Below are positions 1-64,000 of a stretch of DNA of 64,000 nt, in pieces (position 1 is the stretch's first letter; each line of letters opens with the position of its first letter). Under the pieces are notes generated by a model, which worked only from the letters and a program-made list of their open reading frames with translations, searched no databases and was not told the DNA's origin. The position numbers and the translations under genes are program-made. The stretch comes from Marivirga arenosa (GTDB lineage: Bacteria > Bacteroidota > Bacteroidia > Cytophagales > Cyclobacteriaceae): contig NZ_CP129970.2 in NCBI RefSeq assembly GCF_030503895.2, positions 2,651,001 to 2,715,000 on the forward strand, read 5' to 3'.

Positions 1-311
1 ATCAAGATCTTTCAAGAAGAAGAGCAGAGTCTGCAGTGGCTTATATAATATCTCAGGGTATAGATCCATCTAGAATTAAGGCCAGAGGATATGGTGAAAG
101 TCAACTTATAATTCAGGATGCTCAAACCGAAGAGGAACATGAAACCAATCGTAGAACTGAATTTAAAGTAACGGAATACGATAAGGAGATTGCTCGTAAA
201 ATGAGAGAAGCCGAAGAAGCTAAATTCAAAAAAGGAACCACAGAGGTAGAAATTAAGAGTGAGGAAGAAGTACCAGAGCAATCATCATCTGATGAATTTG
301 ATTTTAACTAA
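1..311 (+). CDS. OmpA-family protein, C-terminal fragment (5' end outside window)
   Basis: The reading frame is open from the left edge (first whole codon at base 3) and encodes the last 102 residues of a larger protein. The fragment begins with the second half of an OmpA-like peptidoglycan-binding domain: LSRRRAESAV, then GIDPSRIKARGYGES, then the typical closing ETNRRTEFKV. OmpA-like domains bind diaminopimelate in peptidoglycan and anchor outer-membrane or lipoproteins to the wall. A charged tail of about 50 residues follows, rich in Glu and Lys and ending EFDFN. An ATG or GTG start inside this stretch would cut the domain, so it is treated as a truncated gene. The N-terminal part, which would identify the family (for example a TPR/WD40 PorE-like protein), is not visible. 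Confidence 0.85.
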   Translation, partial: QDLSRRRAESAVAYIISQGIDPSRIKARGYGESQLIIQDAQTEEEHETNRRTEFKVTEYDKEIARKMREAEEAKFKKGTTEVEIKSEEEVPEQSSSDEFDFN

Positions 312-516
312 TCAAGTTGACAAGTTACTATGTTGACTTGTTGTCAAGTATTTAATTATGGCAATATTTTTAAGTGGTCAGAATCAATTAATCAGAAAAA
401 ATCTTTTCTTTATCAATAACTTGACAACTTTTGAAAACCTGTAAATTTGTCACCTATTAAAATAAAAAGGCCCCGCAATAATTGCGAGGCTAACCCTATT
501 GTTGATCTATATTTTG
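312..516. other. intergenic region between convergent genes
   Basis: About 200 bp with no gene. It holds an imperfect inverted repeat around 313-352 built on TTGACAAG and CTTGTTGTCAA, which may act as the end of the OmpA-family transcript, and the terminator of the minus-strand gene at 470-490. TTGACAA recurs at 421-427. Confidence 0.4.
462..490 (-). terminator. intrinsic terminator of the type IX cargo gene
   Basis: GCCCCGCAAT (470-479) and ATTGCGAGGC (481-490) form a near-perfect inverted repeat, with one G-T wobble when read on the minus strand. On the minus strand the stem is followed by CCTTTTTATTTT. It lies 27 bp after the stop codon of the minus-strand gene, so it fits a rho-independent terminator. 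Confidence 0.75.
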
Positions 517-1641
517 TTATTGAATTATTATTCTGATATTTTCTTGTAAGCTATTGTGATTTACTTTTAAAATATACATACCGGCTTTCAATTCTTTTTC
601 AATTTGTAGACTTGATTGAGTATCAAAATTTCTGAATTCTTGAATTTTAACTCCTGATAAGTCAAATAAACCTACGTAATCAATATTTTCTTTGAATTTG
701 GCAGGAACATATATCTTTAAATTTGAAGCATTTTGAGCAGGATTCGGCATTATTCTTAAATTCCCTTCAAAACCTTTTTCAATACTTAAAACTGGTGAAT
801 ATTCAAAAGTAGCATCAATGTCGACAGATTTTAAACGATAATAAAGCTTACCAAAAGGAGCGTTTTCATCAGTAAAGTCATAATAAACATCTGAATTACT
901 TTCACCTAGTCCTTGAACTATTCCTATTTGCTCCCAATTTTTTTGATCTAAAGAACGCTCAAGCTCGAAGTGTGAGAAATTCTCTTCTTTGGCTGTGATC
1001 CAGTCTAGATTAATATTATTGTTAAATATCGATGCTGAGAATGATTTTAGTTCAATGGGTAGTGTTGAATTTACTACTCCTAGATCATTAACAAGATAAT
1101 CTGCTAAAGCTTGATCATTATCTACCAAATCTTGAGCATCTCCAGGTGTAGTACCAGCATAATTACTGCCTCCTCCAGTTCCTAAATTATTTGTACCTAA
1201 AATATAAAAATCACCACTGTTCGATATGTTAGTATTATTTCCTGTAGAAGCAGAGCCTACTACTACCAATTTACCACTTGAAGAAACATTAATATTGTTA
1301 TTAGATTCTAAGTTGCCAAGTATAATTAATATACTGGATCCTCTTATTGTTAAAACAGTATTGTTTTTAAAAATAAGATCACCCGTAACTATTAGAGTAT
1401 CACTGTCATCTGTATTGTTGTTGATGGTTATGTTTGCATTTTGATCAAAATCCAAACTACCAGTCCTAGTAACAGTACCGTTAATCGTAATATTTATATT
1501 TTTCAAACCAGTGGTTCCTGGCGCATTGCTTCCATTCCAGGTTGAGTTTGCAGTCCAGGCTCCAGTTTGCTCATCAAAACTTGATTGGCTAAAAGCTTGA
1601 AAACTTGTTAATAACAGAATTAATATTCCTACCTTTTTCAT
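517..1641 (-). CDS. exported protein with type IX secretion C-terminal sorting domain
   Basis: A 374-aa secreted protein. Residues 1-20 form a signal peptide (MKKVGILILLLTSFQAFSQS). Residues 25-180 are rich in short repeated Asn, Thr, Ile and Val patterns (NITINGTV, NITINNNT, NNNINVSSSGKLVVVG), which suggests a parallel beta-helix or stacked-strand surface domain. A fibronectin-like segment follows, starting near LPIELKSFSA and containing the FELERSLDQKNWEQIG pattern common in Bacteroidota cell-surface proteins. The last 80 residues (RIMPNPAQN to MYILKV to IRIIIQ) match a type A sorting domain. This domain directs passage through the type IX system, whose SprA pore is encoded further along this window. 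The ligand or role is unknown. It is monocistronic, with its own terminator. Confidence 0.85.
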   Translation of the reverse strand: MKKVGILILLLTSFQAFSQSSFDEQTGAWTANSTWNGSNAPGTTGLKNINITINGTVTRTGSLDFDQNANITINNNTDDSDTLIVTGDLIFKNNTVLTIRGSSILIILGNLESNNNINVSSSGKLVVVGSASTGNNTNISNSGDFYILGTNNLGTGGGSNYAGTTPGDAQDLVDNDQALADYLVNDLGVVNSTLPIELKSFSASIFNNNINLDWITAKEENFSHFELERSLDQKNWEQIGIVQGLGESNSDVYYDFTDENAPFGKLYYRLKSVDIDATFEYSPVLSIEKGFEGNLRIMPNPAQNASNLKIYVPAKFKENIDYVGLFDLSGVKIQEFRNFDTQSSLQIEKELKAGMYILKVNHNSLQENIRIIIQ

Positions 1642-1852
1642 AATGCAAATATACGTCTAATGATACTATTCAGTTCTTAAAAACTAGTTGAAATACTAGC
1701 CTTTCTTACATAAGTATGACTATTTACGATAATCAGCACATAGTTGGATTTAAATGAGTTATTTTAATAGGTTAAATGTAGATATGGTTCGATAAAGGCT
1801 TATTTTCTTAATAAAAGCACTTGATTCAATTTTCAATAATACCATTTGCCCT

Positions 1853-1882
1853 TTGTGGTTGGGGCTACATACGCTATATTTG
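1853..1882 (+). promoter_or_regulatory. Bacteroidota-type promoter of the enoyl-CoA hydratase gene
   Basis: TTG at 1853-1855, 19 bp, then TATATTTG at 1875-1882 match the -33/-7 consensus TTG and TAnnTTTG. The ATG at 1910 would have a leader of about 20 nt. The rest of the 268-bp gap (1642-1909) shows nothing further that I recognise. Confidence 0.55.
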
Positions 1883-1909
1883 TGATTTCATAGAAACTTT
1901 AAATCATTT

Positions 1910-2695
1910 ATGGCTGATTTTGCAAACCTACAACTGGCTAATGACAATGGTGTATTAACCATCACCATCAATAGAGCCGAAAAACTAAATGCCTTAAATA
2001 TAGCTACCATTGAAGAGCTGCGTGAAGCCTTTCAAGATATTTATGATAATCCTGAAGTAAAGTCAGTAATCATCACAGGAGCTGGTGAAAAAGCTTTTGT
2101 GGCGGGAGCTGATATTTCTGAAATTTCAGAATTAAATGAGATGAATGGCAGAAAGTTTTCTGAGAATGGTCAGGAAGTTTTCGAAATGATTGAGAAATGC
2201 CATAAACCTGTGCTTGCAGCGGTTAATGGTTTTGCTCTGGGTGGAGGATGTGAATTAGCCATGTCTTGCCACATGAGAATTGCTACACCAAATGCTAAAT
2301 TTGGGCAGCCTGAAGTGAATCTAGGAATAATCCCAGGTTATGGAGGTACCCAAAGATTAACACAGCTTATTGGAAAAGGTAAAGCATTAGAGTTAATGAT
2401 GACTGCTGATTTTATTGGTGCCGAAGAAGCTAAAAATTTAGGTTTGGTGAATCATATAGCCGAAAGTCAAGAAGAATTAATGACTTTAGCTAATTCTATT
2501 TTACATAAAATTAATAGTAAAGCACCATTAGCAATTGGTATGGTAATCGATAGCGTAAATGCTTACTATGCTGGTGAAGAGAATGGTTATCAAACGGAGG
2601 CTAATAGTTTTGCTGCTTGCTGTAAATCTGAAGATTTTAAAGAAGGTACTAAAGCATTCTTAGAGAAAAGAGCTGCAGAGTTCAAAGGAGAGTAG
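1910..2695 (+). CDS. enoyl-CoA hydratase / crotonase family
   Basis: A 261-aa crotonase-fold enzyme that probably hydrates trans-2-enoyl-CoA to 3-hydroxyacyl-CoA in fatty-acid or amino-acid breakdown. AFVAGADISEI (62-72) and GFALGGGCELA (107-117) supply the oxyanion hole (A67 and G112). GGGCE115 and QPE135 are the two catalytic glutamates of true hydratases. The sequence then follows the family closely (GIIPGYGGTQRL, 139-150). Both glutamates are present, so hydratase is more likely than an isomerase or a dehalogenase-type relative. Length is typical. It is alone with its own promoter and a likely terminator, so no pathway partner is shown by context. Crotonase substrates are hard to predict from sequence, and short-chain enoyl-CoA is an inference. 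Confidence 0.9.
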   Translation: MADFANLQLANDNGVLTITINRAEKLNALNIATIEELREAFQDIYDNPEVKSVIITGAGEKAFVAGADISEISELNEMNGRKFSENGQEVFEMIEKCHKPVLAAVNGFALGGGCELAMSCHMRIATPNAKFGQPEVNLGIIPGYGGTQRLTQLIGKGKALELMMTADFIGAEEAKNLGLVNHIAESQEELMTLANSILHKINSKAPLAIGMVIDSVNAYYAGEENGYQTEANSFAACCKSEDFKEGTKAFLEKRAAEFKGE

Positions 2696-2745
2696 GTTTA
2701 AGTAATAATTAGTAATTTTTTAATTAGTAATTAAATAGAAATGGT

Positions 2746-2793
2746 AAATAGGGAGTTAAATTATCTTTTTGGTAGTTATCTCCCTATTTTTAA
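2746..2793 (+). terminator. probable intrinsic terminator after the enoyl-CoA hydratase gene
   Basis: AAATAGGGAG (2746-2755) pairs perfectly with CTCCCTATTT (2780-2789), and the T-run extends to 2791. The loop is long (24 nt), so efficiency is uncertain. Upstream, 2696-2735, the unit TTAGTAATT recurs three times. Confidence 0.55.
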
Positions 2794-2844
2794 TCTCTTT
2801 ATCTCAACTTCCTGCTTCCATCTTCCAACATCCAACCCCCAGCG

Positions 2845-4323
2845 ATGAATCCACTTAAAAAGTTAGCATCTGAAGCCGGTTTATATGGATTACCCAGCAT
2901 TTTGGGAAGATTGTTAAATTACTTATTAGTACCCATTCACACGGCAATTTTTTTGGAGGCGGAATATGGTAGTCTAAATCAGCTTTATGCTTATGCTGCT
3001 TTCTTAAATATTATTTATACCTATGGAATGGAAACCGCTTTTTTTAGGTTTTCTACAAAAGAGAAAGATAATAGCTATTATTCTCAGGCCTTTACTTCCA
3101 TTTTAATAAGCTCCTTAATTTTCAGTACAGCAATATTTTTATTCTCAGAACAGATTATCGATTTTCTTAAATTATCTGTTGAAACTTACATTGTACGTTA
3201 CCTTGCGGTAATCTTTTTTATCGATGCAATTATTGCTATTCCTCTTGCTAAATTAAGATTAGAGCATAAAGCAAAGAAATTTGCTTTTACCAGAATGAGC
3301 AGTATAGTCTTAAATATAGCTTTCAACATTCTTTTCTTAATGCTTTTCCCATATTTGGCAAAAAAAGGATTTATGAATTGGGATTCGAAAGAAAGCGTTG
3401 GAATTGGTTATGTGTTTTTAGCAAATCTCTTAGCGAATATTTCAATGATTTTGATTTTATACAAAGAGATCTTTTCTGCTCATCTTCAAATACAGTGGAT
3501 AAAATTAAGAAAAATGTTGGTTTATGCATGGCCAATATTATTAATGGGAGTTGCTGGTATTGCAGTAGAACAATTAGATAAAATATTATTCGAATTTCTT
3601 CTTCCAGAAGATTTTTATGCTGGAATAAACGCAAAAGCTGCAATAGGTATTTATTCTGCGGCCTTTAAGTTAAGTGTTTTTATGGCGCTAGCAGTACAAG
3701 CATTTCGTTATGCAGGAGAGCCATTCTTTTTTAGTCAGGCAGAAGATAAACAAGCGCCAGAGTTATTCGCGAAAGTATTGTATTATTTTGTTTCTCTTTC
3801 TTTGATAATATGGGTGGGGGTGAGTTTAAATGCTGATTTAATTGGTCAGATTTTCCTTCGAGGCTCAGGATACCGAGATGCTTTATTCTTAGTTCCAATT
3901 TTACTTTTAGGAAAATTATTCTTTGGAATCTATGTAAACTTAAGTATTTGGTTTAAGATTACAGATAAGACTTATTATGGAGTTTATATTAGTGTTTTAG
4001 GAGGCTTGGTTACGTTAGTAGGTGATTTGATATTAATACCAATTTTAGGTTATACTGGAGCAGCTATCGCAACACTTTTAGCGTATTTTAGCATGATGGT
4101 GTATTGTTATTTTACCGGTCAAAAGTATTTTAAAATTCCATATCAGGTAGGGAAGATATTTTTAAATATTTTAATCTCAGGAATACTTATTGCTACTTAT
4201 TTTTATTTCAAACCTGATTCATCTTGGCTGAATTATACGTTAGGAGTACTTATTACTTTGATTTTTATCCTAATTGTATATTTATATGAACGCAAAAGGG
4301 TTTTTTCCAATAAATTAAATTGA
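2845..4323 (+). CDS. polysaccharide biosynthesis / lipid-linked-sugar flippase (MOP superfamily)
   Basis: A 492-aa integral membrane protein with about 12-14 hydrophobic segments spread over its whole length. The opening ([20 protein letters not shown]) and the segment [20 protein letters not shown] are typical of Wzx-like and MurJ-like transporters in Bacteroidota. Such proteins flip lipid-linked oligosaccharides across the inner membrane for surface glycan or O-antigen assembly. Start ATG 2845 is chosen because the hydrophobic N-terminal domain begins directly after it. The next gene, dut, begins 25 bp later. No glycosyltransferases are adjacent, so the substrate cannot be guessed from context; it could serve the sugar nucleotide enzyme two genes on. 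Confidence 0.82.
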
Positions 4324-4331
4324 TACTTTTG
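4324..4331 (+). promoter_or_regulatory. candidate -7 element upstream of dut
   Basis: TACTTTTG matches TAnnTTTG and sits 17 bp before the dut ATG. No good TTG is visible 18-21 bp upstream, so this is a weak call. Confidence 0.3.
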
Positions 4332-4348
4332 AATTTAGAATTCTAATT

Positions 4349-4783
4349 ATGAAAGTAAACGTTATCAATAAATCAAATAATGAACTTCCAGCTTATCAAA
4401 CAGAAAGTTCAGCAGGCTTAGATTTACGAGCTAATTTGGAAGAGCCTATTAATTTGAAGCCCATGCAAAGAGTATTGGTTCCTACAGGCCTATTTATGGA
4501 ATTACCCAAAGGTTATGAAGCACAGATCAGACCCAGAAGTGGATTAGCTTACAAGCATGGAATAACGGTGCTTAATAGTCCTGGTACAATTGATGCTGAC
4601 TACAGAGGGGAATTGAAAGTTTTATTAGTTAATCTTTCAGATGAAAGCTTTCTGATCGAAAATGGAGAAAGAATAGCGCAAATGGTCATAGCTAAACATG
4701 AACAAATTGATTGGAATTTAGTAGAAACTCTAGAAGATTCTGAAAGAAGTGCCGGTGGATTTGGTAGCACTGGAAAATCATAA
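4349..4783 (+). CDS. dut: deoxyuridine 5'-triphosphate nucleotidohydrolase (dUTPase)
   Basis: A 144-aa trimeric dUTPase. It hydrolyses dUTP to dUMP and pyrophosphate, keeping uracil out of DNA and supplying dUMP for thymidylate. All five family motifs are visible: AGLDLRA (22-28), RPRSGLA (61-67), [10 protein letters not shown] (79-88, catalytic D82), ERIAQMV (107-113) and the P-loop-like [10 protein letters not shown] (133-142). Length is normal. It lies between the flippase and the nucleotidyltransferase on the same strand, with a 63-bp gap before the next gene. There is no functional link to those genes beyond possible co-transcription. Confidence 0.97.
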
Positions 4784-4846
4784 CTTGAAGAAGTTTTATA
4801 AAATCGATGTTAAAAGAACCTTATGGTTCAATAAAAATATAGAAAA

Positions 4847-5857
4847 ATGAATATAATTATACCTATGGCCGGCATGGGGAAACGCATGCGACCTCATACA
4901 CTTACCGTCCCTAAACCTTTAGTGCCAATTGCGGGTAAGCCTATTGTACAAAGGTTAGTTGAAGATATTGCTAAGGTTTGTGGAAGTGACGTTGATAAAA
5001 TAGGATTTATAATTAAATCATCTTTCGGCAAAGAAATTGAAGCAAGTCTTCTAAAAATAGCTGAATCGGTAGGTGCAAAAGGTTCTATCCATTATCAGGA
5101 AGAAGCTTTAGGTACAGCACACGCTATCATGTGTGCTAAAGAGTTATTGGATGGAAATACAGTCGTAGCCTTTGCGGATACACTCTTTAAAGCGGATTTT
5201 AAATTAGATACTTCTGAAGAAGGTATAATCTGGACTCAGAAAGTAGATGATCCTTCAGCTTTTGGCGTGGTTAAAGTGGATGATAATAATGTCATTACTG
5301 ATTTTATTGAAAAACCTGAAACTCCTGTTTCTAATTTAGCAATCATCGGGATTTATTATTTCCAAAAAGGAGAAGATTTAAGAAAAGAGTTACAGTATCT
5401 TTTAGATAATGATATTAAAGACGCAGGAGGCGAATTTCAGATTACTGTCGCGCTTGAGAATATGAAAGATAAGGGTGTAAAATTACGCCCTGGTACGGTA
5501 ACTGAATGGTTAGATTGCGGAAATAAAGATGCAACCGTTTATACCAATCAAAGATATTTAGAGTTTATTAAGCATGAGAATTTAATTAGTGAATCAGCAA
5601 GTATAAACAACTCAGTTATTATCCCGCCAGTGTATTTGGGTGAAAATGTAAGTATTGAGAACTCAGTTATTGGTCCTCATGTTTCCATAGGAGATGATAC
5701 TAAGGTGGCAGATAGCAGAATTAAGAATAGTATAATTCAAACGAATACAAATATTACTGAAGCTCAAATTAAAGACAGTATGCTCGGGAATTTTGTTTCT
5801 TACAATGGAGCAGCTAAAGATTTGAGTATAGGGGATTACAACAAAGTAATTGAATAA
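4847..5857 (+). CDS. sugar-phosphate nucleotidyltransferase with C-terminal left-handed beta-helix
   Basis: A 336-aa nucleotidyltransferase. The N-terminal Rossmann-like domain (1-235) starts with the pyrophosphorylase signature MAGMGKRMRP and has PKPLVPIAGKPI (23-34), which bind NTP and sugar phosphate. FIEKPETPVSNLAIIGIYYF is the usual acceptor region. From about residue 245 there are hexapeptide-like repeats (SASINNSVIIPPVYLG, VSIENSVIGPHVSIGD, SRIKNSIIQ) that form a left-handed beta-helix. The family joins NTP and sugar-1-phosphate to NDP-sugar; glucose-1-phosphate thymidylyl- or uridylyltransferase is most likely, but the base and sugar cannot be fixed from sequence. The TPR gene follows after 6 bp. 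Confidence 0.85.
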   Translation: MNIIIPMAGMGKRMRPHTLTVPKPLVPIAGKPIVQRLVEDIAKVCGSDVDKIGFIIKSSFGKEIEASLLKIAESVGAKGSIHYQEEALGTAHAIMCAKELLDGNTVVAFADTLFKADFKLDTSEEGIIWTQKVDDPSAFGVVKVDDNNVITDFIEKPETPVSNLAIIGIYYFQKGEDLRKELQYLLDNDIKDAGGEFQITVALENMKDKGVKLRPGTVTEWLDCGNKDATVYTNQRYLEFIKHENLISESASINNSVIIPPVYLGENVSIENSVIGPHVSIGDDTKVADSRIKNSIIQTNTNITEAQIKDSMLGNFVSYNGAAKDLSIGDYNKVIE

Positions 5858-5863
5858 TTTATA

Positions 5864-7624
5864 GTGTTAAATAGGGTAGGGAATAGTGTAAGTAGCATTT
5901 TTGTATTGCTTTTAATTGCGATGGCTCAACTTGGGTACGCTCAAGTTCCTGATACACCTCAACAAGAAGATATATTACCTGAAGCTGATCCTTTAAAAGT
6001 GGATCGCTTTAATGTAGAATTCCTAATCGTTGAAGGTATGCATCATTTAGCTATCGATGATAAAGCAAAAGCTTTGGATAGTTTTATGAAGGCTCATCAA
6101 ATTATGCCTGAAAATGCCGCTTTAAATTATCAAATCGCTAAAATTTTAAAGGATAGTGATGATAAGAATCAAGCACTTTTTTACATCTCTAAATCAACTG
6201 AGAAAGATCAATCCAATTATTACTACCAAGCTTTAAAAGCAGAAATACAAACCGAATTAGGAAGTCTTTCTGAAGCAATTCAGACTTACGAAAATTTATA
6301 TAAATTTTCTGAAAATGCTCCAGATGATTATTTATTAGAGCTTGCAGCGCTTTATTTATATAGTAATGATCTTAATATGGCGCTGAATACGTATGACAGA
6401 ATCGAAAGTAGGATAGGTATTTTAGAAGAAGTAAGTACTCAAAAGCAAAAAATTTATTTAAAGCAGAATAAATTAAAAGAAGCCATTGAGGAAGGAAAAA
6501 GATTAGTAAATGCTTATCCGAAAATTGGTGATTATGCTGTTTCTGTAGCTCAGATCATGTTGTCAAATGATAAAAAAGATGATGCTATTAATTATTTGAA
6601 ATCATATTTGGACGATTATCCAAATCAAGCTTTGGTTCAAATGGAATTAGCTAAGCTTTACAGGCAAAATGGAGAATTTGAGTTAGCACTACCATATTTT
6701 GAAAAGGCTTTTACTTCAGAGGAAATACCTTTAGAAGATAAACTGAATAATTTCGTTGCACTAATTCAAAAAATAACATCTGAAAATGAACAAAAAAAAC
6801 TGAAAGCATTAGGTCAAAATATTATAAAAATTCATTCTACTGATGCAAATGCTTATGCAGCAAATGGTGATTTATATTTCGCATTGAATCAAAAAGATAG
6901 TGCAAAATATTTTTATAGTAAAGCAGTAAACATTAATGGTGATAATCTTCAATTATGGCAAAACTTATTATCCATTGAGATGGAAAGTGCCAATTATAAA
7001 AATGTGGTAAAATATGCTGATGAAGCCTTGACCTATTTCCCCAATCAGCCTGTATTATATTTATATGGTGGATCAGGTCATTTTTCATTAAAGAATTATA
7101 AAATGGCCATTATGAACTGGGAGCAAGGCAAATCTATTGTTTATGGTAACCCAAGATTAAAAAGCACTTTTGCGGCTCAATTGGGTGATGCCTACCATGC
7201 TAATCAGCAGTTTGATAAATCATTTAGGTCTTATGAAGAAGCAATTGAAGCTAATCCTAGTAATTATTTTGCTATAAATAATTATGCCTACTATTTATCT
7301 CTAAGAAAAGAAAATTTAGACAGAGCTAAAGAACTGTCATCCAGAATGGTGCAAGCGAACCCTGATAATGCTACCTTCCTAGATACCCACGGATGGGTTT
7401 TATTCCAAAAGGAAGAGTATGAAGAGGCTCTTAAGTATTTAGAAAAAGCTGCGGAAAATAGTAATTCCGCTACCATAGTTGAACATTATGCTGATGCGCT
7501 TTTCAAAACTGGCGATAAGGATAGGGCTTTAGAGGTATGGAAGAAGGCAAAATCCTTAGGAGGGGCTTCTGATTTAATTGACAAAAAAATATCTGAAAAA
7601 AAATATTATGACGCGTCTATTTAG
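5864..7624 (+). CDS. exported tetratricopeptide-repeat protein
   Basis: A 586-aa protein with a signal peptide (hydrophobic residues about 10-26, cleavage near GYAQ) and TPR-like helical repeats over most of its length. The clearest are at DKALDSFMKAHQIMPENAAL (near 70) and, near the C-terminus, FDKSFRSYEEAIEANPSNYF and YEEALKYLEKAAENSNSATI. TPRs mediate protein contacts, here probably in the periplasm. The start is GTG at 5864, 6 bp after the previous stop and preserving the signal peptide; an internal ATG would remove it. It overlaps the next gene by 17 bp, suggesting translational coupling with the LolB-like lipoprotein and the EnvC-like protein. An envelope-assembly role is inferred from context only. 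Confidence 0.85.
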   Translation: MLNRVGNSVSSIFVLLLIAMAQLGYAQVPDTPQQEDILPEADPLKVDRFNVEFLIVEGMHHLAIDDKAKALDSFMKAHQIMPENAALNYQIAKILKDSDDKNQALFYISKSTEKDQSNYYYQALKAEIQTELGSLSEAIQTYENLYKFSENAPDDYLLELAALYLYSNDLNMALNTYDRIESRIGILEEVSTQKQKIYLKQNKLKEAIEEGKRLVNAYPKIGDYAVSVAQIMLSNDKKDDAINYLKSYLDDYPNQALVQMELAKLYRQNGEFELALPYFEKAFTSEEIPLEDKLNNFVALIQKITSENEQKKLKALGQNIIKIHSTDANAYAANGDLYFALNQKDSAKYFYSKAVNINGDNLQLWQNLLSIEMESANYKNVVKYADEALTYFPNQPVLYLYGGSGHFSLKNYKMAIMNWEQGKSIVYGNPRLKSTFAAQLGDAYHANQQFDKSFRSYEEAIEANPSNYFAINNYAYYLSLRKENLDRAKELSSRMVQANPDNATFLDTHGWVLFQKEEYEEALKYLEKAAENSNSATIVEHYADALFKTGDKDRALEVWKKAKSLGGASDLIDKKISEKKYYDASI

Positions 7625-8354
7625 TGTATTAATCTGTTTCGCAGTTTTAGTCTTCACTTCATGTGGTAAAAAGATTTTACCTACTTCATCTGTGGAAAAG
7701 GAATATGCATTAGAAAAATTTGATTTTGACTATCTACAAGCAAAATCTAAAATTCGGTTTAGTTCTCCCGACCGAAACCTAAGCTCAAGTGCTAGCATAA
7801 GAATGAAGAGAGATAGCATAATCTGGGTTTCTGTATCACCTATTTTCGGGATTGAAGCGGCAAGAGGCTTTATAAGTCAGGATACAATAGTTTTTCTGGA
7901 TAGAGTGAATAAGGATGTTTATCGGTATAATTTCAAATCCTTGAGTAATAGTTTGAATTTTGAAATAGATTTTGAAATGATACAGTCTATTTTGCTAGGA
8001 AATCAGGTTTTTGAGTTTAAAAATGATGATAACTTCTCAAAAAAGGCAGGAGAATTAATGATTAATCAAAAAAGAGGAAGGTTTGAATTGGAAACTACTG
8101 CCTCTGCTAAAGACAGAAAAGTCCAAAATATTAAGGTGAGAGAAATTCCAGATGGAAGTAAAATGGAAATTATATTTTCAGAATTTAATTTGGTTGATCA
8201 ACAAGCCTTTCCCTTCAATGCAATTGTTGAAATCATATCTGCAGGCACAAAAGGTGAAGAATCTACCCAAGTGCAAATCGAACATTCAAAAGTAGAAGTA
8301 GGAAATACTCCAATCTCTTTCCCATTCAGCGTACCAAGTAAATATGAAAATTAA
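7608..8354 (+). CDS. DUF4292 lipoprotein (LolB-like)
   Basis: A 248-aa lipoprotein. The ATG at 7608 is preferred over an upstream TTG at 7578. From it the protein begins MTRLFSVLICFAVLVFTSC, a normal lipoprotein signal with lipobox FTSC and modified Cys at 19. The body (EKFDFDYLQAKSKIRFSSP, SIRMKRDSIIWVSVSPIFGIEAARG) matches the DUF4292 family, which is widespread in Bacteroidota and resembles LolB/LppX folds that carry lipids or lipoproteins. It overlaps the TPR gene before it by 17 bp and the EnvC-like gene after it by 11 bp, so the three are likely translated together. The TPR, DUF4292 and M23 order fits an envelope-maintenance operon. Confidence 0.8.
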   Translation: MTRLFSVLICFAVLVFTSCGKKILPTSSVEKEYALEKFDFDYLQAKSKIRFSSPDRNLSSSASIRMKRDSIIWVSVSPIFGIEAARGFISQDTIVFLDRVNKDVYRYNFKSLSNSLNFEIDFEMIQSILLGNQVFEFKNDDNFSKKAGELMINQKRGRFELETTASAKDRKVQNIKVREIPDGSKMEIIFSEFNLVDQQAFPFNAIVEIISAGTKGEESTQVQIEHSKVEVGNTPISFPFSVPSKYEN

Positions 8355-9549
8355 TTTTTTCCATATTAGCCTTATAAGTCTTTTTTTAATTTTTGGGTAC
8401 GATTCTTATGCTCAAAAATCTAGAGAGGAGTTAGAAAAAGAAAAAAAGGAGAATCTCCAAAAGATAAGTGAAGCGGAGAAAATTTTAAATCAAACAACTT
8501 CCAAAAAGCGGGCTACAATTGGTCAATTAAATGCTTTGAATTATAAAATTCAGGCTCAGCAATCCTTAACAAATTCCATTTCAAATGAACTGAATTTATT
8601 GAATCAAAAGCTCAATGAGATTGGAAGTATTATCAATTCAATGGAGAGTGATTTGGAAAAAATGAAAGTTGAGTACGCCAAAATGTTGTATGCCACTCAA
8701 AAAAGTAATCAATCGCTTAGTAAGCTAGCATATGTGTTTGCATCCTCGTCTTTTTATGAAATGTTCATGCGTTTAAAGTATATGGAATATTATGGGAAAA
8801 TTCGTAGAGAACAAGCTGCACAAATTGAGTTAATCAAACAATTATTGATAGGTCAAAAAGAAAGTGTAGAAGAAGTTAGACTAGAAAAAAGTACACTTTT
8901 GCAAGAACAAATTTTCAGAAATAGAGAGCTAAATAAATTAAAGCAACAACAAAGCTCTTTAGTAACAGAGCTCAACAAAAGAGAGAAACAAATAAAATCT
9001 GAAATAGAAGATAGAAAAAAATCAGTTAAAAACTTAGAGAAAATAATTGCTGATTTAATTAAAAAGGAAATTGAGAAAAGCTCAAAGGGAGCATCTTCCA
9101 CAAAGTTTGCTTTAACACCAGAAGCAAAAGAATTATCAGATTCATTTGCTGGTAACCGAAATAAGTTGTTTTGGCCTGTAAGCTCTGGCTTTATTTCACA
9201 AAAATTCGGTACTCACCCGCACCCTGTTTATAAAAATATTCAAATCAAAAATGACGGAGTAGATATCCAAACTAATGAAAATCAAGAGATACGAGCTGTT
9301 TTTGATGGGGAAGTCAGAAATGTAGCATTTATACCAGGTATGAATAATGTGGTTATGGTTCAACATGGTGAGTATTTTACAGTTTATGCTAAGCTAAAAG
9401 AGGTGAGCGTTAGAAAAGGAGATAAAGTCACCGCAAAACAACCACTAGGGATAGTTTATACCGACAATGACGGTACTTCAGAAATTCAATTTCAGGTTTG
9501 GAAAAACAATCAAAAGATGAATCCTGAACAATGGCTTTTTAGAAGATAA
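8344..9549 (+). CDS. EnvC-like murein hydrolase activator (degenerate M23 domain)
   Basis: A 401-aa periplasmic protein. A signal peptide (1-23, ending DSYAQ) is followed by a long coiled coil (about 25-250, Lys/Glu/Gln-rich). The C-terminal LytM/M23 fold starts near FWPVSSGFISQKFGTHPHP. In active M23 enzymes the zinc ligands lie in HxxxD and HxH. Here the first position reads NDGVD and the last reads EIQF, so both histidine sites are lost. That is the hallmark of EnvC-type proteins, which do not cut peptidoglycan themselves but activate amidases during cell separation. It overlaps the DUF4292 gene by 11 bp. Length and coiled-coil layout agree with EnvC. Confidence 0.85.
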   Translation: MKINFFHISLISLFLIFGYDSYAQKSREELEKEKKENLQKISEAEKILNQTTSKKRATIGQLNALNYKIQAQQSLTNSISNELNLLNQKLNEIGSIINSMESDLEKMKVEYAKMLYATQKSNQSLSKLAYVFASSSFYEMFMRLKYMEYYGKIRREQAAQIELIKQLLIGQKESVEEVRLEKSTLLQEQIFRNRELNKLKQQQSSLVTELNKREKQIKSEIEDRKKSVKNLEKIIADLIKKEIEKSSKGASSTKFALTPEAKELSDSFAGNRNKLFWPVSSGFISQKFGTHPHPVYKNIQIKNDGVDIQTNENQEIRAVFDGEVRNVAFIPGMNNVVMVQHGEYFTVYAKLKEVSVRKGDKVTAKQPLGIVYTDNDGTSEIQFQVWKNNQKMNPEQWLFRR

Positions 9550-9642
9550 AAGTATTCTCACCTATTATTTTTTGAGATTAGATGAACTATTGTGTGATAA
9601 TAAGACTTTCTGAAATAGAATTACTCAATTTTTGATAAGGGG

Positions 9643-9674
9643 TTGGTTAGGCAATCAATTATTCTTTAACTTTA
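9643..9674 (+). promoter_or_regulatory. candidate promoter of tatA-gatA
   Basis: TTG at 9643-9645, 21 bp, then TAACTTTA (9667-9674), one mismatch to TAnnTTTG. It lies 27 bp before the tatA ATG. No other clear signal is present in the 151-bp gap after the EnvC-like gene. Confidence 0.35.
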
Positions 9675-9700
9675 CATTTACATTTATAATATAACAAGCA

Positions 9701-9946
9701 ATGAACACAGTATTTGCATTTTTAGGTGGTTTAGGAGGATGGGAAATCCTTTTAATCATGTTAGTAATTTTAATATTTTTTGGTGCTAAAAGAATACCTG
9801 ATTTAGCTAGAGGTTTAGGTAGAGGTATCAGAGAATTTAAGGATGCTACTACAGAAATTAAAGACAATATTGAAGACGGAGGTACTTCTCATAACACTAC
9901 CTCTAAAACTGATAGCACTCAAAGTAGCAATACTAAAGACCAATAA
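9701..9946 (+). CDS. tatA: Sec-independent protein translocase TatA/E
   Basis: An 81-aa protein with the TatA layout: a short periplasmic N-terminus, one transmembrane helix (about 14-28, GWEILLIMLVILIFF), the hinge FGAKRIPDLARGLGRG and an amphipathic helix (IREFKDATTEIKDNI), then a polar Ser/Thr-rich tail. TatA oligomers form the pathway for folded proteins with twin-arginine signals. The FG-hinge followed by K and P is strongly diagnostic. tatC is not in the window. gatA starts 3 bp after its stop, so the two are probably co-transcribed, although they share no known function. Confidence 0.93.
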   Translation: MNTVFAFLGGLGGWEILLIMLVILIFFGAKRIPDLARGLGRGIREFKDATTEIKDNIEDGGTSHNTTSKTDSTQSSNTKDQ

Positions 9947-9948
9947 TA

Positions 9949-11373
9949 TTGGAGACCTATCACAGTCTACAGCAGCTTCAGAATGAGCTGAGGGAGGGGA
10001 GCTATACCCTTGTTTCAGTTGTAGAACATTATCTTAAATCAATAGAGGAGAATAAACATCTTAATGTTTTTCTTGATGTTTACCATTCTGAAGCTATTTC
10101 GAAAGCTCAAGAATTACAGAATAAAATAGATTCTGGTCAATCTTTAGGCAAGCTATTCGGATTAGTGATAGGTATTAAGGATGTTTTAGTGCAGAAGAAT
10201 AAAGAAGTTCGTTCTGCATCTAAAATATTAGAAGGTTTTGAATCTCAATTCACCGCTACTTCAGTTCAAAGACTTTTAGACGAGGATGCCATCATTATTG
10301 GATCACAGAATTGTGACGAATTTGCAATGGGCTCTTCAAATGAAAATTCAGCATTCGGTCCTACATTAAATGCTGATGATAATTTAAAAGTACCAGGAGG
10401 TTCTTCAGGAGCATCAGCTGTTTCAGTTCAAGCTGGATTATGCATGGCTGCATTAGGTACTGATACGGGCGGTTCAGTTAGACAACCAGCAGCATTCTGT
10501 GGTGTTGTCGGCATTAAACCTACCTATTCTAGAGTATCTAGATATGGATTAATAGCATTTGCTTCTTCCTTCGATTGCATCGGAGTGTTCTCAAAGAACA
10601 TTGAAGATAATGCTCTTATTCTTGAAGTCATTTCAGGTTCAGACGATTATGACAGTACCGTTTCTAATAAGGAAGTACCTGAATATTCAAAGCAATTATC
10701 TTTTAATAAAAAGGCTAGAGTTGCTTTTATAAAAGAAACAATTGAAAATGAAGCCCTGCAAGAAGAAATTAAAAACTCAACCTTAGAAAGGTTAAACTGG
10801 CTAAAAGAACAAGGCCATGAAGTTGAGGAGGTCACATTTCCTCATTTAGATTATGTTCTACCAACTTATTATATATTAACAACAGCTGAAGCAAGTTCAA
10901 ACTTATCTCGTTTTGATGGCGTCCGATATGGATATAGAGCCCCAGAAGCCTATAATATGGAAAGCATGTATAAGCTTTCTAGAACTCAAGGATTTGGAGA
11001 GGAAGTCAAGAGAAGAATTATGCTAGGTACTTTTGTGCTGTCAGCTAGTTATTATGATGCTTACTACACAAAAGCACAAAAAGTAAGAAGAATAATTAGA
11101 GATGAAACTCGAGATATTCTTTCAAAATATGATTTTATCATAATGCCAACGACTCCAAGTACCGCATTTCCACTTAATTCTGATCGAGAAAATCCTGCGG
11201 AGATGTACTTGGAAGATATTTTTACCGTTCAAGCTAATGTATCAGGTATACCAGCAATTTCGATTCCAAATGGTAGAGATAAATCAAACATGCCGATTGG
11301 ACTTCAGGTGATGACGGATGTTTTTAAAGAAAATGAGTTGTATGCATTTTCTAATTATCTGATGAATTCCTAA
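9949..11373 (+). CDS. gatA: Asp-tRNA(Asn)/Glu-tRNA(Gln) amidotransferase subunit A
   Basis: A 474-aa amidase-signature protein, the glutaminase subunit of GatCAB. It releases ammonia from glutamine for amidation of mischarged Glu-tRNA(Gln) or Asp-tRNA(Asn). The Ser-cisSer-Lys triad is present: K77 in GIKDVLV, S152 in PGGSSGAS and S176 in GTDTGGSVRQP. The long conserved run VVGIKPTYSRVSRYGLIAFA follows, and the typical GatA C-terminus (ANVSGIPAISIPNG, MPIGLQVM) is intact. The start is TTG at 9949, 3 bp after tatA; the N-terminus YHSLQQLQNELREGSYTL aligns with the normal GatA beginning, and the next ATG would remove the conserved lysine. gatB and gatC are not in this window. Confidence 0.95.
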   Translation: METYHSLQQLQNELREGSYTLVSVVEHYLKSIEENKHLNVFLDVYHSEAISKAQELQNKIDSGQSLGKLFGLVIGIKDVLVQKNKEVRSASKILEGFESQFTATSVQRLLDEDAIIIGSQNCDEFAMGSSNENSAFGPTLNADDNLKVPGGSSGASAVSVQAGLCMAALGTDTGGSVRQPAAFCGVVGIKPTYSRVSRYGLIAFASSFDCIGVFSKNIEDNALILEVISGSDDYDSTVSNKEVPEYSKQLSFNKKARVAFIKETIENEALQEEIKNSTLERLNWLKEQGHEVEEVTFPHLDYVLPTYYILTTAEASSNLSRFDGVRYGYRAPEAYNMESMYKLSRTQGFGEEVKRRIMLGTFVLSASYYDAYYTKAQKVRRIIRDETRDILSKYDFIIMPTTPSTAFPLNSDRENPAEMYLEDIFTVQANVSGIPAISIPNGRDKSNMPIGLQVMTDVFKENELYAFSNYLMNS

Positions 11374-11383
11374 TTTTATTAAT

Positions 11384-12847
11384 ATGTGGGTGAAGATTGT
11401 CAGTAAATATATCGCTGTGCTTTTTTTGATTTACACTTCTTTGAATGTAGAAGCATATCAAATGAATTTACAACAAGCAGATAGTATTGAGGAATCAGAT
11501 ACTATTGAAATTCAAATGGATTCTGTTTCAGATAGTTTGATTGTTTTAAATCATGAATACGAATTTATTCCTGAATTCAATAATGAAATTATTCAGGAAA
11601 GACTTTCCTCCATTGAAAATGAAATCCCCCTAACTTATAATAGTATAGTTAATTCATTTATCAATTATTTTACTGTAACTGATAGAGATTATACTAGAAA
11701 AGTAGCTAAACTGCAGACCAAATATTTTCCTATGATTGAGAAATATTTAGCGCAATACGATTTGCCTGAAGAGTTGAAATATTTAGCAATTGTAGAATCT
11801 GGTTTAAATCCAAAAGCTCAATCACCAGCTGGAGCAGTTGGTTTATGGCAATTTATGCCTCTTACAGGACGATTAGATTATGGACTACATGAAAACTGGT
11901 ACATGGATGAAAAGATGGATATGGAAAAATCCACTGATGCTGCTTGTCGTTATTTATCATTCCTTTACAAATATTTTTATAATGATTGGCAATTAGCCCT
12001 TGCAGCCTACAATACAGGCCCAGGTAATGTTAGAAAAGCCATCAGAAGAAGTGGGTATAAAAAAAGCTTCTGGGAAATATACCCTTATTTATATAGAGAA
12101 ACCCGGTCATATGTTCCTCAATTTATAGCCATTATGTACAGTATGAATTACTTAGAGGAGCATAATTTATTTATTGATGAGTATGAATATTTGCCGGAAT
12201 ACTCCACTGTAACCATAAATGAATTTTTAAATCTATCTTTATTTGCAGAGCATAGTGGTATTTGCATAGAAACTTTAAATGAGCTTAATCCTGAATTGAA
12301 GCATGGAGCTATTTCTGATCATCACGCAAGTTATCAATTAAGAATCCCTTCTGATCAAAAAGAATTTGTTGATTCCCATCTCGATGAGATCATGAAGTTT
12401 GCGAGTCAAGGAAAAGAGCATTTTGAACGATTAGCAAGAAATGAATTAGGGAGTACTTATGGAAGACAAAAGCTAGCTTACAAGGTGAAGCCAGGAGATG
12501 TTCTCGGTAAAATTGCTCAAACTTATAATGTCAGAATAGGGGATATTCAGCAATGGAATAATATTAGAGGAACTACTATTAGAGTAGGACAAAACTTAAA
12601 TATTTGGATTGAGGATGGCTTTTATGATAATGTGAATATGCAATTAAAAGCAGCAAGCCAGAATAACTTAAATAGCCAGAGGGTAGCACTTAAATCTGGC
12701 CAATATAGAGTTCAATACGGAGATACCTTATGGGATATTTCCAGAAAATTTGAAGGTCTTTCTGTAGAGAAGTTGAAAAAAATGAATAATTTGGAGGGTA
12801 ATGGGATTAAGCCCGGACAGATTCTTAAGATTAAAGAAAATTCATAA
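11384..12847 (+). CDS. MltD-like lytic transglycosylase with two LysM domains
   Basis: A 487-aa exported peptidoglycan-cleaving enzyme. Hydrophobic residues 4-24 form the signal sequence. The SLT domain (about 110-260) has YLAIVESGLNP with the catalytic Glu near 138, then SPAGAVGLWQFM, ALAAYNTGPGNV and ETRSYVPQFIA, all hallmarks of family 1 transglycosylases of the MltD type. Two LysM domains follow: one from about 364 (YKVKPGDVLGKIAQTYNV) and one from about 438 (YRVQYGDTLWDISRKFEG), which hold the enzyme on glycan strands. It cleaves MurNAc-GlcNAc bonds with 1,6-anhydro product. The neighbours are gatA (10 bp upstream) and a DUF4837 lipoprotein (11 bp downstream), so they are probably co-transcribed. 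Confidence 0.93.
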   Translation: MWVKIVSKYIAVLFLIYTSLNVEAYQMNLQQADSIEESDTIEIQMDSVSDSLIVLNHEYEFIPEFNNEIIQERLSSIENEIPLTYNSIVNSFINYFTVTDRDYTRKVAKLQTKYFPMIEKYLAQYDLPEELKYLAIVESGLNPKAQSPAGAVGLWQFMPLTGRLDYGLHENWYMDEKMDMEKSTDAACRYLSFLYKYFYNDWQLALAAYNTGPGNVRKAIRRSGYKKSFWEIYPYLYRETRSYVPQFIAIMYSMNYLEEHNLFIDEYEYLPEYSTVTINEFLNLSLFAEHSGICIETLNELNPELKHGAISDHHASYQLRIPSDQKEFVDSHLDEIMKFASQGKEHFERLARNELGSTYGRQKLAYKVKPGDVLGKIAQTYNVRIGDIQQWNNIRGTTIRVGQNLNIWIEDGFYDNVNMQLKAASQNNLNSQRVALKSGQYRVQYGDTLWDISRKFEGLSVEKLKKMNNLEGNGIKPGQILKIKENS

Positions 12848-12858
12848 AAACTTTCATT

Positions 12859-13959
12859 ATGCACTTATTAAAAAAATTATATAATCTATTTTTAATAGTA
12901 TTACTATCTCTTTTTATTTTCTCATGTAGTAATGATAAAAAAGCTGGTGAGAAAAGTGAAAATTCCACTATGCAAAAGGCAAGAGGTGAATCAGGAGAGG
13001 TAATATTAGTAATACCACCTAGCCTTTGGGATGGTGAACTAGGAAATTTATTAAGAGAAATTCTTGTGTCAAAAGTTGAAGTTCTACCACAAGATGAAGC
13101 CCTTTATGATCTAAAACCTGTAGATCCGAGTAAATTTAATAGTGTCTTCAAAGCCTCACAGAATTTGATGTTTGTGGCAACTCTAGATAATAATAAGCCG
13201 GAAGGGAAATACATGAAAAAGTATTTTACTGAAAACTCATTGAATCAAATTGAGCAAAATCCAAACCTTTTCTCTTTTAATCAAGAGGACGTTTATGCTC
13301 GTGGTCAAGAGGTATTGTATTTATTTGGTCGTAATGAGAAAGAGTTAATCAAGAATATAAAAGCCAACCGTGATGGAATTAAAGAGTTTTTCAATGATAA
13401 GGAAGCAGAAAGATTAATTTCAAAATATAAGAAAACAGCTCAGAAGGGGATTATGAATTATATTGAGGATTCATTAAATCTTGAGTTAATGATTCCAGCA
13501 GGATTCGATATTGCAATCAAACAAGATGATTTTGTTTGGTTAAGAGAATTGGGCAATGATGAAGAATTTAATATCTGGATTGTAAAAATGCCTTATACGG
13601 ATGAATCAATTTTTGACCCCGCTAATATTAAATCTTTAAGAAATGAATTAGGACAAAAGTATATCACAGATGAAGACATACCTGATTTATACTTAACCAG
13701 TCAGGATGAAGTAGAATTTGTGATAGATACAATCAATTTAAATAATAACTACACATTAAGAACGAGAGGGTTATGGAAGTATTCCGATAATTCTCGTGGG
13801 GGTGCTTTTGTAGGTTATTTATTTGCAAATGAAGACTCCGGTGATTTGTACTATATGGAAGGCTATCTTGATGCTCCAGGAGAATCAAAGCGTGAATCCA
13901 TGCGTAAATTAAAAGCAATTATGGGTACCGCTAAATTTCCTGAAAGTATAGAGGATTAA
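12859..13959 (+). CDS. DUF4837 family lipoprotein
   Basis: A 366-aa lipoprotein whose N-terminus (hydrophobic 5-22, lipobox IFSC, Cys about 23) targets it to the envelope. The mature part begins with a polar linker, then ARGESGEVILVIPPSLWDGELGN, followed by VLPQDEALYDLKPVDPSKFN and NLMFVATLDN. This pattern belongs to DUF4837, a Bacteroidota family of unknown function. A second conserved stretch runs from LELMIPAGFDIAIKQDDFVWLRE to the C-terminus. It follows the lytic transglycosylase by 11 bp, hinting at a cell-wall-related role, but no catalytic motif is visible. Family assignment is from recognition of the conserved pattern, not a search. Confidence 0.78.
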   Translation: MHLLKKLYNLFLIVLLSLFIFSCSNDKKAGEKSENSTMQKARGESGEVILVIPPSLWDGELGNLLREILVSKVEVLPQDEALYDLKPVDPSKFNSVFKASQNLMFVATLDNNKPEGKYMKKYFTENSLNQIEQNPNLFSFNQEDVYARGQEVLYLFGRNEKELIKNIKANRDGIKEFFNDKEAERLISKYKKTAQKGIMNYIEDSLNLELMIPAGFDIAIKQDDFVWLRELGNDEEFNIWIVKMPYTDESIFDPANIKSLRNELGQKYITDEDIPDLYLTSQDEVEFVIDTINLNNNYTLRTRGLWKYSDNSRGGAFVGYLFANEDSGDLYYMEGYLDAPGESKRESMRKLKAIMGTAKFPESIED

Positions 13960-14070
13960 TCCATTTAAACCTACTATCGAAGTAGGCAATTCTAAATAAT
14001 TTTATACTTATTCAATTGGATATATTTTTCAAATTCAATTGAGTCATTTCTGATATTTTATATTACTATT

Positions 14071-16350
14071 ATGGCTAAAAAAGTTCGTAAGCAAGATGCT
14101 TTAAATTATCATATGCAGGGTACTCCAGGTAAAATTGAGGTTGTACCTACAAAAATGTTAAGTTCTCAATCTGATTTAGCATTGGCCTACTCTCCTGGGG
14201 TTGCTGAACCTTGTAAGGAGATTGAAAAAGATAGAGAAAATGCTTATAAATATACTGCTAAAGGAAATTTAGTAGGGGTAGTATCAAATGGTACAGCAGT
14301 ATTAGGATTAGGGGATATTGGTCCGGATGCTTCAAAACCTGTAATGGAGGGGAAAGGAGTACTTTTTAAAAAATTTGCTGGAATTGATGTATTTGATATT
14401 GAAATCAATGAAAAAGATCCTAAAAAGCTTATTGAAATCGTAAAATCCTTAGAGCCTACTTTTGGTGGGATCAATTTAGAGGACATAAAAGCTCCCGAAT
14501 GCTTCGAAGTTGAAACCGCATTAAAGGAACAAATGAATATTCCTGTCATGCATGATGATCAGCATGGAACGGCTATCATATCGGGTGCTGCACTAATCAA
14601 TGCATTGGAGTTAGTTGATAAGAAAATTGAAGACATCAAAATTGTTGTATTAGGTGCAGGAGCAGCTGCTATATCTTGTTCTAAACTATATAATTCCTTA
14701 GGTGCTAAGCTTGAAAACATTTATATGTTTGACAGAAAGGGCTTACTTACTAAAGACAGAGATGACTTGAGTGAGATGGGAAAACTATTTGCTCAGGATA
14801 AATCAGATATCAATGATGTGAAGGATGCAATGAAAGGAGCCGATGTATTTTTGGGACTTTCTGCGGGAAATGTTATTGATAAAAGTCATATAAAAGCCAT
14901 GGCGGATAATCCAATTGTATTTGCATTAGCTAATCCTGATCCTGAAATACCTTATGCGGAAGCAATGGCGGCTAGAAAAGACATTATCATGGCCACTGGC
15001 AGATCAGATCATCCTAATCAGGTGAATAATGTTATTGGTTTCCCTTATATTTTTAGAGGAGCTTTAGATGTTAGAGCTACTGCAATTAATGAGGAAATGA
15101 AATTGGCCGCTGCTTATGCCATTGCTGAATTGGCAAAGCAGCCAGTTCCAGAATTGATTAATAAAGCATATGATGATCAAAAGATTGTATTTGGTAGAGA
15201 GTATTTAATTCCAAAACCGCTGGATCCTAGATTGATTACTACTATTTCACCTGCAGTTGCAAAAGCTGCAATGGATTCTGGAGTGGCTAAAACTAGAATC
15301 ACTAATTGGTCTCAATATGATGTAGATTTACAAAAGAGAATTGGGGTTGATCAGAAGTTGATGAATAGAATTTTAACCATTGCTAAAAAAGATCCTAAGA
15401 GAGTAGTTTTTGCAGAAGCGGATAATGCCAACATACTCAAAGCGGTACAAATGGTAATAGATGAGGGTATTGCTGAACCAATTCTTTTAGGAAATAAGCA
15501 GAAAATTGAATCCTTAATTAAGACGCATCAACTAGACTTACACGATGTAAAAATCATTGATAATTACATTGATGACAAGAAAAGAGAGGAATATGGTAAA
15601 GTCTACTACAATAAGAGAAAACGTAAGGGGGTAACCCAATACGAAGCTGTCAAAATTATGCGTGAAAGAAATTATTTTGGTAGTATGATGGTAGAGTTAG
15701 GAGAAGCAGATGCTATGATCTCTGGTTTAACTAAGGATTATCCAAAAACTATCCGTCCAGCACTTGAAATAATTGGAGCAGAGGCAGGAAAGCGAGTTGC
15801 AGGTATGTATATCTTACTTACCAAAAAGGGAACTTTCTTCTTCTCAGACACTACAGTAAATACAAACCCAACTGTAGATGAATTAGTGGAGATTATTGGT
15901 TTAACTGCCAGAGGAGCAAAAGTTTTTGGTTTTGAGCCAAGAATGGCGGTGCTTTCATATTCTAACTTTGGAAGTAGTAAAGGTGATATACCAGAGAAAA
16001 CAGCTAAAGCAAGAGCTATAGCAAAAGAAAGGTGGCCAGATTTAATTATTGATGGAGATATTCAAGCCAATATAGCCGTTAATGAAGAGTTATTAAAGGA
16101 AACTTATCCTTTTTCTGAATTGGCCGAAAAAGGGGCTAATACCTTTATATTCCCTAATCTAGCTTCTGGTAATATTGCCTACAAGCTTTTGATGGAATTA
16201 GGAAATGCGGAAGCAATAGGACCAATTTTATTAGGTATGAATAAGCCAGTTCACATTCTACAACTTGGCAGTTCTATTCGTGAAATTGTGAATATGGTAG
16301 CTATTTCTGTAGTAGATGCTCAAGACCATCAGAATAGGATGAAATCATGA
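14071..16350 (+). CDS. maeB: NADP-dependent malic enzyme with C-terminal phosphotransacetylase-like domain
   Basis: A 759-aa two-domain enzyme. Residues 1-410 are the malic enzyme part: LALAYSPGVAEPCKEI, NLVGVVSNGTAVLGLGDIGP, the metal-binding MHDDQHGTAII and the dinucleotide-binding VVLGAGAAAISC. It converts malate to pyruvate, CO2 and NAD(P)H. Residues 430-759 (KRVVFAEADNANILKAVQ to MVAISVVDAQ) are a phosphate acetyltransferase-like domain that, in MaeB, is thought to bind acetyl-CoA and regulate rather than catalyse. Length is typical of the MaeB class. The stop overlaps the ruvA start by 4 bp (ATGA), which suggests coupled translation of two unrelated functions. Confidence 0.95.
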   Translation: MAKKVRKQDALNYHMQGTPGKIEVVPTKMLSSQSDLALAYSPGVAEPCKEIEKDRENAYKYTAKGNLVGVVSNGTAVLGLGDIGPDASKPVMEGKGVLFKKFAGIDVFDIEINEKDPKKLIEIVKSLEPTFGGINLEDIKAPECFEVETALKEQMNIPVMHDDQHGTAIISGAALINALELVDKKIEDIKIVVLGAGAAAISCSKLYNSLGAKLENIYMFDRKGLLTKDRDDLSEMGKLFAQDKSDINDVKDAMKGADVFLGLSAGNVIDKSHIKAMADNPIVFALANPDPEIPYAEAMAARKDIIMATGRSDHPNQVNNVIGFPYIFRGALDVRATAINEEMKLAAAYAIAELAKQPVPELINKAYDDQKIVFGREYLIPKPLDPRLITTISPAVAKAAMDSGVAKTRITNWSQYDVDLQKRIGVDQKLMNRILTIAKKDPKRVVFAEADNANILKAVQMVIDEGIAEPILLGNKQKIESLIKTHQLDLHDVKIIDNYIDDKKREEYGKVYYNKRKRKGVTQYEAVKIMRERNYFGSMMVELGEADAMISGLTKDYPKTIRPALEIIGAEAGKRVAGMYILLTKKGTFFFSDTTVNTNPTVDELVEIIGLTARGAKVFGFEPRMAVLSYSNFGSSKGDIPEKTAKARAIAKERWPDLIIDGDIQANIAVNEELLKETYPFSELAEKGANTFIFPNLASGNIAYKLLMELGNAEAIGPILLGMNKPVHILQLGSSIREIVNMVAISVVDAQDHQNRMKS

Positions 16351-16940
16351 TATCATTTTTAAAAGGCCAAATAATAGAATTAGAACCTACTCACCTCATC
16401 ATTGAAGTTGGGGGGGTAGGTTATCATGTTAATATTCCGCTTTCTGCCTATGATGCTTTCAAAAGTCAAAAGGAAGCCCGCGTATTAACACATTTCCATG
16501 TAAAAGAAGATGCTCAAACTTTATATGGTTTTTTTCTGCCAGAAGAAAGAGCCGTATTTTTAGATTTGATTGGGATTTCAGGAATAGGTCCATCCACAGC
16601 AATTGGGATGCTTTCCGCTATGAATCCTAATGAAATTAAGTCAGCAATTGTAGCTGAAAATGTAAAACAAATTCAATCGATTAAAGGAATTGGAGGAAAA
16701 ACAGCCCAGAGGGTAATTCTTGAATTAAAAGATCGATATAAAAAAGAAGATTTAATTACTGAATCTGCTCAAACTTCTACTATTTCAAACAATAGCTTGC
16801 GCAAGGAAGCGTTATCAGCATTGATAAATTTAGGATTCGCTAAAAATTCTGCTGAAAAGGTTATTGATAAGATATTGCAAGCTAATAAGGAAAATATTAC
16901 TTTAGAGCAATTAATAAAGCAAGCCTTAAAATCAGCTTAA
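16347..16940 (+). CDS. ruvA: Holliday junction branch migration protein RuvA
   Basis: A 197-aa protein with the three RuvA domains: an OB-fold N-terminus (MISFLKGQIIELEPTHLIIEVGG with GYHVNIPL), paired helix-hairpin-helix motifs (FLDLIGISGIGPSTAIGML and IQSIKGIGGKTAQRVILELKDR), and a C-terminal RuvB-binding three-helix domain from about 145 (LRKEALSALINLGF). RuvA tetramers bind four-way junctions and load RuvB. ruvB is encoded separately in this window, at about 39.2 kb. ruvA sits directly before sprA, an arrangement I recall from other gliding Bacteroidota. Confidence 0.97.
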   Translation: MISFLKGQIIELEPTHLIIEVGGVGYHVNIPLSAYDAFKSQKEARVLTHFHVKEDAQTLYGFFLPEERAVFLDLIGISGIGPSTAIGMLSAMNPNEIKSAIVAENVKQIQSIKGIGGKTAQRVILELKDRYKKEDLITESAQTSTISNNSLRKEALSALINLGFAKNSAEKVIDKILQANKENITLEQLIKQALKSA

Positions 16941-16953
16941 ACTAAATTGTATT

Positions 16954-19900
16954 TTGCAAAGTAGGAGCTTTCAACTTCTTTTACGGACAGTACTCTTTTT
17001 CCTATTCTTAATAGTAGGACAGATATACCTATACGCTAATTCAAACGAGCATTCATTTGAATTGTTTCAGGAAGTTCAGCAGCAACAAGACACTGTTAAA
17101 TCTGATACTACTAAAGTAGATAGTGTACGTAACTATCAACCCAGTAGAAGACCTACTTATCAGGCGCAAGATAGATACGGTGATCCATTTTCTAATGATT
17201 TAGGGAATAGTCCATTACTATTGGAAGATCCTGCGGCATTAAATGTAGACGTTGAAATTGATACAGGTTTTAATTATTCCATTTATGAAACTATAGGTGA
17301 TATAGATTTCCGACCAACATCTTCTATGTCATTTCAGGAGTTTTCCAATTATCAAGATGATCGAATTTTAAAAGAATATTGGAAGGAAAGATCATTAGGA
17401 TTAGATGGAGAAAGTGCTGTGAGTGGCAGATCCTTGATTCCGCCTTTGTATGTAAGTCCTGTATTTGATCGAATTTTTGGGGGTAGTTTTGTTGAGCTCA
17501 TTCCAAATGGATTTATTACCCTTGATTTTGGAGGCCGATTTACTAAAAATGAAAATCCAAACTTGCCCGTTCAGCAGCAACGATATTCAAGTTTTGAATT
17601 CGATCAGCAAATCAATATGAATGCAGTAGGGAAAGTAGGAGAGAAGTTAGCTGTAACAGCAAATTTTGCAAATAACAACTCTTTTGATTTCCAAAATGAC
17701 TTAAAGGTTGAATATACTGGATATGAAGAAGAGATTTTAAAGAAAATTGAGATCGGTAATGTGAGTATGCCAGTCAATAATTCTTTAATGTCAGGAGCAC
17801 AAAACCTTTTTGGAGTTAAAACTCAAATGCAATTTGGTCATTTGTTTGTAACTAGTGTAGCATCTACTCAAAGAGGAAAGGCAGAAAGCGTAAAAGTAGA
17901 AGGAGGGGCACAAAGGCAAGAGTTCCAGGTGAGATCATCTGATTATGATGAAAATAGGCATTTCTTTTTAGGGCATTTTTTCAGAAATAATTATGAAAGA
18001 TGGTTAAAAGGACTGCCTCGAATTAATTCCAGCTTAGATATTAGAAGGGTAGAGGTCTATATACTAAATAGAAATCAAAATACTCAAAATCTTCGATCAA
18101 TTGCTGCTTTTATGGATTTGGGAGAAGCAAATCCTAATAATACCAACCAATTGCAATACTTAAATTCTGGCACACCTAATAATAGTCCCACAGATAATGA
18201 TGCGAACGGACTATGGGAGGAAATCAATACTTACAATAAAAGCTATGATAATTTCCTTAATTCCTTAGAAACCTCAAGTCCAGAATTAGCTAGAACAGTC
18301 GATTATGAAATTATTAACGTAGCGAGAAAGCTAGATGCTACGGAGTATAATTTTAATAAGGAATTGGGGTATCTTTCTTTAAGAAGACAACTTCAAAATG
18401 ATGAGATGCTAGCTGTTGCCTATGAGTATACATATAATGGGCAGCGCTATCAAGTAGGGGAAATGGCTGAAAATTATGGTAGCCGCTCGGATGATGAAGT
18501 AGTATTATTAAAGCTATTAAGACCGTCAAAAATCAATGTGGATGTTCCTAGCTGGGATTTGATGATGAAAAACATCTACAATCTTCAAGGAAATCAGATA
18601 AGTCAGGAAGGATTTCAACTTAGAATCATCTATCGTGATGATAGAACAGGACAGGATAATCCTAGTCTTCATGAAAGCTCATTAAGAGATATTCCATTAT
18701 TAAGACTGTTCAATTTGGATAGCTTAAATCAAAATAATGATCCGCAACCTGATGGAAATTTCGATTATATAAATGGACTTACTATCAATGAGCAAGAAGG
18801 AAAAATTATATTTCCAGTATTGGAGCCATTCGGAAGCAGTTTAGATCAGCAGTTTAGGGATGATGAGCAAACCTTTAAAAGTAAATATGTTTTTAATACG
18901 CTTTATGAGTCTACTAAAAATGATGCTCAGCAGCTTACTTCCAAAGATAAATTTTTTATTAAAGGGCAATATGAAAGTGGTTCTTCTACTGAAATTGCAC
19001 TTCCTGGATTAAATATAGCTGAGAATTCTGTTAGAGTTAGTGCAGGGGGAACTCCTCTTCAAGAGGGAATTGATTATCGCGTAGATTATAATTTAGGCAG
19101 AGTTATCATATTGAATGAAGGTATTTTGAACTCAGGAAGAGATTTGGATATTGACTTTGAAACTGAGGATATGTTTAATTTCCAGTCTAAAACATTAATA
19201 GGTACTCGTTTCGATTATGTAGTAAGTGATAAATTTAATGTTGGAGCTACTGTCTTAAGGCATACCCAAAGGCCATTGGGAGTATCGCGATATACAATAG
19301 GTTCAGAACCATCTAGTAATACCAAATGGGGGGTGGATTTAAATTATAATGATGAAGTTCCATTTTTAACCAAAATGGTCGATTTCATTCCTTTTATAGA
19401 TACCAAAGTGCCTTCTTCTTTAACTTTTAGAGGAGAGTTTGCCCAATTAATACCGGGTACTAGTAGTCAGGTGGATGGTGAAGGTACAGCCTACTTAGAT
19501 GATTTTGAGCAATCTGTAACGGTTAATAATCTCGGAAGTGATTTTGTGAGTTGGAATATGGCAGCCACTCCAGCTACACAAGACAATCGTTTTTTTGGAC
19601 AAGGTAAATGGGGAGCTAATAAGAAAAGAGCTAAGCTAGCTTGGTATAACATCGATTTAAGTTTTTATAATAGAAGTGGGCAAAATATACCCGAATTAAC
19701 TGATGAGGCAAAGGAAAATCATTACGCTAGATATGTACCCGCACAAGAAATTTATAAAAACAGGGATCAGAACATTGGAATCAACGCCCAACAGACATTC
19801 GACTTGGCTTACTTCCCAGAAGAGCGTGGTATGTATAACTTCAATTCTGATTTAACTGCTGAGGGTAGGCTAAAAAATCCTAGACAAAACTGGGCAGGTA

Positions 19901-22900
19901 TTACCAGAGCCATTACTTCTGAGGTTGATTTTGATAAAAATAATATTGAATACATTGAATTTTGGTTACTTGATCCATTCATTGAAACAGAAAGAGGTGT
20001 GGTGGATGATGGAACTGAAGATGCTACTAATAATACAACAGGAGGTAAATTGTACTTTAATCTGGGGAGTGTCTCAGAAGATATTTTACCCGATAATAAG
20101 CTAGCCTATGAAAATGGATTACCTGCAAATTATGATAATACTGCTGAAGTGGACATTACAGAAGAGGCAAGAGTACCTTCTAATGCACCGATAACAGATG
20201 TATTCTCAACGGATCCTGATGCAAGGGAAAATCAAGATGTAGGTTTAGATGGGGTGAGAAATGATCAAGAGGAAGAATTTTATAGTGATTTTGTAAACGA
20301 GATTAATAGTAATTCAGCGATATCTGATGAGGCTAAAAACAGAATTCTCAGTGATATATCTGCTGATAATTTCAGGTATTTCTTGGGCGATGAATTTGAT
20401 GCAGAACAAGCGCCAATAGTAGAAAGATATAAAAATTTCAGTAATATGGAAGGAAACACTCCTGCTAGTAGTGGTGAAGGAAGTTTTAATCCTTCAGGAA
20501 GCCGATACCCAGATTCTGAAGATTTAAATAATGATAGAACAGTTTCTACTCTAGAAGAATATTACGAATATGAAGTGGATTTAAGACAATCCACATTAAA
20601 TGTAGCGAATAACCCATTGATTGTAGATGAAGTAACTGCATCAAGTGAAAATGAAAATGTAAAATGGTATCTATTTAGAATACCCGTAAGGAACCCAACT
20701 AGAACTCAAGGGGAAATTCAAGGATTTAAAACTATTCGCTATATCAGAACTCTTTTGACAGATTTTGAACAACCGGTAGTGTTAAGAATGGCTGATTTCA
20801 GATTGGTAGGTTCTCAATGGAGAAAATATAATGGCGCTTTGTCAAGATCAGGAATAATTGAAACTCCAGAGCAAAAGCCTTCCAACTTAGTGATATCTGC
20901 AGTAAGTATTGAAGCCAACTCGGAAAATGGTCCAGGTAAAGTACCTTATCAATTACCACCTGGAATTACCCGAGATCAAGATATTGCGGCTGTAGCGAAT
21001 CCTGTTCGTCAAAATGAAAAATCAGTACAGCTCTGTGTAGATGATTTGGAAGATGGAAAAGCAGTAGCGGCATTCAAAAATGTGAATTTTGATCTAGTGA
21101 ACTATAACACATTAAAATTATTCCTTCATGCGCAGGGAGCTAATGTAAATGATGATGATGTTACTGCTTTTGTAAGATTGGGAACTGATTTTGATGATAA
21201 CTACTATGAGATTGAACTCCCCTTAAAAGTCACGCCTTATCAAACTACTGATCCTCGTGAAATCTGGCCTTTAGAAAATGAAATTGATCTGGATATTAAT
21301 GAATTATATAGACTTAAATCAAGAAGGAACCGAGTATTAGGAAATCAAAATATTCTTCTTCCTTATTCAGAGCAAGTGGGTAAATACACATTAACTGTAA
21401 GAGGTAGGCCCGATATGAGTTCCGTTCAAACCATTATGATAGGTATCAGAAATCCTGATGGGGGAAGTACTTTACCAAAAGACGTTTGTGTTTGGGCAAA
21501 TGAAATGAGAGTAACAGACTTTGATCAAACTAACGGATGGGCTGCCAATGCTACCTTAAATGCTAAATTAGCTGATTTTGCTAATATTACATTAGGTACA
21601 AATTATTCAACAGTAGGCTTTGGAGGAATTGAACAAAATATTGCACAAAGAACAAGAGAAACTACTGAAGCCTATGATGTTTCAGCTAATATTAGCTTAG
21701 GCAAATTCTTTGGCGATGAATCAGGAATAAAAATCCCAGCTTATTTAGGCTATCAAACCTTTACAGCTACGCCTTTCTTTGATCCGAGAGACCCAGACAT
21801 TCCTTTAATCCAAGCAATAGAGAGTTTTGAAACAGTAAGTGAAGCTGAGGAGTACCGGAATTTAGTGATTGATCAAGAAGTAAGGCGAAGTATCAACTTT
21901 ACAAATGTTAGGAAAGAAAGAAAGCAAACCGATAAGTTGGTTTTACCTTTTGCCATTTCAAACTTCGATTTCACCTACGCTTATAGCGATATAAATAGAA
22001 GTAATCTTCAAACTGCTTCTTTCGAGACCAGAAATTACAAAGGGGCAGTGGGGTATAATTATGGTTTTCCAAATGCCAATATTGCACCATTGAAAAATGT
22101 TGATTTTCTAAATTCTCCATATTTAAAATTAATCCAGGATATCAATATCAATCCACTACCTTCAACTTTTGGACTAAGAGCTGACTTAGATAGAAGTTAT
22201 GTTAAAACACAATTAAGAAACGACAGATTGGGTATAGAAGGAATAGAGCCTCAATTTCAGAAATCATTTACTTTAAATAGAACTTATAATTTAGACTGGA
22301 ACTTGACTGAGAATGTGAATATCAATTATTCTGCAAGAGCATTTTCTATAATTGATGAGGCTCCCGGAGAGATTAATACTGAAGTAAAACGCGATAGTAT
22401 TTTAACTAATCTTCAGAATTTAGGTAGAATGAAAAATTTTGACCAATCGGTAGTAACAGGTTATCAATTGCCATTAGCAAAAATTCCATTCACCGATTGG
22501 GTTTCGGCTGAAGCACGTTATAAAGTTGATTTCAACTGGACATCTGGATCTTTAAATCAAATTGATACTTTAGGACATATCATACAAAATAGCAGTGAAT
22601 GGGGATTGAACTCTAGGTTAGATATGAATAAGCTTTACAATAAAGTTAAAATCCTGAATAGCATCAATAATCCTCCGCGTAGAAGAGCGAATCAGCCAGA
22701 TACAACTTGGAATAAACCCGGGGCCCCCATTGTTAAAGGCTTATTGAAATTATTAATGTCAGTTAAGAATATTACTGGAAGCTATTCGGAACGTGGCGGT
22801 ACATTGCTGCCTGGCTTTAGAAACAGAGCATATTTATTCGGGTTAGATTCATCTTTAACGGCTCCTGGAATACCATTTATATTAGGAAGTCAGGATCCTA

Positions 22901-24099
22901 CTATACGATTTAGAGCTGCAGAAAATGACTGGTTAGCAAGATCAAATTCCCAATCTAATTTTTACACTCAGTCTATTGTAAAGACGCTAGATATTAAGGC
23001 TACCTTAGAACCGGCAAAAGATTTAAGTGTCCAATTAGATGTAAATAGAACGCTTAATGAGAATTACAGTGAGTTATTTAGATTTAGTGATGATGAAGAT
23101 GCTTTTGTAAATCTTACGCCAACAAGAAGTGGAAATTTTGTAATGAGCTACAATATGATCAATACTGCTTTTGTAAGAACTGAGGTAGATAATTCTCCAT
23201 TATTTGAACAAGTAAGAGAAAACAGAGAAGTTTTAAGGCAAAGATTATCAACCGCAAATCAAAATGGTGGAGAGTATCAATTAAATCATCAGGATATTTT
23301 GATTCCTTCTTTTTTGGCTGCTTACACAGGAGTAGGAGCTTCAGAAATAGAGACCAATCCGTTTCCACGGTTACCATTGCCAAATTGGAGAGTAGACTAT
23401 AAGGGCCTGTCAAATATTAAAGCGATTAAGGAGGTTTTTCCAAGTATCAGTCTTAGTCATGCTTATGTATCTACTTTAACCATTAACAATTTTATTAATA
23501 ATGCATTTTATGGGAATGAACAAGAACTTAACTTAAGTAATAACATTGAAAATAATTACCCATTACCATCAGCAGTATCAGATAGCGGATTTTATTTGCC
23601 CGTTTATACTATTGGCCAAGTTCTAATTTCAGAAAGATTTTCTCCATTAATAGGAGTGAGTATGAGAAGTTCAGGAAGGCTGACAGCTAAATTTGAATAC
23701 AAAAAAGAGAGAAATGTAGCTTTAAGTACAGAAACTTCTCAAATAACAGATCAAAAAAGCAATGATATAGTAATAGATATAGGCTTTACAGATCCAAATT
23801 TCACATTACCTTTCAAAGTACGTGGCAGAACGGTTTCTCTTGATAATGACTTAACAATGCAATTAAGTGTTACTGTCAGAGATACCGAAGTAGTTCAAAG
23901 AACATTAGACGATGGTCGAAATGTATTGGTAGACGGTACAATTAATTTCCAATTAAGACCAACGGTAAATTATACAGTGAATGATAGATTGAATTTGAAT
24001 TTTTATTTTCAAAGAAATTTCAATGAACCGAGGGTTCAAAACTCATTTCCAACCACAAATACCTCCTTTGGTGTACAAGTTCGATTTGGATTGCAATAA
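16954..24099 (+). CDS. sprA: cell surface protein SprA (type IX secretion outer-membrane translocon)
   Basis: A 2381-aa protein, the giant SprA/Sov barrel through which type IX cargo crosses the outer membrane, and which is needed for gliding-adhesin export. It starts TTG at 16954, 13 bp after ruvA; this start gives the hydrophobic signal RTVLFFLFLIVGQIYLYA, and no better start keeps it. The sequence contains SprA-typical stretches: RSLIPPLYVSPVFDRIFGGSFVELIPNGFITLDFGG near residues 155-195, EQQGKIIFPVLEPFG-like text near 615-625, the DYLDDFEQS-like segment (EGTAYLDDFEQS, near 845) and long beta-strand-rich C-terminal repeats ending NTSFGVQVRFGLQ. Length is within the family range. The cargo gene at 517-1641 and gldH at about 29 kb are other type IX or gliding parts here. 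Confidence 0.96.
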   Translation: MQSRSFQLLLRTVLFFLFLIVGQIYLYANSNEHSFELFQEVQQQQDTVKSDTTKVDSVRNYQPSRRPTYQAQDRYGDPFSNDLGNSPLLLEDPAALNVDVEIDTGFNYSIYETIGDIDFRPTSSMSFQEFSNYQDDRILKEYWKERSLGLDGESAVSGRSLIPPLYVSPVFDRIFGGSFVELIPNGFITLDFGGRFTKNENPNLPVQQQRYSSFEFDQQINMNAVGKVGEKLAVTANFANNNSFDFQNDLKVEYTGYEEEILKKIEIGNVSMPVNNSLMSGAQNLFGVKTQMQFGHLFVTSVASTQRGKAESVKVEGGAQRQEFQVRSSDYDENRHFFLGHFFRNNYERWLKGLPRINSSLDIRRVEVYILNRNQNTQNLRSIAAFMDLGEANPNNTNQLQYLNSGTPNNSPTDNDANGLWEEINTYNKSYDNFLNSLETSSPELARTVDYEIINVARKLDATEYNFNKELGYLSLRRQLQNDEMLAVAYEYTYNGQRYQVGEMAENYGSRSDDEVVLLKLLRPSKINVDVPSWDLMMKNIYNLQGNQISQEGFQLRIIYRDDRTGQDNPSLHESSLRDIPLLRLFNLDSLNQNNDPQPDGNFDYINGLTINEQEGKIIFPVLEPFGSSLDQQFRDDEQTFKSKYVFNTLYESTKNDAQQLTSKDKFFIKGQYESGSSTEIALPGLNIAENSVRVSAGGTPLQEGIDYRVDYNLGRVIILNEGILNSGRDLDIDFETEDMFNFQSKTLIGTRFDYVVSDKFNVGATVLRHTQRPLGVSRYTIGSEPSSNTKWGVDLNYNDEVPFLTKMVDFIPFIDTKVPSSLTFRGEFAQLIPGTSSQVDGEGTAYLDDFEQSVTVNNLGSDFVSWNMAATPATQDNRFFGQGKWGANKKRAKLAWYNIDLSFYNRSGQNIPELTDEAKENHYARYVPAQEIYKNRDQNIGINAQQTFDLAYFPEERGMYNFNSDLTAEGRLKNPRQNWAGITRAITSEVDFDKNNIEYIEFWLLDPFIETERGVVDDGTEDATNNTTGGKLYFNLGSVSEDILPDNKLAYENGLPANYDNTAEVDITEEARVPSNAPITDVFSTDPDARENQDVGLDGVRNDQEEEFYSDFVNEINSNSAISDEAKNRILSDISADNFRYFLGDEFDAEQAPIVERYKNFSNMEGNTPASSGEGSFNPSGSRYPDSEDLNNDRTVSTLEEYYEYEVDLRQSTLNVANNPLIVDEVTASSENENVKWYLFRIPVRNPTRTQGEIQGFKTIRYIRTLLTDFEQPVVLRMADFRLVGSQWRKYNGALSRSGIIETPEQKPSNLVISAVSIEANSENGPGKVPYQLPPGITRDQDIAAVANPVRQNEKSVQLCVDDLEDGKAVAAFKNVNFDLVNYNTLKLFLHAQGANVNDDDVTAFVRLGTDFDDNYYEIELPLKVTPYQTTDPREIWPLENEIDLDINELYRLKSRRNRVLGNQNILLPYSEQVGKYTLTVRGRPDMSSVQTIMIGIRNPDGGSTLPKDVCVWANEMRVTDFDQTNGWAANATLNAKLADFANITLGTNYSTVGFGGIEQNIAQRTRETTEAYDVSANISLGKFFGDESGIKIPAYLGYQTFTATPFFDPRDPDIPLIQAIESFETVSEAEEYRNLVIDQEVRRSINFTNVRKERKQTDKLVLPFAISNFDFTYAYSDINRSNLQTASFETRNYKGAVGYNYGFPNANIAPLKNVDFLNSPYLKLIQDININPLPSTFGLRADLDRSYVKTQLRNDRLGIEGIEPQFQKSFTLNRTYNLDWNLTENVNINYSARAFSIIDEAPGEINTEVKRDSILTNLQNLGRMKNFDQSVVTGYQLPLAKIPFTDWVSAEARYKVDFNWTSGSLNQIDTLGHIIQNSSEWGLNSRLDMNKLYNKVKILNSINNPPRRRANQPDTTWNKPGAPIVKGLLKLLMSVKNITGSYSERGGTLLPGFRNRAYLFGLDSSLTAPGIPFILGSQDPTIRFRAAENDWLARSNSQSNFYTQSIVKTLDIKATLEPAKDLSVQLDVNRTLNENYSELFRFSDDEDAFVNLTPTRSGNFVMSYNMINTAFVRTEVDNSPLFEQVRENREVLRQRLSTANQNGGEYQLNHQDILIPSFLAAYTGVGASEIETNPFPRLPLPNWRVDYKGLSNIKAIKEVFPSISLSHAYVSTLTINNFINNAFYGNEQELNLSNNIENNYPLPSAVSDSGFYLPVYTIGQVLISERFSPLIGVSMRSSGRLTAKFEYKKERNVALSTETSQITDQKSNDIVIDIGFTDPNFTLPFKVRGRTVSLDNDLTMQLSVTVRDTEVVQRTLDDGRNVLVDGTINFQLRPTVNYTVNDRLNLNFYFQRNFNEPRVQNSFPTTNTSFGVQVRFGLQ

Positions 24100-24105
24100 T
24101 TATTT

Positions 24106-24133
24106 TTGCATCCGAAAAAAGAGTGTAATTTTG
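24106..24133 (+). promoter_or_regulatory. promoter of gcvH
   Basis: TTG at 24106-24108, 17 bp, then TAATTTTG (24126-24133), an exact TAnnTTTG. It starts 7 bp after the sprA stop, and the gcvH ATG is 38 bp downstream of the -7 element. This would free gcvH from sprA transcription. Confidence 0.5.
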
Positions 24134-24170
24134 AGAAACATTAATTAATAATCATTTAAATATTTAACGG

Positions 24171-24551
24171 ATGAACATACCTGAAAATCTGAAATACACC
24201 AAAGATCACGAATGGGTTAAAGTGGAAGGTGATACTGCTATTATTGGCATTACTGATTTTGCACAAAGAGAACTTGGTGACATTGTATATGTAGAAGTTG
24301 AAACTATAGATGACGAACTTGGTGAAGGTGAAGTATTTGGTACAGTTGAAGCAGTAAAAACTGTTTCTGATTTATTTATGCCAGTAGAAGGAACTGTATT
24401 AGAATTCAACGAAGAGTTGGAAGATGCACCAGAATCAGTAAATGAAGACCCATATGAAAAAGGATGGATGATTAAAGTAAAGCTTTCTGACGCATCACAA
24501 GTTGATTCTTTATTATCAGCAGCTGATTATAAAGAATTAATTGGAGAGTAA
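24171..24551 (+). CDS. gcvH: glycine cleavage system H protein
   Basis: A 126-aa lipoyl carrier. It shuttles the aminomethyl group from the P to the T protein and presents it for reoxidation in glycine breakdown to CO2, NH3 and methylene-tetrahydrofolate. The lipoylation site is K63 in [20 protein letters not shown]. The start [20 protein letters not shown] and the [14 protein letters not shown] segment are standard. The other subunits (P, T, L) are not in the window, as is common for Bacteroidota where gcvH sits next to sprA. The VanZ-like gene begins 3 bp downstream. Confidence 0.97.
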
Positions 24552-24553
24552 GG

Positions 24554-24925
24554 ATGTTTTTAAGGTATAATCTGTTTGGGATTATTTGGTCTTTACTCAT
24601 ACTATTAATGGGTTTAACGCCAGGGGAGTCAATGCCGCTAACTAATATATGGGATGTTCTTAGCTTCGATAAGATTGCTCATTTTATTGTTTTTGCATTA
24701 CTGACCTTCCTTTTTATTCTAGGGTTTTCCAAACAATATACCTTTTTGTATTTTCGTTATAATGCTGAAATACTGGCAACAGGTATTAGCTTTTTATACG
24801 GATTGATAATTGAATTAGGTCAAACTTTAATTCCTGAAAGAGGTTTGGAGTTTACAGATATAATGGCAAACTCAGTTGGAGTTTTTGCAGGATGGTTTGT
24901 ATTTTATCTGATTTATAAAATTTAA
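24554..24925 (+). CDS. VanZ-family small membrane protein
   Basis: A 123-aa membrane protein with about four hydrophobic helices. Two VanZ features are visible: FDKIAHFIVFALLTFLF (about 33-50) and LYGLIIELGQTLIPERGLEFTDIMANSVGVFAG (about 78-112), which contains the conserved acidic and Asn residues. VanZ proteins are linked to teicoplanin resistance in one cluster, but most members are of unknown role and no resistance is implied here. It follows gcvH by 3 bp, a pairing I have often seen in this phylum, so co-transcription is likely. Confidence 0.85.
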   Translation: MFLRYNLFGIIWSLLILLMGLTPGESMPLTNIWDVLSFDKIAHFIVFALLTFLFILGFSKQYTFLYFRYNAEILATGISFLYGLIIELGQTLIPERGLEFTDIMANSVGVFAGWFVFYLIYKI

Positions 24926-25009
24926 TTTGAAATTATTCGAAAAGATTAAGAGTATAATTTGAATTTAAATCATTAAATAATAGTTTTACTATCTAAACGA
25001 TGTTTAATT

Positions 25010-25690
25010 ATGGAACTTAAAAAGAATCCGGGAGCAGACATCAACAAAAAGTCAACGCTTTTTTTGAATATAGGATTGGTTATTTCCATTTCCTTGGTGT
25101 TTTTTGCTTTCGAGTACAAATTTTACGATGAAGGGCCGGCCATGGATTTAGGTACGGTTGATGATGACATGGAGGAAATCATGGAGATTCCACCAACGGA
25201 GCAGCCACCCCCACCGCCACCAAAAGTAAAGCTTCCTGAAATCATCGAGATTCCTGATGAGGAAGAGATTGAAGAAGATATCGAATTAGACTTGGATATG
25301 GATATGACTGAAGAGACAGTTATTGAAGATCTCGTTTTCGAAGAAGAAGGTGAAGAGGAAGAAGTTGATAAGGTATTCCAGATTGTTGAGCAACAAGCGG
25401 AGCCTCAAGGTGGTATTCAAGCTTTCTACGATTATGTAGGTAACGAACTTGCCGATAAATATCCAAGACAAGCACAGCGTATGGGTATTGAAGGTGTAGT
25501 TTACGTTCAGTTCGTGATCGAGAGAGATGGTTCATTAACAGACGTTACTGCCGTTAAAGGAATTGGTGGAGGTTGTGATGAAGTAGCCGTGGAAGTGGTG
25601 AAAAACTCTCCAAAATGGACGCCAGGTAGACAAAGAGGTAGAGCAGTTCGTTCTCAGCGAGTTATACCTATCCGTTTTGTATTGAATTAA
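25010..25690 (+). CDS. tonB: energy transducer TonB
   Basis: A 226-aa inner-membrane protein that passes proton-motive energy to outer-membrane receptors. It has a short cytosolic N-terminus, one transmembrane helix (about 17-36, TLFLNIGLVISISLVFFAF), a periplasmic linker with PPPPPPK near 63, and the C-terminal TonB domain (about 140-226: ADKYPRQAQRMGIEGVVYVQFVIERDGSLTDV to RVIPIRFVLN). The GxVxVxFxIxxDG pattern is diagnostic. The linker is unusually acidic (long Glu and Asp runs at about 80-125) rather than Lys-Pro rich. ExbB/ExbD are not nearby. A strong terminator follows, so it ends its transcription unit. Confidence 0.93.
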   Translation: MELKKNPGADINKKSTLFLNIGLVISISLVFFAFEYKFYDEGPAMDLGTVDDDMEEIMEIPPTEQPPPPPPKVKLPEIIEIPDEEEIEEDIELDLDMDMTEETVIEDLVFEEEGEEEEVDKVFQIVEQQAEPQGGIQAFYDYVGNELADKYPRQAQRMGIEGVVYVQFVIERDGSLTDVTAVKGIGGGCDEVAVEVVKNSPKWTPGRQRGRAVRSQRVIPIRFVLN

Positions 25691-25711
25691 TTGAAAATAT
25701 CATGATATAGA

Positions 25712-25738
25712 AAAGCCGGTTTATCCGGCTTTTTTTTT
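25712..25738 (+). terminator. intrinsic terminator of tonB
   Basis: AGCCGG (25714-25719), loop TTTAT, CCGGCT (25725-25730), then T8. It lies 23 bp after the tonB stop. A textbook rho-independent terminator. Confidence 0.85.
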
Positions 25739-25781
25739 GTCTTTTAATTTATTTTCACACTGGTCATTTAATTGGAATACT

Positions 25782-25789
25782 TAATTTTG
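25782..25789 (+). promoter_or_regulatory. candidate -7 element of rmuC
   Basis: TAATTTTG matches TAnnTTTG and lies 26 bp before the rmuC ATG. No TTG is found at the right distance, so confidence is low. Confidence 0.3.
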
Positions 25790-25815
25790 TTATTGAAATC
25801 TAGCTTAGGATTCTT

Positions 25816-27144
25816 ATGGAAATTATTGCAGTTGTAATTGGTTTAGTAATTGGAGGAGTATTAGCTTATTTTATCCTAAAATCCCAAAATAATAATAGTG
25901 CTGAAATTGATCAGATAAATAATGAAAAACAAAAGCTGCAAACGGATCTTTCCGTAGCCATGAGCCAAAAGGAGAACTTATACGCTGAATTAAAAGAAGA
26001 AAAAGATGCTCATAGCAAAGAAAGAGAAAAAAATGTACAGTTAAATAGACAATTATCCACTGTTGAATCAGATTATAAAAATCTTAAAATTAAGTTAGAT
26101 GAACATAAAGCTGAACTAGCTGAACTACAACAACAATTTAAAAATGAGTTTAAAAATCTAGCTCAAGAAATTTTTGAAGAGAAGAGCAAGAAATTCACAG
26201 ATCAGAATAAAACGAATTTAGGAGAGCTATTAAATCCACTAAAAGAACGTATTGAAAAGTTTGAAGAGAAGGTTGAGAAAAGTAATAAAGACAGCTTAGT
26301 TTGGAACAGTGCACTTAAAGAACAAATATCTTCTTTGAAAGAATTGAACCAGCAGATTACAAAAGAAGCTGAAAATTTAACTAAAGCATTAAAGGGTGAT
26401 TCAAAATCTCAAGGTAATTGGGGTGAGATGCAACTGGAAGCTATTTTAGAAAAAGTTGGACTTCAAAAGGATGTTCATTATGAAAAAGAGAAAAACTATA
26501 AAAATGAAGAAGGCTCCAACCAAAGGCTAGATTATATCATTAAAATGCCAGATGATAAGTATTTGGTATTGGATTCAAAAGTATCCTTAACGGCTTATAG
26601 TAATTATTTTGATGCTGATGATGATACTCAAAGGGCTAGGTTTCTTAAAAATCATTTAGATAGCATTAATACTCATATCAAAACATTAGGAGATAAGAAC
26701 TATCAAAACTTATATGATATCAATCAACCTGATTATGTACTAATGTTTATTGCAAATGAACCTGCTTTAACTATTGCTTTAAAAGAAGACCACAGTTTAT
26801 ATGAAAAAGCATTAGATAGGAATATCGTATTGGTTAGTACAACCACATTGATGGCCACATTGAGAACTATATCCTATATCTGGAAACAGGATCTTCAAAA
26901 TAAAAATGCGATAGAAATTGCTACTCAGGCAGGAGCCTTATATGATAAGTTTACTAATTTCACAGATGATTTACTAAAAGTGGGTAATAATCTTAAAACT
27001 ACTCAAAATAGTTATTCTGATGCTATGAAGAAGCTATATGAGGGTAAAGGGAATCTTATCAGAAGGACAGAAATCTTGAGAGAGTTGGGTGCAAAAACCA
27101 CCAAAACTATAGATAAACGATTACTGGATAGGTCAAGTGAGTAA
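25816..27144 (+). CDS. rmuC: DNA recombination protein RmuC
   Basis: A 442-aa protein with an N-terminal membrane anchor (1-22, IIAVVIGLVIGGVLAYFIL), a long coiled coil (about 30-170), and the RmuC nuclease-like domain from about 190: KGDSKSQGNWGEMQLEAILEKVGL, then DYIIKMPDDKYLVLDSKVSLTAY, where the Asp and DSK residues resemble a PD-(D/E)XK active site. RmuC limits recombination at inverted repeats. The C-terminal half closes with KKLYEGKGNLIRRTEILRELGAKTTK, typical of the family. It has its own upstream terminator (tonB). The two repeat-domain exported proteins follow after 30 bp and may be read from it. Confidence 0.93.
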   Translation: MEIIAVVIGLVIGGVLAYFILKSQNNNSAEIDQINNEKQKLQTDLSVAMSQKENLYAELKEEKDAHSKEREKNVQLNRQLSTVESDYKNLKIKLDEHKAELAELQQQFKNEFKNLAQEIFEEKSKKFTDQNKTNLGELLNPLKERIEKFEEKVEKSNKDSLVWNSALKEQISSLKELNQQITKEAENLTKALKGDSKSQGNWGEMQLEAILEKVGLQKDVHYEKEKNYKNEEGSNQRLDYIIKMPDDKYLVLDSKVSLTAYSNYFDADDDTQRARFLKNHLDSINTHIKTLGDKNYQNLYDINQPDYVLMFIANEPALTIALKEDHSLYEKALDRNIVLVSTTTLMATLRTISYIWKQDLQNKNAIEIATQAGALYDKFTNFTDDLLKVGNNLKTTQNSYSDAMKKLYEGKGNLIRRTEILRELGAKTTKTIDKRLLDRSSE

Positions 27145-27174
27145 TAATAACATAAGAGATGCGTTTGCAGTTAC

Positions 27175-27954
27175 ATGCGTATCTTTTTTACTATCAACCT
27201 AATCTTAATTTTTAGTCAAGTTGTACTTAGTCAAAGTCAGATTTCAGGTTTAGTTTATGATGCTGATAATTATTCTTCAATATTTGGTGCCCATTTAAGA
27301 AATATAAATACCAATACACAGTCTATTTCAACTAAGGATGGGAAGTTTAAAATTGAGGCTTCAATTGGTGATACTTTAATTATCTCTCACATATCCTATC
27401 AATCTAAATTAGTTGTTGTAAAACAATTATCCTTTCAAAATATTGAGCTAGATGCAGAAGTTACTCAACTAGATGAAATTAAAGTTTATAATTTACCTAA
27501 TGATGAATTTGCTTTTAAAAGGAGAATATTAAAAACAGAAGTAAAAACTGATGAAAAATTCATCCCATTCGGAGTAACGCCTGCTAAGTCAATGGGAGAG
27601 ATACCAAAGCAATTCGAGAAAGAGTCCGGTTTAGAGTTTTGGGCTGATGAAGATTTTAATCCCTCATTTACACTTCCATTGTCTTATTTTAGAAAGAGGT
27701 TCGATAAAAAATACCAATCTAAAATGGAATACTATGAGTTAAAGGCCACATCTGATGATCGTATTATAATTGATAAAAAATATAATAAGGAACTAATCCA
27801 TAAACTGACAGCTTTGGAAGGTGAAGATTTAATGGACTTTATGAGTTATTTAAATCTTAATAACAAATATATTTTGGAAGCTTCAGATTACGAAATTACC
27901 TTATTGATAATTAATTCGTTTAAGGAATATAAATTAGAAAAGTTTAAGGATTAG
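27175..27954 (+). CDS. exported protein with carboxypeptidase-regulatory-like domain (paralog 1)
   Basis: A 259-aa exported protein. A signal peptide (1-20, FSQVVLSQS) is followed by a carboxypeptidase-regulatory-like beta-sandwich (about 22-100: ISGLVYDADNYSSIFGAHLRN, TKDGKFKIEASIGDTLIISHISYQ, LDEIKVYN). That fold is common at the front of TonB receptors and in surface proteins, but no receptor barrel follows. Instead there is a conserved C-terminal region beginning EFAFKRRILKTEVKTDEKFIPFG and ending LEKFKD. It is paralogous to the next gene, sharing FIPFG-type, IPK and SDYEI motifs. The function is unknown. It starts at ATG 27175, 30 bp after rmuC. Confidence 0.75.
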   Translation: MRIFFTINLILIFSQVVLSQSQISGLVYDADNYSSIFGAHLRNINTNTQSISTKDGKFKIEASIGDTLIISHISYQSKLVVVKQLSFQNIELDAEVTQLDEIKVYNLPNDEFAFKRRILKTEVKTDEKFIPFGVTPAKSMGEIPKQFEKESGLEFWADEDFNPSFTLPLSYFRKRFDKKYQSKMEYYELKATSDDRIIIDKKYNKELIHKLTALEGEDLMDFMSYLNLNNKYILEASDYEITLLIINSFKEYKLEKFKD

Positions 27955-28015
27955 GATTTCACATTTTGAATTTAATTTATATAATAGTCTTAAATTAAAT
28001 ACGTTTTTAGAGTTA

Positions 28016-28765
28016 ATGCGATTAAGTTTACTTTTCATATTGTTATTTAGTTTTTCTACGGCAATTACTGCTCAAGATCATAATGGTATCGTTTTATCCG
28101 AATCTGGAGAAGCTATCTCAGGAGCCCACATTGTGAATATTAGTGCAAATATAATGGCAATCTCAACTGATGTAGGAGAATTCAAATTAGCTGTTAATAA
28201 AGGAGATACTTTAGTAGTTTCAAATATCAATTATAATACAAAGCAATTAATTGTAGGGGATCAGAAATATTTGAAAATTGTATTAAGCGAAGCAAATATT
28301 CAATTAGATGAGGTAAGGGTCAGTAATATGCCTGAAACAGAATCAGATTTTCGTAGGAAAATTGTAGATATGGGAGTTGTTGAGGATGATGCTTTTGTAC
28401 CATATGGAATGAAACCTAATAAACCTATGTCAAAAATTCCTAAAAATTATGACCCTAGCTATACTAATTCACTTGGCTATGCTATTAATAAACCCATTTC
28501 CTTTATAGTAAAGAAATTAAGTAAGTCTCATAAAGAAAAGCTAAAGTATTACCAGACAGTTGCCAATCAGGGTAATGCTATTCAAAATAGTAAAAAGTAT
28601 AATTCTGGATTAGTTCAAGATTTAACCGGTTTAAAAGGAGATGAGTTAACAGATTTTATTCAATATCTTGATTTGGATGAAGCCTTTGTTCAACGATCTA
28701 GTGATTATGAAATTGCTTCCAGAATTTTGGAAGAATTTGAAAAGTATAAAACTCTGAAAGGATAA
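28016..28765 (+). CDS. exported protein with carboxypeptidase-regulatory-like domain (paralog 2)
   Basis: A 249-aa protein built like its upstream neighbour: signal peptide (1-20, FSTAITAQD), regulatory-like domain (SGEAISGAHIVNISANIMAI, STDVGEFKLAVNKGDTLVVS), a LDEVRVSN strand, then FRRKIVDMGVVEDDAFVPYGMKP and IPKNYDP. The C-terminus (DYEIASRILEEFEKYK) matches the DYEITLLIINSFKEYK end of paralog 1. The two therefore arose by tandem duplication and have since diverged strongly. The role is unknown; secretion to the periplasm or outer surface is inferred from the signal. The gene is 61 bp after the first copy and is followed by convergent gldH. Confidence 0.75.
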   Translation: MRLSLLFILLFSFSTAITAQDHNGIVLSESGEAISGAHIVNISANIMAISTDVGEFKLAVNKGDTLVVSNINYNTKQLIVGDQKYLKIVLSEANIQLDEVRVSNMPETESDFRRKIVDMGVVEDDAFVPYGMKPNKPMSKIPKNYDPSYTNSLGYAINKPISFIVKKLSKSHKEKLKYYQTVANQGNAIQNSKKYNSGLVQDLTGLKGDELTDFIQYLDLDEAFVQRSSDYEIASRILEEFEKYKTLKG

Positions 28766-28804
28766 TCGAGTATTAAATATAATAAAGATAAAGCAATCAA
28801 ATTA

Positions 28805-29269
28805 TTATAATTGCTCAATCTTAATTCCCGCAGAAACTATTCCTTCTAATTCTTTTTCACGCATATATTGCTCTAGTTGAATAGTATATTTTCCTTTTTT
28901 GGGGAAATAAACGGAATCCTGAATTAATAATTGATGGGAATATATTTCACTTTGTCTATCACCAAAAGGTTTTCCTGTTTTGGCTTCAAATAGCTTTATA
29001 TTTTGAAGATTTTCATTTAGAATTTCACTTGAATCTTTTAGATAATACTGGACATATATATTCCTGTAGGGATAATCCATTGTGTTTCTTAAATTGAGTT
29101 TAACTCTGTAGGGGAGTTCTATACTGTCAATTTCAAATTGAAATAGAACGGAATCCTGCATATTCCAACTTCTGTCGGTGAAATCAATATTTTCCTCAAA
29201 ATATCTATCTTCAGTACAAGCCGAAGTGAATAATATTATGGCTGAAATAATATAAATAAACCTCATCAA
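28805..29269 (-). CDS. gldH: gliding motility lipoprotein GldH
   Basis: A 154-aa lipoprotein. The signal (4-18) ends in a lipobox TSAC, Cys about 18, followed by TEDRYFEENIDFTDRSWNMQDSVLFQFEI, the characteristic GldH opening. A later segment (MDYPYRNIYVQYYL, KTGKPFGDRQSEIYSHQ, FPKKGKYTIQLEQYMRE) also matches. GldH is needed for gliding in Flavobacterium and is found in gliding and some non-gliding Bacteroidota; its biochemical role is not known. It overlaps ricT by 4 bp, so the pair is translated together. No promoter is seen between them. Confidence 0.9.
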   Translation of the reverse strand: MMRFIYIISAIILFTSACTEDRYFEENIDFTDRSWNMQDSVLFQFEIDSIELPYRVKLNLRNTMDYPYRNIYVQYYLKDSSEILNENLQNIKLFEAKTGKPFGDRQSEIYSHQLLIQDSVYFPKKGKYTIQLEQYMREKELEGIVSAGIKIEQL

Positions 29270-30513
29270 TCTTTCTTATTTTTATTTTGTGGGTTTCTGT
29301 TTTTATTAAACTTTTTCTTGTTTTTATGTTTTTTAGGTTTCGCTTGAGACTTGTCTTTATTGGTTTGGTTTATAGTCTTTTCTACAGCTTTCACCTTATT
29401 TGGTCTGAATTTTCCGCTTTTCTTCTTTTTCTTTTTGGGCTTTGTAAATTTCCGGTCTAGTTTTATTAAATCGCTATTAATCTGCACTGAGTCTTCAATT
29501 TCAAGCACGTCTTCCATCAAAGTGTCTGGTTTTTCGCCTTGTTTATTCAGTGCAATAATTTCGCTTACCCTTTCTACTTTTACAGGATGCCAAATATTGT
29601 CTTCAGAATAACTAAACCACATAATTTTCCTGAATATGTCAGTCTTCTGAAGAGTCAAAGTGCCTTTTTTAGTTTGAATTGGCTTTTCTACCTCAGGGAT
29701 GTTACTTAATGCATCCATATAGGTATCTAGCTCATAATTAAGACAACATTTAAGCCTTCCGCATTGACCAGATAACTTACTTGGGTTTAAAGACAGGTTT
29801 TGATATCTGGCTGCGCTAGTAGAAACACTTTTAAAGTCTGTAAGCCAAGTGCTACAACATAATTCTCTTCCACAACTTCCAATACCCCCTAATCTGCCAG
29901 CTTCCTGACGTAAGGAGATTTGTCTCATCTCTACTCTGATTTTGAATTCGCTAGCAAGTTTTTTGATTAATTCACGGAAATCAACTCTTTCTTCAGCTGA
30001 GTAAAAGAAGGTTGCTTTCGAATTATCAGCTTGATATTCAACATCAGAGAGCTTCATTTTTAATTTAAGCTCTTGAATAACTTCCCTTGCCTTGTACATG
30101 GTAGGCATTTCCCTGTTCTGGACTTCATACCATTTTTCAAGGTCTTTATCAGTAGCAACACGGTAAACGGCTTTTATTTCATCATCATTCTTAACTTTTT
30201 TCTTCTGCATTTGTAAGCGTACTAACTCGCCTTGCATAGAAATATAACCAATATGGTGTCCATTTGGGACATCCACCACCACTGGATCGCCTGTTACTAA
30301 GTCAAGATTATGTATATTCCTAAAGAATTCTTTTCTACCACCCTTAAATTTAACTTCAACTACATCGAAGTTATCATAATTAGGGAAATCCATATTGGAC
30401 AACCAATCGAAAGAATTCATTTTATTACATCCTCCCGTGCTACAACCTCCATTGTTCTGGCAACCACTAGTGGCTCCTTCTTTATTTTTAGTACCACATG
30501 ATGAGCATCCCAT
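29266..30513 (-). CDS. ricT: PSP1-domain regulatory protein RicT
   Basis: A 415-aa PSP1-family protein. The core (about 60-285) includes GDPVVVDVPNGHHIGYIS and the cysteine motifs IGSCGRELCCSTWL and GQCGRLKCCLNYE, which bind the RicA/F/T Fe-S clusters in Bacillus and act with RNase Y in mRNA processing. The first 30 residues hold five extra Cys (3, 6, 18, 24, 29). The tail from about 350 is almost all Lys, Asn and Gln (KKKKKKSGKFRPNKVK and similar), an RNA-binding-type extension. It overlaps gldH by 4 bp. The extra N-terminal cysteines and basic tail lie outside the core family. Confidence 0.88.
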   Translation of the reverse strand: MGCSSCGTKNKEGATSGCQNNGGCSTGGCNKMNSFDWLSNMDFPNYDNFDVVEVKFKGGRKEFFRNIHNLDLVTGDPVVVDVPNGHHIGYISMQGELVRLQMQKKKVKNDDEIKAVYRVATDKDLEKWYEVQNREMPTMYKAREVIQELKLKMKLSDVEYQADNSKATFFYSAEERVDFRELIKKLASEFKIRVEMRQISLRQEAGRLGGIGSCGRELCCSTWLTDFKSVSTSAARYQNLSLNPSKLSGQCGRLKCCLNYELDTYMDALSNIPEVEKPIQTKKGTLTLQKTDIFRKIMWFSYSEDNIWHPVKVERVSEIIALNKQGEKPDTLMEDVLEIEDSVQINSDLIKLDRKFTKPKKKKKKSGKFRPNKVKAVEKTINQTNKDKSQAKPKKHKNKKKFNKNRNPQNKNKKD

Positions 30514-30610
30514 ACTATATTTTATTTTTAACTGCTTAATGCAGTGTTATACATTGATTATTCTGAATACCTTTTCCTCAAAAGACAAGTAGAGGGATAT
30601 TCATTAATCT

Positions 30611-31894
30611 CTATTCTAGAGCCAATAAATCTTGGCCAATATCTTTTCTGTAATAAATGTCATCCCAGCAAACTTTATTAGCACCATCATAGGCCTTCTT
30701 TAGGGCTGATTTTAAATCTTCACCCATGCCTGTAATGGCTAATACTCTTCCACCCGCTGTTACTACTTCTCCATCTTTAGAAGAGGTGCCTGCATGGAAA
30801 ACTTTAGCATTTTCAACTTCATTAAGTCCCTTTATGACTTTGCCTTTTTGATAACTTTCAGGATATCCTCCTGCTACTAATACAACAGTTGCTGCTGTAT
30901 TATCACTTATTTTAAATTCTTCCTTATGTAGTGATTTAGATCTTAAACTTTCAAATGACTTCAAAAGATCACTTTCTAATCTGGCTAATACTACCTGGGT
31001 TTCAGGATCTCCCATTCTTACATTATATTCAATAACATAAGGTTCGCCTGCCACATTCATTAAGCCAATAAAAATAAAACCTTGATAATTAATTTTATCT
31101 TTCTTTAAGCCTTTTATTGTAGGGTTTATGATTTTAGATTCTACTTTTTGCATGAAATCAGCATCAGCAAATTTCACTGGCGAAATAGCTCCCATTCCTC
31201 CAGTATTTAGGCCAGTATCACCTTCTCCTATTCTTTTGTAATCTTTAGCAGCTGGTAAAACTTTATAATTTTCGCCATCAGTTAAAACGAATACGGATAA
31301 TTCTATACCATTCAGGAATTCCTCAATAACTACTTTACTGCTAGCTTCACCGAATTTTTTGTCCTGAAGCATTTCTGTTAAAGTTTTTTCAGCAGTTTTT
31401 AAGTTCTCACAGATTACCACTCCTTTTCCACCTGCAAGTCCATCTGCTTTCAGTACGTATGGTGGATTTAAAGATTTTAAGTAATTGAGTCCTTCTGATA
31501 AGGTAGCTTGTTCGAAACTTGCATAAGCTGCTGTTGGGATATTATGTCTTTGCATAAAGCTTTTTGCAAATTCTTTACTCCCCTCCAAATTAGCACCTTC
31601 TTTCCCTGGTCCTATTACTTGGATATTCCTTAATTCTTCTTTTTCAGAAAAGTAATCCGTAATTCCTGCTACTAATGGAGCCTCAGGTCCTACAACTACC
31701 ATAGATATATTTTCTTTCAAGCAGAAATCAGCAATATTATCAAAGTCGGTGGGGTTAATATCAATATTTTTAGCAATTTGAGCAGTTCCCGCATTACCTG
31801 GTGCTACAAATAAATTCCCGCAGTTCTCGCTTTCCTTAATTTTTTCAGTAAAAACATATTCTCTGCCTCCAGAGCCTAGTACTAATATATTCAT
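30611..31894 (-). CDS. purD: phosphoribosylamine-glycine ligase
   Basis: A 427-aa ATP-grasp ligase for the second step of purine synthesis (phosphoribosylamine plus glycine to GAR). The N-terminus MNILVLGSGGREYVF, the ATP-grasp segment KADGLAGGKGVVICE, the metal-binding region GMGAISPVKFADADF and the acidic loop EYNVRMGDPETQVVLARLESDL are all standard. Note GGREYVF where most PurD have GGREHA; Tyr replaces the usual His. Length is typical. It stands alone on the minus strand between ricT and recQ, with gaps of about 95 bp. A small hairpin, CATCCT and AGGATG (31915-31930), lies just upstream in its leader. Confidence 0.96.
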   Translation of the reverse strand: MNILVLGSGGREYVFTEKIKESENCGNLFVAPGNAGTAQIAKNIDINPTDFDNIADFCLKENISMVVVGPEAPLVAGITDYFSEKEELRNIQVIGPGKEGANLEGSKEFAKSFMQRHNIPTAAYASFEQATLSEGLNYLKSLNPPYVLKADGLAGGKGVVICENLKTAEKTLTEMLQDKKFGEASSKVVIEEFLNGIELSVFVLTDGENYKVLPAAKDYKRIGEGDTGLNTGGMGAISPVKFADADFMQKVESKIINPTIKGLKKDKINYQGFIFIGLMNVAGEPYVIEYNVRMGDPETQVVLARLESDLLKSFESLRSKSLHKEEFKISDNTAATVVLVAGGYPESYQKGKVIKGLNEVENAKVFHAGTSSKDGEVVTAGGRVLAITGMGEDLKSALKKAYDGANKVCWDDIYYRKDIGQDLLALE

Positions 31895-31953
31895 CTATTT
31901 TGTTCTAATTTAGTCATCCTATTAAGGATGAGATTTTAATAGTAAAACTAATG

Positions 31954-31982
31954 AAAAAAATGTCCCAGATTTAACTAGGACA
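31954..31982 (-). terminator. probable terminator of recQ
   Basis: Reading the minus strand, TGTCC (31982-31978) and GGACA (31965-31961) form a 5-bp stem with a 12-nt loop, followed by T7 (31960-31954). It lies just after the recQ stop. Confidence 0.5.
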
Positions 31983-31986
31983 GCAA

Positions 31987-34164
31987 TTAGTTTGCGTAAG
32001 TTGATAAAAACTTAATTCTCATCAGCCTTAAATCTTCTTCACTGAATTCATCTTCAAACTCATCCATTGCATCATCTATGCTGTCTGATTCTGATGACAA
32101 GAAATAATCCATAATTTCTTCTTGCTTTTCATCATCAATGATTTGATTTAAGTAATAATCCAGATTTAAGGTTGTACCTGAATAGCAGATTAGTTCAATT
32201 TCATCTATCAACTCCTCAAAGGATATGTCTTTCATTTCAGCAATTTCTTCAAGGTCGATTTTTTTATCAACCTGCTGAATGATGAAGATTTTCATTTTTG
32301 ACTTGTTAACAGATGATTTCACCATTACATCTGCTGCTGTTATAATGTCATTTTCATCCACATACTCTTTTATAAGCTCCATAAAAGGTTTTCCGAATTT
32401 TCTGACTTTTCCTAAACCTACACCATTCACTGCTGCAAGTTCATCCTGAGTGGTAGGGTAGGTTGTAGCCATTTCTTCCAAAGATGGATCTTGGAAAATT
32501 ACATATGGAGGAAGATTTTTAGACTTTGCAACCTTCTTCCGTAAAGCTTTTAATTGAGAAAATAATGTTTCATCAAATGAATTGGCTGAAACGGTTTCTT
32601 TTTCTATTTGGTCTTCGTCTCCATCATCCGTATAAACATGATTAACTGTGAATTGAATATCAGTAGGGGCTTCTAAAAATTTCTTTCCTGCATCATTTAA
32701 TTTAAGGACTCCAATATTTTCAATGTCTTTTTCAAGGTATCCATAAAGCATGGTTTGTCTGATTACAGATTTCCAAAATTCTTGATCTTTATCAGAGCCT
32801 ACTCCATGAACTTCAAGCTCATTGTGTCCGTAGCTGGTAACATATTGATCATTTGAGCCCCTTATTACATTTACTAAATGATTAATTCCGAAACGTTCTT
32901 TCGTGAGTTTTACAGTTTTTAAAACTGTTATCATTTCTTCTTTAGCTTCAAATTTCTCTTTAGGATGTAAGCAATTATCACATTTACCACAGTAATCACC
33001 AAATTCTTCACCGAAATAATGAAGTAACTGTTTTCTTCTACAAACTGATGATTCAGCATAAGAAGACATTTCCTCTAATAAGAGTTTTGCATTTTCTTTT
33101 TCTGTTACTGGCTTGTCTTTATTAAACTTTTCAAGCTTTAAGATATCGTTATAGCTGTAAAACATTAAGCAATCACCTACTAAGCCATCTCTACCAGCTC
33201 TACCCGTTTCTTGATAATAGCCTTCTACTGATTTTGGAGTGTCATAATGAATTACAAAACGAACGTCAGGTTTATCTATACCCATTCCAAATGCAATTGT
33301 AGCAACAATGATGTCAACATCTTCATTTAGAAAGTCGTCCTGGTTTTTCATTCTAGCACCACTTTCTAATCCAGCATGATATGGAGCTGCATTAAAGCCA
33401 TTAACATTCAGGAATTCTGCAATTTCTTCAACCTTTTTTCTACTAAGGCAATAGATTACACCACATTTTCCTTTCCGTTCATTCAAAAATCTTATAAGCT
33501 GCTTTTTCGCCTGATTTTTAGGGCGAACTTCATAATAGAGATTTTCTCTGTTGAAGGAAGATTTGAATACATTAGCCTCCTCCATATTAAGATTCTTCTG
33601 TATATCAAGTTGCACTTTTGGAGTAGCGGTTGCAGTTAATGCAATTATTGGAATATTAGAAATCTGCTGAAGGATCGATTTAATCTTTCTGTATTCTGGA
33701 CGGAAATCATGACCCCATTCTGAAATACAGTGAGCCTCATCAATAGCAGCAAATGATATGTTTGCTTGCTTAAGGAATTCAACGTTTTCTTCTTTCGTTA
33801 AAGATTCGGGTGCTACATAAAGAAGTTTTAAGTCTCCACTCATTACTTCTTTTTTCACCCTTTTAGTTTCTGTTTTTGTTAGGGTTGAATTTAAAAATGC
33901 CGCATTCACACCTAAGGCTACCAAAGTGTCAACTTGGTTTTTCATTAGGGCAATCAGGGGTGAAACCACTAATGCTGTTCCTTCTTGGGCAATGGCAGGT
34001 AATTGATAACAAAGGGATTTACCTGCTCCTGTAGGCATAATAACAAAAGTATTATGGCCTTTTATTATATTTTGCATAATCAATTCCTGATTTCCTCTGA
34101 ATTGATTATATCCAAATACCTCTTTTAATTTTTGTTTTAAAGTAGCTTCTTGCTCTTCTATCAT
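31987..34164 (-). CDS. recQ: ATP-dependent DNA helicase RecQ
   Basis: A 725-aa superfamily 2 helicase that unwinds DNA 3' to 5' in recombination and repair. The helicase core starts at FGYNQFRGNQELIMQNI with Walker A MPTGAGKSLCYQLPA, then AIDEAHCISEWGHDFRPEY (DEAH), TATATP and QETGRAGRDG. A zinc-binding domain has VCRRKQLLHYFG with CGKCDNCLHP. Next come the winged helix and an HRDC domain (about 545-615, LFSQLKALRKKVAKSKNLPPY). The last 110 residues are an acidic extension. It has all three RecQ modules, so it is a full-length RecQ rather than a short RecQ-like helicase. Confidence 0.96.
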   Translation of the reverse strand: MIEEQEATLKQKLKEVFGYNQFRGNQELIMQNIIKGHNTFVIMPTGAGKSLCYQLPAIAQEGTALVVSPLIALMKNQVDTLVALGVNAAFLNSTLTKTETKRVKKEVMSGDLKLLYVAPESLTKEENVEFLKQANISFAAIDEAHCISEWGHDFRPEYRKIKSILQQISNIPIIALTATATPKVQLDIQKNLNMEEANVFKSSFNRENLYYEVRPKNQAKKQLIRFLNERKGKCGVIYCLSRKKVEEIAEFLNVNGFNAAPYHAGLESGARMKNQDDFLNEDVDIIVATIAFGMGIDKPDVRFVIHYDTPKSVEGYYQETGRAGRDGLVGDCLMFYSYNDILKLEKFNKDKPVTEKENAKLLLEEMSSYAESSVCRRKQLLHYFGEEFGDYCGKCDNCLHPKEKFEAKEEMITVLKTVKLTKERFGINHLVNVIRGSNDQYVTSYGHNELEVHGVGSDKDQEFWKSVIRQTMLYGYLEKDIENIGVLKLNDAGKKFLEAPTDIQFTVNHVYTDDGDEDQIEKETVSANSFDETLFSQLKALRKKVAKSKNLPPYVIFQDPSLEEMATTYPTTQDELAAVNGVGLGKVRKFGKPFMELIKEYVDENDIITAADVMVKSSVNKSKMKIFIIQQVDKKIDLEEIAEMKDISFEELIDEIELICYSGTTLNLDYYLNQIIDDEKQEEIMDYFLSSESDSIDDAMDEFEDEFSEEDLRLMRIKFLSTYAN

Positions 34165-34224
34165 CTCTTTAGCACAAATTGCTTATTTTAACTTTACTTT
34201 TTCTTCTATTTGCTAATGTTATCT

Positions 34225-34232
34225 CAAAGTTA
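34225..34232 (-). promoter_or_regulatory. candidate -7 element of recQ
   Basis: On the minus strand this reads TAACTTTG, an exact TAnnTTTG, 60 bp before the recQ ATG. No TTG at the ideal distance is seen. Confidence 0.35.
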
Positions 34233-34402
34233 ATGTCTAATTATGAGATACTTTGAATTTAGTAAAAATTATTAAAAAGTATAAGCGAAAACTGTCATAT
34301 TATATTTCATTTAGTGTAAGGTAATGCGCGAAATAATCATTTTCGAAGGGTAATTATTGGTTTACTCTGTTTAAAGTGAATTTAAAAAATATGTATCGCA
34401 AG

Positions 34403-34431
34403 TTGACTTTTAATTTTTATATATAATTTTG
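34403..34431 (+). promoter_or_regulatory. promoter of the GDP-mannose pyrophosphorylase gene
   Basis: TTG (34403-34405), 18 bp, TAATTTTG (34424-34431): an exact match to the Bacteroidota promoter pattern. Transcription would begin near 34437, giving a leader of about 125 nt. Confidence 0.6.
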
Positions 34432-34563
34432 CAGTTTTGAGCTCTTGAAATTTCATAATACAACTTATTTTTCAGTCTAAGCGTTAAGCTTACTGATGCT
34501 ATAAAATCAAATATTTTTTTTCTCTTATTTTGATTTTCAGCTCATCTCAGAACCATAAACTCT

Positions 34564-35637
34564 ATGAACAATAATAATTATGTAATTATAATGGCTGGCG
34601 GAACAGGTACGCGTTTATGGCCAGTTAGTACATCTACTAAACCAAAACAATTTCATGATATACTAGGGGTTGGAAAAACGCTACTTCAAATGACTTATGA
34701 GAGGTTTTTATCTAAGTTTCCTAGAGAAAATATCTTTATAGTTACTAATAAGGATTATGAAGGAATCGTAAAAGACCAAATCAAAGGGATTGGTAGTGAT
34801 CAATTATTACTGGAACCGTATAAAAGAAATACAGCTCCTTGTATTGCATACGCTAGCTACAAAATAGCGAGTAAAAATCCAGATGCGAATATGGTAATTG
34901 CTCCTGCAGATCATTTAATATTAAAAGAGGATATTTTTCTACAATCAGTTGCAGTAGCCTTAGATAGTGCTTCTAAAAATGATCAGCTTATTACATTGGG
35001 CATGCATCCAAACAGACCTGAAACAGGTTATGGATATATTCAATATATTCCAGATTCAGCTACAATAAAGAAAGTAAAAACTTTTACTGAAAAGCCAGAA
35101 ATTGGCTTAGCTAAGAAGTTTATAGAAAGTGGAGATTTTGTATGGAATGCAGGTATTTTCATCTGGTCAGCTAAAAGCATTTTAAAGGCATTTGAGGAGT
35201 ATTTACCTGATTTAGCTGAAATTTTTAATGAGGGGAATACTCAATACTACAGTTCAAATGAAAGGCTATTTGTAAATAAGGCCTATTCTCATAGCCCTAA
35301 TATTTCCATAGATTTTGGTGTTATGGAAAAAGCTGATAATGTAAAGGTTTTATTGACAGATATCGGTTGGTCAGACTTAGGAAATTGGGAAAGCCTTCAT
35401 GAGATTAGAGAAAAGGATAGATATGATAATGCCTTAGATGAAAATGTAATGAGTTTTAATTCTACAGGTAATATAGTGACAACTGATAGAAGTGATCTAG
35501 TGGTTATCCAAGATTTACATGATTTTTTAGTGGCAGAAGAAAATGGAATAATCCTAATCTGTAAAAAAGACGCAGAAAAAGAAATTAAAGAAATTGTAAA
35601 TTCTGTTAAACTTAAAAAAGGAGACAGTTTTATATAA
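34564..35637 (+). CDS. manC: mannose-1-phosphate guanylyltransferase
   Basis: A 357-aa nucleotidyltransferase that makes GDP-mannose from mannose-1-phosphate and GTP for surface glycans. The signature IMAGGTGTRLWPVSTSTKPKQF (about 9-30), QLLLEPYKRNTAPCIAYASY, MVIAPADHLI, FTEKPEIGLAKKF, FVWNAGIFIW and SIDFGVMEKADNVKVL are typical of the GDP-mannose pyrophosphorylase group. The protein lacks the extra C-terminal isomerase domain of bifunctional ManC proteins, so it should be monofunctional. It is monocistronic, with its own promoter and a strong terminator at its very end. The gene symbol follows the usual name for the activity. Confidence 0.92.
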   Translation: MNNNNYVIIMAGGTGTRLWPVSTSTKPKQFHDILGVGKTLLQMTYERFLSKFPRENIFIVTNKDYEGIVKDQIKGIGSDQLLLEPYKRNTAPCIAYASYKIASKNPDANMVIAPADHLILKEDIFLQSVAVALDSASKNDQLITLGMHPNRPETGYGYIQYIPDSATIKKVKTFTEKPEIGLAKKFIESGDFVWNAGIFIWSAKSILKAFEEYLPDLAEIFNEGNTQYYSSNERLFVNKAYSHSPNISIDFGVMEKADNVKVLLTDIGWSDLGNWESLHEIREKDRYDNALDENVMSFNSTGNIVTTDRSDLVVIQDLHDFLVAEENGIILICKKDAEKEIKEIVNSVKLKKGDSFI

Positions 35638-35648
35638 TCTCCTTTTTT
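35614..35648. terminator. bidirectional terminator between manC and the cupin gene
   Basis: AAAAAAGGAGA (35614-35624) pairs with TCTCCTTTTTT (35638-35648). The left arm lies inside the last codons of manC and the right arm ends just before the stop of the convergent cupin gene (35652). The A-run and T-run at either end allow function in both directions. Confidence 0.75.
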
Positions 35649-35651
35649 GGA

Positions 35652-35945
35652 TTATCTTATCAAGATCAAGTGACTTTCTAGTATAGACTCTAGTTCATGT
35701 TTTACATTAGCTTTGATTTCGACATAATATCCTGGCTTTAGTTCATATTTATTGTTGTCCTTATCTTGATATAAAACCTTGCCTTCAATGCAGATTAAAA
35801 GTGCATCTGTTTTAGAGCTATGTTCTTTTAGCTTTTCATTTTTCAATAACTGAATTGATGTGGTATTACCTCCTAAACTGCTTTTAAAAATCGGTTTAGC
35901 AGAGACACCTTTATTTTTCTCATGTAATTCTTTTATGTGCTTCAT
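35652..35945 (-). CDS. small cupin-like protein
   Basis: A 97-aa single-domain beta-barrel protein of the cupin type. It has a moderate match: SIQLLKNEKLKEHSSKTDALLICIEGKVLYQ (first motif, LKEHSSKTDALLICIEGKV) and YELKPGYYVEIKANVKHELES (second motif, PGYYVEIKANVKHEL). The second motif keeps a His, and the first keeps one His (EHSS), so a metal site is possible but incomplete. Substrate and role are unknown. The gene ends 7 bp before the end of the VIT1-like gene, on the same strand and downstream of it, so they probably share a transcript. Confidence 0.7.
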   Translation of the reverse strand: MKHIKELHEKNKGVSAKPIFKSSLGGNTTSIQLLKNEKLKEHSSKTDALLICIEGKVLYQDKDNNKYELKPGYYVEIKANVKHELESILESHLILIR

Positions 35946-35952
35946 ACTAATT

Positions 35953-36681
35953 TCAGTTTATTATTTGTTCTAGGAAATCTCCTACAAAATAAGCTACAAC
36001 TGCCGCTAATCCACCTAATAATAAAGTTTCTAATATTCCTTTCCATATAGAGTTATTAGTCACTTTTGATTTTAAGTAACCTATAATAGTAAATCCCATG
36101 GCAGTCATTAAACTGGACCATAAAAACTTGTTATCAACATTTACATTAAAGTAGTCTATTACAAAAACAAAAAGAGGAATTAATCCTATAATTAAAAAAG
36201 AAACAAAAGTAAATAGTCCGATTTGAAAAGGTGATTTATCATTTTTAACTATGCCTAATTCATCTTTCATCATTACATCCACCCATCTGTCTTTATCTTC
36301 TGTAATTACATCTACAATTTGGCTTAATAATGGTTCTTTAAATCCTTTATCAATATAGATGTCTCTAATTTCTTGCTTTTCAGTTTCAGGTAAGTTTTCT
36401 ATTTCCCAATACTCAATCGCTTTCTGTTTTTCGAAATGCTGTATTTCAGATTTAGCAGACATATATGCACCAATAGACATGGAAAATCCATCAGCGAACA
36501 AATTAGCAAATCCTAATATGATAATTATGCTATTATCTAGTCCTGCTCCTACAGCACCAGCAACAACTGCAAAAGTAGTGACACTTCCATCTATTCCTCC
36601 ATATACAAATTCCGATAAGTAATTCTGCTGTCTTCCGAAAAAACCTTTTCCGCTATGGATGTCTTCCTCCATCGATTTCAT
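35953..36681 (-). CDS. VIT1/CCC1-family transporter
   Basis: A 242-aa membrane protein. The N-terminal segment YGGIDGSVTTFAVVAGAVGAG (about 27-47) is the first membrane-helix signature of the VIT1/CCC1 family, followed by LGFANLFADGFSMSIGAYMSAKSE. A cytoplasmic helical section with Glu-rich sequence (about 80-150) carries candidate metal-binding residues. Three further hydrophobic helices make up the C-terminal half. The family moves Fe(II) or Mn(II) out of the cytosol into vacuoles or out of the cell; the metal here is unknown. The cupin gene follows 7 bp downstream. It is divergent from blaI across a 153-bp gap holding two operator-like palindromes. Confidence 0.85.
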   Translation of the reverse strand: MKSMEEDIHSGKGFFGRQQNYLSEFVYGGIDGSVTTFAVVAGAVGAGLDNSIIIILGFANLFADGFSMSIGAYMSAKSEIQHFEKQKAIEYWEIENLPETEKQEIRDIYIDKGFKEPLLSQIVDVITEDKDRWVDVMMKDELGIVKNDKSPFQIGLFTFVSFLIIGLIPLFVFVIDYFNVNVDNKFLWSSLMTAMGFTIIGYLKSKVTNNSIWKGILETLLLGGLAAVVAYFVGDFLEQIIN

Positions 36682-36764
36682 TTCTTTATTTAAAGCCTAA
36701 TTGTATTTTAATATACGGATTTAGGCTAAACTTAAAGAGGTGTTTGGACAAATATTTTGAAAAT

Positions 36765-36778
36765 ACGACAAATGTCGT
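36765..36778. promoter_or_regulatory. operator-like palindrome 1 of the BlaI-type regulator
   Basis: ACGACAAATGTCGT is a 6+2+6 palindrome (ACGACA and TGTCGT). It resembles BlaI/MecI operators (GACA-N2-TGTC core). It lies in the gap between the VIT1-like gene and blaI. Confidence 0.6.
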
Positions 36779-36794
36779 TTTATTATTTTTTTAT

Positions 36795-36810
36795 TACGAC
36801 AATTGTCGTA
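36795..36810. promoter_or_regulatory. operator-like palindrome 2 of the BlaI-type regulator
   Basis: TACGACAATTGTCGTA is a perfect 16-bp palindrome with the same GACA-N2-TGTC core as palindrome 1. It overlaps a TATAATTG sequence (36809-36816), one mismatch from a -7 element, and sits 25 bp before the blaI ATG. Binding here would block the promoter, as expected for an autoregulated BlaI pair. Confidence 0.7.
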
Positions 36811-36834
36811 TAATTGAAGTGTAAATAAATTTTT

Positions 36835-37221
36835 ATGAAAGAGGCGGATCAAAAACCATCTGATGGGGAACTTGAAATTCTACAAGAATTATGGGCTAAA
36901 CCGGGCCAAACAGTTCAGGAAATTCATTCAAGAATCGAGCTGAGAAAGAAAGTAGGATATACAACCACTTTGAAACAGATTCAAAGAATGTTTGAAAAGA
37001 AAATGGTAAGTAGAACAAAGGAGACAAAGTCATTTATATACTTCGCTATTTTGGATGAGACTACTACAAAAAACAGCATTTTTAATAGATTGACTAAAAC
37101 GTTATTCAAAGGTTCATCTAAAGAAATGATGCTCCACCTATTGGGGAATCAAACGAACAGTAAAGAAGAACTTTCTGAGCTGAAAAAATGGATTGAGCAA
37201 CAAGAAAATAAAGATAAGTAA
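36835..37221 (+). CDS. blaI: BlaI/MecI/CopY-family transcriptional repressor
   Basis: A 128-aa winged-helix repressor. The N-terminal domain (about 5-75) has PSDGELEILQELWAKPGQTVQEIH and the DNA-recognition stretch VGYTTTLKQIQRMFEKKMVSR; BlaI members normally have this TTxxxxLxxLxxKG pattern. The C-terminal part forms the dimer interface and is cleaved by the partner protease in classic systems. Two palindromes with a GACA-N2-TGTC core lie just upstream, consistent with self-repression. The M56 protease gene begins on the last base of its stop codon. The signal that relieves repression is not evident; beta-lactam sensing is not implied because no penicillin-binding sensor domain follows. Confidence 0.9.
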   Translation: MKEADQKPSDGELEILQELWAKPGQTVQEIHSRIELRKKVGYTTTLKQIQRMFEKKMVSRTKETKSFIYFAILDETTTKNSIFNRLTKTLFKGSSKEMMLHLLGNQTNSKEELSELKKWIEQQENKDK

Positions 37222-39086
37222 TGGATATTCTAAGTTTTCAGATTATAAAAACTTTTGGTAACTGGGTAATAATTAGTGCTTTTATAGGCCTAATTTTATA
37301 TCCATTGATTAAGTTTTTTGATTTAATTTTTACTAAGCAAACTTCAACAGATCGATACTATAAGAATGTATTCATTTTAATCATTTTTTTATCACTAAAT
37401 ATTGGGGCTACTCTTTTTTTAAATGATAATACTAGTCAATCTTTAAAATTAGTTCAGAATAATCAAGAAGAGAATAGCTTTACAATTATTTCATTTATTC
37501 AATCCAATAATACAAATTCAAATAATAACCTTAATCTAAGTGAATCTGTACATTTATGGTCCTATGATTATATTTCTAAAATTATTGGCTTATTTTGGAT
37601 AATTGGAGTAGTTCTGTACTTGCTTAAAGTAAGCGGGGCTTATTTTTATTCTCAAAAACTTTTAAACTCTTCCCATTATTGTATTCCAAATTATTGGTAT
37701 CGTTTTATTAAAGAAAAAGCTGAACAATTAAATATTAATAAATCAATAAAATTAATAGAAAGTAAAAACTTTAATTCAGCTTTTACATATGGCTTTATCA
37801 AACCAATAATTGTTTTTCCAATAGGCTTTTTCTCAACATTACCCCAAGATCAACTAGAGGCTGTAATACTTCATGAGCTATATCACATTAAGCATAATGA
37901 TTATATTGTCAATATGCTGGTTATGTTGGTTGAAGTGGTTTTATTTTATCATCCTTTAATGTGGTATTTAGCCAAAAATATTAGATATGAAAGAGAAAAC
38001 CGATGCGATGACCACGTCATTAAATTGATAAACAAAAAAGTATATGCAAATGCATTGGTAAATATGGAAGCTTACAGACAATCTATATCATTGGCTATTC
38101 CATTTTCAAATAAAAATTCAAACCTTAAAATTAGAATCATGCGAATTTTTGATCAAAAGCCAGAAAGAAATATAGGGTTAAAGCCTATAATAAGCTTAAT
38201 GCTATCATTCATTTTATTAACCAGTTTTACATTGTTTAAAATTGATAATTATAAAGTGAAAGAATCAATAAAAAATGTATCTACTGATATATTCAAGCCT
38301 GATGAGAATGATGAAACCGAAAATAATCTAATTCATGATAAAGACTCAGAAGAACAGAAGGATATCTCAAATTTAGATTATAAATCATCAGAAAATAAAG
38401 ATGCTGCTACAGAAATATATTTATCTTCTGATATAATTAATAGTGATAAAGAGAATTTATTAGATAAAAAGGAGAGCTTAAAAATTACTCGAATTGCTCC
38501 GAGAAAAATATCTCAAACAGGCAGCTTTAAATCATTAAATCTTGATTATTTAAAACCTTTTAATCAAGACAATCTTAAATTATTAGAACAGCTTATTGAA
38601 AAGTATAAAAATGACAAAGATTCAAATATCAAAATTAAGCTTGATGGTAAGTTAATAGATTTTTATTACAATTTTGAAAAGTATCTTATTGGTAAATACA
38701 TTAAAGAGATCAGAATTGTAATGAAGAATAAATCATCAAGTGAAGGAACCATAGAAATTCTGACTATTGATGAAGAGAAATCAAATAAAGAAAATAATTC
38801 TGCAAAGAATAAAGTACTCATTAAGGTGGCCTACCTAACTCCTTCAGGAAATTATACAGATGAAGTAAGCATGGAATCGAAAGAGGGTAATGTATTAGGA
38901 GTTTTGGGTGTTAATGGATATAATATTCTTTATGTAATTGATGGAGAGGCACAGGAACTAGGATTTAAGCCTGATTTGATAGTTCCAAATGACATAAAAA
39001 ACATAGTGGTTTTAAAAGGAGAAAAGGCTATTGATAAATATGGTCAAAGAGCTAAAAACGGAGCCATAGAAATAAATCTCAAATAA
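37221..39086 (+). CDS. M56-family membrane metallopeptidase with TonB-plug-like C-terminal tail
   Basis: A 621-aa protein, BlaR1-like in its first half. There are membrane helices at about 11-34, 50-66, 115-140 and 315-335. The zinc site is HELYHIKH (HEXXH, 218-222), followed by ENRCDDHVI, which holds the further metal-ligand region of M56 peptidases. After the last helix a charged, disordered stretch (about 340-440) leads to a periplasmic region. The last 60 residues (ILYVIDGEAQELG to DIKNIVVLKGEKAIDKYGQRAKNGAIEINL) look like the end of a TonB-receptor plug domain. It is expected to cleave or inactivate the BlaI-type repressor with which its gene overlaps by 1 bp. The signal is unknown. There is no penicillin-binding sensor. 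Confidence 0.88.
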   Translation: MDILSFQIIKTFGNWVIISAFIGLILYPLIKFFDLIFTKQTSTDRYYKNVFILIIFLSLNIGATLFLNDNTSQSLKLVQNNQEENSFTIISFIQSNNTNSNNNLNLSESVHLWSYDYISKIIGLFWIIGVVLYLLKVSGAYFYSQKLLNSSHYCIPNYWYRFIKEKAEQLNINKSIKLIESKNFNSAFTYGFIKPIIVFPIGFFSTLPQDQLEAVILHELYHIKHNDYIVNMLVMLVEVVLFYHPLMWYLAKNIRYERENRCDDHVIKLINKKVYANALVNMEAYRQSISLAIPFSNKNSNLKIRIMRIFDQKPERNIGLKPIISLMLSFILLTSFTLFKIDNYKVKESIKNVSTDIFKPDENDETENNLIHDKDSEEQKDISNLDYKSSENKDAATEIYLSSDIINSDKENLLDKKESLKITRIAPRKISQTGSFKSLNLDYLKPFNQDNLKLLEQLIEKYKNDKDSNIKIKLDGKLIDFYYNFEKYLIGKYIKEIRIVMKNKSSSEGTIEILTIDEEKSNKENNSAKNKVLIKVAYLTPSGNYTDEVSMESKEGNVLGVLGVNGYNILYVIDGEAQELGFKPDLIVPNDIKNIVVLKGEKAIDKYGQRAKNGAIEINLK

Positions 39087-39120
39087 AAAAATTAAACGGG
39101 TAGACTATCAACTTTAAAGA

Positions 39121-39144
39121 AGCCTGAAATATCAGGCTTTTTTT
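39121..39144 (+). terminator. intrinsic terminator of the blaI/M56 operon
   Basis: AGCCTGA (39121-39127), loop AATA, TCAGGCT (39132-39138), then a T-run to 39144. It lies 34 bp after the M56 stop. Confidence 0.85.
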
Positions 39145-39243
39145 GTTTATGAAATATTCTCCAATTAAAATTTACTTCATTGATAAATTTTAATTTATCT
39201 CAATGCTCAATTTTGATTAACTTGCCACAAATCTAAAAATGGT

Positions 39244-40272
39244 ATGAGAGAAGATTTCTTGACTGGTGATGATGATAATATGAACTCTGAGGAAAAGGAG
39301 TTTGAAAAAGCTTTAAGACCCCTGTCATTTGGTGATTTTACAGGTCAACAAAAGACTGTAGATAACATTCAGGTTTTTGTTATGGCAGCAAAGAAACGGG
39401 CTGAACCTTTGGATCATGTTCTTCTACATGGCCCTCCAGGTTTAGGGAAAACCACTTTATCTCATATTATTGCCAACGAATTAGATTCAAATATTAAAAT
39501 AACATCTGGCCCTGTGTTGGATAAGCCAGGTGATTTAGCAGGATTGCTCACTAATCTTGAGGAAGGAGATGTTTTATTTATTGATGAGATCCACAGATTA
39601 AATGCTGTAGTGGAGGAATATTTATATTCTGCCATGGAAGATTTCAGAATTGACATCATGCTAGATAGTGGTCCCAATGCAAGGTCTGTTCAGATCAGCT
39701 TAAGTCCTTTTACTTTAATAGGAGCAACTACTCGCTCTGGATTACTAACTTCACCATTGAGAGCCCGCTTTGGTATTAATGCCAGGTTGGAATATTATGA
39801 TGCTGAATTATTAAAGAAAATCATAAAACGTTCAGCCGCCATTTTGAACACCCCTTTGGAGGAAGATGCAGCCTTTGAAATTGCAAGAAGAAGTAGAGGA
39901 ACTCCTAGAATTGCGAATACATTATTGCGTAGAACTCGTGATTTTGCAGAAATTAAAGGAGATGGGACGATTACGAAATCAATAGCAGAAATTGCATTAG
40001 ATGCCTTGGATGTAGATCAGCACGGTCTTGATGAAATGGATAATAGAATTTTGACCACTATTATTGATAAATTTAAAGGTGGGCCGGTTGGACTTGGAAC
40101 CATTGCTACTGCAGTGGGTGAGGAAGCGGATACAATTGAAGAAGTATATGAGCCTTTTCTTATTCAAGAGGGTTATCTTAAAAGAACTGCTAGAGGTCGA
40201 CAAGCTACTGAGTTAGCCTATAAACATATCGGAAGTGTTCCTCCTGGAAGAATTGGTAGTTTATTTGATTAA
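39244..40272 (+). CDS. ruvB: Holliday junction branch migration ATPase RuvB
   Basis: A 342-aa AAA+ motor that drives branch migration with RuvA. Walker A is GPPGLGKTT (about 63-71), Walker B is [11 protein letters not shown], sensor 1 is [21 protein letters not shown] and the C-terminal winged helix has [15 protein letters not shown]. The start [11 protein letters not shown] fits the family. ruvA is about 23 kb away, as in many Bacteroidota. queG follows with a 1-bp overlap of stop and start, so they are co-transcribed. Confidence 0.98.
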
Positions 40273-41204
40273 TGTTATCCCTTAAAGAAAGAAATACTAA
40301 GCTCATCAAATCCATTGCTTCAGATTTAGGCTTTGACTTTTGCGGTACATCAAAAGCTGGTTTTCTAGAAGAAGAAGCTCCAAAATTAGAAAACTGGTTA
40401 AAGAAAGGATACCATGGAAAAATGAAATACATGGAAAACCATTTCGATAAAAGACTAGATCCTACTAAGCTGGTGGAAGGAGCTAAATCGGTGGTTTCTT
40501 TAATGTATAATTATTATCCTGAGGAAGATATTTCAAAAAGTGATTCCTATAAAATTGCAAAATATGCATATGGGAAAGATTACCATTTTGTAGTAAAGGA
40601 TAAGCTAAAAGATTTCATGAGCCGAATTCACCAAGAGATAGGAGAGGTTGATGGAAGAGTTTTTGTAGATTCTGCACCAGTCATGGAACGACAATGGGCT
40701 GCTAAAAGTGGATTGGGTTGGTTAGGTAAAAATAGTTTACTCTTGAATAAACAAAGAGGGAGTTTTTATTTTTTAGCAGAATTAATCATTGATCTAGAAC
40801 TTGAAGAAGACGGACCAATAAAAGATTACTGTGGTACATGTACAAAATGTATTGACGCTTGCCCCACTGATGCAATTGTTGCGGACGGTGTAATTGATGC
40901 TTCAAAATGTATCTCCTATCTTACCATAGAATTAAAAGATGAGATTCCATCACAGTTTTCAAATCAAATGGAGGATTGGATTTTCGGCTGTGATATTTGT
41001 CAGGATGTTTGCCCTTGGAATAGATTTTCTAAACCACATCAAGAACCCCTATTTAAACCTCATTCCAAACTTAAAGAATTGAATAAAAGAGATTGGCAAG
41101 AGCTTACGCAAGAAGTCTTTAGTGAAATCTTTCGAAAATCAGCGGTTAAAAGAACGAAGTATTCTGGTTTGATGCGAAATATAAATTATATCAATAATGC
41201 TTAA
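40272..41204 (+). CDS. queG: epoxyqueuosine reductase
   Basis: A 310-aa cobalamin-dependent Fe-S enzyme that makes queuosine from epoxyqueuosine in tRNA, the last step of the pathway. It has the [19 protein letters not shown] region, and two 4Fe-4S motifs: [16 protein letters not shown] and [11 protein letters not shown]. Length is slightly shorter than E. coli QueG, but all iron-binding cysteines are present. queD lies 20 kb away in this window, so the cell makes queuosine de novo. It overlaps ruvB by 1 bp and a convergent gene by 4 bp at its 3' end. Confidence 0.96.
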
Positions 41205-41875
41205 GGCTGAAAAATTGTTGGGATAATCTCATCAATTGCTTCTGCATTTCTAGCAAACTGAATGTAATCAGGTAAATCTTTTAAAGGCATGCAGAGTAAG
41301 CCTATATTTTCTTGTTTACCATAATTGTGAAATTCTGCAACAGAATGTAAATGAAGTTTTATGAAGCCCAAAGGTTCAAAAAATTTCTTTGTTAGTTTCA
41401 CTAATTGCTGCTCCTTTAGTCTATTATTTTTACTTAGGTTGTAAGGTGAAATAATGGTTGCAGGAATAGTGGTTTCAGGCAAAAAGGGTTTTAAAACTTT
41501 AAATGAATCTTCAAAGTTTTCATGACCTGTGAATTTAATTAAGGCATTTTGTTCAATGGGGATATTTTGATGGTAGAATAAAATAGGTCTTTTGAATTTA
41601 GCAAGGCTTTTGATAAAGTTGTTAATATCAAATTTAAAGTCTTTGTCACTCAGTTTAGACAATGGTAAAATGAGTTGGTTTTTAAATTCATATTTTGAAA
41701 GACAACCATCACATATGCCATTTTTACAGGAATAAAATGATCTTGCAGCTTTCCAATCATCTACTTTAGTACTCTTTTCTTGACTTTTAACTACAGTGCC
41801 TTCCATCTTTTCCAATTGTTTTATACAAAAATCGGTTAAACAGAGCGACCTTGCACTGAGATTAGTAAGGAGCAA
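41201..41875 (-). CDS. hypothetical protein with CxxxxCxxC cluster
   Basis: A 224-aa protein that I do not recognise. It has no clear signal peptide or membrane helix, so it is likely cytosolic. At about residues 50-58 it carries CKNGICDGC, a three-cysteine cluster (C-x4-C-x2-C) that could bind metal or Fe-S with a further Cys (C12 or C17 is present). The rest is a mix of basic and hydrophobic residues with no known motif ([37 protein letters not shown]). It converges on queG with a 4-bp overlap. The start at 41875 is the first ATG; a later start cannot be excluded. Confidence 0.6.
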
Positions 41876-42017
41876 ACATGATTAATGTCATACTTTTTTT
41901 TACAAATTTTTGAGCTTGAAATTTTAGTGAGTGTCTGATTTTTTTATTTAAAAATTAGTTGTGTTACTTTCAATATATTGAAAACCAACTTTTTAAAAAT
42001 TCTATTATGGAATGGGT

Positions 42018-43202
42018 TTATTTGTAAATTAAATATTTCTGTCTTTTTTTTCTGTAAGCTTCAAGCTCAGCTTGCCAACTCATTCTAATCTCATCTTCTG
42101 AAAACCCAGCTTCAATTTGTTTTTGCAAGGATTCTGTACCAGCTAATTTGATAAAGAAATTGTTGAAAAATTCATCTTTATTCGGAAAGGCTTTGTAAAA
42201 GTCAATCAGATATTTCAATGTGAAACCATTCTCAAATTCCTTTGAAGTAAAATCTAAACCAAAACATTTTTCATTTTCAAAAGGAGGGTATTTGCTACTT
42301 CCTGGCATACTCACAGGAGTGAAATGATGAGTGTAATTCGTTAGAGTCGGATGCCCTATTTGCTGAAAAGGTTTTTTAGTTCCTCTTCCTACACTTACAA
42401 CTGTGCCTTCGAAAAGGCATAAAGATGGATATAAAGCAATACTTAAATCGTTAGGAAGATTTGGAGAGGGTTTTATAGGTAAAGAATAAGTTGATTGATG
42501 CGAGTAATTTTGATTCTTAATAACCATAAAATTACAACTCACTTCATTTTTCAACCATTTTTCTCCCTCAATCATATTTGCTAGTTCACCAACTGTTAGT
42601 CCATGAAGTATCGGAATGGGATGCATACCCACAAAAGATTGGTTTTCCATTTCTAGAATCGGTCCATCGATATACATTCCGTTAGGATTCGGGCGATCTA
42701 AAATCAATAATTCTACATTATTTTCAGCACATGCTTCCATAACATAATGCATAGTACTGATGTAGGTGTAAAAACGAGTGCCAACATCTTGAATATCAAA
42801 TATTATTATATCTAAATCTTCAATCTGCTCTTTACTTGGTTTTTTGTTTTTTCCATATAATGAAATGATAGGCAAGCCAGTTTTCTCATCATAGCCAGAT
42901 TTCACAGTAGCGCCTGCATCTGCTTTTCCTCTAAAACCATGCTCTGGAGCAAAAACTTTTTTAATATTAATATCATAGTATCTTAAAGAATCCACTAGAT
43001 GAGTATCATTAATCACAGAGGTTTGATTCACTACCATTCCCACTTTTTTACCTTCCAATATTTTCAAATATTCATTCATCTGATAAGCACCTGGAACGGG
43101 TGGTTTCTCTTGAGCCATGCAAGCATTTATTAAAAGCAGAAAAATTAGTCCCAAAAGCGGAATGAGTTTCCTTATGATATTGTAATTTGCAGTTTGAATC
43201 AT
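42018..43202 (-). CDS. namZ: exo-beta-N-acetylmuramidase NamZ (DUF1343)
   Basis: A 394-aa secreted enzyme of the DUF1343/GH171 family that removes N-acetylmuramic acid from the non-reducing ends of peptidoglycan fragments. A hydrophobic stretch (about 13-27) ends in the lipobox-like INAC, suggesting a lipoprotein (Cys about 28). Family signatures are GKKVGMVVNQTSV, FAPEHGFRGKADAGA, IIIFDIQDVGTRFYTYISTM, ILDRPNPNG and VSVGRGTKKPFQQIG. Length is typical. It is single on the minus strand, divergent from the FtsX-like permease, and fits peptidoglycan recycling or scavenging. Confidence 0.9.
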   Translation of the reverse strand: MIQTANYNIIRKLIPLLGLIFLLLINACMAQEKPPVPGAYQMNEYLKILEGKKVGMVVNQTSVINDTHLVDSLRYYDINIKKVFAPEHGFRGKADAGATVKSGYDEKTGLPIISLYGKNKKPSKEQIEDLDIIIFDIQDVGTRFYTYISTMHYVMEACAENNVELLILDRPNPNGMYIDGPILEMENQSFVGMHPIPILHGLTVGELANMIEGEKWLKNEVSCNFMVIKNQNYSHQSTYSLPIKPSPNLPNDLSIALYPSLCLFEGTVVSVGRGTKKPFQQIGHPTLTNYTHHFTPVSMPGSSKYPPFENEKCFGLDFTSKEFENGFTLKYLIDFYKAFPNKDEFFNNFFIKLAGTESLQKQIEAGFSEDEIRMSWQAELEAYRKKRQKYLIYK

Positions 43203-43224
43203 AAATCAAAAATATAGTTTATTC

Positions 43225-44442
43225 TTGAATCTACCTGATTTTATAGCGAAACGTACGATTAATTCTAAAACTGGGCAATTTTCAGCTAGTATTTACAAGA
43301 TTGCAATTAGCAGTATTGCCATAGGATTAGGCATAATGCTATTGGCATTATTAATTTTAGGAGGTTTTCAGAAAACCATAAAAGATAAGGTTTACAGTTT
43401 TGCAGGTCATATGCAAGTGACCAAATATACTTTAAGCAACTCGTTTGATGAATCTCCAATTTCTACTGAAACTGACTTTTTTCAAAATCATAAGAATTTT
43501 CCCTTTATTGATCATCTTCAAGGTATCGCTTATAAGGCTGGATTATTAAAGACTGAGGAGGCGGTAGAAGGCGTTGTCATTAAAGGGATTGGAGTAGATT
43601 ATGACTCGACCAACTTCAAATCTAATTTAATTGAAGGAAGATTCCCTAAGTTAGAAACTGATAGCTATACAACCGAGATCATTATCAGTAAAGAGATTTC
43701 TAAACTATTAAAGTTAGAAATGGGACAAAAAGTGTTTATGTATTTTGTCCAAAATCCGCCACGCTATAGACAATTAGAGATAGTGGGAATATATGAAACA
43801 GGACTAGAAGATTTTGATGAGCGAATCATCATTGGAGATATTAAAATGATTCAGCGTCTTAATGATTGGTCCGATGATCAAGTCGGCAGTTATGAAGTTT
43901 TTTTAAACGATGATGCTGATGAAGAGGAAGCTGAATCTGTTGTTTTTGATGCAGTAGAAGCAGATCACTTTGTGAATCTTACCAGTAAAAAATATCCGCA
44001 ATATTTTGAATGGCTTGAATTATTAAGACAAAACGTCCAGTTATTTTTAGCCTTAATACTTTTTGTTGCTTGCTTCAACATGGTGGCTGTTATCTTCATT
44101 TTAACAATGGAAAGAACTCCAATGATTGGAATGTTGAAATCGATGGGAGCTCAAAATAGATTAATTAGGAAAGTCTTTTTGATGAGTGGACTACGACTAA
44201 CTTTTAAAGGATTATTATGGGGTAATTTAGTGGCTATTGGGGCGGCAGTTTTGCAATATTATTTTCATCTAATCCCACTCGATCAAGAGAACTACTATAT
44301 GGATTTTGTTCCTATTCTTTGGGATTTTAGAATGATATTAGGATTGAATTTACTAGTGCTTATTGTTGTTCTAATATCATTGTTTATACCCGTCTGGTTT
44401 ATAGCTCGAATGAAGCCTATAAAAGCCATTCGGTTTGATTAA
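43225..44442 (+). CDS. FtsX-like permease (LolC/E-type ABC transporter membrane subunit)
   Basis: A 405-aa inner-membrane protein with four helices: one near the N-terminus (about 24-46, IAISSIAIGLGIMLLALLILGG) and three in the C-terminal FtsX domain (about 270-400, FLALILFVACFNMVAVIFILTMERTPMIGMLKSMG). The periplasmic MacB-like part lies between. This layout matches LolC/LolE, which lift lipoproteins from the inner membrane. No ATPase gene is adjacent, so the partner LolD lies elsewhere. The start is TTG at 43225; NLPDFIAKRTINSK fits the usual cytosolic N-terminus. Lipoprotein export is inferred from similarity. Confidence 0.85.
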   Translation: MNLPDFIAKRTINSKTGQFSASIYKIAISSIAIGLGIMLLALLILGGFQKTIKDKVYSFAGHMQVTKYTLSNSFDESPISTETDFFQNHKNFPFIDHLQGIAYKAGLLKTEEAVEGVVIKGIGVDYDSTNFKSNLIEGRFPKLETDSYTTEIIISKEISKLLKLEMGQKVFMYFVQNPPRYRQLEIVGIYETGLEDFDERIIIGDIKMIQRLNDWSDDQVGSYEVFLNDDADEEEAESVVFDAVEADHFVNLTSKKYPQYFEWLELLRQNVQLFLALILFVACFNMVAVIFILTMERTPMIGMLKSMGAQNRLIRKVFLMSGLRLTFKGLLWGNLVAIGAAVLQYYFHLIPLDQENYYMDFVPILWDFRMILGLNLLVLIVVLISLFIPVWFIARMKPIKAIRFD

Positions 44443-44570
44443 AAGAAACTAAAGTTTCAGTTTAATATCCATCGAAAATTTGATAAGATTTCATTTTTTA
44501 GCTTTCCGTTTTTGCTGGTGTTTCACTAATTTCAAATTCTCAAAAATATTTTCTTCTCAGCTATAATTCT

Positions 44571-47500
44571 ATGTATTTAATTTACGATACCGAGACCACA
44601 GGACTTCCTAAAAATTATAATGCTCCATTGAGTGATGCAGATAATTGGCCAAGATGTGTGCAAATTGCCTGGCAATTACATGGCGCAAAGGGTGAGTTAT
44701 TAGATGCTCAAAATCATATCATTATTCCAGAGGGTTTCGATATTCCATACAATGCTGAGAAGGTTCATGGAATCTCAACCGAAAGAGCACATAAAGAGGG
44801 TAAGCCACTAACTGAAGTACTGGAAGCCTTTAAAGCCATATTAGAAAAGACAGATGTGGTAGTAGGTCATAATATAGGCTTTGATATTTCAATTATGGGA
44901 GCAGAGATGCTTCGCAAAGAACTATCGGAAACTGTATTAACGGATAAGCCAATAATCGATACCAAAGATGCAGGTACAAATTTCTGTAAAATACCTGGTG
45001 GAAGAGGAGGACAGTACAAATGGCCTACATTAACAGAGCTTCATCAAAAGCTATTCGGTAAAGATTTTGCAGATGCGCATGATGCTGCATATGATGTTGA
45101 TGCTACTGCAAAATGTTTCTTTGGCTTAATTTCTGAAAAAGCGGTTCAACCATTAGGCGATACCCCTATTGAAGCTATTAATTATGAGCCACCTAAATTA
45201 GATGCTGCAAATTTTGCTTCTAGTTCAAAAAATGAAGAAAAGGCAGCAGCTGATGCTTTAAAGCAAGCTAAAAATGCAGATATCTCACAATTAAGCGAAA
45301 CGCCTTTTGTACACCTGCATTGTCATACTCAGTTTTCTATTTTGCAGTCTACTACAGAAATCCCTTCAATGGTAAATAAAGCAAAAGATTTAGGGATGCC
45401 TGCAATAGCCATGACAGATCATGGTAACATGATGGGAGCTTATAATTTTGTACGAGATGCTAATAAAGCTGGAATTAAACCCATTGTGGGCTGTGAATTT
45501 TTCTTAACGCAGGATAGAAAAAATAAAAAAAATAAGGATGATGGCCTCCAAACCGTTTTGTTAGCTAAGAATAAGGCAGGATATCATAATCTGGCTAAAT
45601 TATCTTCTATCGCATTTGTAGAAGGTTTTTATTATGTACCTAGAATTGACAGAGAAGCTTTAGTTCAATACAAAGGAGATATTATTGCTACTACAGGTGG
45701 ATTGTGGGGTGAGGTTCCTTTTTTAATTCTGAATGCAGGTGAAGCACAAGCTGAGGAGGCTTTTGTTTGGTGGAAGGAACAATTTGGTGAAGATTTTTAC
45801 ATTGAATTAAACCAACATGGTATCCCTGAAGAGCAAAAAGTAAATGAAGTTTTACTGAAGTTTGCTAAGAAATATGATGTTAAATATTTTGCTGCTAATA
45901 ATACGTATTACACCAATAAGGAAGATGCGGAAGCGCAGGATATTTTACTTTGTGTAAAGGATGGAGAAACTACAGGTGCTCAGGGGAAACCTAAAAAATA
46001 TGTAGGCAAAAGAGGAAGAGAATATCGTTTTGGTTTACCCAATGATGAATTCTACATCAAGTCACCTGATGAAATGAAAAAGCTTTTTGCTGATTATCCT
46101 GAAGCAATTGCTTGTACTGCTGAGATAGCTGAGAAAATTGAAGGATTCGAGTTAGCAAGAGATGTACTTCTTCCTAAATATGATATTCCAGAAGAATTTG
46201 TTGATCCTAAAGATGCTGAGGATGGTGGAAATAGAGGGGAAAATGCCTATTTAAAACATATTACGTTTGAAGGTGCCAGAAAGAGATATGAAACCATTAC
46301 TCCTGAAATTGAAGAAAGGCTCAACTTTGAGCTAGAAACAATAGAAAGAACGGGATATCCTGGTTATTTCTTGATTGTACAGGATTTCACTACAGCCGCT
46401 CGCGAAATGGGAGTATCAGTTGGGCCGGGTAGGGGGTCAGCTGCTGGTTCAGCAGTAGCCTATTGTATCGGTATCACGAATATCGATCCAGTTAAATACG
46501 ATTTACTATTTGAGCGTTTCTTAAATCCAGACAGGGTTTCATTACCCGATATTGATATTGACTTTGATGATCATGGTAGACAAAAAGTTATCGATTATGT
46601 AATTGATAAATATGGAGCCAATCAAGTAGCCCAAATCACCACTTATGGTACAATGGCAGCTAAATCTGCAATTCGTGATACTGCCAGAGTTATGGAATTA
46701 CCATTGATGGATGCTGATAGAATTGCGAAGTTGGTGCCAGATATAAAATTAAAAGCACTTTTTGATTTAGCGCCTGATAAAAAGAAACTTTCAGCAAAGC
46801 TTAAGAATAATGGTGAGGCCATCAGCAAAGCAGAAGAATTATTAAATCTTGCTAAAGCTAATGATGCTTCTGCTAAGGTGATTAATCAAGCTAGAGTATT
46901 AGAAGGTTCGGTTCGTAATACAGGAATACATGCCTGCGGTGTAATTATTACACCAGATGATATTACAAAATTTGTTCCTGTAGCTTTAGCCAAGGATTCT
47001 GACATGTATTGCACCCAGTTTGATAATGCTGTGGTGGAAAATGCTGGCTTACTAAAAATGGATTTCTTGGGTTTAAAAACCCTAACTCTAATAAAGGATG
47101 CAGTCAGGATTGTAGAAGAAAGACATGGGGTTAAACTAGATCCTGATGCCTTTCCAATAGATGATCAGCAAACCTATGAGCTATTCCAGCGAGGAGAAAC
47201 GGTTGGTATTTTCCAATATGAATCTCCTGGTATGCAAAAATATTTACGAGAATTAAAACCAACAGAGTTTTCGGATTTGATTGCGATGAATGCCCTTTAT
47301 CGTCCTGGTCCATTAGAATACATTCCTAATTTCGTTAATCGTAAAAATGGCCGTGAGGAAATCAGCTATGACCTTCCTGAAATGGAAGAATATCTGAAGG
47401 AGACCTATGGTATTACGGTTTATCAGGAGCAGGTGATGCTATTATCACAGAAGCTTGCAGGCTTTACCAAAGGTGAAGCGGATGTTTTACGTAAAGCAAT

Positions 47501-48872
47501 GGGTAAAAAGATATTTGCTTTACTAGAAGAATTAAAACCTAAATTCATTAATCAGGGTGCAGAAAAAGGTCATCCAAAAGATGTTTTAGAAAAAATCTGG
47601 AAAGACTGGGAAGCATTTGCAGCATATGCATTTAATAAATCTCATTCAACTTGCTATGCTTGGGTAGCTTACCAAACGGCTTATTTAAAAGCTCACTATC
47701 CAGCAGAATACATGGCATCAGTACTGAGTAATAATATGAACCAGATCACTGATGTTACTTTCTTTATGGAAGAATGTAAGCGAGCCGGTATTGAAGTTTT
47801 AGGTCCTGATATAAATGAATCAAATGCAGGGTTTACAGTAAATGAAAATGGTCAGATTCGTTTTGGTTTAGCTGCAATTAAGGGAGCAGGTGCTGCAGCT
47901 GTTGAAAGTATAATCCAAGAGCGAAAAGAAAATGGTCAGTACAAGGATGTTTTTGATTTTGCAGAAAGAATTCCTCTAAAAAGTGTGAATAAAAAGACTT
48001 TTGAAGCCTTAGCTATGGCAGGTGGCTTTGATTGCTTTAAAGATTATCACAGAAAACAATTCCTAGTATCTGATAATGGTGAAGGAACACTCATTGAAAA
48101 GATAATTAAATATGCTCAAAAGCTTCAACAAGAGAAAGACAGCGCTCAGACATCACTTTTTGGTGGAGATGCAGGTGTTGCCATTCCGCCACCGAAAGTG
48201 GCTGAGATGGAACCTTATTCTGAGCTAGAAAAACTAAATATTGAGAAAGAAGTAGTAGGGCTCTTCATTTCCGGTCATCCGTTGGATGAGTTTAAATTTG
48301 AAATGGAAAGTTTCTGCAATACTCCAGTTTCAGAGTTAAATGATTTAGAAAGTCTGGCTGCCAAAAATGAAGTGAAAGTAGGGGGTATCGTAACTGCCGT
48401 TGCTCATAGGCAAACCAAAACTGGTAAACCTTTTGGTACCCTACAACTGGAAGATTACGGTGGATCGTTTACCTTTTTCCTTTTTGGAGATGATTATTTA
48501 GGCAATAAGCAATTCTTAGAAAATGGTTGGTTTATCTTTATTTCAGGAAGAGTAGCTCGTAAAAAGTGGGGAGATCAAGGCTTAGAATTCAAGATTAGTA
48601 ATATCGAACTCCTGTCGGAATTAAGAGATAAACGTACTAAAAGTTTATCGATCAGTTTAGATCTGAATGCTATTACTGAAGATTTAATTGTAGAATTAGA
48701 TAATCTATGCCAAACCTTTAAGGGCGAATGTGAAGTAAAATTAGAATTTCTTGATAAAACAAATGGCTACAGAGTTGAAACCAAATCTAGAAAATATAAG
48801 GTGAACCCTAGTAATGAGTTATTAGAAGGTTTAGGTAGAATACCAGATTTGAATTATAGAATTTTGACTTAA
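44571..48872 (+). CDS. dnaE: DNA polymerase III subunit alpha with fused N-terminal 3'-5' exonuclease
   Basis: A 1433-aa replicative polymerase. Residues 1-190 are a DnaQ-type DEDDh exonuclease: YDTETTG (Asp6, Glu8), HNIGFDISIMG and HDAAYDVDAT. The PHP domain begins near 246 (FVHLHCHTQFSIL, MTDHGN). The polymerase palm holds VGPGRGSAAGSAVAYCIG and catalytic PDIDIDF (about 659-665). The finger region and (HhH)2 domain follow. QTSLF (from 1193) is a beta-clamp-binding pentapeptide. An OB-fold (VGGIVTAVAHRQTKTGKPFGTLQLED) is near 1270-1300. Most DnaE proteins have no exonuclease; here proofreading sits on the same chain. The final bases overlap the convergent OMP gene by 4 bp. Confidence 0.96.
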   Translation: MYLIYDTETTGLPKNYNAPLSDADNWPRCVQIAWQLHGAKGELLDAQNHIIIPEGFDIPYNAEKVHGISTERAHKEGKPLTEVLEAFKAILEKTDVVVGHNIGFDISIMGAEMLRKELSETVLTDKPIIDTKDAGTNFCKIPGGRGGQYKWPTLTELHQKLFGKDFADAHDAAYDVDATAKCFFGLISEKAVQPLGDTPIEAINYEPPKLDAANFASSSKNEEKAAADALKQAKNADISQLSETPFVHLHCHTQFSILQSTTEIPSMVNKAKDLGMPAIAMTDHGNMMGAYNFVRDANKAGIKPIVGCEFFLTQDRKNKKNKDDGLQTVLLAKNKAGYHNLAKLSSIAFVEGFYYVPRIDREALVQYKGDIIATTGGLWGEVPFLILNAGEAQAEEAFVWWKEQFGEDFYIELNQHGIPEEQKVNEVLLKFAKKYDVKYFAANNTYYTNKEDAEAQDILLCVKDGETTGAQGKPKKYVGKRGREYRFGLPNDEFYIKSPDEMKKLFADYPEAIACTAEIAEKIEGFELARDVLLPKYDIPEEFVDPKDAEDGGNRGENAYLKHITFEGARKRYETITPEIEERLNFELETIERTGYPGYFLIVQDFTTAAREMGVSVGPGRGSAAGSAVAYCIGITNIDPVKYDLLFERFLNPDRVSLPDIDIDFDDHGRQKVIDYVIDKYGANQVAQITTYGTMAAKSAIRDTARVMELPLMDADRIAKLVPDIKLKALFDLAPDKKKLSAKLKNNGEAISKAEELLNLAKANDASAKVINQARVLEGSVRNTGIHACGVIITPDDITKFVPVALAKDSDMYCTQFDNAVVENAGLLKMDFLGLKTLTLIKDAVRIVEERHGVKLDPDAFPIDDQQTYELFQRGETVGIFQYESPGMQKYLRELKPTEFSDLIAMNALYRPGPLEYIPNFVNRKNGREEISYDLPEMEEYLKETYGITVYQEQVMLLSQKLAGFTKGEADVLRKAMGKKIFALLEELKPKFINQGAEKGHPKDVLEKIWKDWEAFAAYAFNKSHSTCYAWVAYQTAYLKAHYPAEYMASVLSNNMNQITDVTFFMEECKRAGIEVLGPDINESNAGFTVNENGQIRFGLAAIKGAGAAAVESIIQERKENGQYKDVFDFAERIPLKSVNKKTFEALAMAGGFDCFKDYHRKQFLVSDNGEGTLIEKIIKYAQKLQQEKDSAQTSLFGGDAGVAIPPPKVAEMEPYSELEKLNIEKEVVGLFISGHPLDEFKFEMESFCNTPVSELNDLESLAAKNEVKVGGIVTAVAHRQTKTGKPFGTLQLEDYGGSFTFFLFGDDYLGNKQFLENGWFIFISGRVARKKWGDQGLEFKISNIELLSELRDKRTKSLSISLDLNAITEDLIVELDNLCQTFKGECEVKLEFLDKTNGYRVETKSRKYKVNPSNELLEGLGRIPDLNYRILT

Positions 48873-49510
48873 TTAGAACAAAGTGATTTTTTTACTTCGC
48901 CTATAAGTGCTTTAAAGTTAGTTCGAAACTGAAAAGATATCGTATTTAGACTTGTTGCCGCATTATTATATTCCTGGAAATCGGTTCGTATTCCTAATGA
49001 GGTGTGATCATAAATCATGTACTCAAGATTTAGTCCAACTGCTAAACCTCTAGTAAATCCCTGATATTCCTCCAGCCTTTCAGGGTTTATTGAAGACGGA
49101 TATTCTGAATTCCCTCTGTAAACTACACTGTAATACTGTATCATTTCATCTGAATATCTTATCATAGATCCTACATGAGGAATGATTACAATTGGACCTA
49201 TTTTAATTCTTGCATTGATATCCATTTGTGCTACTAAGTTGTAAGAATGCCCTGTTACAAATAAACCTTCAGGTTTAAAAAGATTGTCATTTTTCGCATG
49301 CATGTAGCTGAATTGACCTGCTAGGTAGAAAAACTTCCAAACAGGCCTATCAACGCCAAAAAAATAATGACTACCATCAATAATTAAATCATGACTTAGT
49401 ATACCTCTCCCTCCATAATACGATAAAGATGGCTTTTCTTCTTCTAATTGTGAAAAACTGTTGAAAAAGTAAAAGGATAAAATTAAAAGTAGGGTTGCTT
49501 TTTTATTCAT
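48869..49510 (-). CDS. putative outer-membrane beta-barrel protein
   Basis: A 213-aa exported protein. Residues 1-20 are a signal peptide (LLLILSFYFFNSFSQ). The mature part is made of alternating hydrophobic and polar residues with aromatic girdles (FFYLAGQFSYMHAK, YNLVAQMDINARIKIGPIVIIPHVGSMIRY, GLAVGLNLEYMIYDHTSLGIRTDFQEYN), the pattern of a small outer-membrane beta-barrel of about 8 strands. No family is recognised. The C-terminus (LCSN) does not end in the usual aromatic residue. It overlaps dnaE by 4 bp at the 3' end. Confidence 0.6.
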   Translation of the reverse strand: MNKKATLLLILSFYFFNSFSQLEEEKPSLSYYGGRGILSHDLIIDGSHYFFGVDRPVWKFFYLAGQFSYMHAKNDNLFKPEGLFVTGHSYNLVAQMDINARIKIGPIVIIPHVGSMIRYSDEMIQYYSVVYRGNSEYPSSINPERLEEYQGFTRGLAVGLNLEYMIYDHTSLGIRTDFQEYNNAATSLNTISFQFRTNFKALIGEVKKSLCSN

Positions 49511-49563
49511 TGGTTTTGGTCTTAAGAATTGATAATAAATAAAATTATAAATAATTATGACAT

Positions 49564-49596
49564 AAAAAAAGCCCGTTCATTTTAATGATCGGACTT
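49564..49596 (-). terminator. intrinsic terminator after the Hsp20-like gene
   Basis: AAGCCCGTTCATT (49569-49581) pairs with AATGATCGGACTT (49584-49596) with one mismatch and one wobble. On the minus strand the stem is followed by a T-run (complement of 49564-49570). It lies about 45 bp downstream of the Hsp20-like gene's stop. Confidence 0.7.
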
Positions 49597-49639
49597 TTTA
49601 GGGAGAATTCAATGCCAGGTATCTTCCTGTCACGCAGCA

Positions 49640-50032
49640 TTATATTTGTTTGATATTGATTTCTTTCTTGCTTTTAGCACTATCTTTTCCAATTGGAACA
49701 AATATTTCTAGTTTTCTGTCATGATGAACGGCCTCTACTTCATCTGTATTTGCAAAAATTGGTAAATCAACCTTTCTGTAAAACAAAGGAATCATAACAC
49801 CTAAATTCTCAGCTGGATGATTCATGTTTGCAAATATATGAAGCGAATTACGCTCTGAAATCACCTTAAGCTGATCTGCTGAAATACCTGGCGCTTCAAC
49901 AGTAATTAAAAACCCATCATTTTGATTTTCTATATTGAAATTCACTTTTGCAATTCCACCAGCAAGGGTATTTAATTGATCACCTTGAAATAGTAAGCTT
50001 CTTAATATGTCTTTGTTTTCTAATAAATTCAT
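49640..50032 (-). CDS. small heat-shock protein (Hsp20 / alpha-crystallin family)
   Basis: A 130-aa protein, counted from the ATG at 50032 (a GTG two codons upstream is the alternative). The alpha-crystallin domain is seen as FNIENQNDGFLITVEAPGISADQLKVISERNSLHIFA and IPLFYRKVDLPIFANTDEVEAVHHDRKLEIFVPI; the latter holds the FxRxxxLPxxxD-like edge and the ExxxxDGxLxIxxP-like motif of the family (HHDRKLEIFVPI). It would act as an ATP-independent holdase against aggregation. The N-terminal and C-terminal arms are short. The C-terminal I-x-I motif appears as INI, followed by KQI. A terminator follows. Confidence 0.8.
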   Translation of the reverse strand: MNLLENKDILRSLLFQGDQLNTLAGGIAKVNFNIENQNDGFLITVEAPGISADQLKVISERNSLHIFANMNHPAENLGVMIPLFYRKVDLPIFANTDEVEAVHHDRKLEIFVPIGKDSAKSKKEINIKQI

Positions 50033-50038
50033 AATCAC

Positions 50039-50266
50039 TGAATTTTTAAATAATTGATGTACTTACATCAAAGCTTGTTCCAAATAAGAATACTTGCTGA
50101 TATAGGTCAAAATGACATTTAATTACAATACAAACTGACAAAAGGACTGCAGGATATGATTCACATATCTTGGAATAGTTATTTTTTATAAGTTAAACAG
50201 GATTTTTGTCTAAAGTAAGACATATTAGAACGCTTGAATTTGTACTTTTGCACTCTAATTAAGCCA
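50039..50266. other. intergenic region between divergent Hsp20 and glycosyltransferase genes
   Basis: About 230 bp, AT-rich, without a gene. A TAnnTTTG-type -7 element for the right-hand operon is at 50243-50250. On the left I see no clear heat-shock operator (no CIRCE-like inverted repeat). Confidence 0.4.
50243..50250 (+). promoter_or_regulatory. -7 element of the glycosyltransferase operon
   Basis: TACTTTTG is an exact TAnnTTTG. It lies 16 bp before the ATG at 50267 and inside the extension that an upstream TTG start (50234) would give. This supports the ATG as the true start. No ideal TTG is seen. Confidence 0.4.
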
Positions 50267-50956
50267 ATGGACTCAAAAATAGTTGTTATTATACCCGCCT
50301 TTAACGAGGAAAATTCAGTAGGAAAAGTTGTGAATGATATTCCAAAAGATTCTGTTGAGGAGATTATTGTGGTTAATAATAATTCTACTGATAAGACTAG
50401 AGCTGCAGCGGAATTAGCCGGGGCTATAGTTTTAGATGAGCCTATTAAAGGGTATGGTAATGCTTGTTTAAAAGGATTAGATTATGTCAGCAACAAGGAT
50501 AGTAATCCAGAGATTATTGTTTTTCTGGATGCGGACTATTCGGATTACCCTGAACAATTAAATGAACTTGTGGCACCTATCATTGAAAATAATATGGATA
50601 TGGTTATTGGCTCAAGGGCTTTAGGCAATAGGGAATCAGGGAGTATGACCATTCCACAAGTATTTGGTAATTGGTTAGCAACACGTTTGATTAGACTTTT
50701 TTACGGTTATCAATTTACCGACTTAGGTCCCTTCAGAGCAATTAAATGGGAAAAGCTTCAAGATTTAGCTATGAGTGATAAAACATTTGGTTGGACTGTT
50801 GAAATGCAGGTGAAAGCAGCAAAGAAAGGATTGAAATGTACAGAAGTTCCTATGAAATACAGGAACCGAATTGGTAAATCTAAAGTTTCGGGTACAGTTT
50901 ACGGTACTTTTATGGCTGGATATAAAATATTATACACGATTTTTAAATATATATAA
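50267..50956 (+). CDS. glycosyltransferase family 2 (polyprenyl-phosphate sugar synthase-like)
   Basis: A 229-aa GT-A fold enzyme. From the ATG at 50267 it begins MDSKIVVIIPAFNEENSVGKV, the classical GT2 start. NNNSTDKT (nucleotide binding), VFLDADYSDYPEQL (DxD-like) and GNWLATRLIRLFYGYQFTDLGPFRAIKW follow, as in DPM1/DolP-mannose synthase-like enzymes. A hydrophobic C-terminal helix (GTFMAGYKILYTIFKYI) may hold it to the membrane. It probably transfers a sugar to a lipid phosphate carrier that the downstream GT-C protein would use; this is an inference. First gene of a tight five-gene operon. Confidence 0.85.
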   Translation: MDSKIVVIIPAFNEENSVGKVVNDIPKDSVEEIIVVNNNSTDKTRAAAELAGAIVLDEPIKGYGNACLKGLDYVSNKDSNPEIIVFLDADYSDYPEQLNELVAPIIENNMDMVIGSRALGNRESGSMTIPQVFGNWLATRLIRLFYGYQFTDLGPFRAIKWEKLQDLAMSDKTFGWTVEMQVKAAKKGLKCTEVPMKYRNRIGKSKVSGTVYGTFMAGYKILYTIFKYI

Positions 50957-50958
50957 GC

Positions 50959-52434
50959 ATGACTTGGGAATGGCTTATCATCATATTGTATGCAATTAGC
51001 TTGCTCTTTATATTTTTCTTCAGCTTAGGACAATTGCATCTTACCTATCATTATTTGAAGCAAAAAAGGAGTCGTAAGTATAAAAAAAGTGCAACTCCTG
51101 AAATGCAATCTGAATATCCAAAAGTTTGTGTTCAGTTGCCCATTTATAATGAAAAGTATGTAGTAAGCAGATTGGTAGATTCTGTATGTCAATTAGATTA
51201 TCCAAATGATAAACTTTCAATTCAAATTTTGGATGATTCTACTGATGAAACAACTTCTATTCTTATGGAAAAAGTTCAGGAGTGGAAGGCGTATGGAAAG
51301 AATATAGAATTAATTCTTAGACCTGATCGAGTTGATTTTAAAGCGGGAGCTTTACAGTATGGAATGCAGCAAACGGATGCTGATTTTATTGCCATATTTG
51401 ACGCTGACTTTTTACCAAAGCCTTATTTTTTAAAAGCTACCATCCCACATTTTCAAGATGAAAAAATCGGTGTGGTTCAAACTCGTTGGGGTCATGTAAA
51501 CAAAGATTATTCTATCTTGACCAGATTACAGGCGTTTGGACTTGATGCCCATTTTACCATCGAACAAGTAGGAAGAAATAATGCAGGTTCCTTTATTAAT
51601 TTTAATGGAACAGGCGGGGTCTGGAGAAAAAAAACCATTGAAGATGCGGGAGGATGGTCAGCCGATACATTAACCGAAGATTTGGATTTAAGCTACCGCT
51701 CTCAATTAAAAGGATGGAAGTTTTTATATAAAGAGGATGTAGAATCTCCGGCAGAGCTCCCCATTATAATGCCAGCCATAAAATCACAACAGTTTAGATG
51801 GAATAAAGGTGGGGCGGAAACGGCCAGAAAAAATATTGCTAAAGTTTTTAAATCGAATCTTTCGATCTCCAATAAGCTTCATGCTTTTTTTCACTTATTC
51901 AATAGCTCAATTTTTATAGCTATTTTGATCACTGCCATTTTAAGTGTCCCTATGTTGTGGATTAAGAGTATTCACCCTGAATTAAAAATACTATTTCAAA
52001 TTGGGAGCGTATTTTTATTAGGGTTCTTTTCAATTGCAATATTTTACTGGGTGGCGAATAAGCATTTAATGAAAACTAAAAAACATGCGGCTTATTTCTT
52101 TAAAACTTTCCCCTTGTTCATTACGGTATCAATGGGCTTGTCTCTACACAATGCATTAGCTGTTGCTGAGGGTTTGTTAGGTTTTAAATCTGCATTTATT
52201 AGAACACCAAAATTTAATATTTCTGATAAAAACAAAAGTTGGAAAGATAATAAATACATCAAATTACAATTTAGCTGGTTAAGTGTTTTAGAAGCTTTCC
52301 TTGCAATTTATTTTGCCTTTGCTATTTACCTTGGATTTAATTTAAAGGATTACGGTTTAGTGATTTTTCACCTAATGTTGATGTTAGGCTTCCTAACCGT
52401 TTTTTACCATTCAGTAAGGCCTCAATTCAAATAG
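50959..52434 (+). CDS. processive glycosyltransferase family 2 (cellulose-synthase-like)
   Basis: A 491-aa membrane-bound GT2. A membrane helix at the start (WLIIILYAISLLFIFFFSL) is followed by the catalytic domain: YPKVCVQLPIYNEKYVVSRL, LDDSTDET, FDADFLPKPYFLKAT, NFNGTGGVWRKKTIEDAGGW, TEDLDLSYRSQLKGW and the QxxRW motif QFRWNKGGAE (about 275-284). The DxD, TED and QxxRW motifs mark processive enzymes related to cellulose and mannan synthases. Several C-terminal helices (about 315-400 and 430-490) complete the membrane part. The glycan made is unknown. It is 2 bp after the first GT gene and 1 bp before the third. Confidence 0.88.
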   Translation: MTWEWLIIILYAISLLFIFFFSLGQLHLTYHYLKQKRSRKYKKSATPEMQSEYPKVCVQLPIYNEKYVVSRLVDSVCQLDYPNDKLSIQILDDSTDETTSILMEKVQEWKAYGKNIELILRPDRVDFKAGALQYGMQQTDADFIAIFDADFLPKPYFLKATIPHFQDEKIGVVQTRWGHVNKDYSILTRLQAFGLDAHFTIEQVGRNNAGSFINFNGTGGVWRKKTIEDAGGWSADTLTEDLDLSYRSQLKGWKFLYKEDVESPAELPIIMPAIKSQQFRWNKGGAETARKNIAKVFKSNLSISNKLHAFFHLFNSSIFIAILITAILSVPMLWIKSIHPELKILFQIGSVFLLGFFSIAIFYWVANKHLMKTKKHAAYFFKTFPLFITVSMGLSLHNALAVAEGLLGFKSAFIRTPKFNISDKNKSWKDNKYIKLQFSWLSVLEAFLAIYFAFAIYLGFNLKDYGLVIFHLMLMLGFLTVFYHSVRPQFK

Positions 52435-52435
52435 T

Positions 52436-53737
52436 TTGAACCAATATTTGAAGTATATCGCGATACTAATAATGAGTTTTTTGCTTATTAGTATTAGCTA
52501 TTTTACAGAGCGATTTGAAAGTACATTATTAATTTCTCAATACTTTTTACTGTTTGGTATTTACCTATATCTCTGTTTGCAAAAGGAGAAATTTAATGTT
52601 CGAGAAATAATTTCTTATGCCATTTTATTCAGGTTATTATTAATAATTCTAGTCCCGAATTTATCTGATGATGTGTATCGTTTTATATGGGATGGAAGAT
52701 TATGGTGGGATGGATATGATGCTTACAGTATTCTCCCTTCAGAATTTTTAAAAAGATCGGAATCAGCTAAATTTTTATTCGAAAAAATTAACTCACCCGA
52801 ATACTTCAGTATTTATCCTCCTATTAACCAGCTCGTTTTTATTGTAATTACATTATTTGATAAGCTGTTCGCAAGTATAATTGCTTTGAGGTTACTTATA
52901 ATTTTTACTGAGATTGGGACCTTTTATTTTTTATTAAAGGTATTCAAGCAATTAAATTTGAATGGCAAATCCTTATTGTTTTATGCATTTAATCCACTTG
53001 TGGTTTTAGAATTGGTAGGTAATCTTCATTTTGAAGTATTTGTAATTTTCTTTTTAGTATTATGCATTTATTATTTTAATCAGAAAAAAAAATCAATAAG
53101 TAGCTTGTCGCTTGGCTTAGCAATTAGCTTCAAATTATTTCCTCTAATCTTTTTAGCTAGTTTCTTTAAATATTTATCTCTAAAAGACTATCTCAAATAC
53201 ATAGTATTAAGCTTATTCCTAGTAGCTATTATATTTCTACCCTTTATATTTTCGGATGTGTTCAAAGCCATATTCAGTAGCTCTACTTTATATTTTAAGA
53301 ACTTTGAATTCAATGCAAGTATATATTTCTTGGTTCGTGAAATTGGTTTCCTAGCTAAGGGATATAATATAATTGGCACTGCAGGCCCCATTTTAGGACT
53401 TATTTCTTTTTCAACAATGGTAATATTTAATTTGATTAATATTAAAGATATGAAGCTTGCAGAGAGAATGATGTGGACTTATTTCATATATCTACTTTTT
53501 GCTACTACCGTGCACCCCTGGTACATTTTACCTCTTTTAGTCTTAGGTATTATTTCAAAATATTGGTTCCCGATCGTATGGTCATTTCTAATTTTTGTAA
53601 CGTATTGGGGATACACCGAAAGTGGTTATATCCAGAATTTATCCTTGATATCAATTGAATACATCTCTTTAATCATTTTTATCGTATTTGAGTTATTCTA
53701 TAAAAGGAGAATAAAGAAAAGTAATTCTTATGCATAA
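52436..53737 (+). CDS. GT-C-type membrane glycosyltransferase (mannosyltransferase-like)
   Basis: A 433-aa integral membrane protein with about 10-12 helices. The acidic loop near the N-terminus, PNLSDDVYRFIWDGRLWWDGYDAYSILPSEF, is the hallmark loop of GT-C enzymes that use polyprenyl-linked sugars; the DD pair is the likely catalytic site. FYAFNPLVVLELVGNLHFE is another family-typical loop. The start is TTG at 52436, 1 bp after the previous stop; it gives the hydrophobic first helix (YLKYIAILIMSFLLIS), and no ATG is nearby. It overlaps the rhodanese gene by 8 bp. Donor sugar and acceptor are unknown; DPM1-like enzyme plus GT-C suggests a mannosyl or glucosyl transfer. Confidence 0.8.
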   Translation: MNQYLKYIAILIMSFLLISISYFTERFESTLLISQYFLLFGIYLYLCLQKEKFNVREIISYAILFRLLLIILVPNLSDDVYRFIWDGRLWWDGYDAYSILPSEFLKRSESAKFLFEKINSPEYFSIYPPINQLVFIVITLFDKLFASIIALRLLIIFTEIGTFYFLLKVFKQLNLNGKSLLFYAFNPLVVLELVGNLHFEVFVIFFLVLCIYYFNQKKKSISSLSLGLAISFKLFPLIFLASFFKYLSLKDYLKYIVLSLFLVAIIFLPFIFSDVFKAIFSSSTLYFKNFEFNASIYFLVREIGFLAKGYNIIGTAGPILGLISFSTMVIFNLINIKDMKLAERMMWTYFIYLLFATTVHPWYILPLLVLGIISKYWFPIVWSFLIFVTYWGYTESGYIQNLSLISIEYISLIIFIVFELFYKRRIKKSNSYA

Positions 53738-54239
53738 AATACTAATTAATATGATGATACTTTCGTTTCTGCAATCATTAGTAGCCTGTGGTCAACAAAC
53801 TTATGATCAGAAATTAAAATCAATATACAGCAATACGGTAAACTTAGTTCAACCTAAAGAGGTGTCAGAAAAGCTTAATGACGAAAATACTGTATTACTT
53901 GATACACGTTCAGCAAAGGAATATGCTGTTAGCCATCTGCCTAATGCTAAATTTATTGATTACGATCGATTTGAAATAGAACAAGTAAGTGAAATTGATA
54001 AGGATAAGGAGATTATTGTTTATTGTTCAGTTGGCTACAGAAGTGAGAAAATAGGAGAGAAGTTAAAGGAGGCTGGTTATCAAAATGTTAAAAACCTATA
54101 TGGAGGTATTTTCCAGTGGAAGAATGAAAATTTTGATGTAGTGAATCAAGAAGGGGAAGTGACAGATAGTGTGCATACCTATAATAAAAGATGGGGGAAA
54201 TGGTTAGAAGAAGGTAAAGGGATTAAGGTATATGAATAA
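53730..54239 (+). CDS. rhodanese-domain lipoprotein
   Basis: A 169-aa lipoprotein. The signal (4-19) ends with lipobox LVAC, Cys 20. The mature part is one rhodanese domain (about 35-140) with TVLLDTRSAKEYAVSHLPNAKFIDY and the active-site loop VYCSVGYRSEKIGEKLKEAGY, the Cys near 98. YGGIFQWKNENFDVV is a usual domain end. The domain may transfer sulfur or hold a regulatory thiol; a role in the outer envelope is implied by the lipobox. It overlaps the GT-C gene before it and the DUF2064 gene after it by 8 bp each, so it belongs to the operon. Confidence 0.88.
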   Translation: MHKILINMMILSFLQSLVACGQQTYDQKLKSIYSNTVNLVQPKEVSEKLNDENTVLLDTRSAKEYAVSHLPNAKFIDYDRFEIEQVSEIDKDKEIIVYCSVGYRSEKIGEKLKEAGYQNVKNLYGGIFQWKNENFDVVNQEGEVTDSVHTYNKRWGKWLEEGKGIKVYE

Positions 54240-54855
54240 GAAAAGACTATTAATCATATTTGTTAAGAATCCTGAGCTAGGTAAATGTAAAACTCGACTT
54301 GCAGCTACAATAGGAGATGAAAAGGCTTTAGTTTTTTATAAAAATATGCTTCAAAAAACTAAAGAGGAAGTAGAAGAATTAGCCTTTGATAAGGCTGTTT
54401 ATTATTCCTCCTTTATCGATAAAGATGATTTATGGCCCAATAACCCACCATTCTACAAGCATATTCAAAACTCAAATCCTGATCTAGGAGTAAAGATGCA
54501 ATCTGCATTTGAAGATGCATTTAATAACGGATACGAATCAGTTTGCATTATGGGTAGTGATTGCTATTCTCTGAATAAAGAAACTCTAGAATCCGCTTTT
54601 TTAGCTCTTGAGCATAAAGATGTTGTTTTAGGTCCGAGTAATGATGGTGGCTATTATTTATTAGGGATGAATAAATTCTATAAAGAATTCTTTCATAATA
54701 AAAGGTGGAGTACTGATACTGTAGCTCCGGATACTATTTTAGATTTTAAAAATTTGAACCTAAGTCATCAATTGCTTAATGAATTAGTCGATATTGATAA
54801 TGAAGAGGATTTTAATACTATTCCAGAAGAGGAGAGAAATAAACTTTTAATTTGA
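54232..54855 (+). CDS. DUF2064 / TIGR04282-type glycosyltransferase
   Basis: A 207-aa GT-A fold protein of the DUF2064 (TIGR04282) group. Signatures are IIFVKNPELGKCKTRLAATIGDEKAL at the start, VCIMGSDCYSLNKETLESAF in the middle, and VVLGPSNDGGYYLLGMNKF with RWSTDTV, the nucleotide-sugar binding and acceptor parts. The family is annotated as arsenosugar-type glycosyltransferase, but that name is from one system; no arsenic gene is present here. It overlaps the rhodanese gene by 8 bp. It is the last gene of the operon. Confidence 0.87.
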   Translation: MNKKRLLIIFVKNPELGKCKTRLAATIGDEKALVFYKNMLQKTKEEVEELAFDKAVYYSSFIDKDDLWPNNPPFYKHIQNSNPDLGVKMQSAFEDAFNNGYESVCIMGSDCYSLNKETLESAFLALEHKDVVLGPSNDGGYYLLGMNKFYKEFFHNKRWSTDTVAPDTILDFKNLNLSHQLLNELVDIDNEEDFNTIPEEERNKLLI

Positions 54856-54931
54856 AAGCGTAACTATAATCTCGTTGTGTTCGCTTAACATACTGGTTCT
54901 CTGATTTTTCAGGACTAGACAAATTGGATAT

Positions 54932-54964
54932 AAAAAAAGCCTTTGAAATTATTTCAAAGGCTTT
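54932..54964 (-). terminator. intrinsic terminator of tsf
   Basis: AAAGCCTTTGAAAT (54936-54949) and ATTTCAAAGGCTTT (54951-54964) form a perfect 14-bp inverted repeat. On the minus strand it runs into T7 (complement of 54932-54938). It lies just after the tsf stop and closes the ribosomal operon. Confidence 0.85.
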
Positions 54965-54993
54965 AGCAAAGATTTAAAAATTAGATTTTATGA

Positions 54994-55824
54994 TTATCCA
55001 ATTGCAACTCTTTTGAATTCAGTAACAGTCATTCCTTTGTTCACTGAATCTAAATATTGAGCAATTGAAGTTTTGTTATCTTTTACGAATGCTTGGCTTA
55101 ATAAAGTATTCTCTTTAAAGAACTTATTTAATTTACCAGTAGCGATTTTTTCTAACATTTCTTCAGGTTTTCCTTCAGCTCTAGCAGTTTCTTTACCTAT
55201 TTCGATTTCTTTTTCTACTACAGAAGAATCAACGCCATCTTTATCAACAGCTACAGGGTTCATAGCAGCGATCTGCATCGCAACATCTCTACCAGCATCA
55301 GTTACATCAACATCACCAGTGTTTTTCAATGATACTAATACACCTAATTTAGCGCCAGCGTGAACGTAAGAAACTACTTTTTCTCCTTCTAAAGTCTCGT
55401 AGTGGCTGATTTCGATTTTCTCACCGATTTTACCAACCATTTCAATAACTTTTTCACCGATAGTGATATCCTCGTAAGGGATAGCTTTTAAAGCCTCCAT
55501 ATCAGCTGGTTTTTCAGCAGCAACTTTCTCAATGATTTCTTGTCCAAATTTCTGGAAGTCTTCATTCTTAGATACGAAATCAGTTTCACAAGTTAAAGAA
55601 ATCAAGAAAGCCTGTGACTGATCATCATTCGTTTTGATGAATACATTACCTTCTGTAGTTTCTCTATCTGCTCTTTTTTCAGATAATTTTTGACCTTTTT
55701 TTCTTAAGATCTCGATAGCTTTGTCAAAATCACCATCAGCTTCTGTTAATGCCTTTTTGCAATCCATCATGCCGGCACCTGTTATTTCTCTAAGCTTTTT
55801 TACTTCTTGTGCTGTAATAGCCAT
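54994..55824 (-). CDS. tsf: translation elongation factor Ts
   Basis: A 276-aa guanine-nucleotide exchange factor for EF-Tu. The start MAITAQEVKKLREITGAGMMDCKKALTEADGDFDKAI and the TDFVSKNEDFQKFGQEI exchange motif are intact, and the C-terminal dimerisation part (LNKFFKENTLLSQAFVKDN) is normal. It follows rpsB after 123 bp with an intrinsic terminator-like hairpin in the gap. It is the last gene of the ribosomal operon. Confidence 0.98.
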   Translation of the reverse strand: MAITAQEVKKLREITGAGMMDCKKALTEADGDFDKAIEILRKKGQKLSEKRADRETTEGNVFIKTNDDQSQAFLISLTCETDFVSKNEDFQKFGQEIIEKVAAEKPADMEALKAIPYEDITIGEKVIEMVGKIGEKIEISHYETLEGEKVVSYVHAGAKLGVLVSLKNTGDVDVTDAGRDVAMQIAAMNPVAVDKDGVDSSVVEKEIEIGKETARAEGKPEEMLEKIATGKLNKFFKENTLLSQAFVKDNKTSIAQYLDSVNKGMTVTEFKRVAIG

Positions 55825-55876
55825 GCTTATTTGATTTTAGTGTGTTATATACTTTATTTCTTGAATGGGTTTAAAC

Positions 55877-55910
55877 AAAAAAATGAACACCGAATCTTGT
55901 CCGATGTTCA
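55877..55910 (-). terminator. terminator-like hairpin between rpsB and tsf
   Basis: TGAACACCGAA (55884-55894) pairs with TCCGATGTTCA (55900-55910), with two wobble pairs, and on the minus strand it is followed by T7 (55883-55877). It lies 38 bp after the rpsB stop and 53 bp before the tsf ATG. It could be a partial terminator (attenuator) between the two genes. Confidence 0.75.
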
Positions 55911-55947
55911 ATTTTATTGTTATTCAATATTCTACATGAATAATGAT

Positions 55948-56742
55948 TTATTCAGCTGATTTTTTAGAAGCGTCTTCTTTTTTAGTTTCAGCTTTAGCAT
56001 CTACTGCTTTTTTCTCTTCCTCAGCTTGCTTCATTTTAGCATCATCTTTCTCTTGCTTTCTTTCCATTAAGCCTTCTTCAATAGCTTTACCGAAAGATTT
56101 CAAGATTAAGCTAATTGATTTCCATGCATCATCATTAGCAGGAATTGGATAATCAACTTGCGTAGGATCAGAATTCGTATCAACCATTGCGAAAACTGGG
56201 ATATTTAATTTCTGAGCCTCTTTGATTGCAATATGTTCTCTTTTGATATCGATTACAAAAAGAGCTGATGGTAATCTGTTAAGATCAGCGATACCACCTA
56301 ATACACGCTCCATCTTTTCTCTTTCACGCTGAATCATTAATCTCTCTCTTTTTGCAAGATTAAGATAAGATTCGTCTTTCTGTAATTTATCGATATTAGC
56401 CATTTTCTTTAATGACTTTCTGATAGTTGCGAAGTTAGTTAACATACCACCTTGCCATCTATCAGTAACATAAGGCATGTTTAATCTTTTCGCTTCTTCT
56501 TGAACGATATCTTGCGCTTGCTTTTTAGTAGCTACAAATAAAACTTTCTTACCAGAACGAACATGATTTTTGATCGCGTGGCATGCTTCATCTAAAGCAG
56601 CTAAAGTTTTGTTCAAGTCAATAATATGGATGCCATTACGCTCCATGAAAATGTAAGGAGCCATTTTTGGATCCCACTTTCTTGTTAAGTGTCCGAAATG
56701 GACACCAGCTTCAAGTAAGTCGTTGTACTCAAGCTTAGCCAT
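55948..56742 (-). CDS. rpsB: 30S ribosomal protein S2
   Basis: A 264-aa S2. The start LEYNDLLEAGVHFGHLTRKWDPKMAPYIF, the LFVATKKQAQDIVQEEA and RWQGGMLTNFATIRKSLKKM segments and PSALFVIDIKREHIAIKEAQ are conserved, and VDTNSDPTQVDYPIPANDD closes the core. The C-terminal tail (about 230-264) is Lys/Glu-rich (EKDDAKMKQAEEEKKAVDAK) and longer than in E. coli, which is common in this phylum. S2 binds late to the 30S platform and holds S1. Confidence 0.98.
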   Translation of the reverse strand: MAKLEYNDLLEAGVHFGHLTRKWDPKMAPYIFMERNGIHIIDLNKTLAALDEACHAIKNHVRSGKKVLFVATKKQAQDIVQEEAKRLNMPYVTDRWQGGMLTNFATIRKSLKKMANIDKLQKDESYLNLAKRERLMIQREREKMERVLGGIADLNRLPSALFVIDIKREHIAIKEAQKLNIPVFAMVDTNSDPTQVDYPIPANDDAWKSISLILKSFGKAIEEGLMERKQEKDDAKMKQAEEEKKAVDAKAETKKEDASKKSAE

Positions 56743-56774
56743 AAGTGTTTATATTTATTGTTTGTAAGTAAAAA

Positions 56775-57161
56775 TTAACGTTTAGAGAACTGGAATGCTC
56801 TTCTAGCTTTTCTTCTACCGTATTTCTTACGTTCAACCATTCTAGGGTCTCTAGTAAGAAATCCTTCTGCTTTAAGTGCAGGTCTGTGCTCAGGATCAAT
56901 TTCGCATAAAGCTCTAGCTATAGCTAAACGAACAGCTTCAGCCTGACCAGCAACACCACCACCATCAACATTAACTTTAAGGTCGAAAGAACCTTCAGTT
57001 TTTGTAGTAGCAAATGGTTGATTTACGATAGCTTGAAGAATTTCAGTTGGAAAATAATCCTTAACGTCTTTAGAGTTAATGGTAATAGCACCTTTACCAG
57101 ATTGCATGTACAATCTAGCAACAGATGTTTTTCTTCTTCCAATGGTGTTTATAATTTCCAT
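56775..57161 (-). CDS. rpsI: 30S ribosomal protein S9
   Basis: A 128-aa S9. The start INTIGRRKTSVARLYMQSGKG, the VDGGGVAGQAEAVRLAIARAL core and the C-terminal tail DPRMVERKKYGRRKARRAFQFSKR (the last Lys-Arg reaches the P-site tRNA) are all normal. It lies 11 bp after rplM and 32 bp before rpsB. Confidence 0.98.
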   Translation of the reverse strand: MEIINTIGRRKTSVARLYMQSGKGAITINSKDVKDYFPTEILQAIVNQPFATTKTEGSFDLKVNVDGGGVAGQAEAVRLAIARALCEIDPEHRPALKAEGFLTRDPRMVERKKYGRRKARRAFQFSKR

Positions 57162-57172
57162 CTATTGATTTT

Positions 57173-57616
57173 TTAGATTTCTTTAACTTTAGGTTTTTGT
57201 GCTTCATGACCATGCTCAGCGCCTTCATAAACATAAAGGTTTCTGAACAAGTCTCTGCCCAATCTGTTTTTTGGCAACATACCTCTAATCGCTCTCTCTA
57301 CTAATAAAGTAGATGATTTAGCTTTTAGCTGGCGAGGTGTGATTTCACGCTGACCACCAGGATATCCTGTGTAAGTCTGATACGTTCTATCATCCCATTT
57401 TTTGCCTGTCATCAATATTTTGTCTGCGTTGATAACGATAACGTTATCACCACAATCAACATTAGGTGTGTAACTCGGCTTGTTTTTACCACGAAGGATT
57501 TTCGCAACATCGCTGGCAAATCTACCTAATACTTTTCCTGCAGCATCCACAACAACCCAGTCTTTTTCAACTGTTGCTTTGTTTGCTGAGACGGTTTTGT
57601 AACTAAGCGTATCCAC
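57173..57616 (-). CDS. rplM: 50S ribosomal protein L13
   Basis: A 147-aa L13. It begins DTLSYKTVSANKATVEKDWVVVDAAGKVLGR and has LRGKNKPSYTPNVDCGDNVIVINADK, HTYTGYPGG-like KTYTGYPGG (here QTYTGYPGG) and AIRGMLPKNRLGR. It is an early assembly protein of the 50S subunit. It is the first gene of the rplM-rpsI-rpsB-tsf operon with a strong promoter upstream. Confidence 0.98.
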   Translation of the reverse strand: MDTLSYKTVSANKATVEKDWVVVDAAGKVLGRFASDVAKILRGKNKPSYTPNVDCGDNVIVINADKILMTGKKWDDRTYQTYTGYPGGQREITPRQLKAKSSTLLVERAIRGMLPKNRLGRDLFRNLYVYEGAEHGHEAQKPKVKEI

Positions 57617-57712
57617 TATTTTTTCTTTTTGTTAGTTCTTAACTCCTTATTAATTAGCTTTTTACAGATAGTTAACATTTATGATCGGGCGCACTATCCG
57701 CTAAAAGGGACA

Positions 57713-57743
57713 CAAAGATAGAAGCTTATTAATTGAAAAACAA
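57713..57743 (-). promoter_or_regulatory. promoter of the rplM-rpsI-rpsB-tsf operon
   Basis: On the minus strand TTG (57743-57741), 20 bp, then TATCTTTG (57720-57713), an exact TAnnTTTG. Transcription would begin near 57706, giving a leader of about 90 nt before the rplM ATG. The remaining part of the gap (57744-57878) shows nothing more that I can name. Confidence 0.65.
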
Positions 57744-57878
57744 CATACTAAGGAAAAAATGCGCTGGTTTTCAGTCAATAATTGCTATTTTTTGTGGCTG
57801 CAAAATTAGTAAATATAAATGAAGTCTTAACCTTTCTGGAATTAATTATTTGAAACTAATTTTATTAAATTACTATAA

Positions 57879-59030
57879 TTAAAAAGCTTCACCTATAAAA
57901 AGATAGAATCCTGTGCCCTCAGCAGTAAATGCAACATCTAATCGAGTGTAAATATCTTTTTTAGGGAATAAAAGAAATCTTAAGCCTGCACCGCCTGATA
58001 CTACTACATTATCTAAGTTAAAATTACGCATATCTGGAAATACTTTGCCAGCTCCTGCGAAAACAGCGGCTCCAATTCTATCGGTGAAGTTAAAAGGAAT
58101 TGGTAAAAACCGATATTCTACTTGTGCGGCTATTTGGTTTCTGTCCCGATATCTTCCATAGTAATAGCCGCGCATAATACTTTCACCTCCCATTAGAGCT
58201 AATTGATTAAAAGGAACGTCTCCTGAATTGAATTGTCCTAATAATTGTGAGGCAAATACATTGTGTTTACCTATCGATCTGTAAAGTCGAGTATCAGAAA
58301 TTATGGATGTAAAATTAAAGGTGCTGCCCCAGGCTTGATTATAGTGAAGCATGGCAAGCTCTGAAAAAAAGCCTTTTCTAACATTCAATACATTATGTCG
58401 ATTATCATGAACTAAACCTATTCCAAAACCTAGGTTAGTTGAACCATTACTTCCTAATGGTAATTCTTGTGGCTCGCTAATTTCTTCAGCAGGATTGAAA
58501 TTCACAGATGATAAGCGCTGAAAATCAGTTTCAAAACCTAAAAACACATCTTTTCTGATTTTTCGTAATATTCTTTCTTTTATGAATATTTGATTGGCAT
58601 CAACTCGAGCAATATATTCTTCAGGTGTATCATTTCCAATTCCATGATAAAAGAGAGGGAAACTTTGGAATCTTATTCTACCCAGTAAAAACCATTTGTC
58701 TTCATCGGAATAAATGGCATGATCGAACCATAAGCCATACTGATTTTCAAGGGTGAAAAAAGTAAATCCATTAATTTCACTTAATCGATTCGTGGTATCT
58801 TGATTTGCATAATAAACGAGCAGTGAGCTTAAGCCAAATTCCCAACTGGTTTCAGGCGAATAAGCTAAGGTAGGGTAGATCAAGAACTGGGGTTTTTGAA
58901 TGTCACTGGTATCATTGATTATACTATTAATGTATTTGCTTACGATGTTCTGTCCGTGTGCAAAATTAGTAAGGCTTATTAAAGTACTTATGAAAATTAC
59001 TTTTAGAGTATTCGATAATGATATATTCAA
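57879..59030 (-). CDS. BamA/TamA-family outer-membrane protein (Omp85-type barrel)
   Basis: A 383-aa exported protein. A signal peptide (about 8-27, IFISTLISLTNFAHGQ) leads to a beta-rich protein with no visible POTRA repeats. The strand pattern with GGESIMRGYYYGRYRDRNQIAAQVEYRFLPI (about 275-310) corresponds to the Omp85 motif in which the RGY loop closes the barrel lumen. The C-terminus (RLDVAFTAEGTGFYLFIGEAF) ends in Phe as outer-membrane barrels do. It probably forms a barrel of about 14-16 strands; the role is unknown (surface antigen D15-like). It is single on the minus strand. Confidence 0.82.
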   Translation of the reverse strand: MNISLSNTLKVIFISTLISLTNFAHGQNIVSKYINSIINDTSDIQKPQFLIYPTLAYSPETSWEFGLSSLLVYYANQDTTNRLSEINGFTFFTLENQYGLWFDHAIYSDEDKWFLLGRIRFQSFPLFYHGIGNDTPEEYIARVDANQIFIKERILRKIRKDVFLGFETDFQRLSSVNFNPAEEISEPQELPLGSNGSTNLGFGIGLVHDNRHNVLNVRKGFFSELAMLHYNQAWGSTFNFTSIISDTRLYRSIGKHNVFASQLLGQFNSGDVPFNQLALMGGESIMRGYYYGRYRDRNQIAAQVEYRFLPIPFNFTDRIGAAVFAGAGKVFPDMRNFNLDNVVVSGGAGLRFLLFPKKDIYTRLDVAFTAEGTGFYLFIGEAF

Positions 59031-59104
59031 GCTTTTATTCTTTTAACTTTAGTCAAAGAAACGATATTGAAGTATATCTTCATCTATATTTTGAAAAATA
59101 TTTG

Positions 59105-59140
59105 AAAAAAAAATAGCCTTTGAAACTACAAAGGCTATTT
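59105..59140 (-). terminator. intrinsic terminator of the MscS gene
   Basis: AAATAGCCTTTG (59111-59122) pairs with CAAAGGCTATTT (59129-59140), a perfect 12-bp stem with a 6-nt loop. On the minus strand it is followed by a long T-run (59113-59105). It lies 21 bp after the MscS stop. Confidence 0.85.
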
Positions 59141-59161
59141 AAATTTCTGATTTTAAATAAT

Positions 59162-59983
59162 TTATTTAGTTCTCATATGTATATCTCTTTGAGGGAAAGG
59201 AATTTCTATGTTTTGTTTCACAAATTCGTTATTAATGGCTTCCATATTATCGAAGTAAACTGGCCATAGATTGTCCGTAGAGGTCCAAACTCTAACACTT
59301 AAATCTAAAGAACTATCTCCAAAATTAGTAAATTTCACTACTGGTTCTGGGTCTGGATTAATTCTGTCATCTTTCGATAAAACACCTAAAATAATTTCTC
59401 TTACTTTTTGAAGATCTGACCCGTAAGCTACTCCCACATTCAATTCAGCTCTTCTGGTATCTTTAGCTGTTGCATTTTTAACACTTGAATTAGCTAAGCC
59501 TCCATTTGGAATTATGATTAATTGATTATCAAATGTTCGAAGATGAGTGTGGAGTATATCAATTTTTTCTACTACTCCCATATGCCCTTGAGCTTCAATA
59601 ATATCATCAACTTTGAAAGGCTTTGTAATGAGTATCAAAATACCGCCTGCGAAGTTCGATAGACTTCCTTGTAAGGCTAAGCCTATTGCTAAACCTGCTG
59701 CACCTAATACTCCTAATAATGCTGCTATTTTAATATCAATGCTTTGTGCTATAACTAATACTAAAGCAATGTAAAATACAAAACGTAAAAAAGAAGTTAA
59801 AAAGGAAGCTAAAGAAACATCAAGCTCGGACTTTTTAAATGCTTTTTTGATTCCTTTCATGATGTAACTAATCAAAATTCGTCCTATAACGAAAATCAGA
59901 ATCACTTTTATCAATGCAATTCCAAATTCAATACCATAAGATTGAATTTTCTCTAGTACATCTGGATCAAGTTGTTCTAACAT
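59162..59983 (-). CDS. small-conductance mechanosensitive channel MscS family
   Basis: A 273-aa channel. Three membrane helices (about 16-40, 58-84, 90-115) lead into the pore helix LGVLGAAGLAIGLALQGSLSNFAGGILILI (about 92-121), which has the Gly/Ala packing of MscS TM3. The beta domain (PFKVDDIIEAQGHMGVVEKIDILHTHLRTFDNQLIIIPNGGLANSSVKN) is conserved, and the C-terminal alpha/beta domain ends with VKQNIEIPFPQRDIHMRTK. It opens on membrane tension to release osmolytes after hypo-osmotic shock. Length is close to E. coli MscS (286). Confidence 0.95.
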   Translation of the reverse strand: MLEQLDPDVLEKIQSYGIEFGIALIKVILIFVIGRILISYIMKGIKKAFKKSELDVSLASFLTSFLRFVFYIALVLVIAQSIDIKIAALLGVLGAAGLAIGLALQGSLSNFAGGILILITKPFKVDDIIEAQGHMGVVEKIDILHTHLRTFDNQLIIIPNGGLANSSVKNATAKDTRRAELNVGVAYGSDLQKVREIILGVLSKDDRINPDPEPVVKFTNFGDSSLDLSVRVWTSTDNLWPVYFDNMEAINNEFVKQNIEIPFPQRDIHMRTK

Positions 59984-60029
59984 AGTTTTATAGTTTTAGT
60001 GATACTTTATATAAACTGAATATAGTTAA

Positions 60030-60983
60030 TTATTTTTTTATGTTTTGTAAATATTGGTCAACTCCTTCTTCTAGTGAGGTAAAATCCTTAGGATATCCAA
60101 TTGACTTTAATTTTTCCATATTAGCTTCAGTGAAATACTGATATTTATCTCTGATATCTTCAGGAGTATCAATAAAGCTAATATCTTCTTTCATTTTCAT
60201 AGATTTGAATACTGCTTTCACTAGATCTAAAAATGTACGAGCTTTACCGCTGCCCAGATTGTAGATGCCAGAATTTTTACGATGATGCATCAACCAAATC
60301 ATGACATCAACAACATCATTTACAAAAACAAAATCTCTCATTTGTTCTCCATCCTTAAATTCAGGATTGTGTGAACGAAATAATTTCATTTTACCACTTT
60401 CTGAAATTTGACGATAAGCATGAAGAATAACACTTGCCATTCTTCCCTTATGATATTCTCCAGGTCCATACACATTAAAGAATTTCAAACCAGTCCAATA
60501 AAAAGGCTTTACCTTTTGGTTCAGTGCCCAAATGTCAAATTCGTTCTTGGAAACACCGTATGGGTTAAGTGGTTTTAAATGAGGGATTTTACTTTCATCA
60601 TCATCATAGCCTAATTCTCCTAAACCATATGTGGCTGCAGAACTTGCATACACTAATGGAATTTGCATTTCTATACACTTTAACCAGATCTTTTTAGAAT
60701 ATTCGGTGTTTAACTGTGATAATAGTTCTTTGTCAAATTCAGTGGTATCCGTTCTAGCTCCTAAATGAAAAATGAACTCAATCATTTTAGGATCTTGTTT
60801 TTCAAGCCAATTAAAAAAGACGTCTCTTTCAACTTTTTCTTGAATTTTTAATCCTTCTAAGTTTTTATTTTTATCGGCATTGTCAAACTTGTCAACCGCA
60901 ATTATGTGGTTAAATCCTTCAGAATTTAACTTTTTAATCAAATTTGAAGCTATAAAACCTGCAGCGCCAGTAACTATTATCAT
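60030..60983 (-). CDS. hldD: ADP-L-glycero-D-manno-heptose 6-epimerase
   Basis: A 317-aa SDR-fold epimerase that makes ADP-L-glycero-D-manno-heptose for lipopolysaccharide core. It has the NAD(P)-binding TGAAGFIASNLIKKL at the start, ASSAATYG (catalytic Ser/Thr), YGVSKNEFD (catalytic Tyr-Lys), FFNVYGPGEYHKGRMASV and the conserved DGEQMRDFVFVNDVVDVM. These match HldD (RfaD) closely; the KGRMASVIL segment separates it from GalE-type epimerases. It lies alone on the minus strand, and queD is divergent from it. It implies that the outer membrane carries a heptose-containing core. Confidence 0.94.
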   Translation of the reverse strand: MIIVTGAAGFIASNLIKKLNSEGFNHIIAVDKFDNADKNKNLEGLKIQEKVERDVFFNWLEKQDPKMIEFIFHLGARTDTTEFDKELLSQLNTEYSKKIWLKCIEMQIPLVYASSAATYGLGELGYDDDESKIPHLKPLNPYGVSKNEFDIWALNQKVKPFYWTGLKFFNVYGPGEYHKGRMASVILHAYRQISESGKMKLFRSHNPEFKDGEQMRDFVFVNDVVDVMIWLMHHRKNSGIYNLGSGKARTFLDLVKAVFKSMKMKEDISFIDTPEDIRDKYQYFTEANMEKLKSIGYPKDFTSLEEGVDQYLQNIKK

Positions 60984-61015
60984 GAGATGTATGTTTTTGA
61001 ATTAAGCTATTTGAA

Positions 61016-61052
61016 CAAAACTATTTATTATAAATGAATAAACGTATATTTG
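61016..61052. promoter_or_regulatory. divergent -7 elements of hldD and queD
   Basis: TAGTTTTG on the minus strand (61023-61016) faces hldD, and TATATTTG on the plus strand (61045-61052) faces queD. Both match TAnnTTTG exactly. They are 21 bp apart, so their upstream elements would overlap. No clear TTG boxes are seen. Confidence 0.4.
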
Positions 61053-61074
61053 CAGCCTAAAAATTGAAATTGGC

Positions 61075-61491
61075 ATGATTTACGTTAATCGTAAAGAACA
61101 TTTTAACGCAGCTCACAAGCTTTTTAACCCAAACTGGAGTAGGGAAAAGAACGAAGAGGTTTTTGGTCCTTGTGCAAATGAAAACTGGCATGGTCATAAT
61201 TTTGAATTGATTGTGACAGTAAAGGGTGAGCCAGATCCTGAAACTGGCTTTGTGGTAGATTTGAAAAAATTAAGCAATCTGATTAAATCAGAAGTAATAG
61301 ATAAGGTCGATCACAAAAATTTAAACATGGATGTGCCATTTCTTAAAGGTAAAATGGCAAGTTGTGAGATCATTATTGCAGAATTCTGGAGAATACTTGA
61401 GCCGAAAGTTAAAGAATTACAAAAAGGGGCGAGTTTACATAAATTAACTCTTTATGAGACTCCAAGGAATTTTGTGGAATATTATGGCTAA
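61075..61491 (+). CDS. queD: 6-carboxytetrahydropterin synthase QueD
   Basis: A 138-aa pterin enzyme that turns dihydroneopterin triphosphate into 6-carboxy-tetrahydropterin, the second step to queuosine. Zinc ligands are H14 in FNAAHKL and H39, H41 in NWHGHNF, and the catalytic Cys is C33 in FGPCANENW. DHKNLN supplies the active-site Asp-His, and LTLYET has the pterin-binding Glu. The CANE(x)WHGH spacing fits QueD rather than the eukaryotic PTPS. It pairs functionally with queG in this window. Confidence 0.95.
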   Translation: MIYVNRKEHFNAAHKLFNPNWSREKNEEVFGPCANENWHGHNFELIVTVKGEPDPETGFVVDLKKLSNLIKSEVIDKVDHKNLNMDVPFLKGKMASCEIIIAEFWRILEPKVKELQKGASLHKLTLYETPRNFVEYYG

Positions 61492-61575
61492 TTAATAATG
61501 AAAGCCTCTAAATTTTTTTCATAATAAAATGCCAATGATTCCTTAAAATCGAAAGTGTATTTATAAATTGCGCTA

Positions 61576-62685
61576 ATGGAAAATTTTGTTGTATCAGCAA
61601 GGAAGTATAGACCAAAAGGATTTGATGAAGTAGTAGGACAAAAACACATTACTACTACTTTAAAAAACGCTATTGATAATGATCATTTAGCGCAATCTCT
61701 ACTTTTTTGTGGTCCTAGAGGGGTAGGTAAAACTACCTGCGCTCGAATTTTGGCCAGACTGATCAACGATTTTGATGTAGATAATATGGAGGGTTCTTCT
61801 TCCTTAAATATCTATGAGCTAGATGCAGCTTCTAATAATTCCGTGGATGATGTTAGAAATCTTATTGATAAGGTAAGAGTACCCCCTCAGCACGGAAAAT
61901 ATAAAGTATATATTATAGATGAGGTTCACATGCTTTCAAATGCAGCATTTAATGCATTCTTGAAAACATTGGAAGAGCCACCGTCTTATGCAATTTTTAT
62001 TCTGGCTACAACGGAAAAGCATAAGGTAATCCCAACTATTCTTTCCAGATGTCAGATCTATGATTTTAATAGAATAAAAGTATCTGATATATCAGATCAT
62101 TTGAAGGAAATTGCTGATAGAGAAGGCATAGAAGCAGAAGATGCTGCTTTGCACTTAATTGCGCAAAAGGCAGACGGAGCTTTACGTGATGCACTTTCTA
62201 TTTTTGATTTAATTGTTACCTTTTCGCCTGATAAAAAAATCACTTATCAAACTACCATTGATAATCTTCATATTTTAGATTATGATTATTATTTCAAGGT
62301 GACGGACGCTTTAAATGGTGAAAAAATTCCTGAAGCATTATTACTGTTTGACGAAATCCTGAAGAATGGCTTTGATGGTCATAATTTTGTAAATGGATTA
62401 GCCTCGCATTTTAGAGACCTTTTAGTTTGCAAAGATGCCTCTACTCTAGAGTTATTAGAAGTTTCGGATCAAGTAAAAGCGCAATATCAGGAGCAAGCGA
62501 AGAATGTTGACGCTTCATTCTTGCTATCTGGTTTACAGATTCTCAATCAAACGGATCAATCCTATAAAGCGAGTAAAAATCAGAGATTGGCAGTTGAGTT
62601 AGCTTTGATGAAGTTAGCAAAGCTCAATAGTGCTATTGATTTAGCGAAGCAGCAGGAAGAAGTTCTAAAAAAAAAAGTAAGCTAA
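61576..62685 (+). CDS. dnaX: DNA polymerase III gamma/tau subunit, zero-frame product (gamma-like)
   Basis: A 369-aa clamp-loader ATPase. It begins VVSARKYRPKGFDEVVGQKHI, with Walker A GPRGVGKTT (about 46-54), Walker B VYIIDEVHMLS, sensor 1 ILATTEKHKVIPTILSRCQ and the DGALRDALSIFD sensor 2 region. Domain III (about 225-355) is present. The frame stops three codons after a run of ten A (62667-62676), ending VLKKKVS. The four-cysteine zinc module found between Walker A and the DAASN element in most bacterial DnaX is absent: the region reads ARLINDFDVDNMEG and then LNIYELDAASNNSV. This frame alone gives a gamma-like protein that lacks the C-terminal tau part. Confidence 0.93.
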   Translation: MENFVVSARKYRPKGFDEVVGQKHITTTLKNAIDNDHLAQSLLFCGPRGVGKTTCARILARLINDFDVDNMEGSSSLNIYELDAASNNSVDDVRNLIDKVRVPPQHGKYKVYIIDEVHMLSNAAFNAFLKTLEEPPSYAIFILATTEKHKVIPTILSRCQIYDFNRIKVSDISDHLKEIADREGIEAEDAALHLIAQKADGALRDALSIFDLIVTFSPDKKITYQTTIDNLHILDYDYYFKVTDALNGEKIPEALLLFDEILKNGFDGHNFVNGLASHFRDLLVCKDASTLELLEVSDQVKAQYQEQAKNVDASFLLSGLQILNQTDQSYKASKNQRLAVELALMKLAKLNSAIDLAKQQEEVLKKKVS

Positions 62686-62732
62686 GTGAGCAGTCTGACT
62701 CTGAAGATGAGTCATCTTCAGTAAAAAAGACT
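62654..62732 (+). other. candidate frameshift signal in dnaX: A-rich slippery run with upstream AGGA and downstream inverted repeats
   Basis: A run of ten A (62667-62676) spans zero-frame codons CTA AAA AAA AAA, followed by GTA AGC TAA. Tandem A AAA AAA heptamers are in the right phase for -1 slippage. Upstream, AGGAAG (62654-62659) is placed as an internal Shine-Dalgarno stimulator would be. Downstream, CTGAAGATG (62701-62709) and CATCTTCAG (62713-62721) form a perfect 9-bp stem with a 3-nt loop; an outer AGTCT/AGACT pair (62692-62696, 62728-62732) extends it. The main stem is 24 nt from the run, farther than in E. coli dnaX. Confidence 0.6.
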
Positions 62733-63269
62733 TCCATTGCTGACCAGATGGCTGCTAAGGCCAGACAGAATAAGCCATTAAAGTCAGCTCCTTCAATTCC
62801 AAAGCCAGGAGAGTCCGTTCAGAAAAAAACTGAAGAGAAAAAACCTAATCCAATAGTTGGCACTTCTTCTGAAGAATCATCTGAAGAAATGAGTACATCA
62901 ACTGTTCAGAAGCTAGATTTAAATGCAGAGGAGTTAAAGAAAGTAGTAAATCAGTTCGTTGAGCAAAATAAAGTAGGACCTTTAGTTGAGAACTCATTAA
63001 AAAACTCCATTCACTTAGAAGAACAGATGATTACGGTTGAATTATCAAATCCCGTTGAGGTTGATGGTATTGAAAAAATAAAGGCTGATTTTCTAAACTT
63101 TATTCGAGCTAAATTTCAAAATCAGGAAATTCAATTGCAACATCATGTGAATATCGAGAAGGCAGCAGAAAGGCCGTACACTCCAAAGGAGAAATTTGAT
63201 GCTATGATGAAGGAAAATCCTCTTCTTGGTAAATTGCGAGATACTTTCGGCTTGGATCCTGATTATTGA
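62676..63269 (+). CDS. dnaX: DNA polymerase III tau-specific C-terminal region (-1 frame)
   Basis: The -1 frame is open through the A-run and encodes 197 residues, SKLSEQSDSEDE to FGLDPDY. Joined to the first 367 codons of the zero frame it gives a protein of 564 aa. The region begins with an acidic and Ser-rich linker and a Lys-rich stretch (SVKKTSIADQMAAKARQNK), then a folded domain (about 62915-63269: LDLNAEELKKVVNQFVEQNKV, MITVELSNPVEVDGIEKIKADF, YTPKEKFDAMMKENPLLGKLRDTFGLD). The last part resembles Bacteroidota tau C-terminal domains, so it is under selection rather than junk. A separate start at the internal ATG 62748 is possible but would lack the linker. Confidence 0.75.
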   Translation, partial: SKLSEQSDSEDESSSVKKTSIADQMAAKARQNKPLKSAPSIPKPGESVQKKTEEKKPNPIVGTSSEESSEEMSTSTVQKLDLNAEELKKVVNQFVEQNKVGPLVENSLKNSIHLEEQMITVELSNPVEVDGIEKIKADFLNFIRAKFQNQEIQLQHHVNIEKAAERPYTPKEKFDAMMKENPLLGKLRDTFGLDPDY

Positions 63270-64000
63270 TTTTTAATTATTTTAATGAGATGATGCTGAA
63301 GAATAGAATCACTATTTAAATCTAAGTTTTTCATCTCCAAAGAGATATTGTAATATTTATAATTCTCTTTTTTGTCAATCTTTTCCCAACCTAGTTTATC
63401 CGCTATATAATTATAGCTTGCATATTGCGTGTTAACAATAGTTTTAAAATCAAAATCAGAAGTATCTTCAACTTTTGATTCGTTGTTGTACTTGTTTTCT
63501 GCGACTTCTATATTAAGTTTAAAATCTGAGTTATTAATAGAAACTTCCTGATTTAAGTGTGTAGAAAAAGCAAGAATTGTTAAAACAGTATTATAAATTG
63601 CATGATGTAGAAAAGCCCATCCGAATCCTAGTTTTATTCTTAAGTATCCTAATATTGTACCGCCTATAATTTGAGGGGCTACAAGCAATGGTAATAGAAT
63701 CCATATCAAAATGGATTTTTCTTGAAAATTAAAAATATGGACAAAACCGAACGCTATTACAAAAAGGTAAAAAAATATTCTGAAATGCTTTAACCAAAAA
63801 TTTTTAACTCTCTCTTTCCCAATGAAAAGACCAATAAATTTAAATAAATAGTTTCTTTTATAATGAAGCGGAAGCCTAAAAATAATTTCTTCTATAAGAG
63901 GGGATAGAATACCACCTGCTAATATGAGTATAATAATCCCATATTCATTGGCAATGTTTGAAACAGAATGGTTATTTAAATCGATATTACTAAATTCTTC
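63263..64000 (-). CDS. CPBP-family intramembrane metalloprotease, partial (5' end outside window)
   Basis: The minus-strand frame is open from the right edge of the window to the stop at 63263, about 245 residues. A start at 63709 would cut off the catalytic motifs, so the gene runs out of the window. All three CPBP (Abi) motifs are present: EEIIFR (EExxxR), FGFVH (FxxxH) and HAIYN (HxxxN) between hydrophobic helices. These proteases process isoprenylated or membrane proteins, or serve in bacteriocin immunity; the role here is unknown. The C-terminal region after the last helix (about 90 residues) is soluble and not recognised. It overlaps dnaX by 7 bp, tail to tail. Confidence 0.85.
   Translation of the reverse strand, partial: EEFSNIDLNNHSVSNIANEYGIIILILAGGILSPLIEEIIFRLPLHYKRNYLFKFIGLFIGKERVKNFWLKHFRIFFYLFVIAFGFVHIFNFQEKSILIWILLPLLVAPQIIGGTILGYLRIKLGFGWAFLHHAIYNTVLTILAFSTHLNQEVSINNSDFKLNIEVAENKYNNESKVEDTSDFDFKTIVNTQYASYNYIADKLGWEKIDKKENYKYYNISLEMKNLDLNSDSILQHHLIKIIKNQ

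Follow-up and report, generated by a model that had tools for sequence, protein, structure and literature searches.

A conserved ten-adenine run at the gamma/tau junction of dnaX in Marivirga and other Bacteroidota, a probable site of transcriptional slippage

Recoding at the junction of the gamma and tau parts of dnaX has been described in several bacteria, and the accessible passages of three publications provide the background for the present locus. The dnaX gene of Thermus has mRNA of mixed length and nearby stops in both frames (PMC1088944, PMC5009743). Antonov et al. (2013; PMC3711429) reported 17 dnaX genes composed of two ORFs in 12 genera, nine of them with 10 As; recoding is needed there for tau, and transcriptional realignment was suggested. 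A reversed dnaX logic has likewise been described in PMC5009743. The dnaX gene of Marivirga has this reversed logic as well, as the initial annotation had recognised, with the unshifted template giving gamma. Because the reversed layout with A10 already appears in the accessible text of PMC3711429, the layout of the Marivirga gene is not new.

The split dnaX gene of Marivirga

The window is the whole stretch of 64,000 nucleotides of the Marivirga arenosa genome that was analysed. Among the ten genomes of the genus, three agree with named Marivirga records in all of the first 1400 bases of the dnaX region compared. Its dnaX gene consists of two ORFs that meet at a run of ten adenines (Table 1). 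Across the run the zero frame reads CTA AAA AAA AAA GTA AGC TAA, the stop being the third codon past A10, and the -1 frame meets no stop within the run or for about 197 codons past the shift. The initial annotation had described the split, the zero-frame stop and the open -1 frame correctly, along with two in-phase A_AAA_AAA heptamers, an AGGAAG upstream and a perfect 9-bp stem beginning 24 nt 3' of the run. The stop that immediately closes the third frame was absent from its description.

Table 1. Coordinates of the features of the dnaX locus in the window.
Feature	Position	Strand	Basis
dnaX, two ORFs joined at the A10 run	61576..63269	+	ORF list, sequence
Zero-frame ORF, gamma, 369 aa (AAA+ clamp-loader ATPase, lid, domain III)	61576..62685	+	Pfam, NCBIfam
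SD-like AGGAAG, probably incidental	62654..62659	+	SD-like 4-mer in 3/10 genus genomes
A10 run, putative slippage run	62667..62676	+	equal length in 10/10 Marivirga genomes
A_AAA_AAA heptamer, first in phase	62667..62673	+	
A_AAA_AAA heptamer, second in phase	62670..62676	+	
tau-specific C-terminal region, -1 frame	62677..63269	+	PRK14971 match, dN/dS
TAA, immediate stop in third (+1) frame	62678..62680	+	sequence
gamma stop TAA, zero frame	62683..62685	+	sequence
9-bp perfect stem, 3-nt loop, probably incidental	62701..62721	+	2/10 genus genomes
ATG-started ORF, 173 aa	62748..63269	+	
TGA closing the -1 frame	63267..63269	+	

Both pieces of the gene look real. In Pfam, the gamma ORF matches DNA_pol3_delta2 (1.7e-34), DNAX_ATPase_lid (5.9e-13) and DNA_pol3_gamma3 (1.6e-09), and in NCBIfam it matches model positions 1-373 of 614 of PRK14971 (2e-195). 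The tau piece matches nothing in Pfam at E values up to 1, but in NCBIfam it matches positions 417-612 of 614 of PRK14971 (E = 3.4e-17), which is the C-terminus of this gamma/tau model; either piece by itself scores under the whole-protein cut-off of the model. The tau-only region is under purifying selection, with a dN/dS of 0.12-0.35 in the seven of nine Marivirga comparisons in which it was computable. For gamma the ratio was 0.02-0.04 in six of nine comparisons, and all these values are rough because most pairs approach saturation at synonymous sites. NCBIfam also holds separate long and short gamma/tau models, PRK14954 (620) and PRK14955 (397), of which the short one may be an annotation artefact of split dnaX genes such as that of Marivirga. 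The DnaX protein of E. coli carries a Cys4 zinc-binding insert between Walker A and the DAASNN motif. The Marivirga DnaX core (window 61700-61850) seemingly lacks this insert, and relatives of family f34 align to Marivirga DnaX only from query residue 71-72, as if the insert were retained in them.

When relatives were compared, as the initial annotation had advised, the second genome of the species and eight further Marivirga genomes were found to carry the same A10 and the same split; in 10 of 10 genomes the zero frame is of equal length and A10 stands at the same place. The A10 split of dnaX is not due to chance. The Marivirga genome (3.94 Mb, one contig) contains 16 distinct runs of at least ten adenines on either strand, overlapping matches being merged, and 11 of the 15 runs other than that of dnaX are in contact with no stop-to-stop frame of at least 80 codons. 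An ABC-type ATPase ORF is the sole clear gene-like frame among these 15; its A10, at C1:516786-516795 (L334), falls in a plausible ABC-transporter ATPase ORF of 210 codons from stop to stop. A/T runs of 11-15 at C1:533125, 535683, 548702, 2554000 and 2556277 (L335, L336, L339) have a common AAATC 5' flank on the A strand, and four of the five can be sorted by eye into two groups by the similarity of their opposite flanks. These five runs look as if they were copies of a small dispersed repeat.

Conservation of the run and the encoded frame across the phylum

The survey set comprised 300 loci (L031-L330), from which six unparsable loci and seven duplicates (first 900 bases of the core identical to another locus) were removed, leaving 287 unique loci, and the run scored was the longest A-run within codons 325-430 after the RKYRP motif. 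The set is not random. It combines the nearest named relatives (80), the loci that scored highest in each search, and chosen regions: every second list row plus seven more in the class sample, at least one locus per family outside the class, and loci picked by hand across the families of the order sample. Two of the 100 class-sample loci end at a contig edge and were counted as they stand.

A run of 9-12 adenines occupies the site in 254 of the 287 unique dnaX loci. The lengths are 10 (206 loci), 9 (30), 11 (17), 12 (1), 8 (1), 6-7 (10) and fewer than 6 (22); elsewhere in the sampled dnaX genes, runs of at least nine adenines number seven in 390,154 bp. Among the nearest named relatives, A9-A11 is present in 79 of 79 parsed loci (80 fetched). 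Runs of at least nine adenines are also found in 64 of the 70 loci read in the order sample (289 of 292 genomes with a match), in 86 of 99 loci parsed from the class sample (146 genomes with a match, 100 loci read), and in 22 of 36 parsed loci outside the class (40 read), the run being shorter than nine or absent in 13 of 99 and 14 of 36 loci of the latter two groups. Because the gamma part has a GC content above 50% in 29 of the 254 run-bearing loci, and because AAG makes up a third of the lysine codons that precede the run (1899/5727), the run is no simple by-product of composition. Among the matches listed in the open-access literature, none described phylum-wide conservation or frame flips of this dnaX site. 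An apparently broken replication gene would be a conserved expression device, and annotation pipelines may well call such dnaX genes frameshifted or split, with 146 of 254 loci encoding tau in the -1 frame.

In the remaining run-bearing loci, tau is encoded in the zero frame (103) or in the +1 frame (5). Both non-tau frames stop within seven codons in 220 of the 254 loci, compared with 8212/42114 (19.5%) and 11128/62037 (17.9%) of control codons; where other A5-A8 runs end, the proportion is 15.8% (280 of 1771 positions). Mapping onto a FastTree phylogeny of the gamma core shows at least 34 switches of the encoded product between gamma and tau (50 label shuffles: mean 79.24 changes, minimum 70); tree error may inflate the 34 changes, and near pairs display flips directly. 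L287 and L288, for instance, which belong to the same genus, are of one contig each and are 98.8% identical in the gamma core, have A9 encoding gamma and A10 encoding tau, respectively. Similarly, L034 (Splendidivirga) encodes tau with A11 and L117 encodes gamma with A10, the nine bases past the run being identical. The five loci with tau in +1 (L070, L153, L203, L234 and L306, with A9-A12) all come from multi-contig draft assemblies, in which the run length could be wrong; with tau in +1, they are beyond the reach of a single -1 ribosomal shift.

From these observations we consider that Marivirga dnaX probably makes gamma and tau from one gene via transcriptional slippage of the Thermus type. 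Slippage is favoured because the runs are A9-A12 with a mode of 10, because stops close both non-tau frames, and because the template frame is free, including the five +1 loci. RNA polymerase would slip on the A10 template and generate mRNAs of mixed A-run length, of which those read in the template frame or the third frame would end within a few codons as gamma. mRNAs with one A more (or two fewer) would encode tau, with the ATPase/oligomerisation core joined to the -1-frame region. The product spelled by the DNA would matter little under such a mechanism, and it flips between related species. The length optimum at 10 lies within the range known for RNA-polymerase slippage, for which the accessible text of PMC1088944 gives A9 in Thermus. 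We infer RNA polymerase as the slipping enzyme, the production of both proteins, and their ratio.

Ribosomal and other explanations

The initial annotation had proposed programmed production of gamma and tau at the A-run, with a -1 frameshift or slippage as candidate mechanisms, and had doubted the stem as a classical stimulator. In a -1 ribosomal shift, ribosomes reading gamma would slip back one base at A_AAA_AAA(_A) to yield tau, and the window itself offers two in-phase heptamers, the SD-like AGGAAG and the 9-bp stem. Since any A10 holds A_AAA_AAA in every phase, such a shift could serve 249 of the 254 loci and, as it predicts, the -1 stop is kept tighter than the +1 stop in the tau-encoding relatives (within seven codons in 100 vs 83 of 103). 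An SD-like motif adjoins the run in 26 of 254 loci and is found further upstream in 0 of 254, and a looser SD-like pattern adjoins it in 103 of 252, although the enriched stretch often encodes Glu/Gly. Downstream folds are slightly stabler than expected from mononucleotide shuffling (n = 252; mean z -0.50, sd 1.35; 12.7% below -2), a weak general fold signal at A10 sites, and the genus members L005 and L012 fold differently from the window but nearly as strongly (-18.4 and -20.2 vs -21.5 kcal/mol, 70 nt). One sister-family genus (g86, see below) also appears to use a ribosomal site. However, the presumed stimulators are unconserved within Marivirga: the SD-like 4-mer lies upstream of the run in 3 of 10 genomes, two of which are the window's species, and the 9-bp stem occurs in 2 of 10, both of that species, the other eight genomes having perfect stems of at most 3-6 bp. 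SD and stem were rejected as stimulators for this reason; an in-phase heptamer of the E. coli type is present, and a conserved SD and a conserved nearby stem are absent. Programmed gamma/tau production at the run was supported, and the classical ribosomal shift with SD and stem was not. A slippery run of seven bases would suffice for ribosomes, yet 254 of 287 loci keep 9-12 adenines; moreover, the third frame is closed as well, tau lies in +1 in five loci, and SD sequences are seldom used in Flavobacterium johnsoniae, a model species of the Bacteroidia, according to the accessible text of PMC8710568. We regard programmed -1 ribosomal frameshifting as unlikely.

Sliding of ribosomes on poly(A), through which translation would lose the frame in both directions on a long A-run, has been reported for E. 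coli ribosomes and would likewise make long runs and the closure of alternative frames advantageous. In the reconstituted E. coli system, as far as the accessible text of PMC4363877 goes, out-of-frame product was robust with A11 and little with A9 and A10, yet the mode here is A10 and 30 loci have A9, and we judge such sliding to be quite improbable at this site. The ATG-started ORF of 173 aa would permit two separate proteins, gamma and, through reinitiation at ATG 62748, a free C-terminal protein. This ATG stands at tau-frame index 25 only in both genomes of the window's species, the first start-like codon of the other eight being at index 22 (TTG, one genome) or 61-103, and gamma and tau share a frame in 103 of the 254 loci with a run; reinitiation was rejected because the start is unconserved, and it has hardly any probability left. 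A missing base in the homopolymer had been the main alternative in the initial annotation, in that homopolymers are error-prone and a one-base change unites the dnaX frames into one truly intact gene. A sequencing or assembly error was rejected, and its probability is negligible, since the same A10 and split are common to 10 of 10 genomes of the genus, some of which consist of a single contig and one of which is the second genome of the species, and the -1 placement of tau recurs in 66 of the 79 nearest named relatives that were parsed.

A contrasting A7 genus and relation to described systems

Four genera of family f12, which is in the same order (g30, g95, g100 and g104), supplied 33 loci. 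A10 is present in 32 of them, with varied codons past the run, and A9 in one (L406), and an SD-like motif occurs in 7 of 33. For genus g86 of this family, 38 loci were read (35 of 41 genomes drawn plus three more; L344-L373, L376, L377, L379-L381, L383, L386 and L388), 37 of which have exactly A7 at about dnaX codon 375. In these 37 loci tau is encoded in the zero frame, the -1 frame being closed after two codons. An SD-like motif is located at -16 to -5 in 30 of 38 loci and further upstream in 0 of 38, and the run is followed by a 5-nt spacer and a near-invariant element whose arms, GGTAG/CTACC and GGCACC/GGTGCC, are in a pseudoknot arrangement. The codons of the arms show almost no variation, silent positions included, while codons 3, 4 and 7 between the arms vary. 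The proposed pairing holds in 92.4% of cells vs a maximum of 53.3% when slid. Covariation in this pseudoknot is not above shuffles because the arms barely change, and the two inner pairs added to stem 1 do not form in 19 and 18, respectively, of the 35 distinct rows. With its silent-site invariance and its fit, the element is a candidate H-type pseudoknot. The g86 site resembles a ribosomal frameshift site of the E. coli type and seems to have replaced the slippage run, and we infer the direction of change, from A-run slippage to the A7 ribosomal site.

The remaining g86 locus, L347 (G592, one contig), has the same element with A6, which places gamma in the zero frame and reverses the logic; a base-calling error may account for this A6. 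In genus g274, the two loci L374 and L375 have A6/A7, GGAGG upstream and, by eye, a GCCGG...CCGGC hairpin, with gamma in the zero frame and tau in -1. Together with L347, they look like a reversed version of the ribosomal-type site.

For the Bacteroidota as a whole, we think it rather likely that the template frame of dnaX is approximately selectively neutral, with A10 spreading the transcripts and one-base changes flipping the frame, and that the A7 genus swapped transcriptional for translational recoding. In the open-access literature, with genus names guessed, none of the matches listed described the g86 A7/pseudoknot dnaX site, nor did any listed match present a contrast between slippage and frameshifting at a homologous dnaX site. 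The frame flips and the A7/pseudoknot genus form a natural comparative set for slippage and ribosomal frameshifting at one homologous site.

As described in the accessible passages of the cited papers, four systems bear comparison with Marivirga dnaX. Shigella flexneri mxiE resembles it in that transcriptional slippage is needed for the longer product; it differs in having a U run in the RNA and in being an unrelated gene (PMC1088944). The -1 frameshift of E. coli dnaX involves the same gene, the same product pair and an A-rich slippery stretch (PMC5009743, PMC3711429), whereas Marivirga has no SD or stem conserved in the genus, a longer A-run and a reversed product logic. Thermus thermophilus dnaX (A9) shares the long sense-strand A-run and the stops in both non-tau frames (PMC1088944, PMC5009743), and the window correspondingly has a homopolymer of at least nine and a close TAA in each non-tau frame. 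The Thermus template, however, encodes tau and yields gamma by slippage, whereas the Marivirga template encodes gamma. The dnaX cluster of Antonov et al. (2013) is like Marivirga in its two ORFs, the -1 direction, the poly-A junction and the recoding for tau. In Marivirga the gamma and tau ORFs adjoin by a -1 shift and the poly-A of the junction is conserved in relatives, and there is no essential difference from the cluster as the accessible text presents it; what is added beyond that text is the phylum-wide survey and the flips of the encoded frame.
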